Assembly (NCBI GenBank): GCA_008690995.1
Contig: VRMN01000001.1
Location: forward strand, 3,596,001 to 3,660,000
Direction of reading: 5' to 3'
Source: Porphyridium purpureum
Lineage: Eukaryota; Rhodophyta; Bangiophyceae; Porphyridiales; Porphyridiaceae
DNA: 64,000 nucleotides
The notes beneath the pieces are model-generated. The model was not told where the DNA came from. It did no database searches and saw nothing but the letters and a program-made list of their open reading frames with translations. The stretch's first letter is position 1. The number at the start of each line of letters is the position of its first letter. A program made the position numbers and the translations under genes. Below are positions 1 through 64,000 of this stretch, one piece after another.

Positions 1-2
1 AA

Positions 3-842
3 GATGAGTTTGAACTGTATCGAAAATACAACGCGATCGTGCACGGGAAAACAGAAGACCAGAGTCAGCGTTCGTATGAACAGTTTTTATGTGACTCGCC
101 GCTACCGGATGGAACTGTTCCCTCGGAAGGAGAGCAGGCATCACTGGGTGAACTTGCGTTTCGAGCTCTGAACGATCCGGAGTCGAATGACTTTGCGCCG
201 TGCTCAACGCTATGTTTGGAAGAAGGTTCGTATCACGTTCGATACATTTTGGACGACGTGCTTGTCGCTGTAGGTGTGGTGGATATTTTGCCTGGCTGCG
301 TCTCGTCAGTGTACGTATTTTACGACCCAGACATCGGGAATCTTTCACCGGGCGTCTTCAGTGCGCTGTGGGAAATCCAGCTTGGGCTCCATCTAAGTCG
401 AAATTCCTCTCATAGAAAGCTGCAGTACTATTACATGGGCTTCTATATTGACAACAACCGCAAAATGGTGTACAAGAACCAGTACGGCCCTTGTGAACTG
501 CTCTGCGAGGAAACTCAGAGCTGGGTGCCGTATCCGCTTGCGCGGAGAGTGTTGGATTTACGTTCTGGTACAGTACGATTAGCCCCTGAGGGAACGTTGA
601 TGAGGAGCGAATGCGCGGATCCGGCGGGGTTCGAAGGCTCGCTCGAGAACATGGCGCTACTTCTATTGCTGCCCAACGACGTGTCAAGCCGCCAGGTCGT
701 TCGTTTCCAGACGTTCAGTACGTTTTTCGCTACAAGCCATCGTGAGCAAGTGGCGTCTACGAGGAGATTGCTCAAGTCCTTGATCAAATTAACAGGGCCA
801 CAAGCAGCAGCTGGATTGATGGTTGTTGTGGAGCTCTACTAG
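3..842 (+). CDS. ATE1: Arginyl-tRNA--protein transferase, C-terminal part (partial at window start)
   Basis: ATE1 transfers arginine from Arg-tRNA to N-terminal acidic residues and so feeds proteins into the N-degron pathway. The frame is open from the first bases of the window with no methionine codon before the conserved part, so the gene begins outside the window. About 279 residues are visible. Family signatures are clear: an opening block ending in KYN, then SSVYVFYDPD, YYYMGFYI and KNQYGPCELLCEE followed by WVP, in the order seen in the ATE C-terminal catalytic domain. The N-terminal domain with the Cys cluster is not in view. The stop is the TAG at 840-842. A 447-bp gap then leads to the converging PP2C gene. 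The family assignment is firm; the true start is unknown. Confidence 0.9.
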   Translation, partial: DEFELYRKYNAIVHGKTEDQSQRSYEQFLCDSPLPDGTVPSEGEQASLGELAFRALNDPESNDFAPCSTLCLEEGSYHVRYILDDVLVAVGVVDILPGCVSSVYVFYDPDIGNLSPGVFSALWEIQLGLHLSRNSSHRKLQYYYMGFYIDNNRKMVYKNQYGPCELLCEETQSWVPYPLARRVLDLRSGTVRLAPEGTLMRSECADPAGFEGSLENMALLLLLPNDVSSRQVVRFQTFSTFFATSHREQVASTRRLLKSLIKLTGPQAAAGLMVVVELY

Positions 843-1289
843 AAATGCATGTATTGGGACCTACGATGAACCCAGCATTTTCGTGTAAAGTGTGTGTGTG
901 TGTGTTCTCGCGCACGTGCTCGTGCGTGTGCGTACTTGTGGTGATCACTTTCGTACCGTAAACACTTTGGCATAGCGAGCGCTCTGACGCGGTTCTTGCA
1001 CCCATGTGATCGACAGGAGATGTACTACGACACGACCGCGGAACAGAAATGTATTTCGTATGCAAATTCCCTCTTCCTCTCTGTTTCTCTTTATATCCCT
1101 CATTCGAAAAGCCTTCCGCCGTTCATATACACATAAAAGCTCGTAGTTAGCCGCGCCAGTAATGTTCATGTCATTAAATTCGATGACTGCGTGCTGTTGC
1201 CAAGTTGCAAGAACACACAAGCACGACGTGTGGAACACACCAAATCCTCAGTCGCATTTCGGCTGTTCCACGTTCTGATGATACTACAC
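843..1289. other. Gene-free interval between convergent ATE1 and PP2C genes
   Basis: These 447 bp are the shared 3' region of two converging genes. They hold a short (GT)n run at 890-905 and AT-richer sequence around 1060-1190. I see no tRNA fold and no credible reading frame. Confidence 0.5.
890..905. repeat. (GT)n microsatellite
   Basis: Sixteen bases of uninterrupted GT dinucleotides lie just downstream of the ATE1 stop codon. No function is implied. Confidence 0.85.
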
Positions 1290-2669
1290 TCATAACCGCA
1301 CTACCATGACGGAAATATTGTCCATGGACCCGCGCTCTAAAGCGGCCTTGACCAGCTTCTTCGATATTTGGGCCATATCCATGCCCTTCGCGAACTTATC
1401 CGCCACAAACTTGACACTTTCGTCGTCCTCCATCACGTCCCACAGGCCGTCACACGCAAGAATTAAAAAGGCGTCATCCTCCTGTAGCTCATACTCAGAC
1501 ACGTAAGGATCCGCAATGATGACGTTCTTCATAGCATGATCACCCAATGCTCGGGCGACAGAGAGCACGCCATTGACGCGTTTCGCAGCAACAAAACCGC
1601 CGCATTCACCGATGCGTGTCTGCTCTTCGGGTGTATTTGCCTTGTGGTCGAATGATAACCGAATGGCTGTCGACCCCCGCGCAAGAACTGCTCGCGCGTC
1701 ACCCGCATTCGCCGTGTAGAGAATGCGCTTGGTTCCATCATGTCTTATGTACGCTGTCACTGCTGTTGAGCCTACGTAGTGACATTTTGCATCAAGACAG
1801 CAAAAGTCCGAACGCCGGTACGCGTTCAAGTACGCGTCTGCCACGCACTTGACCGGGACGGGCTCCAATTTCTGTACAACCGAGTCACCGCGTGACATGG
1901 CCCCGCCGCTGCCTCCCGTGCGCTCGTTTCCATCCGACAGGAACGACGGGAAATGCGAGGTGCTCCCACCGCCCTGTTCGTCTGCTGAACCAGCCTTCCC
2001 GAAAGTGGCGAAAGAGCGAGAGCTCGACTGAGACATACCACACGGTTGACGGAGCACGATGACGCCGCGCTCGGCTGCTCCTTTTGCTAGCGAATTAAAA
2101 TTTTGACTAGCATCTGCAGATGCGTCACCTTTTGCGCCACTTCCCGCCGTCGCACCAACGCCCGCGGTCTCGCCATTATCGGTGACAACCACGCGAAGCT
2201 TCGCGACCTCCTCGCCGAAGAATTTATGCAGCGTCTTGGCGACAATTTCAACGGCGTCTCGGCCACCATGTCCGTCGTAGATCCCGAAAAACGCTTCGTT
2301 CGACAGGCCACAAAACTTTTCAATTATGACGTGAGCGTCCTCCATAGTGGGCCGGAAGCGCTCGTTGGGGTCATCAGCATACCCCACGGCTTTGATGGCG
2401 ACCAGCTGCGGTTTGATTGGCGTCTTCGAACCTTTCTTGCTGTAGATCTTGCGCGAAAGACTCTCGACGTGCCAAGAAAATGAATTAGGCATCTTTGTTG
2501 CTGAGCCCGGAGCCGCATTCCCTGTGGCAACGGTACCGTTCCGGGCCCTGTCGTCCGGGTTGGGCACCTCGCCGCTGTTGCTATCAATAACGTCGATTGC
2601 AATACCATCCCCCGTCCCCGGCGTCTGCGAGGACGACTCCCGCTTCTTGCTCTTGTTTTTTGAAAACAT
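1290..2669 (-). CDS. PP2C-family serine/threonine protein phosphatase
   Basis: This is a 459-residue metal-dependent protein phosphatase of the PPM/PP2C class. Visible motifs in order are RPTMEDAH (about residues 106-113), GIYDGHGG (about 129-136), NAGDARAVLARG, GVLSVARALGDH and ACDGLWDVMEDDE, which carry the acidic residues that bind the metal pair. The domain ends with SMDNISVMVV at the C terminus. About 100 residues rich in Gly, Ser and Asp are inserted between the DGHGG block and the next core strand. The N-terminal 70 residues look disordered, with a basic KNKSKKR start and no signal peptide. I chose the ATG at 2669 because the open frame further upstream has no ATG. The class is certain; the substrate is unknown. 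Confidence 0.93.
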   Translation of the reverse strand: MFSKNKSKKRESSSQTPGTGDGIAIDVIDSNSGEVPNPDDRARNGTVATGNAAPGSATKMPNSFSWHVESLSRKIYSKKGSKTPIKPQLVAIKAVGYADDPNERFRPTMEDAHVIIEKFCGLSNEAFFGIYDGHGGRDAVEIVAKTLHKFFGEEVAKLRVVVTDNGETAGVGATAGSGAKGDASADASQNFNSLAKGAAERGVIVLRQPCGMSQSSSRSFATFGKAGSADEQGGGSTSHFPSFLSDGNERTGGSGGAMSRGDSVVQKLEPVPVKCVADAYLNAYRRSDFCCLDAKCHYVGSTAVTAYIRHDGTKRILYTANAGDARAVLARGSTAIRLSFDHKANTPEEQTRIGECGGFVAAKRVNGVLSVARALGDHAMKNVIIADPYVSEYELQEDDAFLILACDGLWDVMEDDESVKFVADKFAKGMDMAQISKKLVKAALERGSMDNISVMVVRL

Positions 2670-3300
2670 GACCACCCTGAAGGGGCGGGAATCTCCTCCC
2701 GACGAACGCCGCGGCGCTCCCTTTCTGTCGCGCCGCTCGTGCCCGGCGTGGCCCCTCGAAGCGCGCCCCTCTCCCGGCCACGCGACGTCGGAAAAGGCTG
2801 CTGGGCCGAGCGTTGCGAGGCTTACTGTGACGCCGTGGACTCGCTGCGAGCGTGGACGCGGGTTTTGGCGAGCGCAGGCGTGCGGGCGGAAGGCGGAGGC
2901 CACGGGGCGGCTTCAGCGTTCGCGCGCGCTGCCGAGGAAAGCGCGTGGCGCGGCTCCCTCTCGTCGACGTCCGGATCCCCACGTTCGTCCTCCTGCGCGC
3001 TGTGTGTTGCGGAACGCACGCACCCACCCTCAGCACGAGCCGGCTGACGCCGCGCCGAAAGCCGCAGCAGGCTGCCGACCGACAAAATGGACCAGATTAA
3101 TCGCGTTCTGCCAAGCACACGCAGCCACGTGTGGCGCGCGGGTGTACAGTTGACGTTGCAAAACTCGATCCCGCGGTACACTCCGCGAGCGGGCGGGCTG
3201 TACCGTGTGGCTGCGACGCGGTCAGACGTCAGGAGCGGTCTGCGTGCCTGGCTGCCGGCGCATCTCCGCGCACACAGCAGCCCGACGCGCGGCAGGAGCC
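2670..3300. other. Divergent promoter region, PP2C / ELL-like gene
   Basis: These 631 bp separate two divergent genes. The left two thirds are strongly GC-rich and show several long chance open frames with Arg/Ala/Pro-rich translations, typical of GC-rich DNA. A GTACAGT motif lies at 3144-3150. No RNA gene was seen. Confidence 0.5.
3144..3150 (+). promoter_or_regulatory. GTACAGT motif upstream of the ELL-like gene
   Basis: This is one copy of a motif that recurs in intergenic DNA here, with sequence GTACAGTT. It lies about 150 bp before the ATG at 3301. A regulatory role is inferred from recurrence only. Confidence 0.35.
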
Positions 3301-4797
3301 ATGTCCAGGAGGTGGGCGCTGACGGCGAGTCGCGAGCACAGCGCACAGCCGCTCCCGGCGTACCGCATCGCGCTGACGCCAGAACTGGTCGCGCACGCGC
3401 TCGCCGCCGGCTCCACGCATGTCCAGCGCTCGGCCGAGCACGCGGATGAGGTCTCTTTGTTCCTGGGCGATCAGGAGGTGGTCTTCAAGCTGCGGCTGGA
3501 TGCGTCTGCCGCTGAGCTGGTCACTGGCCGCAACGGAAAGCTAAAGCATGTGGGTGCCGTTCAAGGGCGGCTCGCACCGGACCCAACTCGGATCAAGGCT
3601 GTTGGCGACAAGGTGCGACGAGCCGAATCAGAAGAGGCTGAAGCGCACCAGGTCGTCCGACTATCATCACTCGACCAAAATGTAATGGGTACCAACGGTG
3701 AGAGAAAACGCAAACATGGCCTCCATTTTGGAATGAGTTCTGGCAGCGGCTTGTCGAGCGCAAAGCCGGGACTCGGTCCTGGGGCGCCCAAGTCTGCCAA
3801 GATTCCGCGCTCGGGAACATCGACGCCGACCAGAGACCCAGGAGCAGCCTTTCGCGCGGAGAATGTCAGGCTCTCTGCGATGAAATCGACTGCGGCAGAC
3901 GCCAAGCTTGGGGTGAGGAGTGCAACTCTTAATGCTCCAAAGTCTTGCGGTGGTGCAAGGCAAGAAATCGAAGCATTGAATGACAGCAGAATGAAAATTG
4001 AATCTCAGAAAAGCGCTGTTTCGAGACCAGGTGAAGGAACTGCGGCTGCTGCGGAACGCGAGGACGGCAAACCACCGCCAACCATCGTCACGGCAGAGCT
4101 CGATGCAAAATCGGCGAATACGAAACAAACCAAAAATGCGCATCAGGTACACGAAAACGGAGCGAACGTCATACATAGGGACCCGGAGGATCGCCAGCTA
4201 AAGAGCACCGGCCCAAGCAGTCAAGGTTTTGAGAAGAATTCGCACGGCCTGGACCCGCCAGACAAGGAACCGAGGCTTCGAAGTGACATTAGCCAACAAG
4301 ATACATGCGGTGCGAAGGGGATGAGCCAGAAAAATGGGGCTTGCTCTCCTGCTTCTTTCATGAAGGAGGGAGTTGAGGACACGCGCGTTTCTCTCTCTGA
4401 TGTTGAACAGACGTTCTTACACTCTCCGGACAACAGCACCATTCGCAAACCGATTTGTTCAGTCCAAGAAGGTCTACATGAATTGCGCCACTTCCATACC
4501 GCCCTTGAACTCTCATCTCGATTGGAAGCGGAGAGACGTGAAACTTCGTCCCGCTTCATAGACCTGCTCGGCCCTTTGAAGGTAATTGCAGCCAATGACA
4601 CCGAACGGCAAGCTCCCACAAATGTGTCGGATGAGGACTTTGTGCGAGTACGCGCAGCGTATTTGAAGTTCCGGCAGCGGTACAATGATCTCTGTAGGGT
4701 GCTGATCAACCTGCACCGCGACCTGCAAAAGCGCGCCGAGTTCCTGCAGCACTTTGCCGCGCGTGTTCTCGAGACACCAGAGCGTTCGGGAACATAA
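3301..4797 (+). CDS. Putative ELL-like RNA polymerase II elongation factor
   Basis: The predicted protein has 498 residues. The first 120 residues form a compact segment with VVFKLRLDAS, LVTGRNGKLKHVGAVQGRL and a following helix with KVRRAESEEAEAH. This layout resembles the ELL N-terminal domain, where a block ending in GxIQxKL precedes a QAEEE-type helix. The middle 260 residues are low in complexity, charged and probably disordered. The last 60 residues are helical, with YLKFRQRYNDLCRVLINLH and a further helix, and could correspond to the C-terminal occludin/ELL domain. The ATG at 3301 is the first methionine in frame; upstream there are only non-ATG codons. The AMP deaminase gene follows on the same strand. 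The ELL idea is a weak match by eye and the protein may be something else. Confidence 0.4.
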   Translation: MSRRWALTASREHSAQPLPAYRIALTPELVAHALAAGSTHVQRSAEHADEVSLFLGDQEVVFKLRLDASAAELVTGRNGKLKHVGAVQGRLAPDPTRIKAVGDKVRRAESEEAEAHQVVRLSSLDQNVMGTNGERKRKHGLHFGMSSGSGLSSAKPGLGPGAPKSAKIPRSGTSTPTRDPGAAFRAENVRLSAMKSTAADAKLGVRSATLNAPKSCGGARQEIEALNDSRMKIESQKSAVSRPGEGTAAAAEREDGKPPPTIVTAELDAKSANTKQTKNAHQVHENGANVIHRDPEDRQLKSTGPSSQGFEKNSHGLDPPDKEPRLRSDISQQDTCGAKGMSQKNGACSPASFMKEGVEDTRVSLSDVEQTFLHSPDNSTIRKPICSVQEGLHELRHFHTALELSSRLEAERRETSSRFIDLLGPLKVIAANDTERQAPTNVSDEDFVRVRAAYLKFRQRYNDLCRVLINLHRDLQKRAEFLQHFAARVLETPERSGT

Positions 4798-4937
4798 ATA
4801 AAACCCTATTGCCTGACTTGCACCGCATGTCAACTGAGATCCGTGCTCGAGACTGCAACACTGCGAGGGGGTGTTGTGTCGGACGGGTGTGTGTTGGAAC
4901 TGCGTGGCCGAGCTGCAGAGAAGGCGCATCACCAACG

Positions 4938-7145
4938 ATGGATGCCATTGGCGAAACGCAGGACAATGAGAGCCAAGGGTGCGAGAAACCGGCGGAAGTC
5001 GCCCAAGGGGGTTGTCCGAACGGAGATCCAACGGGCGAGGTAATGCAGCATCCGAATAGTAGCCCTCGCGCGGCGTCGGCGTTCCTGGCCACGGCCGCGC
5101 GAGAGATGGAAGCCACTTTGAAGGATGGCCAACCTCAGGGCCTCGCAGACGAACCCTTAGACCGAAGATCGTCCACGGTAGAGTTCAATCTCCGTCACTC
5201 ACTCGCGACAAATTTCAAGTTGCTGCATGTTCAGCCGGAAGATATCGCGAACACGACGTATCGAAAGGTGATCATCACGCCCGGGGCCGCGGGAGTTTCT
5301 GAAGACGAGGCACACGCCGGCTCTTTGCTGCGACAGGGAATTCTGCTAAGGGAGAAGTACTTGTATGCCCCGCAACGCGCTCCGTGGGAGACCACAGCGA
5401 AAGAACCGCGTTGCCACGAGCACACGACATTCTTCTCCGCGCATTATCACCCGTTCCTAGCCCCAGGATTCAAAGGGTCTGATCATGTTTGCCAATGGCA
5501 AGATGGCGTATTGTATGTTTACGAGAACAGCCGGGAGCTACTGCGAAGAAAACCATTGTTCACGAGCATCCGCTGGGACGAGTACGTGAAGGATCTGGAT
5601 ACGCTTGTCAAAATTATTAACGATCCGTCGAATCGATCAGTGTGCCACAAGAGGCTCACGCTGTTGCTGGAGCAGTTCAACATGTTCCTCATTCTAAACG
5701 AAGAGGCAGAAAAGCTGGAACAGATTTCGGTCCCGCATCGCGACTTTTACAATGTAAGGAAGGTTGACACCCACGTTCATCATTCAAGTTGCATGAATCA
5801 AAAACATCTGCTTCGTTTCATCAAGAACAAGCTGAAGACATGCCCTGATGACAACGTGTTGGAAGCAAAGGATGGAACCATTTGGACATTGAAAGGGACG
5901 TTTGAAAAACTCAACCTGTCTGCGTATGAGCTGAGTGTGGATACGCTGAATGTTCACTCTGACAGCAGCATTTTCCAGCGTTTCGACCGTTTCAACTCGA
6001 AATACAATCCCTGCGGCCAGTCTGAACTGCGGGAGATTTTTTTGAAGACAGAAAACTACATTGGCGGCCGTTACCTGGCGGAAATTACCAAACAGGTGGT
6101 AGACGACTTGACTGAAACAAAGTATCAGCACGCCGAATATCGAATCTCCATCTATGGCAAAAAGATGGATGAATGGACAAATTTGGCGCAATGGTTCATG
6201 GAGAACAGGATTTACAGCGACAACGTCAGGTGGTTGGTCCAGATCCCGCGCTTGTTCCAAGTGTACAAGAAGCTGGGTTTTCTGAACTCCTTCCAGGATA
6301 TGTTGGACAATATTTTTCTACCATTGTTTGAAGTCACCATTCACCCTGAGTTGGACCCAAATTTAGACACCTTTCTTCAGCAGCTTGTCGGCTTCGATTC
6401 AGTCGATGATGAATCTGTGCCGCAGCTGAAAACGGCTTTGGAGTCGTTGGGTCCACCAACTGAGTGGACGGCGGAAGACAATCCTCCGTACGCATACTAC
6501 TCGTTCTTCATTTATTCTAATTTGTTCGTTTTGAACAAACTCCGCGAATCTCGCGGCATGAATACTTTTACATATCGTCCTCATGCCGGCGAAGCCGGGG
6601 ACCCAGAACATCTTGCCGTGTGCTTCTTGCTCGCGCACGGGATAAACCACGGTCTGAACCTGCGAAAAATGCCCGTGTTGCATTACCTCTTCTACTTGAC
6701 GCAGGTGGGCATTGCAATGAGCCCACTGAGCAACAATGGCCTGTTCATTGAGTATAACAAGAACCCGCTTCCGACATACCATCGTCAAGGACTCAACATT
6801 TCGCTGAGCAGTGACGACCCCTTGCAGTTTCATTTCACTCGTGAGCCGCTCATGGAGGAGTACGCTGTTGCTGCTCAAGTCTACAAGCTCAGTGGCTCAG
6901 ATCTCTGCGAATTGGCGCGGAACTCGGTCCTGCAGAGTGGGTTTGAGCATTGCGTGAAAATGGCGTGGCTGAATGACGGTTACTACAAGCGCGGCATGCC
7001 TGGTAATGACATCTCGAGAACAAACGTGCCAAAAATTCGGGTTCGCTACCGCCTCGAAACTTTGTTGAATGAGTTGAAATTTGTGTACAACAACGACTTG
7101 CCGCGAGACCTCCGAGTGCTCGCGTGCCACCCCATGTACGAGTAG
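4938..7145 (+). CDS. AMP deaminase
   Basis: AMP deaminase converts AMP to IMP plus ammonia in purine nucleotide balance. The catalytic domain is complete: VDTHVHHSSCMNQKH (about residue 276), a long TIM-barrel core, HAGEAGDPEHLA, AMSPLSNNGLF and LNISLSSDDPLQFHFT (about residue 622), which supply the zinc-binding His residues and catalytic Glu and Asp. The first 150 residues are poorly conserved, as is usual in this family. The ATG at 4938 gives 735 residues. An upstream in-frame ATG at 4827 would add 37 residues but leaves only 29 bp after the previous stop and encodes an unremarkable Cys/Arg-rich stretch, so I prefer 4938. The eukaryotic-type assignment is firm and the start is moderately sure. 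Confidence 0.95.
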   Translation: MDAIGETQDNESQGCEKPAEVAQGGCPNGDPTGEVMQHPNSSPRAASAFLATAAREMEATLKDGQPQGLADEPLDRRSSTVEFNLRHSLATNFKLLHVQPEDIANTTYRKVIITPGAAGVSEDEAHAGSLLRQGILLREKYLYAPQRAPWETTAKEPRCHEHTTFFSAHYHPFLAPGFKGSDHVCQWQDGVLYVYENSRELLRRKPLFTSIRWDEYVKDLDTLVKIINDPSNRSVCHKRLTLLLEQFNMFLILNEEAEKLEQISVPHRDFYNVRKVDTHVHHSSCMNQKHLLRFIKNKLKTCPDDNVLEAKDGTIWTLKGTFEKLNLSAYELSVDTLNVHSDSSIFQRFDRFNSKYNPCGQSELREIFLKTENYIGGRYLAEITKQVVDDLTETKYQHAEYRISIYGKKMDEWTNLAQWFMENRIYSDNVRWLVQIPRLFQVYKKLGFLNSFQDMLDNIFLPLFEVTIHPELDPNLDTFLQQLVGFDSVDDESVPQLKTALESLGPPTEWTAEDNPPYAYYSFFIYSNLFVLNKLRESRGMNTFTYRPHAGEAGDPEHLAVCFLLAHGINHGLNLRKMPVLHYLFYLTQVGIAMSPLSNNGLFIEYNKNPLPTYHRQGLNISLSSDDPLQFHFTREPLMEEYAVAAQVYKLSGSDLCELARNSVLQSGFEHCVKMAWLNDGYYKRGMPGNDISRTNVPKIRVRYRLETLLNELKFVYNNDLPRDLRVLACHPMYE

Positions 7146-7211
7146 AGGAACAGGAGAGGAAAAAGAAAGAAGGCCAAGTCACAGACAGGAATGCTCAAGT
7201 GAAAGGAGGCC

Positions 7212-8252
7212 CTAAGAACGCGTAGAGCGTGGAGTGTACGATCCTGCCTGCGCGCTCAGCCACGCACCGTCCAGAACGGTAGAAAGGCCCGAATGAGTGC
7301 GGGCATGAGTGGAAGACATGGATGCACTGCTGACTGAGGGTACAGTACTCGGAAGCGATTCAAAGCCAAACTGTTGTTGCTGCTGCTGCACTCGAGACTG
7401 CGCCGGAGGCTGCGACTGAGCCGGAAGCTCCTGATTTGGCTGGAAAGACGTAAAGCGCTTCAGTTCGTCCCAGGCGTGACTTGCCTGACTCTCGGGCATT
7501 TGAGCGACAATCTGACAAAGAAGGTAGATGCCATGCTTCGTGTACCTGATCCCCGACTGTACGTCGTTGATTCGTGCGTCCAGCATGCGCACAGAGCGAT
7601 GCACCTCTCCCACATCCTTTGCCACTCCGTCCACCCGTGCGACCGCCGCGCCCACATCTGTGCCAATTTTGTCCATGAGTTCATTATGAGAAGCATCCAC
7701 CTTCATCTCCACCATTCCAATCCGCTGGAGCAACTCGTCCCTTACAGTGCCAAGAGACACGGATAACTTGGACACCATGTTTCTGAGCGACTGCGTGGTG
7801 CTCTGGAACAACGAGCGCGAAACCCACGCGAGATCATCCACTTTGTAGCCCCATGTTCTCAAAAGAATGTATACCGCAGAGCCAGAGGCACCCGCCAGAA
7901 GAGCAATAGAAACGATGGTGCTCATGGTTTGCGCCGCGTACCCTGCCGGGGTGGCACCCCCGACGTACACGACGTGGTCCTGTGGCCCGGTCTTGTACCC
8001 AGCGCGGCTCAATTCCGCGACCTGGCGACTCAGCGACTCCACGTGTTGCATGAGGACAGCTGAAGGAGAAACCGCAGTGGTGTCATGGCTCATCCAACCG
8101 TGGTGGCTGGGGCGTGAGGACGGCGCCGCGGTGTCCAGAACGCGCGCGAGCCCGCGCCCTATTTCGCCCAAGTTATTGTAAGCATAAGCGCCGCCAAACC
8201 CCGCGGCAAACACGGTCCCGAGCGACCGCGATGCACCGGCGGCTGCAGCCAT
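7212..8252 (-). CDS. DUF1664-family membrane protein with coiled coil
   Basis: The protein has 346 residues and begins with a short hydrophobic N terminus and a predicted helix. A transmembrane segment lies around residues 108-132 (IVSIALLAGASGSAVYILL). It is followed by the sequence of amphipathic helices typical of DUF1664: LAWVSRSLFQSTTQSLRNM, then a long heptad region through LLQRIGMVEMKVDASHNEL to MLDARINDVQ, ending at GIYLLCQIV. The C-terminal 100 residues are Gln/Ser/Pro-rich and disordered. DUF1664 proteins occur in plants, algae and fungi with no established biochemical role. An organelle-membrane location is inferred from the N terminus. The start ATG at 8252 is the first codon of the open frame. 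The AMP deaminase gene converges from the left with 66 bp between stops. Confidence 0.75.
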   Translation of the reverse strand: MAAAAGASRSLGTVFAAGFGGAYAYNNLGEIGRGLARVLDTAAPSSRPSHHGWMSHDTTAVSPSAVLMQHVESLSRQVAELSRAGYKTGPQDHVVYVGGATPAGYAAQTMSTIVSIALLAGASGSAVYILLRTWGYKVDDLAWVSRSLFQSTTQSLRNMVSKLSVSLGTVRDELLQRIGMVEMKVDASHNELMDKIGTDVGAAVARVDGVAKDVGEVHRSVRMLDARINDVQSGIRYTKHGIYLLCQIVAQMPESQASHAWDELKRFTSFQPNQELPAQSQPPAQSRVQQQQQQFGFESLPSTVPSVSSASMSSTHARTHSGLSTVLDGAWLSAQAGSYTPRSTRS

Positions 8253-8987
8253 GACAGCTAGCTTTCGTGCGCCTCGAGTGCGCGCTTGCTCCGCGCACCT
8301 TGGCCGTCAAAAGAGGTTAGCCTGCCTTCCTTGCTGGCCGTTACATCCGCACTGCGCGGAACGAGGGGTACAGTTGGTCCGAACCCAGACGGCGTGGATG
8401 TCGGCAGGCCGGCTGTGCGGTACTCCGCACGTCCATGGACGAGCATGTCGCCCGCAGAAGCGTCGAGGACGCCGAGCACATATATTTTATATTCACAAGA
8501 ACTGTTTGAACGACCTGGGTGACGTGAAAACGTTGCGTTGCAGACGCCTCAACTCCAGTCTTCCTTCTCGCGCAAGCACGCTCGATGATCTCGCGGGACT
8601 GAACGAAAAAATGCAAGCGCATGGAACAACACACCAATAATGTACGCAAGAGAAAGTGGTTAGTGATCGCTCAAATGGATTTCAAATCCTCGGTGCACGG
8701 TGACGAGCAAACGTGCTGGGTCAGACATTTGCGCGCACACACGCGAGCGCATGTGTTGTACAAATTGTCCGCTGTCTCAGTAGGCAAAATGGAATGGCGT
8801 TCTCATCAAAGGATCAGAAACACGGACCAAGAATACGCTGAAATATACTCCTCCTCGACAGAAATCCCATTCGCTGGGTGAACGGGCACTCAACCCTAGC
8901 ACCATTTTGAACAAATGGATACGAACGACAACACGGAGATTAAAGAAAAAAAATTCATCCACAACTCACCTTGCGCCAGACTTTCGC
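8253..8987. other. Intergenic region between DUF1664 and SAPS genes
   Basis: These 735 bp lie upstream of the DUF1664 gene and downstream of the SAPS gene, both on the minus strand. They hold a GTACAGT copy at 8368-8374 and a perfect small inverted repeat CCATTT-tgaac-AAATGG near 8901-8918. A sequence around 8656-8710 looks superficially tRNA-like but does not fold (see rejected items). Confidence 0.5.
8368..8374 (+). promoter_or_regulatory. GTACAGT motif upstream of the DUF1664 gene
   Basis: This copy reads GTACAGTT on the plus strand and lies about 116 bp before the ATG of the minus-strand gene starting at 8252. Confidence 0.35.
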
Positions 8988-11012
8988 CTATTTTCCACGC
9001 TTATTGTTGATCGCCATGTCAGACAGGTCATCTGCCTCGCGCTGTAAAAGCATGTTGTAAATCCACAGTGCCTCGCCTTCGTCCTCGTCAAAGACCAGCG
9101 TCTCTCCAAAGCTTTTTAACCGGGTACTCTGTCTCATTCGGCCCACATGCCGCACGGATGATTCATCCGTCAAAAATTGACTAAAGTACTCTCTGATTTC
9201 GCCATAATTCACGCCATAATTCTCCTTCATCTGGCGTAGAAGATCTGGAAACCGAAGCAACTCCTCTATACCGTTGTGAAGCATATCACACAAGGCAGAA
9301 AAGAGCCGATCACCTAGCTGCTTGCTTGATGACACGCCTCCTTTTTCATCGGCAGTCGGAGCAGCGATCCTTGCATCGTTCGCAGACCGCAAAAAACGAT
9401 AAGCATCCGCGCTCACGAACCAACAGAATGCCGCGTTACTTGGGTCTATCTGAAAGGACAAGTGAATCAGGTGAAGGATTGAGCTTGTGGCCGTGTCAAA
9501 AGGCTGGCTGTCGCGCACATACTGCAGTAGCCGGAAAGGTACGCCAGCCCCTGCAAGAATTCCACGCGCTTGCTCATTAGCAATGCACAGCAGTCGGCCG
9601 AATGTTTCCATAATTAGAAGCTCCAGCGAGCGGTTCACCCGCGACTCATGCCCTTTCTCGCGAGCGCAATCGCGGTGCCGTTCATCGATAAGCGCCAGCA
9701 GCGGTGTGATGCGCTTGCACATTTCTCTCTGGAAACTGGCCGTCGAAGTCCGCTTGATAGCCTGGTACATGGCGTGATTGCGTGAAAAGTACCCATTCGC
9801 GTACGCGTCAAGAAGCTTGCTAATCATCGATAGAACCCTACCCAGAGCCCAAAACCCGGAATCTGTCAGTGCGGCATCCAGCACTTTCATCAACGGAGCC
9901 GGCTCTGAGAGCAGAGACAGACGACTCATTGACGCTTCTAAAATGCGGAGCACAGGATCATTTTGCATTTCTTTCACGAACGCGTCGAACGTACTTATCC
10001 GTTTGGCGTGCTCTAGAAAGACCTGGTGACTTTTCTCAACGCAAGTTGCAGTCTCGTCGGACAGGAAAATGCTGCTCAGCCCCATCATGGCACGAACGCT
10101 GAGTGACCGCATGGCGTGCAATCCATTATCCAGTACAAGGTCTGACGCAATGACCCGTAAATTGCGCGACACACTCTGGCAAATCGTGTCAGCAATCAGA
10201 GCCTGGACACAATCTCGCGCCAGCATGTGCAACGCATTCAAGTGGACCATACCAAAACGTAGATCGTCTGTATCAAAGAAAGCGCGTTCACATACCATCC
10301 TTGGAATCAATGCGGCAATCGCCGACGAGCCGATATGCGGAACCAGATTACGCATAAAATTACGATTCGACAGCAAGTACAGCAGCACACCTTCGGCACG
10401 GTGATGCAGGAGTGAACTTACGGTACGAGCCACGTACTCGAGCACAACACAACTTCTTGGGGATTTCGAACTCAAATACCGGGCGAGCGGACGAAGTAAG
10501 CGCTCCTCGGACACAATCTTGTCCCGAATAATAGCAGGCCCGTAGCTGATGTACAGGCATATGACGTATCTATACTCGTAGTGACCTCTTGCGTCGAGCG
10601 AGTAGTCCAGAATACGGATTGAGTCGGAGCTATCGTCGTGCGGGTCGACAAGAATACTGACCATTCTGAGAATGTTGCGATGTGAACTCAGCAGTGCCGT
10701 CAGTGCATCGTAGTGCGTCTGCGTTATCACGCGATCTAACTCATTCATGTGATGCAGCACGAGCTTCAGCGCCTGTACTGAATCGTGCTTCTTGAGCTCC
10801 TTGATGGCGCGGCTCAAGGCAAGCTGTCGCTCGGTCGACAGTGCGGCCGAGTTTGCAGCATGAGTTTCGGGATCCATTTGTACAACTTCTGCAGAATCGT
10901 CAATACTCAGTTCCTCCATGTTCGCCTGAGAGGACGAATGGGCGTGACCCGAGTTCCCAAACGACGTCCGCGACCCCACGCGCGGAACGCGCAGAAAGTT
11001 TGGCGTCTTCAT
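8988..11012 (-). CDS. SAPS-domain protein, probable PP6 (Sit4-type) phosphatase regulatory subunit
   Basis: The protein has 674 residues and is almost entirely alpha-helical after a Ser-rich, acidic N terminus of about 65 residues. Features that match the SAPS/PP6R family are the pattern of a helix, then LLYLLSNRNFMRNLVPHIGSSAI (SAPS proteins have a similar block ending in HI-x-SAI), the long array of helical pairs, and a late segment with HVGRMRQSTRLKSFGETL resembling the family's GYMGHLT element. PP6 regulatory subunits position the catalytic subunit in cell-cycle and TOR-related signalling. The start is the ATG at 11012, which opens a frame clear of the unrelated upstream GC-rich sequence. 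A different HEAT-type scaffold remains possible. Confidence 0.6.
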   Translation of the reverse strand: MKTPNFLRVPRVGSRTSFGNSGHAHSSSQANMEELSIDDSAEVVQMDPETHAANSAALSTERQLALSRAIKELKKHDSVQALKLVLHHMNELDRVITQTHYDALTALLSSHRNILRMVSILVDPHDDSSDSIRILDYSLDARGHYEYRYVICLYISYGPAIIRDKIVSEERLLRPLARYLSSKSPRSCVVLEYVARTVSSLLHHRAEGVLLYLLSNRNFMRNLVPHIGSSAIAALIPRMVCERAFFDTDDLRFGMVHLNALHMLARDCVQALIADTICQSVSRNLRVIASDLVLDNGLHAMRSLSVRAMMGLSSIFLSDETATCVEKSHQVFLEHAKRISTFDAFVKEMQNDPVLRILEASMSRLSLLSEPAPLMKVLDAALTDSGFWALGRVLSMISKLLDAYANGYFSRNHAMYQAIKRTSTASFQREMCKRITPLLALIDERHRDCAREKGHESRVNRSLELLIMETFGRLLCIANEQARGILAGAGVPFRLLQYVRDSQPFDTATSSILHLIHLSFQIDPSNAAFCWFVSADAYRFLRSANDARIAAPTADEKGGVSSSKQLGDRLFSALCDMLHNGIEELLRFPDLLRQMKENYGVNYGEIREYFSQFLTDESSVRHVGRMRQSTRLKSFGETLVFDEDEGEALWIYNMLLQREADDLSDMAINNKRGK

Positions 11013-11863
11013 CCTTGCGGCAGTTCCGGCGCGGCGGGGTCACAAGCTCCGGGCGGAGGGCTTCTGCGCCGCCTCCTGGATCTTTGGAGCGGTCCCCCGT
11101 TCTATGCGTGCTTGACCATGGGAGGGCGTTCGCGCGCACTGGCAACACGCAGGCACGGCCCGCTCGCTTCATGGAGTCCGTGTCGCGCCGCCCGCCACTC
11201 GTCGCCTGCGTTTCCGGGTCGGTTGTAGTAGAGGACACTGTACACCTTTTCCCAAAGCTCGGCGTGCATAAGGTACACCAAACGACAAACCCTATTGTGA
11301 GCGCGCCAAAACTTTTCGGGACCAGAAGCGCGGGGCTGCGGGGACGAGTTGGCCTCGTGAAAGCGTGACCTCGAGAAGGGCCGGACGAACGCGCCATCGA
11401 ACACGCCAAACACCGAATTCGCCGTGGTCTGTGCGCAGAAAAGAAGAGAACAGCGCTGTGATTCTGTACCACGGCAGACTGCACGCGGCTTGGGATTTCA
11501 GGGCCTGATTCATTCTGACCTGGTTTCACACTGACTCTCGCGGGCTTCAAGCGGAAACAAAAGGGAAACTGCAAAACGTTCTGCGGAGAACACGGAGCCT
11601 TCTGGCTGTGGTACTGGCGTCGACAGTTGGATAAGACGATGCGCGCAATATCTTTCTGCGTGCCTTGCGATTTTCAACATTGACTGCGTCGTGTTTTGCT
11701 TCAAATCCATGCGGACAAGGCTAAAGTCAAGAACTTGGTGACCGGCAAGCTTGTGAATGCATGAAGACGGTTGCGGTCTCAAGCTCGGAGACTCACATCC
11801 CTTTCTCGTAGTGCTTGGTGAACGCAAAAAAAGCGGGCGGAAGTTTATTTATCAGCCTTCACA
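11013..11863. other. Divergent intergenic region, SAPS / CENH3
   Basis: These 851 bp separate the SAPS and CENH3 genes. An ACTGTAC motif lies at 11237-11243. Two minus-strand open frames overlap the area but their translations look like GC-rich noise. No RNA gene was recognised. Confidence 0.5.
11237..11243 (-). promoter_or_regulatory. ACTGTAC (GTACAGT complement) motif upstream of the SAPS gene
   Basis: This copy lies about 225 bp before the ATG of the minus-strand SAPS gene, in the gene-sense GTACAGT orientation. Confidence 0.3.
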
Positions 11864-12388
11864 ATGCCGCCGAAATCGCCGGCTGTTGGTGTCGGCGGGA
11901 CGCCAGGAAGAAAGGGACCGAGAACAAAAAGCACGCCGACGCCCCGGAAGGCCGTGAAAACGGTTGGAAAATCACCTAACACTGCCGCGCGGACGATGCA
12001 GGCCGGAAATGATAGGGATCGGGATATACGGTCAAAACAGGCGGCCATCGCGGCTCCGAACACTCCCCTGAAGAAACACCGGTTCCGCCCGGGGACTCGT
12101 GCTCTCATGGAGATCCGCAAGTTTCAGAAAAGCACCGATTTGCTGATCAGACGCCTGCCCTTTGCGCGGCTGGTGAAGGAAATAACGCAACATTACCATC
12201 ACGGCTTACGCTGGCAGGTGGACGCCGTTCAGGCTCTTCAGTACGCAGCCGAGGATTACTTGGTAGGTCTGCTTGAGGACGCAAATTTATGCGCCATTCA
12301 CGCTCGCCGAGTTACCATAATGCCGCGCGACCTACATTTAGCGAGAAGAATTCGTGGGTACCGCGACGACCCGCACGCATTCACTTGA
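11864..12388 (+). CDS. CENH3: Centromeric histone H3 variant (CENH3 / CENP-A)
   Basis: The protein has 174 residues. The last 105 are a histone H3 fold: [35 protein letters not shown], then [31 protein letters not shown] and [15 protein letters not shown]. The N-terminal tail of about 67 residues is basic, rich in Pro, Thr and Lys, and lacks the canonical H3 ARTKQTARKS tail. A Trp replaces the conserved Phe in LRFQ of ordinary H3, a hallmark of CENP-A proteins. Unlike most CENP-A proteins, the stretch between helix 1 and helix 2 is the same length as in H3, with no extra loop-1 residue. The protein should replace H3 in centromeric nucleosomes and recruit the kinetochore. The ATG at 11864 follows a stop-rich leader and is the only sensible start. 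Confidence 0.88.
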
Positions 12389-12764
12389 GAGAATTCCAAA
12401 ACACTAAACAAATCGTGCATGAGCGCGAAGATTGAAGGTTACGGTCGAAAAAATTCTTTCCTCTCTTCCACCCGACTTATCGCGTCGGCGCTTGTACGGA
12501 CTCAATGAAGGAGTTTGTTCCCTCCATCTTTGCTGCATTTCGTGTCCTCAATCTCTCCGCAGTGCACGCAATTTGCCACGCAGTATGTAGCTCCTCCTGA
12601 AACACACTTGCAAGGACCAGGCAGAAAACGTGAGGCATCTTTGGCTCGCTTACGGCTTGTTTCGTTCCGGTTCCTTTCAGCTCGTGCGGCGCCGAAACAC
12701 TTCCTGCGCTACGGGCCGTATTTTTCCGCGCGGCTGGGGAGAGCGCGACCGCGGCGGTGTCAGA
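12389..12764. other. Intergenic region, CENH3 to AP sigma subunit
   Basis: These 376 bp between two tandem plus-strand genes contain pyrimidine-rich stretches (about 12460-12560). I saw no motif or RNA gene. Confidence 0.45.
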
Positions 12765-13259
12765 ATGATCCACTTTATTATTCTCATCAATCGTCAGGGG
12801 AAGTTGCGGCTGTCGAAATGGTACGAACCGTACTCACAAAAGCAGCGGGCTCAGTTCGTGCGGGACATTTCGCACACGGTGCTTCCGCGCACGTCCAAGA
12901 TGTGCAATGTCGTGGAACTTGACGAGCACAAGTTGGTGTACAAACGCTATGCGAGCTTGTTCTTCGTGGCCAGCGTTTCTCGCGATGACAACGAATTGCT
13001 AGCCATTGAGATGCTTCACATGTATGTTGAGGCTCTAGATCAATACTTTGGTAGCGTTTGCGAGCTCGACCTCATCTTCAACATGGATATTGCGCACTAC
13101 GTGCTGGACGAGGTAATTGTAGCTGGTCAGCTGCTTGAGCCGAATCGAAGGCTCGTCAAGGAAGCAGTGCGTGCAGCGGATATCCTCGCTGACCCGACAA
13201 AGGCCCCCGGCGGTACGCGCGACGTTGGTAGCAGTGCTGGGAGCAATCCCATCAGATGA
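12765..13259 (+). CDS. AP-complex sigma (small) subunit, most like AP-1 sigma
   Basis: The protein has 164 residues and is full length for a clathrin adaptor small chain. It opens with IHFIILINRQGKLRLSKWY and contains NVVELDEHKLVYKRYASLFF, DDNELLAIEMLHMYVEALD and YFGSVCELDLIFNMD, followed by the helical end ILADPTK. These are the conserved longin-fold blocks of AP sigma subunits. The RLSKWY and VYKRYASL forms are closest to AP-1 or AP-2 sigma. AP-1 sorts cargo between the trans-Golgi network and endosomes, AP-2 at the plasma membrane; which complex cannot be settled by eye. The ATG at 12765 gives the standard N terminus; the open frame extends upstream without another ATG. Confidence 0.88.
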   Translation: MIHFIILINRQGKLRLSKWYEPYSQKQRAQFVRDISHTVLPRTSKMCNVVELDEHKLVYKRYASLFFVASVSRDDNELLAIEMLHMYVEALDQYFGSVCELDLIFNMDIAHYVLDEVIVAGQLLEPNRRLVKEAVRAADILADPTKAPGGTRDVGSSAGSNPIR

Positions 13260-13709
13260 AGTGGTGCGAAGTGGTGCAAGCTACACGGCGACCAATGCTT
13301 TCAGCAGCAGGTGCAGCCGATGTTACAGGAGCTGCGCGCGCTTTGCGAGTTGCAAGATTCTGTGAAAGGCTGCCAGGCTTATTCCGAATCATGCCCTTTA
13401 CAGGGATGCAGACCTCTGGGCTAAGCTCTTGCTCAGTATTGCCATTTCGAGTCCGTGAATCTCGCAAAGTACGAAAAGGGGAACACTTCCGCACTGTGAA
13501 CAATAAATGTTTACGTGTAATACTACGTCCCAGCTCGCCTCGGCTTCATGATCATGCCCGAGAGGGTGCATGTGACTGCGCCAAGTGCGTGTCATCCGCT
13601 TGACCAACGTGTGGATCCTGACTGACGCTTCCAACTAACGCTTCCAAACGCAGATGCCTCAATCCTGCCAAAGACCGCTAAAGGACAAGAGGCCGCGGTC
13701 AGGATTCGA
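13260..13709. other. Convergent 3' region, AP sigma / RPL21
   Basis: These 450 bp lie between converging genes. The frame of the sigma subunit stays open for about 54 codons after its TGA, with protein-like composition, but the sigma chain is already full length. I count it as untranslated. No RNA gene was seen. Confidence 0.45.
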
Positions 13710-14189
13710 TCATACCATAAACTCGTACTTGATAGGACGCAGGAGCTGCATCTTTGCCAGGCTTACGGTCTTGGCCTCTTCCGGTGCCTTTGGTTTACGC
13801 TTCTCGGCAATCAGGACGGTTCCTGCCTTCTTTGCCTCACGGCGCTCCGCATCGCGTCTCTTGATGAACTTCTTGAACTCCTCCTGGCACCTGGACTTGC
13901 GAACGTGTTCGATGCGCAGGTGGAAGCGCTTCGCGATGTACCTTTGCTTCACGGGCTTCAGTACTTCGACGCCTAGCGAAGTGCGCGAGACGTTGAATAC
14001 ACGGCCGGTTTTCCCCTGGTAGTATTTGAACGGCATACCCTTCTGCACGCCAGGGTCCGCCACAATGTCCACATAGTCGTTCAGCTTGTACGTGGTCAAG
14101 TACGTGCTGAGGTGGTTTGCGCCATGCTTCCGGAACGCCTTGCGGAACAAGTGCCGCGTGTTGCTCCTCTTTCCGTCTGAGCGCACCAT
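13710..14189 (-). CDS. RPL21: 60S ribosomal protein L21 (eL21)
   Basis: This is a 159-residue cytosolic large-subunit protein, matching eL21 over its length. Signature blocks are TRHLFRKAFRKHGANHLSTY, KLNDYVDIVADPGVQKGMPF, YYQGKTGRVFNV and the basic KQRYIAKRFHLRIEHVRKSR. The ATG at 14189 begins the standard MVRSDGKRSNTRH start, which differs slightly from the usual MTNTKG opening. It is divergent from RPL11 across 488 bp, so the two ribosomal protein genes probably share a promoter region and may be co-regulated. Confidence 0.96.
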   Translation of the reverse strand: MVRSDGKRSNTRHLFRKAFRKHGANHLSTYLTTYKLNDYVDIVADPGVQKGMPFKYYQGKTGRVFNVSRTSLGVEVLKPVKQRYIAKRFHLRIEHVRKSRCQEEFKKFIKRRDAERREAKKAGTVLIAEKRKPKAPEEAKTVSLAKMQLLRPIKYEFMV

Positions 14190-14677
14190 TGTTCCCTGCT
14201 CACAGACAAACGTGCCCCGCTCCCAAACGCCAAGCTCTCGTCCGCACCCAAGCCTCCTCCCTCCCCGACTTCCCTTACTTTACCCAAACCCACGAGACTA
14301 CCTTGCCAAGCGCGCGGATCATGCCGCGCACAGGACTTGCGCTTGCGGGCCGTCGTCGACCAAAAACCTCGCAGTGCGGGAGAACCCTCGAAATAACCGG
14401 CCAGCCGCGCGCAACGACGTGGCCATGCAAACCCTAATGCAGAGCTGGACTTATTTACGATTAAAAAAAGAGGGGCGTACTTAAAAAAGTGGCGACGGCG
14501 GCGTGTGATGTTTTCGGGTCGAATGGAAGGCTGGCGGGCCGTGTGATCCGACGCGTGCGTTTGCATATGGAGCCTTCGCAGCTTGTTGAAGGCCTGGTGG
14601 GTTGAGTAGGTGGGCGGGGAGGCAGACGGCGACGCGTGCGCGAAGAGAAGCCATCAGGTTCGAGTGCGAAAGACAAG
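14190..14677. other. Shared divergent promoter region of RPL21 and RPL11
   Basis: These 488 bp between two ribosomal protein genes contain a C-rich stretch (14220-14290) and an A/T-rich segment at 14450-14490. The GTACAGT motif found before many neighbours is absent here. Confidence 0.45.
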
Positions 14678-15208
14678 ATGGTGGCTGGAGGAAAGAACCC
14701 GAGCAACCCCATGCGGGAGCTCAAGGTGCACAAGCTGGTGCTGAACTGCTGCGTTGGTGAGTCCGGTGATCGGCTGACCCGCGCCGCCAGGGTGCTCGAG
14801 CAGCTGACCGGCCAGCAGCCCGTGTTCAGCAAATCGCGCCTCACTATCCGCACTTTCGGCATCAGGAGAAATGAGAAGATCTCCGCGCACGTGACCGTGC
14901 GCGGTGACAAGGCGGACGAGATTCTCGAGCGTGGACTCAAGGTTAAGGAGTACGAGCTCAAAGCCGGCAATTTCTCCGATACAGGCTCTTTCGGTTTCGG
15001 AATCACCGAACACATTGACCTTGGCATCAAGTACGACCCATCGACGGGGATTTACGGAATGGACTTTTACGTAGTCCTGAAGCGAGCAGGTGCTCGAGTT
15101 GCCCAGCGCCGCCGCGCCAAGGGACGGGTGGGCAAGAATCAGAAGGTGTCGAAGGATGACGCCATCAAGTGGTTTGTCGACAAGTACGAGGGTATTATTG
15201 CCCCCTAG
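14678..15208 (+). CDS. RPL11: 60S ribosomal protein L11 (uL5)
   Basis: The protein has 176 residues, the normal length for eukaryotic uL5, which contacts 5S rRNA in the central protuberance. Characteristic blocks are [51 protein letters not shown], and [20 protein letters not shown] followed by [12 protein letters not shown]. The start ATG at 14678 gives [14 protein letters not shown]; the open frame reaches further upstream only through a GTG. It is divergent from RPL21 and converges on the EngB fusion gene with about 110 bp between stops. Confidence 0.97.
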
Positions 15209-15318
15209 AAATGAATAAGTCGTTCCTTTTGCACATCGAGTTATCCGAGAACAAAAGCGCAAGCTCCCTCCATGCGGAGCAATTAGGCTCTTGACGTTGC
15301 TTTTCCAGTTAGAAAGAG

Positions 15319-17037
15319 CTACTCCCCGCTGCTCTTGATAGCGCGCGACAAAATCCTCCACATATCATCCCTGCCCAGCCTGGTCTCGGAACTGGTGCTC
15401 ACAATCGGTACCCCCTGTAGACCGTTCTTTTCAAGCAGATCCCGTGTGGACTGCACAACGCGCGGCTTGGCGCGTCCCTTGCTCGTCTTGTCCATCTTTG
15501 TTAGGACAATGACATACTCTGCCATGAATTGCCCACTGCGGGACAAGGCTGCAACAATTTGTGAAAGCTCCTCATCATCTGCGAGCGGCCCATGGCGGCC
15601 ATCCACAAGGTGGAACAAGAGCCGCAGTGACTCGCGGCTTGTAAGGAAGTCTCGCATGAACTGCTTCCACGAATCCTGCACAGGCCGTGACACCTTGGCG
15701 TACCCAACGCCGGGACTGTCAACAATATAGAAGGGAGGACTCGCTGGCAGCGCCTTGGTCGCAGCCCGTTGCGCTTGCGCCTGCTCTGCACTGTGGCCAA
15801 GCTCGCGTCGACGCAACGCACGCTTGTTGGTCTTAATTGCAGGTGCGGCCTGCGCATCATCATTAACGAGAAAATAGTTGAACTGTTGTGTCTTACCTGG
15901 CCGCTTGCTCGTGTGAGCTAGAAATTTGCGCGCAAGTACCATGTTGACCAGCGAAGACTTGCCCACATTGGACCGCCCCACAAACATGGCCTCAGGCAGA
16001 GTCCTTTCTGGAAGCGTTTCCATGGAAACTGCACCTGTCAAAAACTCCACCTTTCTTACGGCTGCATTTGCCAGAAACTCGTACGATTCATTGTTGGTCG
16101 AGATACCGCACGCGTGCATGGCGTCCAACAACAAAAAGATGAGTTCCAGTCTACCCGCTTTTCCTAGCCGTCGAATCATGGTGTTGCATGTCTCGATCAT
16201 AAGCTGCTGGTGCTGCTCTTCTGGGTGCTCTGGGCCGCCATCCGTGATCGTGAAACCGGACCCATGTAAATGCATCCCTTTGCTTCCAATCTCCTTTGCA
16301 CGCACTAAGCACGTCTTGGCGAGCGTAAACTCGCCAACACGTGCCATCACCGAGGCAGTCTGAAGAAAAAATGCCCCATCCTTGCTATTGGAGGCGTCTT
16401 CCAGACTTGCGCCCGCCATCTTCATAATGTTCTCTCTTGCCAGGCCAGGATCAATGCCAGATGGTGGCTGTGTTTCCAGTCGCGGGCGAGTGGACTTCAA
16501 CTTCATCGTCTTGGCACTCGCGGACGTCGTAAGAGATTCGAAGCTAGTCACGACGCTTCCCAAGCGCTTCATCAGAAAAAGTGCGAGACCTGCATTGAAT
16601 TTGTCCAGCTTCCAGAACACCGATACGGCGAGATCCAAGCGGTTCAGCTTGTAAAGGGATCGAACCGCGAGATTCCATTCCTGCTCTGTTACACATGATA
16701 CATCCACGTCTTCATAAAGCGCAGCGATTTTACGTGGCGCATTTGCTTTCACGAGTTCGTTGATGGCATCCGTTCGCGGCTCGACTGAGCTACTTGTACT
16801 CTCGCGGACGGATCCCACCGCGGTAGCGACGTTGGCTCGACTTTGACCTTTCGTGTCTGGCGTGCTCCGCTCGCAAACCGCGTCCTGATAGCGTCCATAT
16901 TTCAAAGCGCCTATGAAGTTGGAGCGTGTGCCCCTTGTGCGCGAACAAGCAGACCGTACCTGAGGTGGGAGTGGCGTCGCAGTAATCCAACACGAAACAA
17001 ACAATAGGCCTGTGCGCGGTTCGACGAAGGAGCCCAT
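15319..17037 (-). CDS. PPR-like repeat region fused to an EngB-type GTPase, probably organellar
   Basis: The protein has 572 residues. The C-terminal 220 are an EngB/YihA GTPase: G1 GRSNVGKSS (about residue 353), a TSKRPGKTQQFNYF G2 region, G3 DSPGVGYAKV, G4 LTKMDK and a G5 region with STSSETRLG. Bacterial EngB assists large-ribosomal-subunit assembly, and plant homologues act in plastids or mitochondria. The N-terminal 330 residues are helical with PPR-like pairs, for example WNLAVRSLYKLNRLDLAV and NTMIRRLGKAGRLELIFLLL followed by a helix with YEFLANAA. The first 60 residues are basic, rich in Ser, Thr and Arg, and could be a transit peptide. A 20-residue basic insertion (ALRRRELGHSAEQAQAQRAA) lies between G2 and G3. 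The start is the ATG at 17037; codons further upstream are not ATG. The fusion is the notable feature. Confidence 0.85.
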   Translation of the reverse strand: MGSFVEPRTGLLFVSCWITATPLPPQVRSACSRTRGTRSNFIGALKYGRYQDAVCERSTPDTKGQSRANVATAVGSVRESTSSSVEPRTDAINELVKANAPRKIAALYEDVDVSCVTEQEWNLAVRSLYKLNRLDLAVSVFWKLDKFNAGLALFLMKRLGSVVTSFESLTTSASAKTMKLKSTRPRLETQPPSGIDPGLARENIMKMAGASLEDASNSKDGAFFLQTASVMARVGEFTLAKTCLVRAKEIGSKGMHLHGSGFTITDGGPEHPEEQHQQLMIETCNTMIRRLGKAGRLELIFLLLDAMHACGISTNNESYEFLANAAVRKVEFLTGAVSMETLPERTLPEAMFVGRSNVGKSSLVNMVLARKFLAHTSKRPGKTQQFNYFLVNDDAQAAPAIKTNKRALRRRELGHSAEQAQAQRAATKALPASPPFYIVDSPGVGYAKVSRPVQDSWKQFMRDFLTSRESLRLLFHLVDGRHGPLADDEELSQIVAALSRSGQFMAEYVIVLTKMDKTSKGRAKPRVVQSTRDLLEKNGLQGVPIVSTSSETRLGRDDMWRILSRAIKSSGE

Positions 17038-17129
17038 GTCTACCTTCAAAGCCGACGACCTACCGGTCTTCTACGTATTCCGCTTCACAAACCGCAGGAC
17101 ACAGGCCAATAGACTTGTTGAACTAAAAA

Positions 17130-17141
17130 CTTTTACTAGAT
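17130..17141 (-). promoter_or_regulatory. 12-bp element upstream of the EngB fusion gene, repeated upstream of SOD
   Basis: CTTTTACTAGAT lies 93 bp before the EngB-fusion ATG. The identical 12-mer recurs at 18053-18064 before the SOD gene. Both genes are on the minus strand. A shared regulatory role is speculative. Confidence 0.2.
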
Positions 17142-17247
17142 AGACTAATGGAAACATCGAAGAAGCAATAAACGCACAGGCTACGAATGCGGGAAGCTTG
17201 CCCGAGACAAGAGAGTGTGCGCTAGCCCTCTACAAACGCGCAGTCAT

Positions 17248-17925
17248 TCACTGCATAGGAACGTCCATCACGGCGGTGCCGCCAGACTTCGCCGTCGAGT
17301 AGTTCTCGACCACTTTGTCCCAGTTCACGACGTTCCAGAAGGCCGCGATGTACGCGGGTCGCGCCGCGTTATATTTCAGATAGTAGGCGTGCTCCCAGAC
17401 ATCGAGGCCCAGAATGGGTGTTCCGGGCTTGTCGGCAATGCCGGTCATCAGCGGGTTGTCCTGGTTCGGCGTGCTGGTGATAAACAGCTTTCCATCATCG
17501 CCGACGCACAGCCACGCCCAGCCGGAGCCAAAGCGAGTCGCGGCCGTGGTGTTGAACAGCTTCTGCATCTCATCCACGGATCCAAAGTCCGACTCGATGG
17601 CAGTCTTGAGATCGCCAAACGGCGCCGAGTTTGCGCTGCCCACGCCGGCGAGCGTGGTCCAGAACATGGTGTGGTTGTAGTGCCCGCCACCGCTGTTGCG
17701 GACTGCCGTCTGGATGGCTGGGTCCAGCGAGCTCACGGACCTCTGGATCGCCTCGAGCGACAATCCCTTGATGGCTGCCCCGTTCGGGCCACCCAGCACG
17801 TTGTTCACGTTGGTGACGTACGTGTTGTGGTGTTTCGTCAGGTGGATCTCCATCGTGGTGGCGTCGATGTACGGCTCCAGGGCGCCATACTCGAACGCCA
17901 GCGACGGCAGTTTGAAAGTCGACAT
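17248..17925 (-). CDS. Superoxide dismutase, Mn type of bacterial SodA style
   Basis: The protein has 225 residues and no obvious targeting peptide. It dismutates superoxide. Metal ligands sit in HLTKHHNTYVTNVN (His), HYNHTMFW (His) and GLDVWEHAYYLKY (Asp and His). FGSGWAWLCV and STPNQDNPLM, then RPAYIAAFWNVVNWD, are very close to enterobacterial Mn-SOD and differ from the mitochondrial VQGSGWGWL style. NQDNPLM favours manganese over iron. The ATG at 17925 (MSTFKLPSL) is chosen because the longer frame starts at a non-ATG codon. A bacterial origin is an inference from motif style. Confidence 0.93.
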   Translation of the reverse strand: MSTFKLPSLAFEYGALEPYIDATTMEIHLTKHHNTYVTNVNNVLGGPNGAAIKGLSLEAIQRSVSSLDPAIQTAVRNSGGGHYNHTMFWTTLAGVGSANSAPFGDLKTAIESDFGSVDEMQKLFNTTAATRFGSGWAWLCVGDDGKLFITSTPNQDNPLMTGIADKPGTPILGLDVWEHAYYLKYNAARPAYIAAFWNVVNWDKVVENYSTAKSGGTAVMDVPMQ

Positions 17926-18210
17926 CCTTCTCACACTCTTCCGCGTCTTTCTCGCTCCTCCTTGCTCGCCTTCTCCAAGCCTCCACTCTCATCAACCTGA
18001 CCCTCGCGATCCGCACACGATCTCGTCCACTGTTTTGTAGCCAGCTGGCGCTCTTTTACTAGATGAAATCTGGGTCGAGCACGTTGCGAGAACGAAGCTG
18101 CAGCAGCTGCGTTCTGCGCGTGTTCAGTTTCAGGCCGAACCGACCTTCACTTCATCTGCACGAATATGAGTAGAGATAATCTAAATTTTCCCCCCCCTTC
18201 TCTACCCGTA
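17926..18210. other. Promoter region of the SOD gene
   Basis: These 285 bp upstream of SOD contain the repeated 12-mer CTTTTACTAGAT (18053-18064) and end in a pyrimidine-rich run just before the permuted tRNA gene. Confidence 0.4.
18053..18064 (-). promoter_or_regulatory. 12-bp element upstream of SOD, repeated upstream of the EngB fusion gene
   Basis: The copy of CTTTTACTAGAT here lies 128 bp before the SOD ATG. See the copy at 17130-17141. Confidence 0.2.
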
Positions 18211-18317
18211 AAGCGCGCTGGGCTCATACGGCACAGTTTTACTACTTGCGCCGGCGAAACCCAGAGGTCCTCGGATCGAAACCGAGCGATGATACTTTCA
18301 TCATCGTGGCGCAGCGG
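18211..18317 (+). tRNA. Circularly permuted initiator tRNA-Met(CAT) gene with an anticodon-loop intron
   Basis: The tRNA halves are in reversed order. The 3' part comes first: D-stem strand GCGC 18213-18216, anticodon stem CTGGG 18218-18222, loop with anticodon CAT 18225-18227, a 30-nt intron about 18229-18258, stem CCCAG 18260-18264, variable AGGTC, T-stem CTCGG/CCGAG with loop ATCGAAA 18275-18281, acceptor strand CGATGAT 18287-18293 and discriminator A 18294. A 5-nt linker (CTTTC) follows. Then comes the 5' part: acceptor ATCATCG 18300-18306, TG, D-stem GCGC 18309-18312 and D-loop AGCGG to about 18317. The acceptor strands pair at all seven positions. A1:U72, the GGG/CCC anticodon stem and A54 in the T-loop identify a eukaryotic initiator tRNA. 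Joining the parts gives 72 nt plus CCA. The CCGT leader (18206-18209) can pair with GCGG (18314-18317), leaving an AAA bulge, consistent with splicing-endonuclease cutting. Internal boxes are swapped: B precedes A. Confidence 0.95.
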
Positions 18318-18338
18318 TTTGATACCCAGCCAGGAATC

Positions 18339-18344
18339 TTTTTT
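18339..18344 (+). terminator. Pol III T-run terminator of the permuted tRNA gene
   Basis: Six consecutive T residues lie 21 bp after the end of the 5' half, the expected place for RNA polymerase III to stop after copying the permuted precursor. Confidence 0.75.
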
Positions 18345-20089
18345 GCTTCTTGGCGTTGAATCGATGTGGTGACCGGTCCTCTGTGTGAAGAAGGCAGCGA
18401 AAAGTCCAGCCAGATATTTCAGACTCGGTGTAGGGGGAATACTTTGACCGTGCTACGAATACCACACCCGAGAAGAGCCGCTCAATCCGCTCACGTGCAT
18501 AAACCTCGTAAGATAGACCCCGCAACCGCTTTCAAAGCAGGCAGCTGTATCACCCGGGAACCCAAATCTCCTTGCCTCTTATTGTGCAGCACAAGACACT
18601 GCGAACCCCGCTGTGTCTGGCTCTAACCCCAGTATCTGTTTGCTATACGGACTCACTCGAACAATTCTCGAAACCATCTAAAAGGGAACTACCATGCGAG
18701 CTTGATCGGCTTCGCATAAGTTTACTGTGCCCGTCCGAGGACGCGATTTTCACGGGGTCGAAGAAGAAAGACATGTGAAGATGTCCATGTTCAAATACTC
18801 GCACCCTCACGCGCACTGGAATCTCGCCCGATGGGAACCTTCAAAAAGCACCTGTGTGTGACGTGAGCGCACGCAGCTATTTATGACACTCTCTTGCAAA
18901 GTCACTGCGGGTAAATAATTGGCCAAAGCTATCGGCAAACATCAAGCCATTCCACGCTGCCAGACTACTATTTTCCCTCGTAGGCGAACTCTGTCCCTAA
19001 GCGCCAGCACTTGCATGCTTCAAAACCATGGCGTGTGTCGACACAGAGACGTAATAAGTGCATGCTGGCAAACCTTGGAGTCGTAGCGCATTCATCCAAT
19101 CGCGGCGTGTCGAATACTTCGAGTTTCATTCTGCACTTTTCGCGCACACGAATCAAGACAACGAAAACCAAGCCATCGGAGCACAAGCTTGTGTGTAAAT
19201 TATGTACGTAAACCCATACCTCGTCCGGAATCCTACAAAGCCATGCTTCGGTACTGCGACAACTCCCGGACAGAGAGGGGTCATGTGCGAATTCGATACC
19301 TTGATGCCGAGTATAAATCGCGCAAGTTCAGAAAATGGAATCAGCAGCCTCGGTGACTATTTCCTTCACGCTGTTCACATCTGCTTCAAAATCTAGCACG
19401 TTGTCGAAATCTTCCAGACGACTGAGGAATTGAATGCAGTAACTTCGTCGGCCATCAAACTAAAATACGGGTGCCAACGCCCAAAGGCCGAGCGCATCCC
19501 CCACATCGCAGTACGTTTAGAGTGTGATTTCATTCACGACGATGGAGCCTCGTTTGGCGCCATGAGCTCGCTGGAGCCGGATGGCAGACACTGTTTGGAA
19601 GCAAAATTCGTGCGCCGTGTCCACTAAACAAGCCAGCTGCTGAACTCGTCCTCCTCCAATAAGATGCGCATCACACAGTCCGCCACGCGTGGCGGCGTCA
19701 CGGCAGCAGATACCGCCACCCTGGGCCTACCTGCCCCTCTCTCACGTGGCTGTCCTCGAGCGCGCACTGCATGGTACACGCAGGCGTCATAAAGGCGGGT
19801 AGGTGACCGTATTTCTCCCCTCTGCTGGCATGTCAGCTGACCCAGTGCAACTTCTACGCTTCGCCGCTTCGCGTCTGAGCTGGCTGCACGGAAGCGGCGA
19901 CTGACCGTTCTTGCAGGCGTGAAAAGCGTTGAGCGCGTGAAATGTGCGGAGTTGCGCAGGGGCGCAGCAGGGAGTGAGGAAGTAGAGCGCACGCTGTAGG
20001 ATTGCACGTCAGTAGACTGGGCGAAACGCAAATCTATATTTAACCGAGCCTGAACCGCTGAAAGAGTGGACGCCCACGCTATGTCAAAT
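18345..20089. other. Gene-poor interval downstream of the tRNA gene
   Basis: About 1.75 kb with only short open frames whose translations look random. I searched by eye for T-arm and D-arm sequences on both strands and found no second tRNA. Part of it is the 3' flank of the RPSA gene. A polymerase III or other non-coding RNA could be present but I cannot show one. Confidence 0.4.
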
Positions 20090-20983
20090 TTATAATCCAG
20101 GCGTGCTCCAGTCGCCGCCTCCGGCAGCCGGGACAGCAGCCCAGTCCTGGGCAGGCCCTGACGGGGCAACTGGCGCGGCCCAGTCGGCTGCCGGATCCGC
20201 GGCCCAGTCAGCAGCACCTGCAGCCGGCATCACAGCGGCGTCGGCCCCAAAGTCAGCGCCAGCCGCTGCGTCGTAACCGGCGCTCATGTCTCCCATGCCC
20301 GAGTATCCTGCGTCGGCACCGCCACCGAGCGTGGCGGCCTGGGCCTCCTCATTCTTCTCCAGCTCCTCCATGTCACGGTAGAAGAACAGATCCACCATCA
20401 CGTCCCACTCCTCCGAGCGCGGCAAGGCGCCCTTCAGGTACAGCACTTCACGACTTAACAGCCACCACAGCAGCGCAATCGAATTTCGCCCCTTGTTGTT
20501 AGCCGGAATCGCAACATCCACGTATCTGAGCGGGGAGTCTGTGTCGCAGAAGGCGATGACTGGAACGTTGCAATACGACGCCTCTCGGATCGCCTGCGCG
20601 TCGGTCAGCGGGTCGGTCACGATCAACAGACGAGGCTCGCTGAACTTTTGGCAAATCTGGTTCGTCAGCTGCCCGGGCGTCCACCGTCCCGCCACCGACT
20701 GTGCGTTCGTGTAATGCGCGAACTTGAGCACGGCGCGCTGGCCGTACGGCCTGGCCGACACCGCCACGACGTCCTGTGGGTTTTCCACTGCGGCAATAAT
20801 CCTCGCCGCAAGCTGGATCTTCTCCCATGTTTTGCTGATGTTGAGGATGTGCACTCCGTCCATGCGGCGCTTGTGCACGTACGGCTCCATCAGCACGTCG
20901 CAGTTCTTGGTGCCCAAGTGCGTCTTGCACTTGAGCATCTTCTGCACGTCGTCATTGCGGCGCGCAAGCATCATCGAGCCCAT
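20090..20983 (-). CDS. RPSA: 40S ribosomal protein SA (uS2)
   Basis: The protein has 297 residues. The uS2 core is clear: [87 protein letters not shown] and [13 protein letters not shown]. The C-terminal tail of about 75 residues is Ala/Gly-rich with five D-W-[AS] motifs (DWAADP, DWAAPV, DWAAVP, DWSTPGL). This recalls the repeated [DE]-W-[ST] tail of animal and plant SA proteins. The start ATG at 20983 gives [17 protein letters not shown], aligned with the normal N-terminal helix. The protein sits on the 40S head-platform region. Confidence 0.96.
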
Positions 20984-21455
20984 GTCTGCGCGTTCTGTCG
21001 CGGGATGCCCGTCCGCCCTTCTCCCGCCCCAGCCCGTCTCTGATGCTTACCTTGCCTTCACCCCGCCGTGACTCCTCCCTTTCTCGTCTACCGCACCCTG
21101 CGCACCACCAACCGTACAAGAAGAGCCGATTGAAAGGAGTCGCGGGCTGCGAGCGCGGTCATAAAATCGTGCCCTCCTGCAAACACCACCGCACCCCGAC
21201 GGCGTGCCTGCTGGGGGGTACACTTGCGACCGAGCAGAAACCCTGAATCTAACCGCTGGGTCTGGTTATATTAAGGGCGGCAGCAGCTGTACATTGCAGA
21301 TCACTTTACGAACGCCCACTTTGTAAGTGCCGCACCTGCAGCGGTTCTTCGTTGCTTTCTTCTGCCCTCTGATTAGTGTGTGGGTGGTGCGCGACAGGCG
21401 GCAACACGGAGCGCGCGCCGCCCGGACAAAAGTCTGCTGGCTTTCTCGTCTCGCG
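20984..21455. other. Divergent promoter region, RPSA / GRAM-WBP2-like gene
   Basis: These 472 bp are pyrimidine-rich on the RPSA side. They include a related GCTGTAC sequence near 21286. No RNA gene was recognised. Confidence 0.45.
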
Positions 21456-22207
21456 ATGGCATTGAACGTACCCACTGTTGTGGACTCGTCCGGCAGGGTG
21501 CTGCCCCAGCCGTTCCCAGGGGAGGTGTTCATGCTCCAGCGCTCCAAAGTAGAATGCGAGCTCAAGGATGCAACGGGCAAGTGGAAGAGCGTCAAGGGTG
21601 AGCTGTATCTGACCAGCCTTCGACTCGCCTTTGTGACTGATCCAAAGGAATTGCCCAAGTCCAGGTTCATATCGATTGAGTTTCCTCTGCAGGGCATCTG
21701 GGACGAAGCGCTCAACCAACCAATTTTCGGGTGCAACAACGTTTCCGGCACAAGCCAATATTACGAGGACCAGCCATTTGATGGCACCCTCATGTTCAAG
21801 CTCTACTTTTTGCATGGCGGGGTCGGCACATTTGTCCCGCGTCTCAACTTTGCGCTTCAGCAGGTGCGCGCTTCAATGCAGCAGAGCGGACAAGGTGAGT
21901 TTCATTCTCTCGTTTGCGCGCTCCTTTGCGTGCCATTCTTTTTCTTGCTGGGGTTAGGTGGAGGAGCGAGGAAAGCTGACCCAAGAATCTGCGTTCTTTT
22001 GAGTGATCTATCTTGTCTTTCGAGCAATTTCCAAACACAAAAGTCTATACGGACAGCCCTGTCATCTCTGCGGGCAGCTTGGACGACCTGCAGCGCTCAG
22101 CATTTGTGGACCCGAGCGACCCGTCGGTTGTGTACACAATGTCAAACCAGCCGCGTGTCCCCAATACAGGCCACGTATCACGAGCAAACTTGAGGCAGCG
22201 AAGATGA
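21456..22207 (+). CDS. GRAM-domain, WBP2-like protein; probable two-exon gene
   Basis: The first exon encodes about 146 residues from the ATG at 21456 (MALNVPTVV). It contains a GRAM/PH-like fold: PGEVFMLQRSKVECEL, KGELYLTSLRLAFVTDP, SIEFPLQGIWDEALNQPIFG then CNNVSG, and DGTLMFKLYFLHGGVGTFVP. This order matches WBP2 proteins, whose GRAM domain is followed by PPxY motifs; none is seen here. After a GTGAGT at 21895 the frame becomes implausible, while a new frame (QFPNTKVYTDSPVISAGSLD then SAFVDPSDPSVVY) is protein-like up to the stop at 22205-22207. The intron probably runs from 21895 to 22043, or from 21864 to 22024 if GTGCGC is the donor. Both restore the frame. The exact junction is open. 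Confidence 0.65.
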
Positions 22208-23621
22208 AATGAGCAGTCTAGCTCGCAAACGGTTTTCAAGTTGCATGAAGGCGATTTTATCTACCGCACAGCTGACGGCAATTCCGAGTACCCTGTAAGA
22301 TGACGCCTGTATTCGCGCCGCAGCATCCAGCGATTCTGTCGGGCGAGAGATGCCAATTCGCCAGCGCCGCACAGGCCGACGCGACGTTCGGGTCGTATAT
22401 TTTATCGTGCGGTGTGCAACGAGCACCTACTGCTTTGATGCATTACTATTTCAGTCGCCTTGTCACCTAATACAAGTGGTAAACGAATCATGAAAAGTTT
22501 ACTGCCACTTGTTTCATCTCTTCCTCGGTTGTCCCATTTCTCTTCCGTGATATCTGCGGCCGCCGCCTTCCCCGCGCGTACTCAAAATGCAAGAGCAGAA
22601 TATTCACTGCAATTGGCACCGTTCGTTCGCTGACTCCCCGACAGCTTGCATGCGTTTGGCAAACGCGAAGCGCCGACCGAACATTTCGGGTTTGATCGTG
22701 TTGCGGACTCTCCCGCTGTATGACACAGCGAACGGCTAGCATGGGTGTGCGGAATCCGTCATGGTCCAATGTTGTGGCGCTTGATCACGACTTCTTGCAC
22801 GGTCTTGAAATGGGTTCTGCTGGACTTTCCGTTCCAGCGGACGCTAAACTGGCGTCTCAACGGACCATGAGCATGTGCATGTCTCCTATCAATATCGCAA
22901 CCCTCTTCTGCCACATCCACGACTTGACGACTCTGCCGGTCGAAATCGCAGATATTAATGTACGACGACCGCCAAGCGAAGACCTTCTGCCATTTGGTTC
23001 CATTTCTGCCTAGCGCTATCCGTATTGACAAGATCTTCGAAAAGATTCGCATGTCACTTTTCCGTGGCGCTTGTGCTGAGCATACATTTATCTGCAACGT
23101 GGCGACAGTATAGGCAGACAGAGTATGAGCGCACTCGACTGGCCCATGCACAAGGAAATGGTTGTCGGACTGAGCGCGACCAAGCGGGCTGGTCTCATCG
23201 ACCCAAAAACTCCACATCAGCTCAACACGGTCAGCATCGCCACGTCTTAACAACTTGACGACAACTTCCTGGACCTGCCCTGAAACATGGCAAATATGCC
23301 GACCGCGCAGGTTACATGGATGCGTGCCTTTCTCGTTTCAAAGGCGGTAGCGGATGGGCCCTTGACCTGCAAAGGCCAGCATTGTTATGACGGGCTGGAG
23401 CTTCTAGCTTCGTCGACGCCTGCGTGAACTCCGATACCAATGCGTGCCTCGGGCGCTCGCTGCCTTGGAGCAGGCGCGCTTCTTGCGCTCGAAGGCGACC
23501 GCTTGGTGCGTGCGGACAAGCTTCAGACCTGTACACGTGGCGATGTATCGGCATTAAAAATTCAGCGCCGCTGCGTCGTGGGGACACACAGGGCCACATC
23601 TCGCACCCGGTGCGCTCTTCA

Positions 23622-23640
23622 AGCCCGCCGCGGGCGGGCT
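23622..23640. repeat. Perfect GC-rich inverted repeat (8-bp stem, 3-nt loop)
   Basis: AGCCCGCC pairs with GGCGGGCT around a GCG loop, giving a very stable hairpin in non-coding DNA. It could be a transcript 3' structure or a chance product of base composition. Confidence 0.6.
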
Positions 23641-23854
23641 CGCGATCGAGGAACCCGCGGTAGCTCAGGTGGCCAGCGACTTCGCAGAGTTTACTTTCCG
23701 CCCTCACCGTCAGGCACGAGAATCTACGCGCGTCGGCGTGCCACGCGCCTTGTCCAATCATCGCGCGCAACGCACCTGCACACATTCCGCCTCGAAAACA
23801 AGAAGCGTTAGCGCCACAAAGCCACAAAACAGGCCACGCAAGATTGCAGAGGAG

Positions 23855-23886
23855 GATTTTTTGATTTTTGATTTTTCGATTTTTTC
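23855..23886 (+). repeat. Imperfect GATTTTT tandem repeat
   Basis: Four consecutive units begin with GATTTTT and differ by one or two extra bases (T or C). The run is T-rich on the plus strand and sits about 390 bp before the gene starting at 24272. Confidence 0.75.
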
Positions 23887-24271
23887 GCCCTTTTCCCCTC
23901 ACCCTTAATTTTTGTTGAGGTTCTTGGTATGTTTTTATTCAACCTTACAAGGCAAGGGGGGCTGACTGAGGAAGCTTGTGATTCGTGGCTTTGATGAGCG
24001 GGCGCAAAACTCGTTCTTAGCGCGACGTTGATGCGCACTCGGTCTATAACTTGGGGGAGTTGCGAGTTGCAGTTGTCGTGAGAAGCTGGAGACCTGGACA
24101 CGGATATGTGGTAGAGGTAGACTGTGCGACGGAGAGAGAAAGGAGTGGGAAAGGGTTGGTGTGTGTCTGCTGACAACGGCGTGAGTATTTTGCGGCGGCG
24201 CTCGCAGGCAAGGTGCGGTGCGCGGCAACGCCGACTGGAGCAAAGAGGGACACAGAGCTCGCTGCGGGGGC

Positions 24272-25468
24272 ATGGCCACAGTCGCGCCGCGCGCTGCGCT
24301 GCGCCAGCGAGGTCCCAACTGTGGAGAAGTGGTTGCTCTGGAACCTCGCGAAGGCAGGAAAGAGACACGAAGGCTTGTTGCGCGAAATCTGGCGGCTCGT
24401 GACAATTGGTGTCAGAGCGAGGCGCGGCACGTTTTGACACCGCTGGTGACGACAGAGAAGCCTGAAGAGTCGTCGCAAAACGTGCTGCGCGAAGACCCAG
24501 CACCGAGTGATGCGAGGGTCGTGGGTGCCAGTCCCTCGGCATGTGAAGCTGACGCTCTCATGATTCGAGTAGTCAAAGACGACGGTAGTGTGGAGGAACG
24601 TGCGTTTCAGTTTCTGTCAACTTGGGAGGCGCAGACATGGAGCAGCATGTCCGAGTCACCTACACCAGACTCGGTCCCTTCCAGTGTGAACGAAACTGGG
24701 CGCGAGAACAAGGCAGTCGAGTTACTGAGACCGCTGGGTGGCGGAAGTTGCAAAGAGTCTGAAGCTTTTACTCGCGGAGAGTCAGCCGCATGGGATTCAA
24801 GTTCAGGTTCATTATTGGATATCGATATCGACATCGAGGAAAAAATTCGGTCTTGGTTTGTGGAAGACGACCGAGACAAGGATTCAGTCAAGAGCCAGCT
24901 TTACCCGAGTGAGCGAGCAAGCTTGGCATCAGGACAGGGTCCCGGGTCCGCAACTCCTTCAACATCGTGCTCTGGCTCCGACCACAATGTCAGCGGGACT
25001 TGGTGCGTACGCGACGAAATCGTCCCCGCCGGACTATGGGACCTTGAATGCGTAGAGTCGTCCCCAGTCCGGCCGGGGTGGAAAGAGGCGACGCCGAAAC
25101 AAAAGCAGCGCGTGTTCATTATGGAAAGCGCAAACTCTGACGACCGCGATAGTTCAGCGACGGAATCTCCATCGACACCCAAAGCCTTGAAAAACGCAGC
25201 ATTAGGGGCCCGCTCCTTAAGCTGCAACAGTCAAAACCAAGGTGAGCGATGGCGGTTTATGCCGCTCAGTCCGGGTCCCTTGCAGCTTGTGGATCGTGCC
25301 ACGCTGGTTCGACTGAGTTCGGGATTCGGATTGGTTGTGAACGCAGGCGACCTGAAGACGAACATGACACCGCACGAGCTCGCAAGGCTGCGCGCGCCGT
25401 TTCCAATCCGGGCAGAAGCTATTGAGATTCTGCACCGCAAAAAAGCTTTACCTCCTTTGGATTTCTGA
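24272..25468 (+). CDS. Hypothetical protein, mostly disordered
   Basis: I do not recognise this 398-residue protein. The N-terminal 60 residues are basic (RQR, REGRKETRR). The middle is Ser/Asp/Glu-rich, with an acidic patch SLLDIDIDIEEKIRSWFVED. A more conserved-looking C terminus has WRFMPLSPGPLQLVDRATLV and LARLRAPFPIRAEAIEILHR. There is no signal peptide or membrane segment. The ATG at 24272 is the first in frame; the open frame upstream begins at GTG. It converges on the unknown gene at 25680-26711. Its reality rests on length, the intact frame and amino-acid composition. Confidence 0.6.
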   Translation: MATVAPRAALRQRGPNCGEVVALEPREGRKETRRLVARNLAARDNWCQSEARHVLTPLVTTEKPEESSQNVLREDPAPSDARVVGASPSACEADALMIRVVKDDGSVEERAFQFLSTWEAQTWSSMSESPTPDSVPSSVNETGRENKAVELLRPLGGGSCKESEAFTRGESAAWDSSSGSLLDIDIDIEEKIRSWFVEDDRDKDSVKSQLYPSERASLASGQGPGSATPSTSCSGSDHNVSGTWCVRDEIVPAGLWDLECVESSPVRPGWKEATPKQKQRVFIMESANSDDRDSSATESPSTPKALKNAALGARSLSCNSQNQGERWRFMPLSPGPLQLVDRATLVRLSSGFGLVVNAGDLKTNMTPHELARLRAPFPIRAEAIEILHRKKALPPLDF

Positions 25469-25642
25469 TGACTTGATTGTGCACTTATAGTCTTGGCCGC
25501 CGGTATGCTTTCACGACGGTCCAGTGAAGCAACAATGACAACTGTCCAAGGCGAACCTCGTATTTATTGTCTATATTCTATATGACCAGTGTGGTGCCGT
25601 CGTTGACCAAATAAACGTACACATTTTCCATACAATCCTCCT

Positions 25643-25666
25643 CACCACCACCACCACCTCCACCAT
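25643..25666 (+). repeat. (ACC)n-type simple repeat
   Basis: A short CAC/ACC trinucleotide run lies in the convergent 3' region between the genes ending at 25468 and 25680. Confidence 0.7.
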
Positions 25667-25679
25667 TCTTGGGGCTCGG

Positions 25680-26711
25680 CTAGAACGCAATACCAACTAG
25701 CGCAATGCGCTCAATCGGTTCTGCGCCAACTTGATGTACTTCAGGACGGGTCACTGACCGGTTTCGACTCAGACCGGCGCGCGCAAGCTTTTGCTTCCCG
25801 GGCGTGATGGTCGTACTCTTTGTCCTTTGTCTTGGTTTGATTTCACCCATGGCCAATTTGCTGCGCGCATCCACGCGCGTGGGAGAGATTGAACTCACAG
25901 TGCTATCTGATCTAGAACGGTGCGAACCCGCGCTCAAACGAGTCAACGAAGTGCGGCTTCCTGCCCAAAGGCCACTCGAGCCACGCAATAAATCCCGCGA
26001 ATGGAGATTTTGACAGCGATTTCTTTGGTAATCCAGAACGAGCTCCTCGTCACGCGCAAGCAGCTCACAGGGTAAATCAATGTCCAGTACGCGATTCAAC
26101 CCGAGCAACACGCCACAAGCGTCGTCAAACACTTCGCGATCCAGCAGCGCGCAAGAGAGGCTCGGCCTGAATGCGGCAGAGGCGTGTCGCACAGGAAATT
26201 CTAGCAGCACAAAGTTGAGCTCGCGATAAGGCAGGGAGACGTCTCCCGCACTTAGACTTCGGGAGCCTATACGCCGAAAGACCATCCGTGGATCTTTCCA
26301 CAGCGAGCGCTTCGCCGAAAAAGCTCGAAAGACGCCGCCAGTCAAGTCGATGAACCACCGAATGTAGTCGGCACGCCCCATCATCATCAGCTCTTCCATA
26401 AAAACTGCCGCCTCATGCGGCCGTACGCTCGAGTCAAACATAAACAGCACGTCGGCCCTGCTATTGATTGCCTCTGCGTACATGGCGTACTTCAGTGCGC
26501 GCACGAACGTCTCGCGTGTGTGCGAAGGCACGAGGACAACAAGAGTGCGTGAGTTGGGCGCACCGCGCTCGCTGTCTTTGTCTAAGGGCATGTACACATC
26601 TCCAAATAGCTCACTGACGCCATTCTGTCCCTGCACGGGCGCGCGCTTCAGCTCTGGCCAATCGACATGGAGCAGCTTTTCCAACTCCCAGGACACGGAG
26701 AGAATCGTCAT
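25680..26711 (-). CDS. Hypothetical protein
   Basis: The protein has 343 residues and is not recognised. The N-terminal 220 residues look like a folded alpha/beta domain with hydrophobic strands and helices: RTLVVLVPSHTRETFVRALK, ADVLFMFDSSVRPHEAAVF, YIRWFIDLTGGVF and LNFVLLEFPVRHAS. The last 120 residues are basic and Ser/Arg/Thr-rich, ending with a short hydrophobic segment. The alternation of VVLV, LFMF and WFIDL strands suggests a Rossmann-like layout, but no catalytic motif is visible. The ATG at 26711 opens the frame. Confidence 0.6.
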   Translation of the reverse strand: MTILSVSWELEKLLHVDWPELKRAPVQGQNGVSELFGDVYMPLDKDSERGAPNSRTLVVLVPSHTRETFVRALKYAMYAEAINSRADVLFMFDSSVRPHEAAVFMEELMMMGRADYIRWFIDLTGGVFRAFSAKRSLWKDPRMVFRRIGSRSLSAGDVSLPYRELNFVLLEFPVRHASAAFRPSLSCALLDREVFDDACGVLLGLNRVLDIDLPCELLARDEELVLDYQRNRCQNLHSRDLLRGSSGLWAGSRTSLTRLSAGSHRSRSDSTVSSISPTRVDARSKLAMGEIKPRQRTKSTTITPGKQKLARAGLSRNRSVTRPEVHQVGAEPIERIALVGIAF

Positions 26712-27123
26712 GTTCTAAGAGCCTTCGCGCTGAGCCTCTACTTCTCTGTGCCAAAACGCAGGCCTGCGCGCTCTCACCCGCCAAAGTCGCGCAACTGAAA
26801 ACCTGCGTTCATGCGCGCTTTATGTACCTCGTGCCCGCTTTGCTTGCGCAGTCAAAGCGCAGCAGCCCATCTCACTCCAGCAGGCGCATGTGTACGGGGA
26901 TCCGCTCGTCTCCATTCAAACCGCGGAAAAGAAGGAAGAGGTGCAACGCGTGCACGTGGTGCGTGCGCGGTCGCTTCAGTTGATATGCTGGTATCACGCG
27001 AATTGTTTTTTGCACCCTGCCGCGCAATTCCCTCTTCGGTGGGAAGGCGAACGGCCCAACCACAAACCCGTCCAAACTTTCAAGCCGCGTCACAAAAATT
27101 GAATTCGTGCCAAGCAGCGTAGG

Positions 27124-27130
27124 GTACAGT
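27124..27130 (+). promoter_or_regulatory. GTACAGT motif, first of a cluster
   Basis: This copy is followed by two near copies (GTACAGC near 27135 and 27145) spaced 10-11 bp apart, roughly one helical turn. Confidence 0.35.
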
Positions 27131-27187
27131 GTGAGTACAGCGTGAGTACAGCTCGTGGCCCGCGCTTTGACCGTGCGCGCGATGAAG

Positions 27188-27194
27188 GTACAGT
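27188..27194 (+). promoter_or_regulatory. GTACAGT motif upstream of 27271
   Basis: The copy reads GTACAGTT and lies about 77 bp before the ATG at 27271 and 460 bp before the ARMT1 ATG. Confidence 0.35.
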
Positions 27195-27270
27195 TACGCG
27201 TGTACACTCCGGTGCGAAGCCGGTGCTGCGCGAGACCGCCACTGTGTGACTTGGAGGAGTTCGATCTCCA

Positions 27271-27627
27271 ATGCGACTCGACGCGCAGCCGGCCACATCG
27301 TCAGCGGGTTGTACGGCGCCTGTGAAGGACCGCTTGGAGGCGCTGAGAGAATCCACGCAGGCGGTGCGCGACGCTGCTCAGCGAGCGGAGGAGGAGATCC
27401 GCCGACACCGCGAGTCACACGCCACCGCGGCGCCGGCCTTGCCCGCCAGCGCCCAGTTGGATCTGCAACGCCCGGTAGAAAGGGCCTCTCCGGCTTCCGC
27501 AGCTGGTTCAAGTGCCGAGTTCTTCTTGCGCGAGCGCGAAACGCCCTCTCTCGGACGAGGGCGACCGCACAGGGAACCGCGCAAGTCGCGGCCGGAAAAG
27601 GAGCACACAGTCTTTCATCTCGGGTAG
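27271..27627 (+). CDS. Small hypothetical ORF, possibly only leader sequence of the next gene
   Basis: A 118-residue frame starts with ATG at 27271. Its first half is helical and charged (LEALRESTQAVRDAAQRAEE), like a short coiled coil; the second half is Arg/Pro-rich. It stops 24 bp before the ARMT1 ATG, too close for two independent transcription units unless they overlap. The GTACAGT motif at 27188 would place a transcription start just before it. Either this is a real small gene or it is the long 5' leader of ARMT1. Confidence 0.3.
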   Translation: MRLDAQPATSSAGCTAPVKDRLEALRESTQAVRDAAQRAEEEIRRHRESHATAAPALPASAQLDLQRPVERASPASAAGSSAEFFLRERETPSLGRGRPHREPRKSRPEKEHTVFHLG

Positions 27628-27651
27628 AGACTTTGGCTCGCCAAACTTGCA

Positions 27652-28938
27652 ATGACTGGGAGGCATACGCAAAATCCGAATCTGAAACCATGCGTGGATC
27701 ATTTGCCACCGGAAATCTGCTCCGATGTTCCGGGGACGTGGGCGTACGATACCATGTCGCGGCGCATACGGACCGATATTCTAGCACGCGTGGTGCGCGA
27801 GAACACGACATTTACGCCTTCGGTGGCAGCGGCGCTACGGGAGCTGGATTTAGAGCTGCAGCAGGCTGCGAGTAAACCGCTGACATACATCTCCGCAGAT
27901 GGTGGACCTGATGTCGATGAGTGGAACGCCCGACTCGAGCCCTACGTTCGTGAGGGCAAGACTTGGCTTACAGCACCGTGGGCTGTAGCAGAATTTTATT
28001 TTTATCGGCGGCTCATGAGCGTCATCGACTACTTCTCTGCATACGAAGACCCTTTCCAGCTGCAGAAGGAGCTGGGGCTCAGCAGCAGCGTCGACAGCAT
28101 GGCGGCTATCGCGCGGCGTCTGAACTCTGCCCTAAGACAAAGCAAGCATGACGAACTCATTTCCTTTGTGTTCACGTCGTTATGGGGCAACCGCATGGAC
28201 TTGAGCCTGTGGCCAGTGGGCGGCGATAAACAGGACACGTTTGCCAGCATGCTAGCAGAGGGCACGACGATGCTGCTGGCCAATGACGCGTACGAGTTGT
28301 GTGAGTATGTGAACGCCTTGAGGCTTCAAGAAAGCGGCCTGATTCGCATCGACATCGTTGTTGACAACGCAGGATTCGAATTGTTTTGTGACCTCTGTCT
28401 GGCAGACTATCTCGTATCACGTGGGCTGTGCGATGAGGTCGTGTTGCAGCTCAAGTCACACCCGACTTTTGTGTCCGATGCCATGGCGAAGGACGTAAGA
28501 CACACTGCGTCATTCCTCGAATCAGGCCCTGATGCCGAGCTGCGCGAGTTGGGAAAGCGCTGGAGGCAGCACATCGCGTCGGGTGCGTGGCAGCTCAATG
28601 AGCACGGATTCTGGACGCAGCCGTGGCCCATGTGGGAAATGTCGCCACAACTGCGCGGCGAGATTGCCAAGCACTCTGCGCTAGTCTTCGTCAAAGGCGA
28701 CGCGAACTACAGACGCTTGCTGGGAGACCGACAGTGGGATTACTCCGTCCCTGCGCAAGATGTTTTGTGTTATTGGCCGGCCCCTGTGTGCGCCTTGCGC
28801 ACACTCAAGGCCGAGCTTGGGTGCGGCATGGACGTTGAGCGAGTCCAGCACGCCCAGCAAGCAGACCCGCAATGGCTCGTCAATGGGCGCTGGGGTGTGG
28901 TCCAGTTTGTCGATCCATTTCAGCAGCTGAAGGTGTAA
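27652..28938 (+). CDS. DUF89 damage-control phosphatase, ARMT1 type
   Basis: The protein has 428 residues. ARMT1/DUF89 proteins are metal-dependent phosphatases of the damage-control class; the human member was also reported as a protein-glutamate methyltransferase. Family blocks are PPEICSDVPGTWAYDTMSRR, DILARVVREN, VDNAGFELFCDLCLADYLV (about residue 234, metal-binding Asp and Asn) and FVKGDANYRRLLGDRQW (about residue 345, metal-binding Asp), then RTLKAELGCGM. The start at 27652 keeps the conserved N-terminal helix. A CTLK-like hydrophobic core and the missing transit peptide suggest a cytosolic enzyme. The substrate is not predictable beyond sugar phosphates, for which the subfamily is known. 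Confidence 0.9.
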   Translation: MTGRHTQNPNLKPCVDHLPPEICSDVPGTWAYDTMSRRIRTDILARVVRENTTFTPSVAAALRELDLELQQAASKPLTYISADGGPDVDEWNARLEPYVREGKTWLTAPWAVAEFYFYRRLMSVIDYFSAYEDPFQLQKELGLSSSVDSMAAIARRLNSALRQSKHDELISFVFTSLWGNRMDLSLWPVGGDKQDTFASMLAEGTTMLLANDAYELCEYVNALRLQESGLIRIDIVVDNAGFELFCDLCLADYLVSRGLCDEVVLQLKSHPTFVSDAMAKDVRHTASFLESGPDAELRELGKRWRQHIASGAWQLNEHGFWTQPWPMWEMSPQLRGEIAKHSALVFVKGDANYRRLLGDRQWDYSVPAQDVLCYWPAPVCALRTLKAELGCGMDVERVQHAQQADPQWLVNGRWGVVQFVDPFQQLKV

Positions 28939-29123
28939 ACATGTAGGCTCAACGTAAACGTGGATAGTGGGTACTTGTTAATGTTTTCTTAGAAGCCAGT
29001 CGTTTTATGCATATTCCAAGAATCTCATGTCTTGTGTGAGATGATTTACGTTTGGCCCCTTCGGACACCGGGCGGAAATGTCATGCGCTCCCGGTACTAC
29101 CCTCACCGGTACCGTTCATTCGA

Positions 29124-29669
29124 TCACCCGGGCGGCCAAGACATCTGGCGCCCGCCAATGACGTGCAGATGCAAGTGATAGACTGACTGCCCGGCATCCT
29201 TCCCGTTGTTAATCACAAGGCGAAAATCCGTGAGTCCAACAAGTTTTGCCACCTTGTTCGCCGTGAGCATGAGGTGACCAAGCATCTTTTCGTGTTTGCC
29301 TTCTTGCGCCAGGCTGATCTGCGACAGAGGCTCCTTCGGGATGACCAGCACATGCACTGGTGCCACCGGATTGACGTCGTGGAACGCCAAAACAAGCTCG
29401 TCCTCATATACGATCTTGGCAGGGATCTCCTTGCGCGCAATCTTGCCGAAAATCGTGTCCGCATTCGGGTCGGACGGCGGGGACACGCCAATCTCGTTGT
29501 GCGCCATCCTAATCGCTCGATTCGCACCTGAACTAGCGTTTGCACCGATCACCTTTTTGTGGACGAAGGATGCCGAAGGCACGACGTTGCGGCGCACAGC
29601 AGTACCAGCACGACCGACTCCGGCTGAGCGCACAGTCAGCAGCACGGCAAAGCAGGTGCGTGCGCTCAT
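29124..29669 (-). CDS. HINT-family (HIT domain) nucleotide hydrolase with N-terminal extension
   Basis: The protein has 181 residues. The HIT domain begins around residue 70: [60 protein letters not shown], then the HLHLHVIGG triad that hydrolyses purine nucleoside phosphoramidates. The first 55 residues are rich in Ser, Val, Arg and Ala without acidic residues until the junction, which is typical of a mitochondrial or plastid transit peptide. An internal Met at residue 55 (MAHNEIG) could give a cytosolic form. The ATG at 29669 is the first in frame. Confidence 0.94.
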
Positions 29670-30692
29670 CTAGTGTAGACAGATAGCTTTGCTCGCAGCC
29701 TTCCTGCGCAGCCAACTGCGTGGATTACTTCGTGTGCAGAGGCCGACCGTTCCAGCTTTGCTCGCGTTAAGGAGAGACGAAAACGGTGCTTTTTGACCGC
29801 AAGAAAGGCAAGACAGGGAATTTCGGGGAGTGCCGTGTTATTCAGATCGTCGCGAGTATGCTTCTGGTCGGGCGCAAACATTGCTCATCTTGACTAGAAT
29901 GCAAGGCGTGTTTCTGACATTATCGGCCGCTCGGTGCTCAGGTGATGCCTAATTTTGTCCGAGCACAGTTTACATCAGATGCGAAGGTTGCAGGGCGCCG
30001 ATGGCACTGCGCTGGTGAATGATTGAGCAGATCTCGTTGTTGCGCATGGCACTACTCGTCGCATTGAGTTCCCTCATTCCACCGTCCGCAGATTTAGTAT
30101 CGGCGACCGCTACTTTGAAGCTTCAACAATGGACGTTTGGATGTCAGCAAATGATAGCCGCGCCGCGAAGCGCATTAAGAGACATCTCGGGCGCGAGCTG
30201 CGAAATTTGCAAGTGTCTCACTCTGCGCGCGCCGGGCCCATCCCTCCTCGAAATGCCACGGTCTGAAGCAGTGACGCTTTGTCCGTGTTGAAGCGGCTCA
30301 GAACAAAGGCGCGTGTCTTCGTGGAACGTCAGAAGCCCATGGCGCCTGACTGAGAAGGTTCAAGGAGTTGTTCGTGCATTCGCACCCGGAAAAGGTTGTT
30401 CCGGACTAGCAGCGTAAGCAAGGAAAGAGACGGAGAAAAGTTAAAAGAGAGGATAAACTCACAGCAGCGATCGAGCTTTAAAAGAGCGCTGGACAATACT
30501 CACCCGCAATGGTGACGACTTGCGGCAAATCCCGAGGTAAATTCTCATTCCCAAAACAGTATGCTACCACCGCTGCCACTGGTGAAATGAAAACAAAGGC
30601 GTGCAGCAGATGCCCACGCTCACGCGCGCCGCGGCGCTGTTCAGCATGCGAAACCAAGCTGTCGAGCCGCGTCCCCAAATAAAGGCGTCTGC
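29670..30692. other. Intergenic interval, HINT to small Cys-rich gene
   Basis: About 1 kb. It contains a perfect 12-bp palindrome TTGAAGCTTCAA near 30117-30128 and a 45-codon plus-strand frame beginning at 30129. I do not accept either as a feature with known function. No tRNA was seen. Confidence 0.4.
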
Positions 30693-30869
30693 TCACTTCT
30701 GCCCATGGAGCATGGTGAGGAGCCGCCCGAACACGCCGAGCTCCTGCTCTTCACGCGGGCACTTGCAGCGCTGCTCTTCCGGCACGCCCACCAGCGCCGA
30801 CTCTTTGTGGCTCCCGCATCCGGCCCATGTTTTCTTGTGGCACTTGCCGCACTCGACCTGCATGCACAT
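30693..30869 (-). CDS. 58-residue cysteine-rich protein of a small conserved family
   Basis: The frame from the ATG at 30869 encodes 58 residues beginning MCMQVECGKCHKKTWAGCG, then SHKESALVGVPEEQRCKCP. The spacing Cys-x2-Cys with KTTW-like KKTW, GCG, a His one residue later, VP, and a closing Cys-x-Cys is the pattern of short proteins found in bacteria and eukaryotes that read C-x2-C-GK-TW-x-GCG-x-H. A zinc site made by the four outer Cys is likely. Function is not known to me. The frame is open further upstream but that part is not conserved-looking. The length is normal for the family, though easily missed by gene finders. Confidence 0.65.
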   Translation of the reverse strand: MCMQVECGKCHKKTWAGCGSHKESALVGVPEEQRCKCPREEQELGVFGRLLTMLHGQK

Positions 30870-31326
30870 CTTCCCCCGTTGTGCATGCGCCTCCTCGAGT
30901 CCCCTCGCACTCTCACCAGCCCTCACCAACAACGCGCAATCGCGTCCCGGCCACTGCCCCCGAAAACAAGTCGTTTTGATGGGAGCCGCGGCCCAGGGTT
31001 CCTCATTCGTCGAGCAGAACACGCGAGTCGGCTGAGAAATGAAAGTGTCGTCGCTCGCGGAGGAGACAGAAGAACTCGTCAAGGTATAGTGACAAATCAT
31101 GCGGATGAGTGTTGTGCACCATGCGCTACGCTGTGCGCGTGCGATTGGCGCGTATGCATCCAACAGCGTCAAGCAACCGCGCGATCCTAGCATGCTGCAG
31201 GGAATGAATTCGTTTTTCTGCATTTGCGAGATACGCAACGTCTGCCAGCTTTGCTGGTCTGGTGCAGTCTCTGATCAACACGCCAGTCCCTACGCTATAC
31301 TCCATAGAGCTGAGCTGCATATCCAT
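30870..31326. other. Promoter region of the small Cys-rich gene and 3' flank of the CBM25-SPP gene
   Basis: These 457 bp show no tRNA, repeat or motif. The minus-strand frame of the Cys-rich gene stays open upstream to 31238 with an unremarkable translation. Confidence 0.4.
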
Positions 31327-32532
31327 TCAACTCGCCTTGTTCTTAACTGGTGTCGACTCGCCCTGCCGAGCTCGCCATGCCTGAAGACCCTGCAGAATGC
31401 CGCCGGCGCAGTGGCGCTCTGCACGGAAAAGCCTTTCGTGTCGAGTCTGTGCTGCATACCAATCAAGCAGCTCGCGCTGACTGTTGCCCACAATAATGCA
31501 ATGCTCGTCACCTTCCATCATACCAATATCATTCCCAGAGTCGCCACAGCACAGCGTGTTTGTGGCGTCAAAGAGCACATCGCGCTTGTGATTCGGCTCT
31601 CTGTTCACGCATTCACGCACATGCATCATCGCGGCGAGCTTGCCAGCGGCGGGACTCAAAATATCCAAATATTTCCAGTCGCCATGACCGCTCAGGATGA
31701 GTTTGGCCTTTGTACCCGTGCGACGAGTCTGGAGCGCATTCGTGAAGTCTTGCACGAAGGCATCTGATAACGATGCGCGCACACCAACTACCAGCTTGAA
31801 TGCGTTCTGCTCACCGACGGGTCGCCAATGTGCACCGTGCTGGTACTTCTCCTGCGCCATGAGATCACTGGCCGCTCCGCGCGCCGCGTCGACATCCCAG
31901 CCATGTCCCTGCAAAGTAGCGTCCCACTCGGCGTCCTTCCGCCATGATCCGTCTTGCCCGAACCAGTATACTTCAGTCCCGACTGAACTAATCAGGGCTG
32001 CCGGCGTGAGTAGCTTCTTCTCCGCCTTGACCTGTTGAAATAAGTCGAGCGAGCGACCCGTGTTGTACACCAACACGCTGCCTGCTACCATGTGCGAGCG
32101 CTGCCATGTGTCAAAAAACTCGAACATTGCTGTGTCATCACCAAGCAACGTGCCATCGAGATCAGTGACGACCATGACGCATTCTGCCGCACTGCTTCTT
32201 GTCGTTGACACGCGTCCCGAGAACAACACAATTGTATTGACCCGCCGATCCACTTCAACCGTATAGTTGGCTCCCGGTGACCCGCTCGGATTGTCCCACG
32301 CGTTGTGTCCATCGTTCGGAGCAAACTCAAGACAACGCACTTGGTCGGCATCATCGATCTCGATCTCGATGTCAAACCAGCTGCCGCTCGTGTGCGCGAA
32401 TCCGTTGCACACGCTCATCGGTCGACCGGGCGGCTTGGTCCACGTGCCTGGATTCTCTGGGTTGCCATGGACCACGTAGTGCATGCGCGGCGCGGTCCAG
32501 CCGCTGCGATAAATCAGCCTAACTTTGCGCAT
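31327..32532 (-). CDS. Starch-binding (CBM25-like) module fused to a sucrose-phosphate-phosphatase-like HAD hydrolase
   Basis: The protein has 401 residues. Residues 1-100 resemble CBM25/CBM53: VRLIYRSGWTAPRMHYVVHG, GTWTKPPGRPM, WFDIEIEI, LEFAPNDGHNAWDNPSG and NYTVEV, carrying the aromatic residues that grip alpha-glucans. From about residue 118 an S6PP/SPP-type HAD domain follows: VVTDLDGTLLGDD (nucleophile Asp), VLVYNTGRSLD, AALISSVGTEVYW, LDILSPAAGKLAA (Lys) and CCGDSGNDIGMM. SPP enzymes dephosphorylate sucrose-6-phosphate and related sugar phosphates. With the glucan-binding module, this protein may act on starch granules or a starch-derived sugar phosphate. That role is inference. The ATG at 32532 is the first in frame. 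No transit peptide is evident, which fits the cytosolic starch of red algae. Confidence 0.85.
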   Translation of the reverse strand: MRKVRLIYRSGWTAPRMHYVVHGNPENPGTWTKPPGRPMSVCNGFAHTSGSWFDIEIEIDDADQVRCLEFAPNDGHNAWDNPSGSPGANYTVEVDRRVNTIVLFSGRVSTTRSSAAECVMVVTDLDGTLLGDDTAMFEFFDTWQRSHMVAGSVLVYNTGRSLDLFQQVKAEKKLLTPAALISSVGTEVYWFGQDGSWRKDAEWDATLQGHGWDVDAARGAASDLMAQEKYQHGAHWRPVGEQNAFKLVVGVRASLSDAFVQDFTNALQTRRTGTKAKLILSGHGDWKYLDILSPAAGKLAAMMHVRECVNREPNHKRDVLFDATNTLCCGDSGNDIGMMEGDEHCIIVGNSQRELLDWYAAQTRHERLFRAERHCAGGILQGLQAWRARQGESTPVKNKAS

Positions 32533-32881
32533 TGTGCTCCTGTTCTACGATGTTATTGATGATGGCGCGATGTTCTGCTGGTGATGTAGCCACTTGCGCA
32601 TCGTCGTCAACGCCAGTTTCCGAACGCGCTCTTAGCTTGTCCTCAGCGCCTCGCCTGCCCATCTCGGTTCAGTCCGCTTTCGAATTGTGCGCCGAACCGT
32701 TTCGCATGTGCTGACATCGTCCCGAGTCGCCGAACGTGTTGCCATGGGAGGGGTAAGGCCACGCTTCATTCTCTCCGAGCGGTGCAACGCAGAAACGCGC
32801 CTGGGATCTTCATTCAAGGCGCCCAATTTGTGAAACGAGAAACGTCGTTGTGCGCTCGCTGAATGTGGCAGCACTTGTACT
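32533..32881. other. Intergenic region upstream of the CBM25-SPP gene
   Basis: These 349 bp show nothing beyond unremarkable mixed sequence. A minus-strand frame running 32632-32970 overlaps the next gene in another phase and is not credible. Confidence 0.4.
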
Positions 32882-34078
32882 TTACTGCTTTGCCTCATCT
32901 CTCTCGTCGTGCCAAGTCTGAACCACAGCGTGGTCCAGATGGTCGACCATGCGCATGTCAAACAAACCAAAGATGCCGCCTGTATGAATGAACAGCACTC
33001 GCCTGCCTTGAAAGCGAGCCGGGTTGTTCCGCATCTCTGTAGTCATCCCAAGCACGGCCTTGAGCGTATAGACAGGATCAACGGGTACCCCCGTTGCCTG
33101 TGCAATTTGCAGGCAAAACTTCAGCTCTTCGTCTGTGTTGAGTGCATATCCTCTGCCCTTGTAATCGTCGAGAATGTCAAGAATCTCTTCCGAGCACGTT
33201 CGATCACCCAGCCCTAAGTCGCGCAGCATTTCGTTGCAGTGCTCGTGAAAGTACTCGGCATTGTCGCACACCGAGACCGCATGCACCTTGACTTTCCCAC
33301 CGGTCAAATAATTCCCGATTGCAAGCCCGCTTGCTGTGCCTCCTGAGCCCACGGCGAGTACGATATCGTCGAACCGCTCGTACACGTTGTCGACATGAAG
33401 CAACTCATCCCATGCCATTAGATATCCCCACACTCCCAGACTGTTGGAACCGCCGATTGGAATGATGTATGAAGCCAGGCCTCGTGTCTCGCTCAGCTTC
33501 TCCTTCAAGGCTTCCATTTTCGGAAGCAAGCCAGTCAGATACGGCAAGGGTGGTACGAGATGCACATGAGTGCCCACCATTTTGTGCAAAAACATGTTTC
33601 CATGACTGCCCGCTGTGTGTGGCTGGTCGGGTGTCTTGAGTCGCAGAAACATATGGGGCTCCATGCCCAGCTCGCGTGCGGCGACGGCAGTCGTTCGCGC
33701 ATGATTGCTCTGAATCCCTCCCGCACTTATGATGACGTCGCAACGTTGATGCATGGCGTCTGCCAGAAGAAACTCGAGCTTGCGCACCTTGTTACCTGAC
33801 AAAGTCGATCCGGTCATATCATCCCTCTTCACAAACACATCAAACTTGCCTGTCGACGCGGCTGGATCATGGTCGATCCATTCCTGCGGCAGCGCGAATC
33901 GCTGGACGGGAGTCGGCAACTGCGCCAGCCGTACGCGGAACGCCGGAATGCTGGCGTGTGATATGTAGGGCTTCACCCATTCCGGTGCCCTGAACTCTTC
34001 AATCTGCACTCCAGACATGACCGAACTCGAGCAGCAAAATTTCTGCGAAATTGTCTTCTCCTGCGGCGACTTGAACAT
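32882..34078 (-). CDS. D-cysteine desulfhydrase / ACC-deaminase-family PLP enzyme
   Basis: The protein has 398 residues and belongs to the PLP fold-II group. It shows VFVKRDDMTGSTLSGNKVRK followed by LEFLLADA, where the Lys of SGNK is the PLP Schiff-base residue (about residue 95), then IISAGGIQSNHARTTAVAA, a SHGNMFLH block, PIGGSNSLGVWGY, LAVGSGGTASGLAIG and VLFIHTGGIFGLFD. The plant homologue releases H2S, ammonia and pyruvate from D-cysteine. ACC deaminase activity is the alternative in this family. The first 20 residues (FKSPQEKTISQKFCCSSS) may be a short mitochondrial targeting piece; Met21 could be an internal start. It is divergent from the OPR-like gene with only 71 bp between ATGs. 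Confidence 0.9.
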   Translation of the reverse strand: MFKSPQEKTISQKFCCSSSVMSGVQIEEFRAPEWVKPYISHASIPAFRVRLAQLPTPVQRFALPQEWIDHDPAASTGKFDVFVKRDDMTGSTLSGNKVRKLEFLLADAMHQRCDVIISAGGIQSNHARTTAVAARELGMEPHMFLRLKTPDQPHTAGSHGNMFLHKMVGTHVHLVPPLPYLTGLLPKMEALKEKLSETRGLASYIIPIGGSNSLGVWGYLMAWDELLHVDNVYERFDDIVLAVGSGGTASGLAIGNYLTGGKVKVHAVSVCDNAEYFHEHCNEMLRDLGLGDRTCSEEILDILDDYKGRGYALNTDEELKFCLQIAQATGVPVDPVYTLKAVLGMTTEMRNNPARFQGRRVLFIHTGGIFGLFDMRMVDHLDHAVVQTWHDERDEAKQ

Positions 34079-34149
34079 CTAACTTGTTTAGGTGAGGGAG
34101 CAGTTTTAGTTCGCGTGTCGGTGATCCATTGCCACGCGCCACTGACACA

Positions 34150-36018
34150 ATGTGGCTTGTAGGCTCCAACTGCTTCTTGTCAGATATCAGCTCATCGCAC
34201 ATGACTTGTTTTGCGTGCGGCGCAACCGCCGTCGAGGCGCTGCGCGTTAAGAAGCCGGGCGATCGACGGTGTCGAGTCTCGTTCGCGGCTTCTCTGCGAT
34301 CGAACCGGCGCACAGGGAGCCTTGGACGACTGCGGAAACAAGCAGAAGCAGATAACAAGTCAAGAACCGCAAGAATACGAATGCAAGAGCAATCGTACGT
34401 GGCCGGGAATTTCGGCGTATTGGACCCGAAATTGGGTACAAGGATTCAGGTTCAACCAAGGGTCATGAAGGAGCTGCCAATGGTAGGAGAACACCCAGCG
34501 CGAGAGCGGATCCGGGAACTTAAACGCTCTATCCCTGAGAAGCGATATGAGTTCAAGGCATGGTTTATCCAAGTCATGACATTCATCGCGATGCCCGACT
34601 ACAACGCGTACGCAGCGAATCATATCCTAAAGGTACTGCTTGAGTTCGCTGATCAGTCGGACCTGCACAAGAAGTACATGACTGAGTTTATCCAGCAGTC
34701 AAGCTTTTGTGAGGTGTATCAACAGCGCATGTTCAAGATTTGGCAGGGTCGCGTACAGCATCGACACCTGGCCAACTTGATAAACAATGCAGGCCTCTTG
34801 AAAATGAGGCTCAGTGAAGCGTTTCTGGTCAAGTGGTACGAGGTTGCGATGACGCACAAAGATAAGAAGCGCATCAAGCTCATGCCTGAGCACTTTGACC
34901 GCTTCCGAGCGATTCCGTCTTTCCAGCACCTGCAACTGAGTCTTGTCATGCGCGGCTTCGCAGACCTCAACATCCGCCCGCCCAACTTTTTCATGCAGGC
35001 ATGGTTCGAGGCCTTTCAGCGCGAGGAACGCTTCTTTGTGGGAGCGACTCTCGGCCACGTGATGTGGGGACTGGGAACACTCGAAATCACGCCAACCAGC
35101 GAATTTGTGGAATCGTGGTGCTACGCCTTTGAAAAGCAAGGCCGGCGGGGCGTTTCGAAGGGCTGGTTTGATATCTATTCGTTGAGCGTATCGCTGTGGG
35201 GATTTGCAAAGCTTGGCATCAAACCGAGCCAAAGTACTATCACGACATGGACCAACTTAATGACGGAAGCGCTGCTAAACCAGCGTGACGCGGATGCTGT
35301 GACAGCGCACGCGATTGCGAATGCTTGGTGGGGGATGGGAGTTTTGAAGGTTTCTTTTCCTGACGCTCTGCTGCGCCCGTACTTTTATCGCTTTGAGGCT
35401 GAAGATAAGGCCCACTTGCGAGCCGACGCTCTGAGCCAGATTTTGTGGTCATACGGGTGCATCCCGCCGAAAATCACGCCTGACTTTGTGAAGCATCTTG
35501 CGGTGTGGTGTTCGGCTTTCAGGAGAGAGGACGTCTACGTCCGCCAAGGCTTCTCGGCGACACAGCTGTCGAAAATGGCATGGGCGTTTGGACGCGTGCA
35601 GATCATGATGGACGACGAGACCCTCTACGCATGGTACGACGCATTCGATCGTGAGCAGAATCATTTCACAGCCCGGGAACTCGCTATTGTTCTGTGGATG
35701 TTCGGTAAGCTTCGTATCTTCCCAGACGCTGGATTCTGGAAAACGTGGTGCGAACGGTTCGCGGCGCTGGGAAGGAGTGACGGTGGAGATCGGCCAACTT
35801 TTCCAGATTTGGCGAATGTACTACACGCACTTGCGAGACTGGAGTTGGTTCCCAGCACTGCTTTTCTTCTAACGTGGAACCATCACTTTCAAGCTTTGAA
35901 AAATGACCGCATGGAGCTGGATGCGGTAAGTTGGCAAAAGTTGGAGTGGGCTTGCTCGAGGCTCAACCTGCCTCCTCTTATCAGCGATGTAAAAGATCCG
36001 AGCCAAAGTGATGCTTGA
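34150..36018 (+). CDS. Helical-repeat protein of OPR/Tbc2-like type, probably organelle-targeted
   Basis: The protein has 622 residues. Residues about 270-580 consist of roughly seven degenerate repeats with a shared pattern W-x-(F/M)-G-x-L-x-I-x-P then F-x-x-x-W-x-x-x-F, for example VMWGLGTLEITPTSEFVESW, SLWGFAKLGIKPSQSTITTW, KMAWAFGRVQIMMDDETLYA and VLWMFGKLRIFPDAGFWKTW. OPR-type proteins bind organelle RNA and promote translation or stability. The N-terminal 90 residues are Ser/Arg-rich with few acidic residues, fitting a plastid or mitochondrial transit peptide. The true start is the ATG at 34150, because the longer open frame begins at TTG. The target RNA is unknown. It shares a very short bidirectional promoter with the desulfhydrase gene. 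Confidence 0.7.
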   Translation: MWLVGSNCFLSDISSSHMTCFACGATAVEALRVKKPGDRRCRVSFAASLRSNRRTGSLGRLRKQAEADNKSRTARIRMQEQSYVAGNFGVLDPKLGTRIQVQPRVMKELPMVGEHPARERIRELKRSIPEKRYEFKAWFIQVMTFIAMPDYNAYAANHILKVLLEFADQSDLHKKYMTEFIQQSSFCEVYQQRMFKIWQGRVQHRHLANLINNAGLLKMRLSEAFLVKWYEVAMTHKDKKRIKLMPEHFDRFRAIPSFQHLQLSLVMRGFADLNIRPPNFFMQAWFEAFQREERFFVGATLGHVMWGLGTLEITPTSEFVESWCYAFEKQGRRGVSKGWFDIYSLSVSLWGFAKLGIKPSQSTITTWTNLMTEALLNQRDADAVTAHAIANAWWGMGVLKVSFPDALLRPYFYRFEAEDKAHLRADALSQILWSYGCIPPKITPDFVKHLAVWCSAFRREDVYVRQGFSATQLSKMAWAFGRVQIMMDDETLYAWYDAFDREQNHFTARELAIVLWMFGKLRIFPDAGFWKTWCERFAALGRSDGGDRPTFPDLANVLHALARLELVPSTAFLLTWNHHFQALKNDRMELDAVSWQKLEWACSRLNLPPLISDVKDPSQSDA

Positions 36019-36087
36019 CATGCAAAGGAATTAGGATCAAAATCACGCCGCGCGCATGGTAGCCACGGGTAATAATACCTATTTCGT

Positions 36088-38157
36088 CTAGACAAAACAG
36101 GCCATGATCTTGGCACGGTCGAATTCAAAAGTGAGCAATGGGTCAATCTCGGATGCTTGGATCTGCAGACTCGCAGTGCGTCTCATTGTACCTGGAGCGC
36201 CAGCTGAAGACATCCCTTTCTTGTCCTTTGGCTCAACATACATGCCTGACACAAAGTCTCCCTCTGCACTATCGTGTCGTTCGTCTTTCCGCGATGGCGT
36301 GAAGAAAGTCTTGCTGTTTCTTGCATTGATGATGAGCTCCTCGCTCGCCTTGGCAATACGCTCCTTCTCCGCGGCTTTTTCCGCCCGCTCCTCCACCTCC
36401 CTCAAGTAATTGTCGTAAAGCTCCTTTTTCTCTGCCGCGGTGAGTCCATGCGCCGCGCCCTGGCCCTGAATTCCAAATGTGACACTGTCATCCACTCTCT
36501 TGCCTCGATGCACTAATCTGACGAATTCCGTGCCTGGTTCTTGAGACGCTGTATCTGAACTATCGGCCGTCCACGCGCTTCCCCGCGCTGGCGGCTGCGC
36601 CTCCCCGTTGCCTCCTTTACCAAGCTTTGCCCTGCGAGAATTCGTGCTGGACACCGTTGACGCGGCATCCTTGGAAGGTGCGGGCGACGATGCGGTCACA
36701 TCCTTGCGCTCCCTCTTCCCTTTCTTACTCATATTCTTCAGCCCCTTCGAGAATGGGACCACACCCCACATTTTGCGGGCATTCTGCGCGCTATGGTCAT
36801 CTGGAAGCGACTGAATCGAATGCCACTTGATTTCAGAAATCTCCTTTCGAGTGCGTGGCTCAAATGGATATTCCTCAGGCACGCCCTGTACCACGTAAAT
36901 GCGAACGTGCCGACCCGACACATGAGCATCCAGGTAATCGTCCTCACGCAGTAAATTGCCTGCGTCGAAGCCCGTTTCCTCAAAAACCTCGCGACGCGCG
37001 CACGTCATCTCGTGTTCGTCCTTGGCGAGCTTACCCTTTGGAAGTCCCCACTTACCCTTGACGTTCCATGCTTTCACCAGAATGACCTTAGTGAACGCCT
37101 GGTTGCACAGAGCAATGCCGCACGACGGAACTTCTCGCTTGTAGCTTTGGAACTCCGCAAAAAGGGCCTCGAACTCGTCGTAACGCGGCCTAAGAAGCTC
37201 CGAGTGCCGAAATAGCATCCGAGCAAACTCCTTTTCGTTTTTTCGCGGTAACTTGTCGTCCTTGTCACAATAAAAATCATCATAAAACCAATAGGCGGCT
37301 TCGATTGCGAAGAAAATGCGCGCAGAGTCTTCAAACTCTGAGTCTGGTAGCGACAGCAGAAACCGTGAGCACAGATCATCCAGCACGTCTTCCAGAACAA
37401 ATTGCTTTCGCCCCGATGTAACAGATATGGATGATTGTGGCAAGTTCACTGCTCCCGCCCGATGCGTAAATTCGCTCGTAGATGTTGAAAAGCTCATTGA
37501 GTTGCCCGCGTAGTCACTTTGTGATCGATGCACCTGAGCAAATCCGACAGATGCCGGGAGTGTCGAGCTCATTTGATGCATGCTAAAAGCCGAAACAGCA
37601 TCCGAGTCCTGTACATTCGAGTACACAGCAGCCTGCTGTGCAGGCACGGAGTGCAAAAACTCAGAGGTGCTGGACACTTGCGCAGGAGCCCCAAGCGCAA
37701 ATGCCGACGACCACGACGGCGGGTATGGTTGAGGCAAAAGCGCAGGTGACATGGAAGGCACCGGATGCGGTAGGCCATATGAGTGCGGCAAACTTCCCTC
37801 GCTCTCATCGTGCATGTATCTCACGGTAGTCGGTCCTGCCGGTCCTGGGCTCCAGTGGGCTGACTGGACACCAAAGGGATACTCGAGATCTGCCCGCATC
37901 GAGTTCGCCGCTCCATGGTGCACCGGAACGTATCCGTACGGATTCCCTGTCGTGCTTTGCTGCACGGCCGCGCTCTGCACGTGAGCCTGTGCTTGGTCGT
38001 GCACAGACACATGGCCGCCGCCGACCGCGCCTGAGTCGCGCTCCGAGTCCGCCGCGTACCCAAAGCCACTCCACAGATTCTGAACACCGGTATAACCGCT
38101 CATGCTTGATCCAGCGCCGTTTGCGCCGGCTCCTGGGCCGCTCCCGACGCTCGCCAT
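36088..38157 (-). CDS. DCP2: mRNA-decapping enzyme DCP2
   Basis: The protein has 689 residues. The regulatory domain (box A) starts near residue 250 with FVLEDVLDDLCSRFLLSLPD and AAYWFYDDFYCD, and the Nudix domain follows: KGKWGLPKGKLAKDEHEMTC then ARREVFEETGFD, giving the metal-binding GX5EX7REUXEEXG box at about 374-397. It removes the m7G cap in 5'-3' mRNA decay. Two features are odd. There are about 245 Ser/Gly/Pro/Gln-rich residues before box A, whereas box A is near the N terminus in yeast and human Dcp2. A charged linker rich in Lys, Glu and Ser of about 200 residues follows the Nudix fold. The start is the ATG at 38157; the longer frame begins at TTG. It is divergent from the type II membrane protein gene. 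Confidence 0.93.
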   Translation of the reverse strand: MASVGSGPGAGANGAGSSMSGYTGVQNLWSGFGYAADSERDSGAVGGGHVSVHDQAQAHVQSAAVQQSTTGNPYGYVPVHHGAANSMRADLEYPFGVQSAHWSPGPAGPTTVRYMHDESEGSLPHSYGLPHPVPSMSPALLPQPYPPSWSSAFALGAPAQVSSTSEFLHSVPAQQAAVYSNVQDSDAVSAFSMHQMSSTLPASVGFAQVHRSQSDYAGNSMSFSTSTSEFTHRAGAVNLPQSSISVTSGRKQFVLEDVLDDLCSRFLLSLPDSEFEDSARIFFAIEAAYWFYDDFYCDKDDKLPRKNEKEFARMLFRHSELLRPRYDEFEALFAEFQSYKREVPSCGIALCNQAFTKVILVKAWNVKGKWGLPKGKLAKDEHEMTCARREVFEETGFDAGNLLREDDYLDAHVSGRHVRIYVVQGVPEEYPFEPRTRKEISEIKWHSIQSLPDDHSAQNARKMWGVVPFSKGLKNMSKKGKRERKDVTASSPAPSKDAASTVSSTNSRRAKLGKGGNGEAQPPARGSAWTADSSDTASQEPGTEFVRLVHRGKRVDDSVTFGIQGQGAAHGLTAAEKKELYDNYLREVEERAEKAAEKERIAKASEELIINARNSKTFFTPSRKDERHDSAEGDFVSGMYVEPKDKKGMSSAGAPGTMRRTASLQIQASEIDPLLTFEFDRAKIMACFV

Positions 38158-38236
38158 GCCGCCGTGTTCCGTCGTCGGCAAAGTGATCCGCCCTCGCTTC
38201 CCGCTCAGCGCCTGACTCCCAAAAAGCTCAGCGTTT

Positions 38237-38243
38237 ACTGTAC
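38237..38243 (-). promoter_or_regulatory. ACTGTAC motif between DCP2 and the membrane-protein gene
   Basis: The copy lies nearly midway, about 80 bp from each of the two divergent ATGs. Confidence 0.4.
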
Positions 38244-38320
38244 GTGCGTGATTGTGCGGACTGTGCTAGGAGTGAAGCGATGTCGTGCGATGCCCTTGAG
38301 GCACTCAAAGCAGGCGCTTC

Positions 38321-39403
38321 ATGGTACCCGGCGGCGGTGCTGCATGGCGCAAGAAGGTCCGGCGCCACGGACCGGTGGTCCTGCTTGTATTGGGCCTGCT
38401 GTTGCTGCTGACATTGGCGGCGCTGGGTTACGTGGTCTACTACGAGCTCCACGTTCGGCTGCGGCGCCACCACGCGCCACAGATCGTGGTTGTCCATGCC
38501 CCGCCGCCGCTAGCGTCCAACGACCGAGTCACGCCTGCGGAAGCTGCGCATGCACTCGATCACGTGAGCTCTTCCAGTGAAGCGCAAGCAATCAGCTCCA
38601 TTGTTCTTGTCACGCGCTTCTTCGGCTCTGACGCCGATTATTCGCGGTTCCTAAAGTTCTTGCAGCGAGTTCAGCACATGGTCAACGATATCGTCATCCT
38701 TGTCAACCACCAGCAAGATCGCTCCGGCGCATCCAAGGCACTGAAGGCTGAATTCGGGCACGCCATGAGCGGCGTGCACGTCCTTGACTTGATGGATTGG
38801 GAGGGTGTCACGGGGCCGCTCAACGCAAGCATCAAATACATAGAAAGCACGATTTGGCCGACACCAAAGCACGTGCTTTTCGCATCGCCCGAAGTTGAGT
38901 TCCTCTCAAAGGACCTGCGAGCTCTGTATAACGCCATGGATGGCGGCACACTGGTTGCTGGCGCTCTAATGCCGGGCCACGCGAATCCGACGACTTTGAC
39001 CCGGAGTTCATCATCGGAAGCTGACGCTCAAATCGGGGAAAGTAGTTTGCTTTCGCGGGCGCCACTTTCTGGTGACACAAGTCCCTGGAATACGTTTGCT
39101 TTGTGGGATTTTGGCAAGTTACGCAGAACGCTCTTTCCGGGCATAGCCGACGAGCAGAGTCCACCTGGTATGGAAGAGATTGGTGCTATTGCTGCGCACT
39201 TCGCATCAGACCCAAGTGGATCACGCGCCAAACTCCTGATTCCTACAAGCAGGAACAAGCAAGTCGTTTGGAACACAGACCAGCTCGACGGCGATCGCTT
39301 GACCAACCACAAGGAAAAGATACGGTCCAAGAACGCACGTGCGAAGAATATTCTAGCAGCGATGAACTCGTCGGGTGTCTCAGTCGATTTTGTGTACATC
39401 TGA
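38321..39403 (+). CDS. Putative type II membrane protein, unknown family
   Basis: The protein has 360 residues. A basic cytosolic stub (WRKKVRRHG) precedes a strong transmembrane segment at about residues 18-42 (VVLLVLGLLLLLTLAALGYV). A lumenal domain of about 280 residues follows. This layout is that of a Golgi or ER type II enzyme. The lumenal part has alternating strands and helices (SSIVLVTRFFGSDADYSRFL, IVILVNHQQDRSG, KHVLFASPEVEFL, then ALWDFGKLRRTLFPG) and might be a GT-A-like glycosyltransferase, but I see no DxD motif I would trust. The ATG at 38321 fits the short promoter shared with DCP2. Confidence 0.65.
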   Translation: MVPGGGAAWRKKVRRHGPVVLLVLGLLLLLTLAALGYVVYYELHVRLRRHHAPQIVVVHAPPPLASNDRVTPAEAAHALDHVSSSSEAQAISSIVLVTRFFGSDADYSRFLKFLQRVQHMVNDIVILVNHQQDRSGASKALKAEFGHAMSGVHVLDLMDWEGVTGPLNASIKYIESTIWPTPKHVLFASPEVEFLSKDLRALYNAMDGGTLVAGALMPGHANPTTLTRSSSSEADAQIGESSLLSRAPLSGDTSPWNTFALWDFGKLRRTLFPGIADEQSPPGMEEIGAIAAHFASDPSGSRAKLLIPTSRNKQVVWNTDQLDGDRLTNHKEKIRSKNARAKNILAAMNSSGVSVDFVYI

Positions 39404-39490
39404 GAGGCTCTATCCCTGATCGCAATGAAATGAAGAATGGTGCGACCCGATTGTGATCTCATCAGTGCGAAGGCCGTTTGCGGAAATATG

Positions 39491-40051
39491 CTAGCTCGAT
39501 TTTCCTAGATGCAGTATGTTTTTAAGCTTGTCCACCACACCAGAGCCAGACGCGTCATCATCTGACAAGTCCAGCTCGCGCAGTGAAATGGGCTTGCCCA
39601 GTTCCGGCGCCGACTCAACACTCTTACGTCCACCCTGTGAGTAGTCAACGTCCACGCCTCGCGAGAAGCCAATGACTGTGCTTGCCACCGCATCAAAATG
39701 CACGTGCGTGCAGCTCGGGTTCGGGTGCTCCTTGCTTCTGCACACGCACGGCAATGACGCTGGATTCGGCTTCTCCTGATTGTCTTGGTCATTGGACGCT
39801 TTCTCCGATCGCCGTCGCGCCATTTCACGCTCATTCTGTCTTGCCAGCATCTCGCGGCGGCTGATTTTCCCGCGGTTCACTGTTGTGTGGTGGTAGGTGG
39901 CCGAGAATAAGTCCTGGTCGTCGAAGAACCGGATTTGATCCTTCAGCTGCTCCTGTGTCATGTTCACCATGTACTGCCCTCCGGTCGAGTGACGCCGCCT
40001 CCGCTCGGTATTTGAGTTTGCGAGGGCTGCGGCCGACTTTGCCCGCCGCAT
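39491..40051 (-). CDS. Small hypothetical basic protein
   Basis: The protein has 186 residues and is not recognised. The first 90 are basic and helical (RRAKSAAALANSNTERRRR, REMLARQNEREMARRRSEK). A central segment CVCRSKEHPNPSCTHVHFD contains clustered Cys and His that could bind a metal ion. The C terminus is acidic then helical (LRELDLSDDDASGSGVVDKL). The ATG at 40051 is used because the open frame upstream starts at GTG. It ends about 90 bp from the converging membrane-protein gene. Confidence 0.55.
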   Translation of the reverse strand: MRRAKSAAALANSNTERRRRHSTGGQYMVNMTQEQLKDQIRFFDDQDLFSATYHHTTVNRGKISRREMLARQNEREMARRRSEKASNDQDNQEKPNPASLPCVCRSKEHPNPSCTHVHFDAVASTVIGFSRGVDVDYSQGGRKSVESAPELGKPISLRELDLSDDDASGSGVVDKLKNILHLGKSS

Positions 40052-40226
40052 CTTGCCCGTGACCGAATTCGGCACCCTCCCATACGTTCTTCTCGTACGC
40101 GTGGGGTGGAGCAGAGGGGCGACCAGCCAATGTCCGTTCGGGGACAGTGCCGCACCGGCGACAACCGAAAGTTCTTCAAGTCAGCGTCATTTTACAGTTC
40201 AACAGTGAAACAACTAGTTCTAAAGC

Positions 40227-41762
40227 TTATACAACTCGACGCTCAGAGCCTAAAGCGGCAAAAGCTTGGCTCGCGAGCGGTGCCTGGGCTTGCGGTGGCT
40301 CAGCTACCCCAGGGTGTGTAGGCGGACGTTCCACGGCGTCTACCGCGCCCGCACCGGGAGGGGCACAGACGTGTTCGCCGTCGAGATCCGGGTGCATGCG
40401 CTTCACGTGGGCGCGCAGGCGCGCAATCACCTTGAATCCCTTATGACACTGCGAGCACTTGATCGGGCGCTCGCGTTTGTGCTTCTGCTCAATGTGCTGG
40501 CGCAGGTTTCCACCGTAGCTAAAACGGCTTGGGCAATGAGGACACGCATGGGGCTTGACTAGTTTGTGCACTCCATACACATGCTCTCTGCAATGGCTCT
40601 TCTGGCGAAATTGCCTTGGGCAATGCAGACACTCAAAGTTCATGCCTACGCCTGCGCCTGGCGTTTTCGCATCTATGCGACGATAGTCTCTGCCTTCATT
40701 AAACAGCACGGGCTCAGCGCGCGCCATCTCGTCGTTCAACTTGTACGACGGTGCGGACGAGGATCCGGCCAGGTGGATATCTTCTCTGCCTGTGCTCTCT
40801 GTCCTTCCGTCACTTGTCGCGTCGCATGCTCCGTTAAGGCCTTTCACTGCCTCTGCCTGTGTTTTTATCATTCGTGCTTTGGCTGCCGATTCAGAAGCAT
40901 TCGCCCACCCGTTTTGAGCAAGTGCGACGTGTTGCGTTGGAGGTTCTCGAGCGTGGGCCGAGGGATTTGCCGGATACGAGTAAGGGTCCGTGCCTGTGCT
41001 CCTCTGTGTAGACCCACCCATTGTTTCAAAAGGCGGAGCGTCAAGCCGAGTATCAGCTGCATGACTTTGAGGATGAACTTGCCACTGCTGATGGTACCCA
41101 TACCACTCATAAGGCGACCATCTGTCAGACTCATAGTGCACGCCTGGAGCAAGCATCTCCCCAGGTCGATACGTGCGCTCGCGATGCGGCACCGGCGCGG
41201 GGCGATTTCCGTACGGCCGCAGAAACGGCCCGTGCATTGGCGGACCATAGAATCGAGGATCATACTGCTCACTGGGACTCGCGTGCGAAACCGGGAGGCC
41301 TCCGTACATAGGATGAGGCTCCCACTGATTACCATACCAGCGCGGACCATACGGTTGATCACCGGGTCTGCCGTTTGCTGGGTAGTATGGCCGGTTCACA
41401 GGCGGTGGATACAGCGGCTCCATAGCGTGCGGAGGCGCACGATACCTTGGTGCGCTGTGCGCCGCCTGTTCATACCAAATGGAGCCCGCATAGCCGTCGT
41501 GTTGATGCCATGGTTGGAATCGCGAATACATCACTTCTTCACTGTCTGGCATCGCTCGGTGCAGCACAGATGGATGCTGCGTTGGCGGTTGGTGCGCCCA
41601 TCGAGACGACGGAGACGCGGAAAGACAATGCGACGTACTGGGCGGCGCCGAAAGCGTCTGCGGAGGCGGAAGACGTGGCATCGTTGCAACAGGCGCGCCG
41701 GGCGGCGGAGACGTTCGAGGTGACACAAGAGGCATATCGGCTCCGTCGCGGACGTGAACCAT
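40227..41762 (-). CDS. Three-finger C2H2 zinc-finger protein, probable transcription factor
   Basis: The protein has 511 residues. About 370 residues are Pro/Tyr/His-rich and disordered (for example RPYYPANGRPGDQPYGPRW). Then come three tandem C2H2 fingers at about 372-460: FECLHCPRQFRQKSHCREHV, HACPHCPSRFSYGGNLRQHI and IKCSQCHKGFKVIARLRAHV, each closed by His residues and joined by TGEKP-like but degenerate linkers. The C-terminal 50 residues are Ala/Pro-rich. The Pro/Tyr-rich arm looks like an activation or phase-separating region. DNA target is unknown. The first ATG in frame is at 41762. Confidence 0.85.
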   Translation of the reverse strand: MVHVRDGADMPLVSPRTSPPPGAPVATMPRLPPPQTLSAPPSTSHCLSASPSSRWAHQPPTQHPSVLHRAMPDSEEVMYSRFQPWHQHDGYAGSIWYEQAAHSAPRYRAPPHAMEPLYPPPVNRPYYPANGRPGDQPYGPRWYGNQWEPHPMYGGLPVSHASPSEQYDPRFYGPPMHGPFLRPYGNRPAPVPHRERTYRPGEMLAPGVHYESDRWSPYEWYGYHQQWQVHPQSHAADTRLDAPPFETMGGSTQRSTGTDPYSYPANPSAHAREPPTQHVALAQNGWANASESAAKARMIKTQAEAVKGLNGACDATSDGRTESTGREDIHLAGSSSAPSYKLNDEMARAEPVLFNEGRDYRRIDAKTPGAGVGMNFECLHCPRQFRQKSHCREHVYGVHKLVKPHACPHCPSRFSYGGNLRQHIEQKHKRERPIKCSQCHKGFKVIARLRAHVKRMHPDLDGEHVCAPPGAGAVDAVERPPTHPGVAEPPQAQAPLASQAFAALGSERRVV

Positions 41763-43053
41763 ACCGGGGCTCCTCTCGACACCTATCCGCTGACCGGCAC
41801 GTTGAAGTACAACCTCCACCTTCTTGTCGCCTTTTCGGTTCCGCTGTGAATGATGAAATTCTCACGCTCGCTTCCTACACCCCCAGGTGCGCACTGGGCA
41901 CGACGCGACCCAAACACTCGTGTTGGCGTGCCGCCACGCACCCTTCCGCCGGCCTCGAGGAGCAACCACGCACCTTTGCACGCCAACTCCCGGCACGTCA
42001 AGGCCAACCTTCTTCTTCCGCGAGCCCCTTGTCCGCCCAAGCCTCGCACTCGCGGCCTTGTTCGCTCTTAGCCGCACGCGCGTCTCCCCCGGATACCGTT
42101 TGCTTCGGTGGCGGTGCGTATGCGCGATGTCGCAAATAACTTTGCGCACTCGATGTCGTCACCCGACACGCCCCTCCCCCTCACGCCCACCGCCACGCCC
42201 CACCTGCGCCAATGCCCTCATGCGGCTCATTCTTCCACGCGTCACAATACACGACGTGCGATAATTAATTTCTCTAGAACACCGCGCCAGCCAGGTGCTG
42301 TGTTGTTTTTTTTTTCCCGTCGTATTTTCGCGAGGTGTCGGCTTTTCCAGCGCGGCCGCGGTTTCAAAGACCTGTGTCTGTTTGCTTGTTTGCGTACTTG
42401 ATCGCAAGGAAATACAGGCCAGAACAAATTCTACGTGGTGCGCCGCACGTGCGAGCCGTCAAACGCGAGCGGCTCGCCCTACGAAATTGGCCATGTCTGG
42501 CGATGTTTACCATAAAGGTCAGTAGCCCGCCTCGAAACAGGCACCCGCTTCACTCACAAAAACGGGGGGCGAAATAGAACCAAAAAAATTGGGAAAACGA
42601 GAATTATTTTTGAAATCTGCGTTTGGGGCGTCAGATCCTTAGTTTTTGTGTTTTGGGCCGACTGGGCAGTCCACAACCGCAACCACCGCGAAAACAACGA
42701 CACAAACGGTAACAAAAGACGAACGGAATAAAATAGATATGGAAGTCGGCCGTCTGACGCACACACACTGTGTTGTGCCGCTGCTGCTGGCGCGCGCTGG
42801 TGTATTTTTGGCATGCCGCGCGTGTACTCTCCCAAATTTAGAGGAGCGGCGCGCGCGCAAACACTGCGCGCGAGGGGTCAAAAACGCGCGGTCAGAACGC
42901 GCCCCGCGCTCGATGTGCAAGCGGGGTGTAAGCCCCCGAGTGTAAGCCTCGGTGTAAGCGGTGGTGAGCGCGGTGCGATCGCGCAGTGGGGGGCGTTGTG
43001 GAGTGTGGTGCGTGGCGTGCGGCTGGAGGTGGGGCGGATGGGTTGGAGGGCGG
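41763..43053. other. Divergent interval between the zinc-finger and ankyrin genes
   Basis: About 1.3 kb. It holds a T10 run near 42308 and a series of hairpins and a U-rich element at 42433-42640 described separately. The right end is very G-rich. The ankyrin frame is open upstream of its ATG to 42961 only through a GTG. Confidence 0.45.
42433..42640 (+). ncRNA. Possible structured non-coding RNA (snRNA-like 3' end)
   Basis: Two adjacent hairpins (ACGTG/CACGT at 42433-42450; GCGAGCCG/CGGCTCGC at 42451-42477, eight perfect pairs) are followed about 130 nt later by AATTATTTTTGA (42602-42613) and a small hairpin ATCTG/CAGAT (about 42616-42636). A U-rich single-stranded run before a terminal hairpin is the layout of an Sm-site snRNA. 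I could not match the body to U2, U4, U5 or U6. This is a guess from structure only; strand is also uncertain. Confidence 0.2.
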
Positions 43054-43986
43054 ATGGAGGGAGAGGGTGAGCGGGCGAGGCGGCGCGTCGCGCGGCGGCG
43101 GGCGGCTGGCGGTGTTCTGTGCGGCGCGGCGCCTGGCTGCAGCGTGTGGCGCGGGCGGCGGCGGCGCAGGGCGGCGCTGCTGGAGAGCGCCAAGCGCGGC
43201 GATGCGTGCAGCGTGCAGAGCGCCGTTGGCGCACGGCGCGAGCGCTGGCAGGCGCGCGCCGTGCTCGAGGCCCTGTGGATCGCGGCGGTCAAGGGGCATG
43301 ACGCCGTGCTGCGCGTGCTGCTGGACCTGGGCGAGCTCGCGCCAGACGTGAACGCATGGAATCAGCGCCAGCAGTGGAACGCTCTGACGCTTGCCGTCAG
43401 CCAGGATCACGAGGCGTGCGTGCGTCTGCTGCTCGAACGCGGCGCGGACGTGGAGTTCAGGTTTGCAGACGGACAGACTCTGCTTATGAAAGCGGCCGCC
43501 GAAGGTCGTGAAGAATGCGTGCGCCTCCTGCTGGTGCACGGCGCGCAGGCCAACGCAGCAAACGAGAGCGGGTCTGGGTCGACCGCACTACTAGTCGCCG
43601 CCGCACGAGGACAAGAAGGATGCGCGCGTCTGTTGCTGGAGCACGGCGCACAAGTGGAACAACGGGATGCGAATGGGTTTTCGGCGCTGCAGCTCGCCGT
43701 GATTTTCGGGCATGTGTCACTGGCACAGCTGCTCCTACAGCACCGTGCACAAGTCGATGCAACTGACGAAGCAGGGTGCACGGCGCTCATGAGCGCGGCA
43801 TACTGCGGCATGGAAAGTTGTGCACGTCTTTTGCTGGACTACGGTGCCGATGTGAACGCGACAGATCACAACAGCATCACAGCGTTGCGCCTGGCACAGA
43901 ATGAAGGGCACGATACGATTGCTCGACTTCTTCTTGAACGCGGTGCGCGTCTCAATCCAGCGAATGACGACGCAAACGCACCGTGA
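43054..43986 (+). CDS. Ankyrin-repeat protein
   Basis: The protein has 310 residues. After about 85 basic, Arg/Ala-rich residues it consists of seven ankyrin repeats to the C terminus. Examples are LWIAAVKGHDAVLRVLLDLG, LMKAAAEGREECVRLLLVHG, LLVAAARGQEGCARLLLEHG, LQLAVIFGHVSLAQLLLQHR and LMSAAYCGMESCARLLLDYG. Repeats are unusually alike in the [AV]RLLL-x-x-GA part, which suggests recent internal duplication or strong consensus. There is no other domain; it is likely a protein-binding scaffold. The ATG at 43054 is chosen; the extension upstream to 42961 lacks ATG and is low-complexity. Confidence 0.85.
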   Translation: MEGEGERARRRVARRRAAGGVLCGAAPGCSVWRGRRRRRAALLESAKRGDACSVQSAVGARRERWQARAVLEALWIAAVKGHDAVLRVLLDLGELAPDVNAWNQRQQWNALTLAVSQDHEACVRLLLERGADVEFRFADGQTLLMKAAAEGREECVRLLLVHGAQANAANESGSGSTALLVAAARGQEGCARLLLEHGAQVEQRDANGFSALQLAVIFGHVSLAQLLLQHRAQVDATDEAGCTALMSAAYCGMESCARLLLDYGADVNATDHNSITALRLAQNEGHDTIARLLLERGARLNPANDDANAP

Positions 43987-44114
43987 ATGGAAGGCCGCGG
44001 TTCGATACTTGGGCACGCGAATCTCTAGTAGAAATAGCTTAGTGTGGTGTAAAGGGTTTGACATGTGTATTTTCTGCCACCGATAGAGTGAACGAAGAAG
44101 GAAAAGGCCGCCAT

Positions 44115-47100
44115 TTACATGACATCCTCGAAGCGGCGGACACGCTGGACGAGCCCGTGCAAAGTGGCACGCACTGCTTCCCAGGAGGCGACCTCGACTG
44201 CAAACACGGAAAGCGGTGCCGCGAGCAAGGACCAACCATCCACCTGCCCATCAGGACAAAAGACACCAAGTGCTGCGAGCGCGTGTCCGCACACGCCCAA
44301 AACGTCCATGACCCATCGCTCTGCCTGCAATCGCACCGACCGAAGAGTAGGTCGATGTGTATCAAGCACCTGCTTTGCGCACTGTAGGCAGTCAAGCCAC
44401 ACCCGCCTACGCACATCGAGTGGATGTAAAGCCGTGCTCTCCGCGATACATTGTTGCAGATGCAGCAGAAGGGCGTCCAGTTGATTGCGATTTCTTTCAA
44501 AGGGCTCCCAGCTCTTATAAGGACTCTCCATCAGCATCTCAACGACAGGGCCTATGCAGCTTCCCAGGGAATAATCCAGCGGAGTCCATCGCAAAATTGA
44601 GCATCGTACATAGACAACCACGAGCTGGTCAAAAATGCTTCGGTCACGATCGATTGCCAGCACGCCTGCGAGCTGTGTCGCCGATAACATGCTCAAAGCC
44701 CGACTGATCGCCGAAAGCGAACCGTCCCGCGAGACATCAGACACGCAAGCGAGATATATTCGGCAACTTTGTTCCAATTCGTCGCGCAGCAACGTAGCGT
44801 TCTGTGCGTCATCTGGCGCCGGTGCAAGAGCTCGGTCTAAATCATCCGCGCACTGACTGAAGAACAGTTCGACGGATCGGAGCAGGGGCGCCCCTCGCGC
44901 ACCAGAAGACCTGGAGTGAAGATTGTCTACCTGTGGCTCGAATGGCTCATTCACCTGCTGATCGGTGTCTACTGCATTAAGTTTTTCGGGGGTTTCATGT
45001 TCCCACAGAGGTACCAGCAGCCGCTCTAAAACCAGACGCTTCATCGATCTCAGATTTCCGCAACCTGCCGACGCCAAGAAACGAACAAGAGCACTTGAGT
45101 CGGTGTTCCGGCTACCTAGCTCGTCTAAAAGTACAGGCCAAAATTGTTCCACGGCAATCATGTCTGAAGGAAGCCATGCAATAAGGCGTGTGCATTCGTA
45201 AAATGCTGCAGCGCGATCTCGACTATGGCGCCACACCAGCGGCAAATTCTCAAAAGCCGCGGAGGCGTATTCTTCCCATGGAAAGCTGGTAGCGTACGCG
45301 CGCGTCTCGTTCACGGCTCGAAGTACAGCTAGGCCTATAACGCTCTGTGAAAGAGAATACGAATGTGGGTCCAGAAGCCAAACAAGCGCAGGGAACCAAC
45401 CTTTCAAAATGGTGCCGTCGGGAAATTTGTCGATACATTTCAACGCTTCTTCGGCAACAATGGCGCCCATGGAGCCCGCATTCCCAGATGCTGTGCGTGA
45501 GCGCTTGAGTGCCGCAGTCGTAATTCGAAGCTTCGCAAACTGGTCTCGGCCAAATTTGCCGCGCTCTCGAGTGTCCCAACCATACTGAAGAACAGTGCGC
45601 ATACACTCGTCATGAGGACACTTAGAGGCGCCAAACCTGGATCGTATATCCAGCAAAGCGCTGTTCCATGTCTCGGAAAGCCTGAGATTCGTATTCTCTA
45701 TTTGCGCCCGTTCTTGGTCATCCGAATCTTCTATAGCGTACTCAAAAGACAGAATTTCCGGGGCTGGATACTGACACAGAACGCTGGCTGCTAGGGCCTG
45801 AGCAATACCGTCCAAGCCGGGTGAATCGGTGGGAAGAATAACAATGCGACGCAGACAAGACACAATCTGGCGACCCATTTCCAGTTTCCCGGGCTTGGAA
45901 GACTTCAGCAAGTCCTTACCTTGACCGAGTAGCCGAATCAACGCGAGACGCACAGGCTGCGAAACGTGCATGATATCGTCAAACTCAAATGGATGAGTCT
46001 TGCTGACAACTTTGAGAGCCCTGGCTCGATCTAGAACCTCTTCTTCACACAGAGTCTCAAGAATCGCGAGACAAATACTCGTGGATTGAGAACAAGACGA
46101 CGCGCTCAAGCTATCCCCCGACTTTGAGGCCGCAATAAGGTCTCGTTTGCCGGAGACTAACGCAGTTTGCACAAGCGGAACGTAGTCGGCGCCGCGCGAG
46201 GGGCGACGTTCGACCAATCGGTATACAGCGCTCAGAATGGCCAGTTTTTCAATCCAAGAAGTTTCGCTTGCCTCCCAATGCTGCAGATATCGATTCACCA
46301 GAGCATGAAAATGCGCGTATGCGAGAGAAGGAAGCCGAACAGCGCAGCTGCCTAGGTGACCAATCTGTGCGGCTTTGCTGTAAGGTCCCTTTGCCAAAAC
46401 CACCAGGCGATTCAACACGATAAAGACTGCATTGAAGGATTCTCGGTCGCAAACTGAGCTCACGGCCAAATTTAGCAAGCCAAGTGCCATGCTAGCGTCG
46501 GAACTTTCTCTGTCCAAAAAATCCAGCAAAGCCGGCAGACAGTACAGGAGCAGTTCAGACATCATGCGAGTGTAGTCCTGGTACCTTTTTGTGGACAGGA
46601 CAGAGACCGTCTGGTGCGCATGCTTTTTTCTCTCCAGCATGGCGACATTCATTCCGAAATGAGCATCATGAATATCTTCGTCGATGTCAAACCGACGGCC
46701 ATCACTATGAACGGCGCAAAGCGGACAATCACTTTGCAAGATGCTTCTAGCAAGATATCGAACCTTTTGCAGCGGGTGCCCCAAGGCCGAAACAAGTGTA
46801 AATGCGCCACAGATTATGGACGGGCACGGGACGAAGGACGATGAAGAGGGCAACGCAGAAGACAGTGTAGCGACTGAACGTCCGATGCTGCACAAAGCGG
46901 AGCACATCGCGTCGCCACCACTGCCCCACGCTACACGGAGGAGTTGAAATGAGCTAGCTATAAGCGTTGCTTCTGTGGCTCCGGCCATCATGCATGTCTG
47001 CAAAAATTGAATGCTCGCATTATGGTTGCGATCGCTGTCATTCACGTTCTCAAATGCTGACGACGGCAACGACGACAACGCCAGCGACAACGCTTTGCGT

Positions 47101-48434
47101 AAATCAGCTTGAAGACCGAGTACCGAACGAAAAGACGAATCCGTTTCGCTCACATGAACTGAACGCGCAAGCGCAATCATGCATAGGATACTGGATGACA
47201 GGAGCGAATGTAGGCACAAAGGCAGTCCGGACAACTGGTCTGTCTCGACATACAGCTTGAAGAATCGGCTCAGCACAATCATGGCGTCAAGGACGCTGCC
47301 AGACAGAGCCGCATACGTGCTTCCGGTGATCACCAGCGGGGCGTATGCCCATGAGAAAAGGACCGCATCAAGCTTCATGGCGCGAAAGGCTTGTCCATTC
47401 ATATTTACGTTCAGAAGCAACTGCTTCATGGGCCAAATATAACCCGAGCCGCACGCCATCACGCACAACTTCAAAACGTGAGTCAGTGCCACAGGGCTGA
47501 GGTCACCTTGTGGGCATACCAAACGAAGCAAGTCTTGCATGGCAAGTAGATCATGGCGTACGACAACGCGCTGCACGAACAAGGCGAAACTACCGCCACT
47601 TACCCGTAGCGGCCCAAACCATGTGCCCAACGGTATCGCGGTAAGCATTGGAGTCGTCCCCAATTCGACCCAATTTTCTGTGTCAAGCAGGATTGAAGCA
47701 AGCGCATCTGAGCAGCGGCGCCCGAAAGACGCAATGAGGGAAACAAGAGCACTTCTAAAGAGCTGATAATTTGCTGGATCAGCAGAGTGGAGCATGGTTC
47801 TCAACATCGGGCTCAATGAATGCAACCGCATTTCTACATCACTAGAGCCACCAGAAGCGTAGTCGGTAGAAAGCCAATGCAAGATGCGCTCAACCAGACC
47901 CTCGAAGAACGAGATGCGATAATCGCGACTGCCCCAATTCTTGGCACAGTCAAGCAACGGTTTGGTCAGTAGTGCGCTCAAGTCGCGACCCGCCTTGGTT
48001 CCAAAAAGATACAGATCAACCACCATGTGAGCAAGAGCCACCCCTTTCAGCGTGTCTAAGTCGCAGCTGCTGGTCGAGACCTGCCGATCGCCGGCCATGC
48101 ATAGTGGCTTGAGTCCATCCACAACCTCGTGAATCCAAGCACGCTTGCGATCGGATATTCCCGAAGCCAGCGCATCTTGGACCTCGTTACAGATACGGCG
48201 CGCAACGTCCACAGGATATATCGACCAAAACGCTCTCTCACCGTCAACACTTGTTGGGGCAGCGCCGCCGCCACTGCTACTGCTTGTTCTGCTCTTTGTG
48301 TTTCCGAAAGCGCCCTGTAAAGTGTGAGAAATGTGAGCGCGATTGCTCCGTTCCGCAACATCCAGGCTCTGCTCGACATCCTGCTGCGCACGAGCGCGCA
48401 CAGCCAGCAGACTCTGCCTTTGAGAACTCTCCAT
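44115..48434 (-). CDS. Very large helical protein, unidentified (ARM/HEAT-like)
   Basis: This is the longest gene in the window, 1439 residues in one uninterrupted frame from the ATG at 48434. The sequence is almost all Leu/Ala/Ser-rich amphipathic helices with short loops, for example LLTKPLLDCAKNWGSRDYRI, ALTHVLKLCVMACGSGYIWP, SIICGAFTLVSALGHPLQKV and LLLYCLPALLDFLDRESSDA, which is the texture of an ARM/HEAT superhelix. There is no kinase, ATPase or zinc motif. The first 70 residues are Ser/Gln/Ala-rich. A family such as focadhesin/RST1 or another solenoid scaffold could be involved, but I cannot show it. The converging ankyrin gene ends 128 bp away. Cellular role unknown. Confidence 0.75.
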   Translation of the reverse strand: MESSQRQSLLAVRARAQQDVEQSLDVAERSNRAHISHTLQGAFGNTKSRTSSSSGGGAAPTSVDGERAFWSIYPVDVARRICNEVQDALASGISDRKRAWIHEVVDGLKPLCMAGDRQVSTSSCDLDTLKGVALAHMVVDLYLFGTKAGRDLSALLTKPLLDCAKNWGSRDYRISFFEGLVERILHWLSTDYASGGSSDVEMRLHSLSPMLRTMLHSADPANYQLFRSALVSLIASFGRRCSDALASILLDTENWVELGTTPMLTAIPLGTWFGPLRVSGGSFALFVQRVVVRHDLLAMQDLLRLVCPQGDLSPVALTHVLKLCVMACGSGYIWPMKQLLLNVNMNGQAFRAMKLDAVLFSWAYAPLVITGSTYAALSGSVLDAMIVLSRFFKLYVETDQLSGLPLCLHSLLSSSILCMIALARSVHVSETDSSFRSVLGLQADLRKALSLALSSLPSSAFENVNDSDRNHNASIQFLQTCMMAGATEATLIASSFQLLRVAWGSGGDAMCSALCSIGRSVATLSSALPSSSSFVPCPSIICGAFTLVSALGHPLQKVRYLARSILQSDCPLCAVHSDGRRFDIDEDIHDAHFGMNVAMLERKKHAHQTVSVLSTKRYQDYTRMMSELLLYCLPALLDFLDRESSDASMALGLLNLAVSSVCDRESFNAVFIVLNRLVVLAKGPYSKAAQIGHLGSCAVRLPSLAYAHFHALVNRYLQHWEASETSWIEKLAILSAVYRLVERRPSRGADYVPLVQTALVSGKRDLIAASKSGDSLSASSCSQSTSICLAILETLCEEEVLDRARALKVVSKTHPFEFDDIMHVSQPVRLALIRLLGQGKDLLKSSKPGKLEMGRQIVSCLRRIVILPTDSPGLDGIAQALAASVLCQYPAPEILSFEYAIEDSDDQERAQIENTNLRLSETWNSALLDIRSRFGASKCPHDECMRTVLQYGWDTRERGKFGRDQFAKLRITTAALKRSRTASGNAGSMGAIVAEEALKCIDKFPDGTILKGWFPALVWLLDPHSYSLSQSVIGLAVLRAVNETRAYATSFPWEEYASAAFENLPLVWRHSRDRAAAFYECTRLIAWLPSDMIAVEQFWPVLLDELGSRNTDSSALVRFLASAGCGNLRSMKRLVLERLLVPLWEHETPEKLNAVDTDQQVNEPFEPQVDNLHSRSSGARGAPLLRSVELFFSQCADDLDRALAPAPDDAQNATLLRDELEQSCRIYLACVSDVSRDGSLSAISRALSMLSATQLAGVLAIDRDRSIFDQLVVVYVRCSILRWTPLDYSLGSCIGPVVEMLMESPYKSWEPFERNRNQLDALLLHLQQCIAESTALHPLDVRRRVWLDCLQCAKQVLDTHRPTLRSVRLQAERWVMDVLGVCGHALAALGVFCPDGQVDGWSLLAAPLSVFAVEVASWEAVRATLHGLVQRVRRFEDVM

Positions 48435-48585
48435 GGCATCCGAAGATTGCCCAGCCCTCCTCCAAGCCCTTGGTCAATGATCTCTCTAGATACAGTCACG
48501 ACACCGAGACGAAGTTGTGGCGCGTTGAAAGAATGGCGCTGACGCAATATTTACCGCGGAGATTCGCCCGGCAATCGTGCATGGA

Positions 48586-50985
48586 ATGCAGGAACCAAAT
48601 ACGGCCCGTGTTGTGGCCGCGGTTCCCGTAGCCAGATTCGCGCAGACAAAGGTGCAGAGCGGCACGCATGCATTGGTGTGGCGAAAGTCTGACGACCTTC
48701 TGGTGAACACGCATTCTTGTGTGCTGCGGATTCCATTGCTAGATAACAGCAATCTGGTAGAGCTTGGCGAGGTGGCGAGGCTTCCATATGAATCTTTGTC
48801 GATAATACCAAGACCCACGGCGTGCGGAAACGCCCGGGCGTGGTTACACTCTGTGTCGGAGCATGAAGACCAACTTGATGCCTTACGTTCGACTTTGCCG
48901 GGGGCAGAAGCTGATCAATCGTCACGTGGCATGGATGGCTGCTGTGGTGCCGTATGCGCCTCAGGTGGCCTGCTTCAGTTTGAAGGATGTGTGCGGAGCG
49001 AGCCTGGTATTGGGATTGAGATACCGTCTTCAATCTTGGACGACGTGCTACTCTCTTTGGGAAGAAACCGTTCCCACGTCATTTTCCCAGGCCAGTGGAC
49101 CGGTAGTCCGACGCAAGATTACGAAATCGTCGAAGTCTGCCACGTTCCAGCGCAGCACGAAAATGTGCGTTCAAACCCCGATCGCCATCGAGGGCAGTTG
49201 CACGGCTCGGTGCACGCTGCCTGGTTCGGGACTTTGGGTTCAAAGGGCAGTGCGCCGCCATTGTCCTGGGTGCTGATCTTTGCCGCAGATTCTTTTTTCG
49301 ATGTTCGGGTGGGAACGTATCCGGAACTGGGCCTTGGCAAGTGGGCTTCGAGCGTGAGCCATGCGGCGCAGTTTTTCACGACGGGATTTGGCGCTCGTTC
49401 GGTGGCCGTTTTGCCCGCGACACTGAAGCGCAAAGACGCGTTTCACACGTTTGATGTAGTCATTGGAACGGGAACCGGCTCTGTTGAGCTCTTGTGCCTG
49501 TCGGTGTCGAATCGTGATAAGAATATATCTTTGACAGAAATAGTGCCGCTCTTTCTCGGGATCGGGCAAGCTGTGGAGTTTCTCGCCCTTGAAGGCCATT
49601 TTTTGGTTGCCACTTCCGGAGCAGAACTCTTTTTCATTCAGCTCGACAAGATTGAGGCGGGAGATGTTTTGCGCGTGCAGAACATGGCAGGCTCGAGCTC
49701 GGCAATCACGGCGCTTACGGTGCTTCCAGTCTTCGGACGCGCTGGAAGGGTGATGGTAGCCTTGACAGGGACCACAGATGGAAACGTGTGCGCACACATT
49801 TTCGAAAAGAGCGAGAATTCCGGAATCATAAACCATACCACTTTGCCGGTCTACTCGGCACGCGGGAGTGTGCGTGGTCTATCAGTATCTCCGAACGGCC
49901 TCGCGGTGGCAATTTTGCACGAAGTGGACCCGGGGCATTGTGGAGACCTGAACTCGGAATCTCAGCAACCGAATACATTTCGAGTGACGGTACGCATAGC
50001 CTTGCTGGGTGACGCCATTGTGCGCCGAACGTTTCTCACGGAAGATTCCTTTTCCTTTTTCGCAGCCGAAGGGCCTCCGCGCGGGTGCGTCGAATCCTGT
50101 GACCATGTTCTGCTTTTCAAGTTGATTGATCGCCTTGCATCGGCTCGCCCGCAGCTCTCATTTTCGGCGTTCGATTTGGATCAAGGCCTTCTCTCTCGAT
50201 TTTTGCAGACTGCGTCACAGGTCCACGAATTCTGGTCATGCTTCGTGGAGCTTCTGCGATGTTTGTCTGGGTTGGATTCTGGGTTCGGTGAAGCGCTTCA
50301 TCTTCCTCCTGCGTTGATGTCGGCGTCATTTTCGTTATCAGTGGCCCCCGCGAGTCGCCGATCACATGTCGGTATTGCTTCAGTACGCGCTGCACGTGTA
50401 TGGGACTCGTCATTTCCAATGCGCGTTTTGCGTGTCTGTGCGTTTCTTCTTCTTCGCGCACTTTTCATAGTGGATACTCGCGTTCATCATGGTGCAGACC
50501 GCGCATTGTCGCGGGAGCAGCGCTTTCTAGCATGCTTGCAAGCTGTTGTTGAAGCTGCGCTAATGCGCCACCTTGCGAGCTTGCGCCATGATGCGAAAGT
50601 GGAGGCCTTGTGGTCAAGCGTGCAGCGCGATGCCTCCAGTTGGTCGAATACAGAAGAAGAGCCGCAGAATCGGGCAGTTGCGATGCGTTGCTTCAGATGC
50701 TATGGAATGCCGCAAAACATGGAAGTCGGGGACAGCAAAATTCAGGCAGTTCCGGGAACCAGCATTGTCCGCTCAAGCGTCTGTCAGCACGACAAGCGCG
50801 TGAACCGCTGCTATGTGTCGTTGACGCCAGTGACGCAAACCAGCGCGGATGCAATCTATTGCGTCAGTTGCAAGGCCGTTATGTCCGGTAGCTGTATTAC
50901 ATCTACATCGATTATGCCTGCGATGTGGCGCTGTCCTGTGTGCTGGCAGCGCCTTCGAAGGGCAGGCGCCGATTTGGTGTCATGA
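48586..50985 (+). CDS. TFIIIC subunit with C-terminal TFIIIC-type zinc finger (GTF3C4-like)
   Basis: The protein has 799 residues. The N-terminal half contains weak beta-propeller-like segments (LVWRKSDDLLVNTHSCVLRI, FDVVIGTGTGSVELLCLSVS). The last 110 residues hold the zinc site of the TFIIIC delta family: AMRCFRCYGMP, SVCQHDKRVNRCYVSLTPV, DAIYCVSCKAVMSG and MWRCPVCWQRLRR. GTF3C4-type subunits work in the factor that binds the internal A and B boxes of tRNA genes and bridges to RNA polymerase III. The best start is the ATG at 48586; three upstream codons are reached only from GTG. The neighbouring gene 144 bp downstream is MAF1, the Pol III repressor. Confidence 0.75.
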   Translation: MQEPNTARVVAAVPVARFAQTKVQSGTHALVWRKSDDLLVNTHSCVLRIPLLDNSNLVELGEVARLPYESLSIIPRPTACGNARAWLHSVSEHEDQLDALRSTLPGAEADQSSRGMDGCCGAVCASGGLLQFEGCVRSEPGIGIEIPSSILDDVLLSLGRNRSHVIFPGQWTGSPTQDYEIVEVCHVPAQHENVRSNPDRHRGQLHGSVHAAWFGTLGSKGSAPPLSWVLIFAADSFFDVRVGTYPELGLGKWASSVSHAAQFFTTGFGARSVAVLPATLKRKDAFHTFDVVIGTGTGSVELLCLSVSNRDKNISLTEIVPLFLGIGQAVEFLALEGHFLVATSGAELFFIQLDKIEAGDVLRVQNMAGSSSAITALTVLPVFGRAGRVMVALTGTTDGNVCAHIFEKSENSGIINHTTLPVYSARGSVRGLSVSPNGLAVAILHEVDPGHCGDLNSESQQPNTFRVTVRIALLGDAIVRRTFLTEDSFSFFAAEGPPRGCVESCDHVLLFKLIDRLASARPQLSFSAFDLDQGLLSRFLQTASQVHEFWSCFVELLRCLSGLDSGFGEALHLPPALMSASFSLSVAPASRRSHVGIASVRAARVWDSSFPMRVLRVCAFLLLRALFIVDTRVHHGADRALSREQRFLACLQAVVEAALMRHLASLRHDAKVEALWSSVQRDASSWSNTEEEPQNRAVAMRCFRCYGMPQNMEVGDSKIQAVPGTSIVRSSVCQHDKRVNRCYVSLTPVTQTSADAIYCVSCKAVMSGSCITSTSIMPAMWRCPVCWQRLRRAGADLVS

Positions 50986-51129
50986 CGATAAATAGTTTAC
51001 ATAGATTTTGAACAGAGAAACAAAGAAGCCATGCACGAAAGCGTTATTTTCAGGAAGAAGGTATATGGAGCGTTGAGGTGCCCAGAAATCATCCTCAGAG
51101 TCTGGGTGTCAAGATCTGTTGCATGCGAC

Positions 51130-52089
51130 TCACATGGCATCGCTGTCATCCATGCCAAACTGTACGTCAGCGTCAACAACCTCATCCATGTCCTCGTCCG
51201 AGCCACTTTGGTCCGCATGGTCGCGGAGAGCAAGGGCGCTAAAGAAAAGTAACCGGTTGAGCTCCTTATTGTAAAAGAAAAAGTTGAAGCGCCACAACTT
51301 GCCGCACCCAATAAATGGGTTCTCTGGCTCGCCGCCATCGACATCGTCCTCTTCGTAATCGAACGAAAACACGGAGCACCTGTTGATGGCGATGATCTTG
51401 TCAATCGTGCCCCACATTTGAGAGCTGAACGACGAATCCTTCCCAATGAAGGCCGGCTTGAGTGCGTTGTCAATGTTCACACATACGTCGCGCACGTTGG
51501 GATGGCGCTTTATGCTGTCCAGCACGTCTGTGGACGTGAAGTCGTAGTCCGGCATCGACGCCTGAATCGTGCAAATGAGGTTCCAAATCATTCGGCGCGT
51601 CGCCTTTTTCTCCGAGAGCTCAGTCAGCGTGAACGTTTTGGTGCTGGGCGGCAGCATGAGCGAGTCCATGTGTTGGTACGAGTTGGGCAGTGTCTGCGCA
51701 CCAACGACGGGTGGCGAGCAAAGCGGCGAGGACCTTGACGCGGCCATAGGTTTCAAGAACGAGCCAGAGTACGTGGCGCCTTGATGCACGAGCGGCGGCT
51801 GAAGTGCGGGTGCACAAGCGCCCGCATTGGGCTTCCCCGCATTGCCTGCCTCCGGGTCGACGGCTTGCAGCGCCAACGGCGACGCTTGCAGCGAGCCGGA
51901 CGCGGATCCGGCTTCCTTGCAGCGCTTCTGGAAGTCCTGCTCCAAGGAGCGCATAATCTTCTTGTCGCTGCCAGCGGCCTTGCAGCTGTACGCCTCGAGC
52001 CGTACCTGCAACGTGCCCGTGACCCCGACCGCGGTGCCAGACAGCTGCGCCTCAATCTGCGTCAGCTCTGGATAATCAAGATACTTCAT
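51130..52089 (-). CDS. MAF1: MAF1, repressor of RNA polymerase III
   Basis: The protein has 319 residues. MAF1 binds Pol III and turns down tRNA and 5S synthesis under stress, controlled by TOR/PKA phosphorylation. Conserved blocks are MKYLDYPELTQIEAQLSGTA, GTLQVRLEAYSCKAAGSDKK, IWNLICTIQASMPDYDFTST, RCSVFSFDYEEDDVDG, and LWRFNFFFYNKELNRLLFFS before an acidic tail (DQSGSDEDMDEVV). A Pro/Ser/Ala-rich insertion of about 100 residues separates the first and second boxes, the usual location of the phosphorylated linker. The start at 52089 matches the family N terminus exactly; the open frame upstream begins at TTG. Confidence 0.96.
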   Translation of the reverse strand: MKYLDYPELTQIEAQLSGTAVGVTGTLQVRLEAYSCKAAGSDKKIMRSLEQDFQKRCKEAGSASGSLQASPLALQAVDPEAGNAGKPNAGACAPALQPPLVHQGATYSGSFLKPMAASRSSPLCSPPVVGAQTLPNSYQHMDSLMLPPSTKTFTLTELSEKKATRRMIWNLICTIQASMPDYDFTSTDVLDSIKRHPNVRDVCVNIDNALKPAFIGKDSSFSSQMWGTIDKIIAINRCSVFSFDYEEDDVDGGEPENPFIGCGKLWRFNFFFYNKELNRLLFFSALALRDHADQSGSDEDMDEVVDADVQFGMDDSDAM

Positions 52090-52323
52090 GGCCGCGGCGG
52101 CGCTTGGAAAACCCAAAGTTCACACAATAACGTGGCGCTCCGGCAGCCCCTTTTCCATCGCTGTGCGTCGGCAAGACGTCGTGTGCGCTCCACAACCCAC
52201 ACACACACCCTTGACAAGCGCGCCAATTCCAACAACCGGCAAAACGCCCCGCACCAAAAATTCCGAATCTCGCAAAGTACAGCTCACCGAACACCCTCCA
52301 CCCACTCCCAAGCAGTACTCCGA

Positions 52324-52330
52324 ACTGTAC
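52324..52330 (-). promoter_or_regulatory. ACTGTAC motif between MAF1 and CBF5
   Basis: It reads AACTGTAC on the plus strand and lies about 235 bp before the MAF1 ATG. Confidence 0.35.
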
Positions 52331-52362
52331 TTCTGCGCGTTGCGCGTGATGAGGTACATGAG

Positions 52363-52369
52363 GTACAGT
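52363..52369 (+). promoter_or_regulatory. GTACAGT motif upstream of CBF5
   Basis: It reads GTACAGTT and lies about 150 bp before the CBF5 ATG. Confidence 0.35.
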
Positions 52370-52519
52370 TTGTGCACACGGCGGGGGGATCCGGGTGCGA
52401 TCCGGGGCGAACAGGGAGGGAAAGGAAGGAAAGCACAAGGAGCGTGTGCGCGGCAAGAGCGGAAGGGACGTGTGCGGGTGCGTGTGGGAGGGCGCACGTA
52501 AGCGGCTTAAGCGGCAGAC

Positions 52520-53881
52520 ATGGGTCTTGGCGATGAGCAGCGGAGCGGCGAGTTCGCGATCAAGAGCGAGAGCGTGACGCCGGCGCTCGACACCTCGCAC
52601 TGGCCGCTGCTGCTGAAGAATTACGACAAGTTGAACATCCGGTCGGCGCACTACACGCCCATTCCGAACGGGCATTCGCCGCTGCGTAGACCAATAGAGG
52701 AGTATTTGCGGTACGGGATGATCAATCTGGACAAGCCGGCAAACCCGTCGTCGCACGAGGTGGTCGCGTGGATCAAGAAGATCCTGCGCTGCGAGAAGAC
52801 GGGCCATTCAGGTACATTGGATCCGAAGGTGACAGGTTGCTTGATCGTGTGCGTTGACCGTGCCACGCGGCTCGTCAAGTCGCAACAGAGCGCGGGGAAG
52901 GAGTACGTCGCCGTCTTTCGCCTCCACGAGTCGCTCGGTGAAGACGCGCTGCCGAAAATTCAACGGGCTGTGGACATGCTGACGGGCGCAGTGTTCCAGC
53001 GTCCTCCCCTCATTTCGGCAGTCAAGCGGCAGTTGCGCATTCGAACGATCTACGAAAGCAAGCTCATCGAATACAACGACGAAAAGAAACTGGGCGTTTT
53101 CTGGGTATCATGCGAAGCCGGCACGTACATTCGCACGCTCTGCGTACATCTCGGGCTCCTACTGGGGGTTGGTGGACACATGCAGGAGCTGCGACGTGTC
53201 CGATCAGGTGCGCAGGGAGAAACCGAAGGGATGGTGACCATGCACGACGTGATGGATGCACAGTGGGTGTACGATCACACCAAGAACGAGGAGTACCTGC
53301 GCCGAGTTGTGAAGCCCCTCGAGGCCTTGCTTGTGAAGCATAAGCGCGTGTTCATCAAGGACAGCACGATCAATGCGATCTGCTATGGCGCCAAGCTCAT
53401 GATTCCTGGCCTTCTGCGCTATGAGGACGACATTGAAGTTGGTGAGGAAATTGTCATTGTCTCGACAAAAGGGGAAGCCGTCGCTTTAGGAATTGCGGAA
53501 ATGACGTCCGCGATCATGGCCACGTGCGACCACGGAGTTGTGGCGCGCATCAAACGCGTCATTATGGAACGTGACACGTATCCGCGCAGATGGGGCCTCG
53601 GCCCAACTGCCAGCAAGAAAAAGCAAATGATCAAAGACGGTCAGCTGGATAAACACGGAAGAAAGAATGAAAAGACGCCCGATTCGTGGAAGAAAGAACA
53701 ACCAGCATTTGCGGGCACGTCCTCAGGTTTGGCCACCGCCCATTCCGTTGCACCGGCGGGCAACATGGAAAACGAATCCGACGTGGATCCAGTGACCCCG
53801 AAACCGGAGAAAAAGCTCAAGAAAGAGAAGAAGGACAAATCTTCCGAGAAGAAAAAGAAGTCGAAAAAGTCGGAAGAGTAG
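52520..53881 (+). CDS. CBF5: H/ACA snoRNP pseudouridine synthase CBF5 (dyskerin)
   Basis: The protein has 453 residues. CBF5 is the catalytic subunit of H/ACA particles that pseudouridylate rRNA and snRNA. The TruB domain contains [20 protein letters not shown], the catalytic-Asp block [20 protein letters not shown] (Asp about residue 99) and [15 protein letters not shown]. The PUA domain lies about 270-345 ([40 protein letters not shown]). A Lys/Glu-rich nucleolar tail ends the protein ([20 protein letters not shown]). The ATG at 52520 fits the short N-terminal extension of eukaryotic CBF5. The MAF1 gene lies divergently on the left. Confidence 0.97.
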
Positions 53882-53998
53882 TCAGTCATGTAGCGGCAGA
53901 GGGCATGCAAGCTTTATACATACCTTTTTACATGCGTATATCTTCTACACTGACAATACACTGATCTTCTACATACAGGTGGGCTGGTACTGCAGGAG

Positions 53999-55765
53999 TC
54001 ACATCAAAGAATTTCTGGAGTGTTCGGAATCAGATTCACTGGATTCGCTGGACGCGCGACCCGGCCGTCTCAAAGTCAAGCTTCCTTCATCGGACCCGAA
54101 TGCCTGGTCCTCTGACTCCTGTGTATATTCGCTACTAAAAGAATCGGCGCCATCTAAAGCATCCGCGGGTTTCTGAACCTTTGAAGTCTGTGTTCGCACA
54201 GCCCCAGCCAGCTGATAGTCAAACGCAGGACCACGTGTCGGTGACCTCTGCTCGGACTGCTCATTCAGATCCTCTATCACCATGGCTTCCTCATTTTCAT
54301 GCCCCTCTTCCCTGGAGCGTTTTTGGGGGGCTAGACCCTGTAACGGTTGCTCCTGCTCGATTTTAACATCATCTTCCTCACCCCACTGCGGCTCCGGGGC
54401 GAGAAGGTTGGCCTGATCAGGCAACGGCTTGAATCTAACAGGCTTCAACCCGTTTGCCCACGAAGGAGGCTTAGGTGGCTGTTTTCTCAAACCGACGACA
54501 ATGCTGTTCGTACTGTGAGATCCCGACAGGTGCGCAAAGCGATTGCCTTCAGATGAATACAAACACACGCGAGTACCCGTACAAAGGAAACGCAATACAT
54601 CCAAATGGTCGTCCAAACAGTTGTTTTCGATCCAGTCCCTGGCTACGCTGTTCCGGCTGATAGAGGCAAAAATCGCGCGCCACACAAGTGCTATGCTGAC
54701 GCCTGTGTCCATCCACTCGTCATCAAGGCCGGACCATGAAGTCATGAAATGCAGCGCGTTGCGGATTTGTCTAAACGCATGCTCGCGTGTCGTGGAAAAG
54801 CCCCGCTCAGGCACTCCTGCGCGCTCCATGTCGTGAAGCAGCCGCTCAAGTTTGCTCTTTGGTGGACTCTTTTTCTCCTCACGTTCTATGCGTTCGAGCG
54901 TCCGAATAAAGTTTGAGTCATCGGAATAATTTTTTACCTCGCGCATCAGTGCCAAGGCATCATCCAACGTCATGTTGGGCGGCGGGCGAGACAACGTCTG
55001 GATCTTTTTCATAACGTCCGCCAAGTCGTCGCCTTTAAGAACGCGTTTGGCGTTCCTGCGCAACATCTGCAGCGCGACTGACGATCCGCGTTCTGGCAAA
55101 AACAGAAACTCATTGCAGATGCGCGCATAATCAATATTCGTATGGAGTGCGAAGCCCGCGCCCATGACGTAAATGTCCAGCGCACGTAGCTTTGCCGCAA
55201 GTGAATAGAAGCCGGCATCGCCAGTCACCAGCACGATGTGCGTGTAGACCCAGACGTTTTCTGCGTCCGGGTTCTTTTGCTTTTCTATCAGGCGCCTATA
55301 CACGATGTCCAACACGTCCGTCGCCATGACCAGATCGGCGTTATTCTTCACATTATAGTGTTCCATGTAACCCTTCAGCTCCATGATCGGTAGCAGCGCC
55401 GCCTTGAGATCTCGAAAGGCCTGATTCAGTGCCGGATTGGCTGCGGTACCACCACTGCCCTCGTGCACTGGTCCTGCCTGACCAAAACTTTCCCAATTCG
55501 CGTACGCGCGGTGGGCCCAAATCGTCGAGCTGCCACCATCACACACTTTACGCAGACGCTCCCGAATGTCCGCCACAATCTGTTCCGTGTCTCTCGCCAA
55601 ACTATGCACGTAGCGTGACGACTGACGCATGACGCCCTGGAGCACATTCTCAAAATCGTAGAAAATCCCGATATTCGCAACCGCTCCTTCAGACTTGCCC
55701 TTCATCTCCACTTCCGGGCGTTCCAGTCGCGCGGGCTGCGCATCAGAATCACAATCCATCTCCAT
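53999..55765 (-). CDS. NYN-domain (LabA-like) putative ribonuclease
   Basis: The protein has 588 residues. The NYN (PIN-like) domain lies about 30-205: ANIGIFYDFENVLQGV, KNNADLVMATDVLDIVYRR, HIVLVTGDAGFYSLAAKLRA and YVMGAGFALHTNIDYARICN then EFLFLP. The Asp residues of FYDFEN, NNADL and TGDAGF are placed as in active NYN nucleases. Between residues 205 and 430 is helical sequence, perhaps a winged-helix or OST-HTH-type module, though I cannot confirm it. The tail is Ser/Glu/Asp-rich and disordered. NYN proteins act in RNA processing or decay. The ATG at 55765 is the first in frame, with a second Met two codons on. It is divergent from the Mfd-like gene across about 240 bp. Confidence 0.83.
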   Translation of the reverse strand: MEMDCDSDAQPARLERPEVEMKGKSEGAVANIGIFYDFENVLQGVMRQSSRYVHSLARDTEQIVADIRERLRKVCDGGSSTIWAHRAYANWESFGQAGPVHEGSGGTAANPALNQAFRDLKAALLPIMELKGYMEHYNVKNNADLVMATDVLDIVYRRLIEKQKNPDAENVWVYTHIVLVTGDAGFYSLAAKLRALDIYVMGAGFALHTNIDYARICNEFLFLPERGSSVALQMLRRNAKRVLKGDDLADVMKKIQTLSRPPPNMTLDDALALMREVKNYSDDSNFIRTLERIEREEKKSPPKSKLERLLHDMERAGVPERGFSTTREHAFRQIRNALHFMTSWSGLDDEWMDTGVSIALVWRAIFASISRNSVARDWIENNCLDDHLDVLRFLCTGTRVCLYSSEGNRFAHLSGSHSTNSIVVGLRKQPPKPPSWANGLKPVRFKPLPDQANLLAPEPQWGEEDDVKIEQEQPLQGLAPQKRSREEGHENEEAMVIEDLNEQSEQRSPTRGPAFDYQLAGAVRTQTSKVQKPADALDGADSFSSEYTQESEDQAFGSDEGSLTLRRPGRASSESSESDSEHSRNSLM

Positions 55766-55910
55766 GCCTGCTGCTCAACACGTCCTGCCCCGACATGCTG
55801 CACACCTCAACTTGCCCGCCCCCACTGCTTTGCTCCCCCCTACTTTGATTTCGGTTTATCGAACGAGTCGCCGTTTGAACCGGTTGAACCGCAAGGGAAA
55901 TCCAATAGAA

Positions 55911-55930
55911 ACTGTACCTCTCTACTGTAC
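55911..55930 (-). promoter_or_regulatory. Two ACTGTAC motifs between the NYN and Mfd-like genes
   Basis: Copies at 55911-55917 and 55924-55930 are 13 bp apart start to start, about 146-160 bp from the NYN ATG and 78-97 bp from the Mfd-like ATG. Confidence 0.4.
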
Positions 55931-56007
55931 ATCCTCCGCGCTTTCTGCGAGCTGCGTGGACGGGGAGGTCGCCGCATTGCGATGCAGGTTGCGGTCTGCG
56001 CGTAGCG

Positions 56008-58470
56008 ATGGCGGGATACACGGCATGGGCAGGCGTGACAGCGCGCTCGAGAAGATGCAAGCGCAGCTCGGCGCGGTCGCACTGCACCATGAAGGTGGTG
56101 GCGCAAGAAAATCATGAGGAAGGACTGCAGGTCAGCAAGGTGACGCGCGTCCTGGTTCAGCCGCAGACGTCGATGCCGCAGGGAACACGCACAGATTCAC
56201 TCTCAAGACATACAGCAAGGCCTCCGCCCTCCTCACGAGTCAGTATCAAGCCGCAGCAGTTGGTTATTCATCCAGAATATGGCATAGGTCGATTTATTGG
56301 CATGGAGGTGGATCCGCAGACCGGGGAAAAGAGAGCCGCAATAGAGTATGCGGACGGCTTCTTGACTCTCACCCGTGCAGAGTGCTCTGTGCTGCTTCCC
56401 CATCGCGTCAATTTGGAAAGAACAAACACAAGGAGCAGAAAAGGCGTCGCAGAGCCGGCCTTGGCGTCACTTTATTCAACCACACGATGGGACGCAAGCG
56501 TCCGGAAGGCGAAAAGGGCAGTGAGGCAACTGGCGGTCAATCTTGCGCAACTGTACGCAACACGAAGCAAAAAGCAACGAGAGGCGTATGCTCGCAATCC
56601 GCCCGGCTTCCAAGAAATGGTGGATAAGTTTCAATATGCGCCGACACCCGACCAGCTCTCATGCATTGCTGATATTTACAAGGACTTGACCCAACGTTCT
56701 GTCCCGATGGATCGGCTCATTTGTGGCGACGTAGGTTTCGGAAAGACGGAGGTGGCTGTGCGCGCAGCGGGATTGGTCGCATTGAATGGCAGGCAGGTGC
56801 TTGTACTGTGTCCCACAACAGTGCTGGCAACGCAACATTTTCGCACCTTCTCGGAACGGCTAGGCGCCGTTGGTATTCAGGTCTCTGTCCTGACTAGACA
56901 TTCATCGGCGCGCGAAAGGCGCGCGGTACTCCAGGATATTGAGAGCGGGGCCCTCCAAGTTCTTATAGGAACTCATGCGCTGCTTTCAGAAAAGCTCTTG
57001 AGCCTTGTCTCTCAGCTGGGATTGCTGATTGTTGATGAGGAACAACGCTTTGGAGTAAATGCCAAGGAGAAAATTAAGGAACGCTGCAGTGATGTAGACG
57101 TGCTCACTCTGTCCGCTACGCCGATCCCAAGAACGTTGTACATGGGCATGTCAGGTATTCGCGAAATGAGCATGCTGCGCTCTCCGCTTCCGGGGAGGAA
57201 ACCAGTGCGCGTGGTAGTGGAGCGAGACTCTGACAGTATCCTTGAAGCAGCTGTACGATCTCAGATGGCTCGATGCGGTCAAGTTTATGTCGTGGCCCCG
57301 CTCATTCGTCACCTGACGTCGCTCATGTCACGCCTTGAGAGACTTGTTCCAGAGGCGCGTGTTCTGGTCGCGCACGGCAAAGTGTCTGACCTCGAAGAAC
57401 GCATGGTGGCTTTCTTGAACCAGAAGTATGATGTTTTGTTATGCACGCCCATCATTGAAAGCGGAATCGATGTTCCCACCACAAACACCATCATCGTGTA
57501 TCGCCCAGACAAGTTTGGCCTGGCGTCACTGTATCAGCTGCGTGGGCGCGTGGGAAGAAGTGCGGAAGAAGCGCATGCGTACCTGCTCCATGAGGGCCCA
57601 TTCTCAGAACTTACATTGGAGGCCCAAGCCCGCTTGACAGCATTGACTACGTTCGAGGAGCTCGGCAGCGGTTACGAGCTTGCCATGCACGATCTTCAGA
57701 TGCGGGGCGCAGGCGTGCTTTATGGGGTCGAACAGAGCGGCGCAGTTGATCATGTTGGTTTCGAGATGTACATGCTGTTGCTTCACCAAACTTTTCAAGA
57801 GATGCAGCACGTGCAACATGTTCCCGAAGTGGCTCCTGAACTACTTATCCGACCTGAGTCAATGTACTCTAATTTGGCCTATCGATTCCCGTTGCCGGGC
57901 ATGTCCCGCGATGATTTGATGAAAGACGGCTGGTTACCGGATGGCTGGCGTTTTGCAGAAAAGGTGCAATCTCTCAGTGAGTTAGAGGCCGCTTTTGAAA
58001 CATGGCGAAACAATGAGTCACAAAGTGCAGGTGGCATTCTGATTGACCTTGAGGACGAGATGGACTTGACACATCTAAGGAATGAATATCTGCGAAGTAT
58101 GCCGAGTTCTGAGCTTCTTGGTCTGTATTTCGTGCACTGTGAGCTGCTGCTATACATGCGTAGCTTGGGCATTTCAAAGATTCGCCCGTCGGCGACGCAT
58201 CCAAACGTGGAAATTCTCTCCAGCTGCAGTGAAATTTTCTGGCAAACACTATGCAGTGTTGCGCATCAGCCGAGAAAAAATGAAATTATTCCAGACAAGG
58301 AGGCATCAGACGCAGCGACCTTCTTCAAAGCACAGTGCCGCATTGTTTCGAAGCAGGGTATCCTAGTGAAAAGGATCGGAGCTCGGCCTTGGCAGGTGCA
58401 GCTCGTAGAGCTTAAGAAGCTGCTGCGACCGTTGTATCTTGCGCGAAGTCATTTGCTGAATTTGCGATGA
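56008..58470 (+). CDS. Mfd-like transcription-repair coupling helicase, short plastid-type form
   Basis: The protein has 820 residues. The N-terminal 75 residues are basic and Ser/Thr/Arg-rich, probably a plastid transit peptide. A CarD/RID-like segment follows (QQLVIHPEYGIGRFIGMEVD, about residue 83), then the RecG-like motor: ICGDVGFGKTEVAVRAA (Walker A, about 240-248), LLIVDEEQRFGVNAKEKIKE, TLSATPIPRTLYMGMSG, IIESGIDVPTTNTIIV and YQLRGRVGRSAEEAHAYL, with the TRG region GYELAMHDLQMRGAGVLYGV. A C-terminal TRCF-type domain closes the chain. It lacks the UvrB-homology modules at the N terminus of bacterial Mfd, as do plant plastid homologues of similar length. It may move stalled plastid RNA polymerase without direct UvrA recruitment. 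The ATG at 56008 is the first in frame. Confidence 0.93.
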   Translation: MAGYTAWAGVTARSRRCKRSSARSHCTMKVVAQENHEEGLQVSKVTRVLVQPQTSMPQGTRTDSLSRHTARPPPSSRVSIKPQQLVIHPEYGIGRFIGMEVDPQTGEKRAAIEYADGFLTLTRAECSVLLPHRVNLERTNTRSRKGVAEPALASLYSTTRWDASVRKAKRAVRQLAVNLAQLYATRSKKQREAYARNPPGFQEMVDKFQYAPTPDQLSCIADIYKDLTQRSVPMDRLICGDVGFGKTEVAVRAAGLVALNGRQVLVLCPTTVLATQHFRTFSERLGAVGIQVSVLTRHSSARERRAVLQDIESGALQVLIGTHALLSEKLLSLVSQLGLLIVDEEQRFGVNAKEKIKERCSDVDVLTLSATPIPRTLYMGMSGIREMSMLRSPLPGRKPVRVVVERDSDSILEAAVRSQMARCGQVYVVAPLIRHLTSLMSRLERLVPEARVLVAHGKVSDLEERMVAFLNQKYDVLLCTPIIESGIDVPTTNTIIVYRPDKFGLASLYQLRGRVGRSAEEAHAYLLHEGPFSELTLEAQARLTALTTFEELGSGYELAMHDLQMRGAGVLYGVEQSGAVDHVGFEMYMLLLHQTFQEMQHVQHVPEVAPELLIRPESMYSNLAYRFPLPGMSRDDLMKDGWLPDGWRFAEKVQSLSELEAAFETWRNNESQSAGGILIDLEDEMDLTHLRNEYLRSMPSSELLGLYFVHCELLLYMRSLGISKIRPSATHPNVEILSSCSEIFWQTLCSVAHQPRKNEIIPDKEASDAATFFKAQCRIVSKQGILVKRIGARPWQVQLVELKKLLRPLYLARSHLLNLR

Positions 58471-58626
58471 AACATCACAGATTCGATCATTCTCGCGTTG
58501 TCATTTTGATTTTCGTTTTGACTTGAGCAAAAGGGTGCGACGAAGATTTGCCGCTCCATTTTTCTGCATCGATCTCATTGCAGATGACTTGGTCTTTCTG
58601 GATTATGTTATATTCGTTTCAAGCAT

Positions 58627-60123
58627 TTAGGTAATCAGCGATTCTATCTCCTCAACCGTTTTGACAGCACCATCGCTAAGTACACTAAGCTTGCCATGCT
58701 CTTCGAAAAGCATATCATCCTCAATGCGCATACCCAAACCACGGAAGTGCGGCGAAACGCGATCGTCATCGGGGGGGAAGTATACCCCAGGTTCAATGGT
58801 AAACGCCATACCGACCTCAAATGGAATGTTTTTGGGCAAACTGTGTACATCGTGTACGTCCATGCCCAAGTAGTGACCGATGGAGTGTGGGTAATAGTTA
58901 AAGTAGCTGTGCGATCGACGACTCGTAGACGACATCGGTAGGGCCTTGAGATGCACAAGGCCCTGCTCAATCAGCAAGACACTGGCCGCATGTAGTTCAT
59001 CCAGATGGGACACAACTTTGTCTCGACATAACGCGATGCAGGCTTGCTCAACTTCTAGCAGCATGGAGTATACATCTCTTTGAGGCGCGGAAAAGCGCCC
59101 ACTTACAGGCCACGCGCGAGAGACGTCGCTGCAGTAGCCGTGTAGCTCGCATCCAGCGTCTACCAAAATCAAATCACCGGCTTTTGCCACATGGTCGTTG
59201 GTGATGTAGTGCAGCGTGGTGCTCCGCTCACCAGACGCAACCACAGGAGGAAAGGACATTTTGTCTGCGCCACGTACACGACACTCAAACTCCAAGCGCG
59301 CAGCAACATGCGCCTCTGGGATTTCTCGCGCCGGACTCGACCTGGCAGAAAATACGCTCCAACGAATTGTTTCATTCAGTGAATCAGACATGATATGCGC
59401 TGCTTGATGCAGCAACACGCGCTCGGATTCGGACTTCAACAGACGCATCCGGAGCAAAACTTCTGGTACTTTGTCCGGTCCAGCCGCTAGTTTTTTGAAC
59501 ATCGCTGGCGATAGCACCTGCCGCAATTGAAGCGTGAGGCCGGCGTTGACATCCGGATCAAAGTAAAGCGTGCGAGCCGAGTCAATTAAGGGCTCCAAAA
59601 CGGTGCGCAGAGCTTCGCCACCACGCAGTTCATCGACATGCGACATACCGAGCACGTACGCTGCGCGCTCTGCGCCGATCCTAGGCCCGTCCCACTGCTC
59701 CCGCACGACGTCGCGCGGACGCACGAGCAGACGTGTGTACTCTTCCGAATCGCCCTTGACACACACGAGGAGCGAATCGGGTTCTTGTAGTCCCGTCAGG
59801 TACGCTAAATTGGTGTTGGGGTGGTACATATACGGTATATCGGTGCTCATATAGTACTGCGGATTGGCCGCCACGAGCGCCAGCGACCTCGGTGGCATGC
59901 CTTGCAGAAGCGCACGCCGGCGGGCTGCCATCTCAGTTCGCGTAATGCCCGGGATCACGTCGTGCTCGCTGGTGAATGCCAAATGCGGGTGCGAGCCAGC
60001 GTACGGCTGGCCAATGCGTTTACCCCACCATTCTGGGCGAACGCTCGAGGCCGGTTTATTTCTCGCTGCCGCTGCGGCCCCCAGCGCCTGCGGCGCTCCG
60101 GAGCTTGTCCAACGCCGTCTCAT
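58627..60123 (-). CDS. Xaa-Pro aminopeptidase 3 (XPNPEP3 / Icp55 type), mitochondrial
   Basis: The protein has 498 residues. It belongs to the M24 pita-bread fold: LILVDAGCELHGYCSDVSRA (two metal Asp), SIGHYLGMDVHDVHSLPKN (His), AFTIEPGVYFP (Glu) and GLGMRIEDDMLF (Glu). Icp55/XPNPEP3 trims N-terminal residues from proteins after mitochondrial presequence cleavage. The N terminus from the chosen start (RRRWTSSGAPQALGAAAAAR) is a textbook amphipathic mitochondrial presequence. I prefer the ATG at 60123 because it gives the family length, and an ACTGTAC motif lies about 104 bp upstream. A longer frame to 60444 starts with GTG, and an in-frame ATG at 60282 is an alternative. Confidence 0.93.
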   Translation of the reverse strand: MRRRWTSSGAPQALGAAAAARNKPASSVRPEWWGKRIGQPYAGSHPHLAFTSEHDVIPGITRTEMAARRRALLQGMPPRSLALVAANPQYYMSTDIPYMYHPNTNLAYLTGLQEPDSLLVCVKGDSEEYTRLLVRPRDVVREQWDGPRIGAERAAYVLGMSHVDELRGGEALRTVLEPLIDSARTLYFDPDVNAGLTLQLRQVLSPAMFKKLAAGPDKVPEVLLRMRLLKSESERVLLHQAAHIMSDSLNETIRWSVFSARSSPAREIPEAHVAARLEFECRVRGADKMSFPPVVASGERSTTLHYITNDHVAKAGDLILVDAGCELHGYCSDVSRAWPVSGRFSAPQRDVYSMLLEVEQACIALCRDKVVSHLDELHAASVLLIEQGLVHLKALPMSSTSRRSHSYFNYYPHSIGHYLGMDVHDVHSLPKNIPFEVGMAFTIEPGVYFPPDDDRVSPHFRGLGMRIEDDMLFEEHGKLSVLSDGAVKTVEEIESLIT

Positions 60124-60226
60124 TTGGACAAGCGCCCGCAATACAGCAGGACGCAAACCTGGTCTCCACCACCGCTTGTCGCACCCGCCCGCGAGTGACT
60201 TGTGCGCCAAACCGCGTTGGGATCGA

Positions 60227-60233
60227 CTGTACT
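60227..60233 (-). promoter_or_regulatory. ACTGTAC motif upstream of the XPNPEP3 gene
   Basis: It reads GTACAGT in the gene sense and lies about 104 bp before the ATG at 60123. It falls inside the longer, less likely open frame, which supports the shorter protein. Confidence 0.4.
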
Positions 60234-60400
60234 TATTTACTGAACACCCGCAGCTCGCACGTGAACTCGCGAGTGCGTGCATCGGTGAACACGTGCAACG
60301 TTTCTCAGAATTGCAGCCTGGACGACACGCATGATACGATTGGACCACATTCCGCAGCGTCGAGCGCTGCGACACCAAGCCTTGACGACCGATCGTTTCG

Positions 60401-61762
60401 TCATATGGCGGACAGCCATGGGTGCTGCAGAAGCTGCTCGGCACTCGGCCTGCTCTGAGCAGACGGGTCCAGGGCAGATTGGATAAACTGCTGCAGCTGC
60501 TCAGACAGAGTGAAGAATTTCGGGTAGCGCGTGTACCGGAGATCAGCCTCCGCTATCATTTTGTAAGTTTGTCGCGGGGTGCTCGTCTCGAACGGAAATT
60601 CCTTCAAAAGCATGGCAAAACAGCACATGCCAATCGCCCACACATCGACGCCGGTGGAGTAGCCCTCTTGTCGCACTATTTCTGGTGCCAGGTAGAAAGG
60701 GGAGCCGTACACGCTCTTGTGACCCACCATTTCTTGCGTCTGAGAATCGTATGTGGTTGCCGTGAGGCCAAAGTCTACGAGCTTGATTGAAATACTCTGC
60801 TCGTGCTCTCCCAACGTCACTTGGTCGACAAATAAAATGTTCTGAAGCTTGATGTCCCGATGAATCACTCCCATGCTGTGTAAATATGCCGCGCCTTGAA
60901 CAATTTGTCGCATGATGTGTTTCAGAGCATTTTCCGGAAGATCGTTTCCGTCTGTCACAAAGAATTTGCGCAAGTCGCCTCCCGAGCACAACCTCATGAC
61001 AACCCTGACTACCCCATCAGCATCAAAGATATCCAGACAGCCGAGCACCGCCGGGTGGTGCACGAAACGAAGCAGTGCAAGCTCGCGTTCCAAACAGTCA
61101 TGCAATTTGGGCTCCCTGAAGTCCCTGCGCTGAATCACCTTGACTGCCACGGGCTCCTTCGTTTCCTTGTGTACTGCTAAGTAGATCTTTGCGTACGCAC
61201 CCTCGCCGATTTGAGCACCAGAAGCATACCAAGTTTCGTACTTGCGCTCAGACACGGCGCGCAACTGCTGCTCCCACAGCTCGAGAGCGGTTTCATGTCG
61301 CAGAAACAGGATTTCATGTCCGCGCGAGCCATGTGAATTCGGTTGGATGGCCAAAGAAAGGTCTCCTCGATTCACTGTGATTTTAGCCCCGTCTAGCGAA
61401 ACAACCGACACGTAGTCATCGAAGCGAGCGGATTGATGTTTGCGCTCACTGGAATTAGCCTGCTTGATCTGGAGAACGTTGGTATTGAGCTCGACGAAGC
61501 ACTGCTCACCCTTGGAGGCGCCGTGCGCGGTATCTGCCTTGTCTGGCTCCGGTTTGGTGCTTGGCCTGTTACCACGGAAAGTGACCGCCAGACTCAACTT
61601 TCGCCGCAGGCTTGTCGCTTTCGGCTCGTGCGATTTTACGCTGGCTGCCGAGCTGTCACGGCGATGCATGGAAGCGCTCAAGGAGACGCGCCGAGCGAGC
61701 TGGCCATCCTGGTTGCGCGGCAATCCGCCGGCCGACCGGGTGCGCGCAAACTCGTCGGTCAT
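60401..61762 (-). CDS. Serine/threonine protein kinase with N-terminal PH-like region
   Basis: The protein has 453 residues. The kinase domain starts near residue 180: GAQIGEGAYAKIYLAV (P-loop), VAVKVIQRRDF (catalytic Lys), YLHSMGVIHRDIKLQNILF (catalytic loop), KLVDFGLTA, SVYGSPFYLAPEIV (activation segment with APE) and VDVWAIGMCCFAML. The fold is of CAMK/ULK style. Residues about 90-170 include FDDYVSVVSLDGAKITVNRG and ALELWEQQLRAV, which reads like a PH-type membrane or peptide-binding module before the kinase. The N terminus is Ser/Arg-rich. The ATG at 61762 is used; the frame upstream begins at GTG. Substrate and pathway are unknown. Confidence 0.92.
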   Translation of the reverse strand: MTDEFARTRSAGGLPRNQDGQLARRVSLSASMHRRDSSAASVKSHEPKATSLRRKLSLAVTFRGNRPSTKPEPDKADTAHGASKGEQCFVELNTNVLQIKQANSSERKHQSARFDDYVSVVSLDGAKITVNRGDLSLAIQPNSHGSRGHEILFLRHETALELWEQQLRAVSERKYETWYASGAQIGEGAYAKIYLAVHKETKEPVAVKVIQRRDFREPKLHDCLERELALLRFVHHPAVLGCLDIFDADGVVRVVMRLCSGGDLRKFFVTDGNDLPENALKHIMRQIVQGAAYLHSMGVIHRDIKLQNILFVDQVTLGEHEQSISIKLVDFGLTATTYDSQTQEMVGHKSVYGSPFYLAPEIVRQEGYSTGVDVWAIGMCCFAMLLKEFPFETSTPRQTYKMIAEADLRYTRYPKFFTLSEQLQQFIQSALDPSAQSRPSAEQLLQHPWLSAI

Positions 61763-62125
61763 CGTCGCCGTCACTTCTGAGTGACCACGGCCCGCGCGGT
61801 GCCGGACCGGAGAAACGAATCCTGACTGAAACAGATTCCGTCCGCCTTCCGGTTGCTCACCCGGTACCGGTTAAACGCATGGTAACGGAATCCGCTAGGG
61901 TAGCGCTTCGTTCGGGGGGCAACATGGGGCGCGCTGCTGAACGGTAGGACGCCAGCAGACCATGAAGCCCGGACACAGTCATCGATGTACTACGGCGGTG
62001 CGCTCTCCGTGCACGTGGCCACTGGTAAGCCGTTTTACTGCCTGGTCAATCATGTGATCTTTTGGGTTCGTGGATTTTGTATGTACAGAAGCAATTAGAC
62101 ACGCGTCTCCCAGCTTTCAATGATC
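61763..62125. other. Intergenic region, kinase to PP2A B55
   Basis: These 363 bp lie upstream of the kinase gene and downstream of the B55 gene, both on the minus strand. I saw no RNA gene or repeat. Confidence 0.4.
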
Positions 62126-63610
62126 TCATGCGTAGTAGCAGTAGAGCGCCGGCCCCGTGGCGACGGCCGCAATGTGGCTTTTTGGGCTTGTGTGCACCTG
62201 CATGACTCGCCGCGTCGGGTCCACAAGCTCGGAAGCCGACGCGCCGGCAATCAAGTTGGCCGTGAGCGCCTCAGCCGATAGGTTTTTCCGCCCAGACGTG
62301 CCCGAGACATAGTCTACCGATGCTTCCAGTGCCGTGCCAGCACCTGTTTGTGTCGAGTACGTCTGAATAAGCGCATTGTAGCTGCCCGTGATGATCGATC
62401 CGCCGTCGTGGCTAAAATCGCTCTGAAATTTGTCAAAAATGCAGTCGTTCTCGTACAGGTCCGAAAGACGCGCGCGCAGGTGCTCGTGAACAGGGATTAC
62501 GAGCACGGGTTGTCTCTCCATATTTACATCCCACAGCCGCAGTGTCATATAGTCCCGAGTCAGGATGTAACGTCCGTCCGGAGAGAACTTGATGTCGGAG
62601 ATCGACGCAATAATCTCGCTGAAAAAGGACTGATTGGCGCCGGGGTCTTCAGGTTCCTCAAACTCGCGAACCCAGCCTTCGCAAAGCGCGCCAGCCCTCA
62701 GGTCGACCAGCTTCACAAGGCCACGGGATGAGCTGTGCATGAAGAGATTGCAATGGTGGGGATGGAACTCAGCCGCGGTAATCACCTCTGTCAAATCCTC
62801 CATGTTGTCCGGCTTGATGTCCAGGATGTTAAAGCCGACCCCGCCAGCATTCAAGTTCCACAAATTCACGCGCAGGTCGTCTGCTGAGAGAAACGTCTCA
62901 TCATCCGAGTTCATCGAAATGCTGTTGATATGGTAGGTGTGCGCGCCCGAAAAGGTGCGGCGCGGCGTGGCTGTAACGACGGGGCCCGCCGATGCCAACG
63001 CTGGCAAGTGCAGTCCAGCCACGGACTTTGTGTTTCTGCTGCCGCGATCGGCGATCGAGTCCACTGAAAAGGACGTCACGTTTTTCTGGTCACGCTCGCT
63101 TATCCGCCATAATTTGATGGTCTTGTCGTTCGAGCTGACTAGCCGGTACGCCCCGTTTACCTGCCGCACCCACCGAATCTGGTTGATCTTCTCTTCAATT
63201 TCCATTGACTTGAGATAGTCAAATTCTGGTTCGTGTGACTGGAACTGTGTCCAAAAACGAAACTCCGGAGGATCTGCACGTCTTTCTCTCAGCTCGCCCG
63301 ACTTGGCCGTCGACACCGTGCCGGCCTCTCCGGCCTTCTTGCTGGTCTTATTGCGCGCTGCATTCAACAACGCCTTCTTGCGCCGCCCTGTCTTTTTCCC
63401 CGAGTTGCGCGGCTGGTCGACGCGGCGCAACAGCACAATGCGCCCGCCGCGATCCCCCGTCGCAATCATGTCACCCTTCTCATCAAAACGGACGGCCGAG
63501 ATCATGTCTGCCTCTTGAATAACTACTCCTTGGTCCGATTCCCGTTCGCCAAACGCCTGCGCAAAATGGTATCGCAGCGGGTGCTGCACATCGGAAGAAA
63601 CCGTTTCCAT
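62126..63610 (-). CDS. Protein phosphatase 2A regulatory subunit B (B55/PR55)
   Basis: The protein has 494 residues and is a seven-bladed WD40 propeller that recruits substrates to PP2A, notably in mitotic exit. Diagnostic B55 blocks are ISAVRFDEKGDMIATGDRGG, FQSHEPEFDYLKSMEIEEKI, IRWVRQVNG, SSNDKTIKLWRISERDQKNV, NILDIKPDNMEDLTEVITAA, EFHPHHCNLFMHSSSRGLVK, then FFSEIIASISDIKFSPDGRY and YENDCIFDKFQSDFSHDGGS. A Lys/Arg-rich insertion of about 40 residues (GKKTGRRKKALLNAARNKTS and beyond) sits before FQSHEPEFDYL, where B55 normally has a short loop. The ATG at 63610 is the first in frame. Confidence 0.96.
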   Translation of the reverse strand: METVSSDVQHPLRYHFAQAFGERESDQGVVIQEADMISAVRFDEKGDMIATGDRGGRIVLLRRVDQPRNSGKKTGRRKKALLNAARNKTSKKAGEAGTVSTAKSGELRERRADPPEFRFWTQFQSHEPEFDYLKSMEIEEKINQIRWVRQVNGAYRLVSSNDKTIKLWRISERDQKNVTSFSVDSIADRGSRNTKSVAGLHLPALASAGPVVTATPRRTFSGAHTYHINSISMNSDDETFLSADDLRVNLWNLNAGGVGFNILDIKPDNMEDLTEVITAAEFHPHHCNLFMHSSSRGLVKLVDLRAGALCEGWVREFEEPEDPGANQSFFSEIIASISDIKFSPDGRYILTRDYMTLRLWDVNMERQPVLVIPVHEHLRARLSDLYENDCIFDKFQSDFSHDGGSIITGSYNALIQTYSTQTGAGTALEASVDYVSGTSGRKNLSAEALTANLIAGASASELVDPTRRVMQVHTSPKSHIAAVATGPALYCYYA

Positions 63611-64000
63611 GGCGTCAGGCGACGGGTACTTGTGCGCCTACCCCCTGCTTGGGACACGCGCTGCGAGGCCTACAGTCCTACGGCTAAGGCGAACAGATCT
63701 GGGTGGTTCAGTCCCACCGCGAGCTCCCCCCCGGAGACGGTATGACACCACCAAGGGTCCACAGACCCACAGACTTGCACGCGGCGGCCTCCGACGCGAC
63801 CTTGGAAAGACCACGACCAGCACGGCGTCCACGATGTGCTCTAATCCTCGCTTCACGCTCCTCCTCGAGCCCTTCGCACGGACGACGCGGGCGCCTCGCG
63901 ACGTCGCCCACCCTAATCGGTCGCTTCGCACACTCGCTCGGATCGGGACGCAGATCCGCCGTGCTCCCTCGCTTCCCGTGCCGGCTCTCTCTCGCGCGCC
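63611..64000. other. Upstream region of PP2A B55, to window end
   Basis: These 390 bp are GC-rich. Two overlapping minus-strand frames have Arg/Ser-rich translations and are probably noise. The next gene, if any, lies beyond the window. Confidence 0.4.

What the first reader, a model, noticed from the sequence alone, without database searches (positions are those of the whole stretch)
18211..18317. Permuted initiator tRNA gene that also carries an anticodon-loop intron
The two halves of a eukaryotic initiator tRNA lie in reversed order on one strand, cut in the D-loop, with a 5-nt linker between the acceptor ends and a 30-nt intron after the anticodon. All seven acceptor pairs, the T-arm with ATCGAAA, and A1:U72 are intact, and a T6 terminator follows. 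Permuted tRNA genes matured through a circular RNA are established for the red alga Cyanidioschyzon merolae. Here one essential single-function tRNA needs three cutting events (two at the permutation junction, one intron). I cannot tell whether this particular gene has been reported.
Basis: partly seen in the sequence, partly recalled or inferred. Interest (0 to 1): 0.9.

Follow-up and report, generated by a model that had tools for sequence, protein, structure and literature searches.

The report
Scrambled-order initiator tRNA gene with intron
In what looks like an acid-loving red alga, the gene for the tRNA that starts every protein is written in two pieces in reversed order and also holds an intron; the trick is known from a related alga, but this arrangement of this gene differs from the one described there.

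Summary
On the + strand, 18211/18212-18317 (to 18319 at most) holds a circularly permuted eukaryotic initiator tRNA-Met gene: 3' half, 5-nt linker, 5' half. The break is in the D-loop and a 30-nt intron lies at 37/38. Reordered without the intron, the pieces give an intact 72/73-nt cloverleaf that ARAGORN calls tRNA-Met(CAT); in genomic order it finds nothing. A TATA-like stretch lies 22-35 bases upstream and T6 follows. The flanks can form a relaxed bulge-helix-bulge across the break, but that evidence is modest: 1.9% of random flanks do as well, and its energy is no better than random.

Permuted tRNA genes are a known kind (34 in Soma's 2014 review). The same layout is listed for Cyanidioschyzon merolae tRNA-Leu(TAA), and a permuted, 37/38-intron initiator tRNA for the archaeon Thermofilum pendens. 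C. merolae 10D's initiator gene is listed with another break (50/51), a 74-bp linker and no intron, so this is not that gene. The window fits a compact cyanidiophycean nuclear genome; the species is not proven. No genome or RNA was held, so single copy and expression are untested. New member of a known kind, of moderate interest because the break point may move between relatives.

The parts
18176..18189 (+). TATA-like A+T-rich stretch, 22-35 bases upstream of the 3' half; likely upstream Pol III promoter
   Evidence: fits the 'within 50 bp upstream' rule for C. merolae tRNA genes (PMC3978253 section 4)
18201..18212 (+). leader strand of the relaxed bulge-helix-bulge: outer pairs 18201-18202, 4-bp helix 18206-18209 (CCGT, with 18314-18317), bulge AAA 18210-18212
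   Evidence: pairs listed; chance estimate
18211..18228 (+). 3' half, first exon piece: (A20)A21, D-stem 3' strand, anticodon stem 5' strand, anticodon CAT, A37. Starts at 18211 or 18212
18229..18258 (+). 30-nt intron at 37/38; C32 (18223) can pair with the third-last intron base (18256, A-I pair); own helix CGGC/GCCG. Contains a run of four T (18237-18240)
   Evidence: A-I pair and T4 read from the sequence
18259..18294 (+). 3' half, second exon piece: anticodon stem 3' strand, variable loop, T-arm (ATCGAAA), acceptor 3' strand, A73
18295..18299 (+). 5-nt intervening sequence CTTTC joining the acceptor ends
18300..18317 (+). 5' half: acceptor 5' strand, T8, D-stem 5' strand, D-loop to G19 (may extend to 18318 or 18319)
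18318..18344 (+). trailer: bulge TTT 18318-18320, outer pairs 18321-18322, Pol III-type terminator T6 18339-18344

Best explanation
A functional nuclear gene for the cytosolic initiator tRNA-Met, circularly permuted at the D-loop (type I, about 20/21) and also interrupted by a 37/38 intron. RNA polymerase III probably starts from an upstream TATA-like element, because the internal A and B boxes are in reversed order, and stops at T6. The pre-tRNA folds with both ends meeting at a bulge-helix-bulge in the D-arm; tRNA-splicing endonuclease cuts leader and trailer off and a ligase joins the ends into a circle. The 37/38 intron is removed by the same machinery (probably last of the splicing sites), RNase P and tRNase Z cut the 5-nt linker out of the acceptor loop, and CCA is added. 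Shown here: the parts and their pairing potential. Inferred from the published C. merolae pathway: transcription, circle, order of steps. Most likely source: a compact cyanidiophycean red alga.
For: Intact cloverleaf and Met call only after reordering; 62, 60 and 58 of 72 identities to yeast, Arabidopsis and human initiator tRNAs recalled from memory; only such hit in the window; initiator marks A1:U72 and A54 and three G:C pairs in the anticodon stem (drawing). TATA-like stretch upstream and T6 downstream, with neither in the 5-nt linker. The fold of 18201-18325 has the acceptor, T, anticodon and D helices plus the junction helix. Known pathway with circular RNA in algae (PMC3978253 sections 4-8). 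Host fits: GC 53-61% per 4 kb, 28 non-overlapping ORFs of 200 aa or more in 64 kb; Cyanidiococcus and Cyanidioschyzon have 54.6-55.0% GC and 36 and 27 introns in the whole genome.
Against: No RNA evidence. The junction motif is weak: 4.4% of 5000 random flank pairs form the 4-bp helix and 1.9% also the outer pairs, a test whose terms I set after seeing the fold; the collapsed junction (-15.6 kcal/mol) is weaker than the random mean (-18.9), 83.8% of 1000 random flank pairs being as low or lower. In all three longer stretches folded another structure is 0.7-2.1 kcal/mol better, and the fold z-score is only -1.1. The minimum-energy fold of the mature 72-mer alone is not the cloverleaf, though human initiator tRNA folds the same way in the program. 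With the intron left in, ARAGORN places it elsewhere and calls Ser(CGA). The strict central helix at 37/38 is mismatched at 2 of 4 positions (read by hand). The intron holds TTTT (18237-18240), which could stop Pol III early in species where four T suffice. No second genome was available to show conservation.
Confidence: 0.9

Rival explanations
1. A non-functional permuted copy or remnant of a tandem duplication, with an ordinary or differently permuted initiator tRNA gene elsewhere doing the work.
For: Copy number cannot be tested, no genome held. C. merolae 10D is listed with a differently permuted initiator gene. T4 inside the intron.
Against: All 21 stem pairs of the cloverleaf are intact; terminator and TATA-like element in place; no remnant of the missing outer halves in the 80 bases on either side (three comparisons, all below the random mean). 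[quoted passage not shown]
Confidence: 0.07
2. Assembly artefact: parts of a normal tRNA gene joined in the wrong order.
For: Raw reads not available.
Against: The permuted order comes with a possible junction helix and a terminator close behind the 5' half; the same gene form is published for algae.
Confidence: 0.02
3. Chance resemblance.
For: The 5' half alone is no better than chance in similarity to yeast.
Against: 30 of 35 and 15 of 16 matches in the other two pieces, above the random maxima, in correct order and spacing with 7/7 acceptor pairs.
Confidence: 0.01

Closest known systems
C. merolae 10D permuted tRNA-Leu(TAA), type I (Soma 2007, seen through the Soma 2014 review PMC3978253)
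   Same: D-loop junction 20/21 and an intron at 37/38; short intervening sequence
   Different: Leu instead of initiator Met; 10-bp intervening sequence against 5; 21-bp intron against 30
C. merolae 10D permuted tRNA-iMet(CAT), type III
   Same: Permuted initiator tRNA in a red alga
   Different: Junction 50/51, 74-bp intervening sequence, no intron: a different gene structure
Thermofilum pendens permuted tRNA-iMet(CAU) (PMC3218864 passages)
   Same: Permuted initiator tRNA that also has a 37/38 intron; 7-nt intervening sequence
   Different: Archaeon; junction 59/60 in the T-loop; CCA encoded; 15-bp intron
Micromonas (two species) permuted tRNA-iMet(CAT), type II
   Same: Permuted eukaryotic initiator tRNA
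   Different: Junction at 37/38 itself, 47- and 12-bp intervening sequences, no further intron

Membership tests
circularly permuted tRNA genes | 3' half upstream of 5' half on one strand, separated by an intervening sequence between the acceptor ends | tested here: met
circularly permuted tRNA genes | reordered halves give a complete tRNA | tested here: met
   ARAGORN, 72-nt and 73-nt versions both tRNA-Met(CAT)
circularly permuted tRNA genes | bulge-helix-bulge between leader and trailer at the junction | tested here: inconclusive
   Relaxed form possible (3-nt bulges, 4-bp helix, 2 outer pairs), but 1.9% of random flanks match it and its energy is weaker than the random mean
circularly permuted tRNA genes | TATA-like sequence upstream, T-run downstream, neither in the intervening sequence | tested here: met
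   linker is CTTTC; TATA-like 18176-18189; T6 18339-18344. A T4 lies in the intron
circularly permuted tRNA genes | circular RNA intermediate and charged mature tRNA | not testable with these tools
   no RNA data
eukaryotic initiator tRNA-Met | CAT anticodon, A1:U72, three G:C pairs in the anticodon stem, A54 in place of T54 | tested here: met
   A54 as a mark is, the other marks are general knowledge
tRNA intron at 37/38 | intron one base 3' of the anticodon with an anticodon-intron pair and 3' bulge | tested here: met
   18229-18258; C32 opposite the G three from the intron end, bulge AAA; read from the sequence, fold. A strict bulge-helix-bulge is not formed
the listed C. merolae 10D iMet gene | junction 50/51, 74-bp intervening sequence, no intron | tested here: not met

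The most novel reading that the evidence does not exclude
The start point of a permuted gene moves between relatives. The initiator tRNA gene is permuted in C. merolae 10D at 50/51 and in this genome at the D-loop, with an intron at another classical site. If this is the orthologous gene in a sister lineage, the gene behaves like a circle cut at changing bulge-helix-bulge sites: each tandem duplication with loss of the outer pieces can turn an intron into the new junction. That would make permutation a recent, repeated and nearly neutral process rather than a relic, for the one tRNA that no isoacceptor can replace.
Probability: 0.3. Interest if true: 0.7.

Novelty: new member of a known kind. 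Interest (0 to 1): 0.5.

Why it matters
The initiator tRNA has no isoacceptor that could stand in for it, so if this is the only such gene, all cytosolic translation depends on circularization, intron splicing and opening of a 5-nt acceptor loop. Against the listed 10D gene it offers a direct comparison of two break points in one tRNA species, which bears on the open question whether permuted tRNA genes are ancient or arise repeatedly. The 5-nt linker is shorter than the 7-74 nt listed for C. merolae 10D and equals the shortest listed for algae (Bigelowiella natans nucleomorph, 5).

Tried and rejected
Standard tRNA and Rfam searches found nothing in the window; a permissive Rfam search of 18000-18600 gave one sub-threshold snoRNA match on the other strand (15 bits against a 40-bit cut-off, E 3.2), taken as chance. 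A search for further tRNAs of either order in the window gave only this gene; that scan accepts only 5/5 T-stem and 7/7 acceptor pairs, so weaker genes would be missed. Remnants of a tandem duplication in the flanks: none above chance. An exact pattern for permuted initiator tRNAs in viral contigs: 0 matches. Naming the species by solved-structure matches: four window proteins gave only family-level matches, and the tables name molecules, not organisms (one search showed 60 of 95 rows). I considered that the window is C. merolae 10D itself. The initiator gene listed for 10D differs, and ORF spacing (64 kb / 28 ORFs of at least 200 aa = 2.3 kb) is nearer Cyanidiococcus (12.1 Mb / 4,884 genes = 2.5 kb) than 10D (16.5 Mb / 5,022 = 3.3 kb; figures). 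This is rough, since it compares ORFs with annotated genes, and an undescribed second 10D gene is not excluded. Publication status: one held paper has both 'Cyanidiococcus' and 'permuted', and there 'permuted' occurs once, in the reference list. Soma 2013 was not held; Soma 2007 and Maruyama 2010 were seen only through reviews. tRNA databases could not be searched. In one search the printed anticodon-stem slice was off by one base; the stem is taken.

Full report
What is there. The + strand at 18211-18344 reads, in order: D-stem 3' strand, anticodon arm with CAT, a 30-nt intron, T-arm with ATCGAAA, acceptor 3' strand and A73, then CTTTC, then acceptor 5' strand, T8, D-stem 5' strand and D-loop to GG, then TTT and, after 18 more bases, T6. 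ARAGORN and Rfam at gathering threshold see nothing in the window. With the halves put in mature order and the intron removed, ARAGORN calls tRNA-Met(CAT) with all stems intact, for a 72-nt and for a 73-nt version. With the intron left in, ARAGORN places it at 32/33 and calls Ser(CGA); I take that as a limit of the program, since the 37/38 placement gives the initiator consensus. The minimum-energy fold of the mature 72-mer is not the cloverleaf, but human initiator tRNA, folded as a control, takes the same non-cloverleaf shape.

Is it more than chance. A scan of both strands for a perfect T-stem, a T-loop motif and a 7/7 acceptor partner gave one hit in permuted order and none in normal order; 20 Markov-1 random sequences (dinucleotide make-up of the window) gave 0.1 hits of each kind per sequence. 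The filter was written after the candidate was known. Against the yeast initiator tRNA (recalled sequence) the two exon pieces of the 3' half match at 30 of 35 and 15 of 16 bases, random maxima in 15 sequences being 23 and 13; the 5' half alone, 14 of 19, is at the random level (13-15). The whole 72-mer matches yeast, Arabidopsis and human initiator tRNAs at 62, 60 and 58 positions.

The junction. In the fold of 18201-18325 the D-stem is followed by a 3-nt bulge (AAA) on the leader side, a 4-bp helix CCGU/GCGG, a UUU bulge on the trailer side and two outer pairs. This is a relaxed bulge-helix-bulge: one unpaired A faces AAA, and UAC faces UUU. Against it: 4.4% of 5000 random flank pairs make the helix and 1.9% the helix with outer pairs; the collapsed junction is weaker (-15.6) than the random mean (-18.9 kcal/mol); the fold z-score is -1.1; and three longer transcripts have alternative folds 0.7 to 2.1 kcal/mol better. 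So the motif agrees with the reading but does not prove it. The exact break is therefore left open by one or two bases.

The intron. 18229-18258 lies after A37. C32 faces the G three bases before the intron's end, the anticodon-intron pair that yeast splicing endonuclease uses (A-I pairs: PMC3978253 section 8; exact positions general knowledge), and CGGC/GCCG forms an inner helix. A strict central helix is mismatched at two of four positions (read by hand). A run of four T at 18237-18240 lies inside the intron; it must not stop transcription if the gene works.

Host. The window holds clearly eukaryotic genes in long open frames: 40S ribosomal protein SA, Dcp2, dyskerin-type pseudouridine synthase, AMP deaminase, protein kinase. 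GC is 53-61% per 4-kb stretch. Cyanidiococcus (54.6%, 12.0-12.1 Mb) and Cyanidioschyzon (55.0%, 16.5 Mb) have 36 and 27 introns in all (passages of PMC9812998 and PMC13353863). The ORF spacing of 2.3 kb is nearer the former. The species is not proven.

Comparison with the known. Soma's 2014 review (abstract and sections 4 to 10 read, 4 and 10 in their first parts only) lists 34 permuted genes in seven organisms. One C. merolae gene, Leu(TAA), has the layout seen here: junction 20/21 with a 37/38 intron. Permuted initiator genes are listed for C. merolae (50/51, 74 bp, no intron), two Micromonas (37/38, no intron) and T. pendens (59/60, with a 37/38 intron). None of the three eukaryotic initiator rows has an intron or a D-loop junction. 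A 2025 preprint reports permuted genes in the green alga Auxenochlorella (passages); their identities were not seen.

Mechanism. Algal permuted pre-tRNAs are shown to pass through a circle (section 6 of the review), and their tRNAs in C. merolae are charged (section 5). Applied here: two splicing cuts and a ligation at the D-loop, two cuts and a ligation at 37/38, then RNase P and tRNase Z on a 5-nt linker, then CCA addition. In C. merolae the 37/38 site is reported to be the last splicing substrate (section 7), which predicts that the circle at first still carries the intron.

Verdict. A real and very probably working permuted initiator tRNA gene: a new member of a known kind. Its special interest is that the listed 10D initiator gene is cut at a different place. 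Whether the two are orthologous, whether this is the only initiator gene, and whether the circle is made remain untested.

Noticed in passing
15319-17049 (-): 576-aa ORF with a PPR-repeat match (287-329) before a GTPase domain (MMR_HSR1, 354-501); an unusual pairing that might be a real fusion.
   Followed up: no
31327-32532 (-): Sucrose-phosphatase-like domain with an N-terminal CBM25 carbohydrate-binding domain at its cut-off score, in one 401-aa ORF.
   Followed up: no
17926-20089: In the greedy list of non-overlapping ATG-started ORFs of 130 aa or more, the tRNA gene lies in the longest gap (2,164 bases), between a Fe/Mn superoxide dismutase gene and the 40S ribosomal protein SA gene.
   Followed up: partly
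18190-18197: Run of eight C just downstream of the TATA-like stretch and upstream of the gene; meaning unknown.
   Followed up: no
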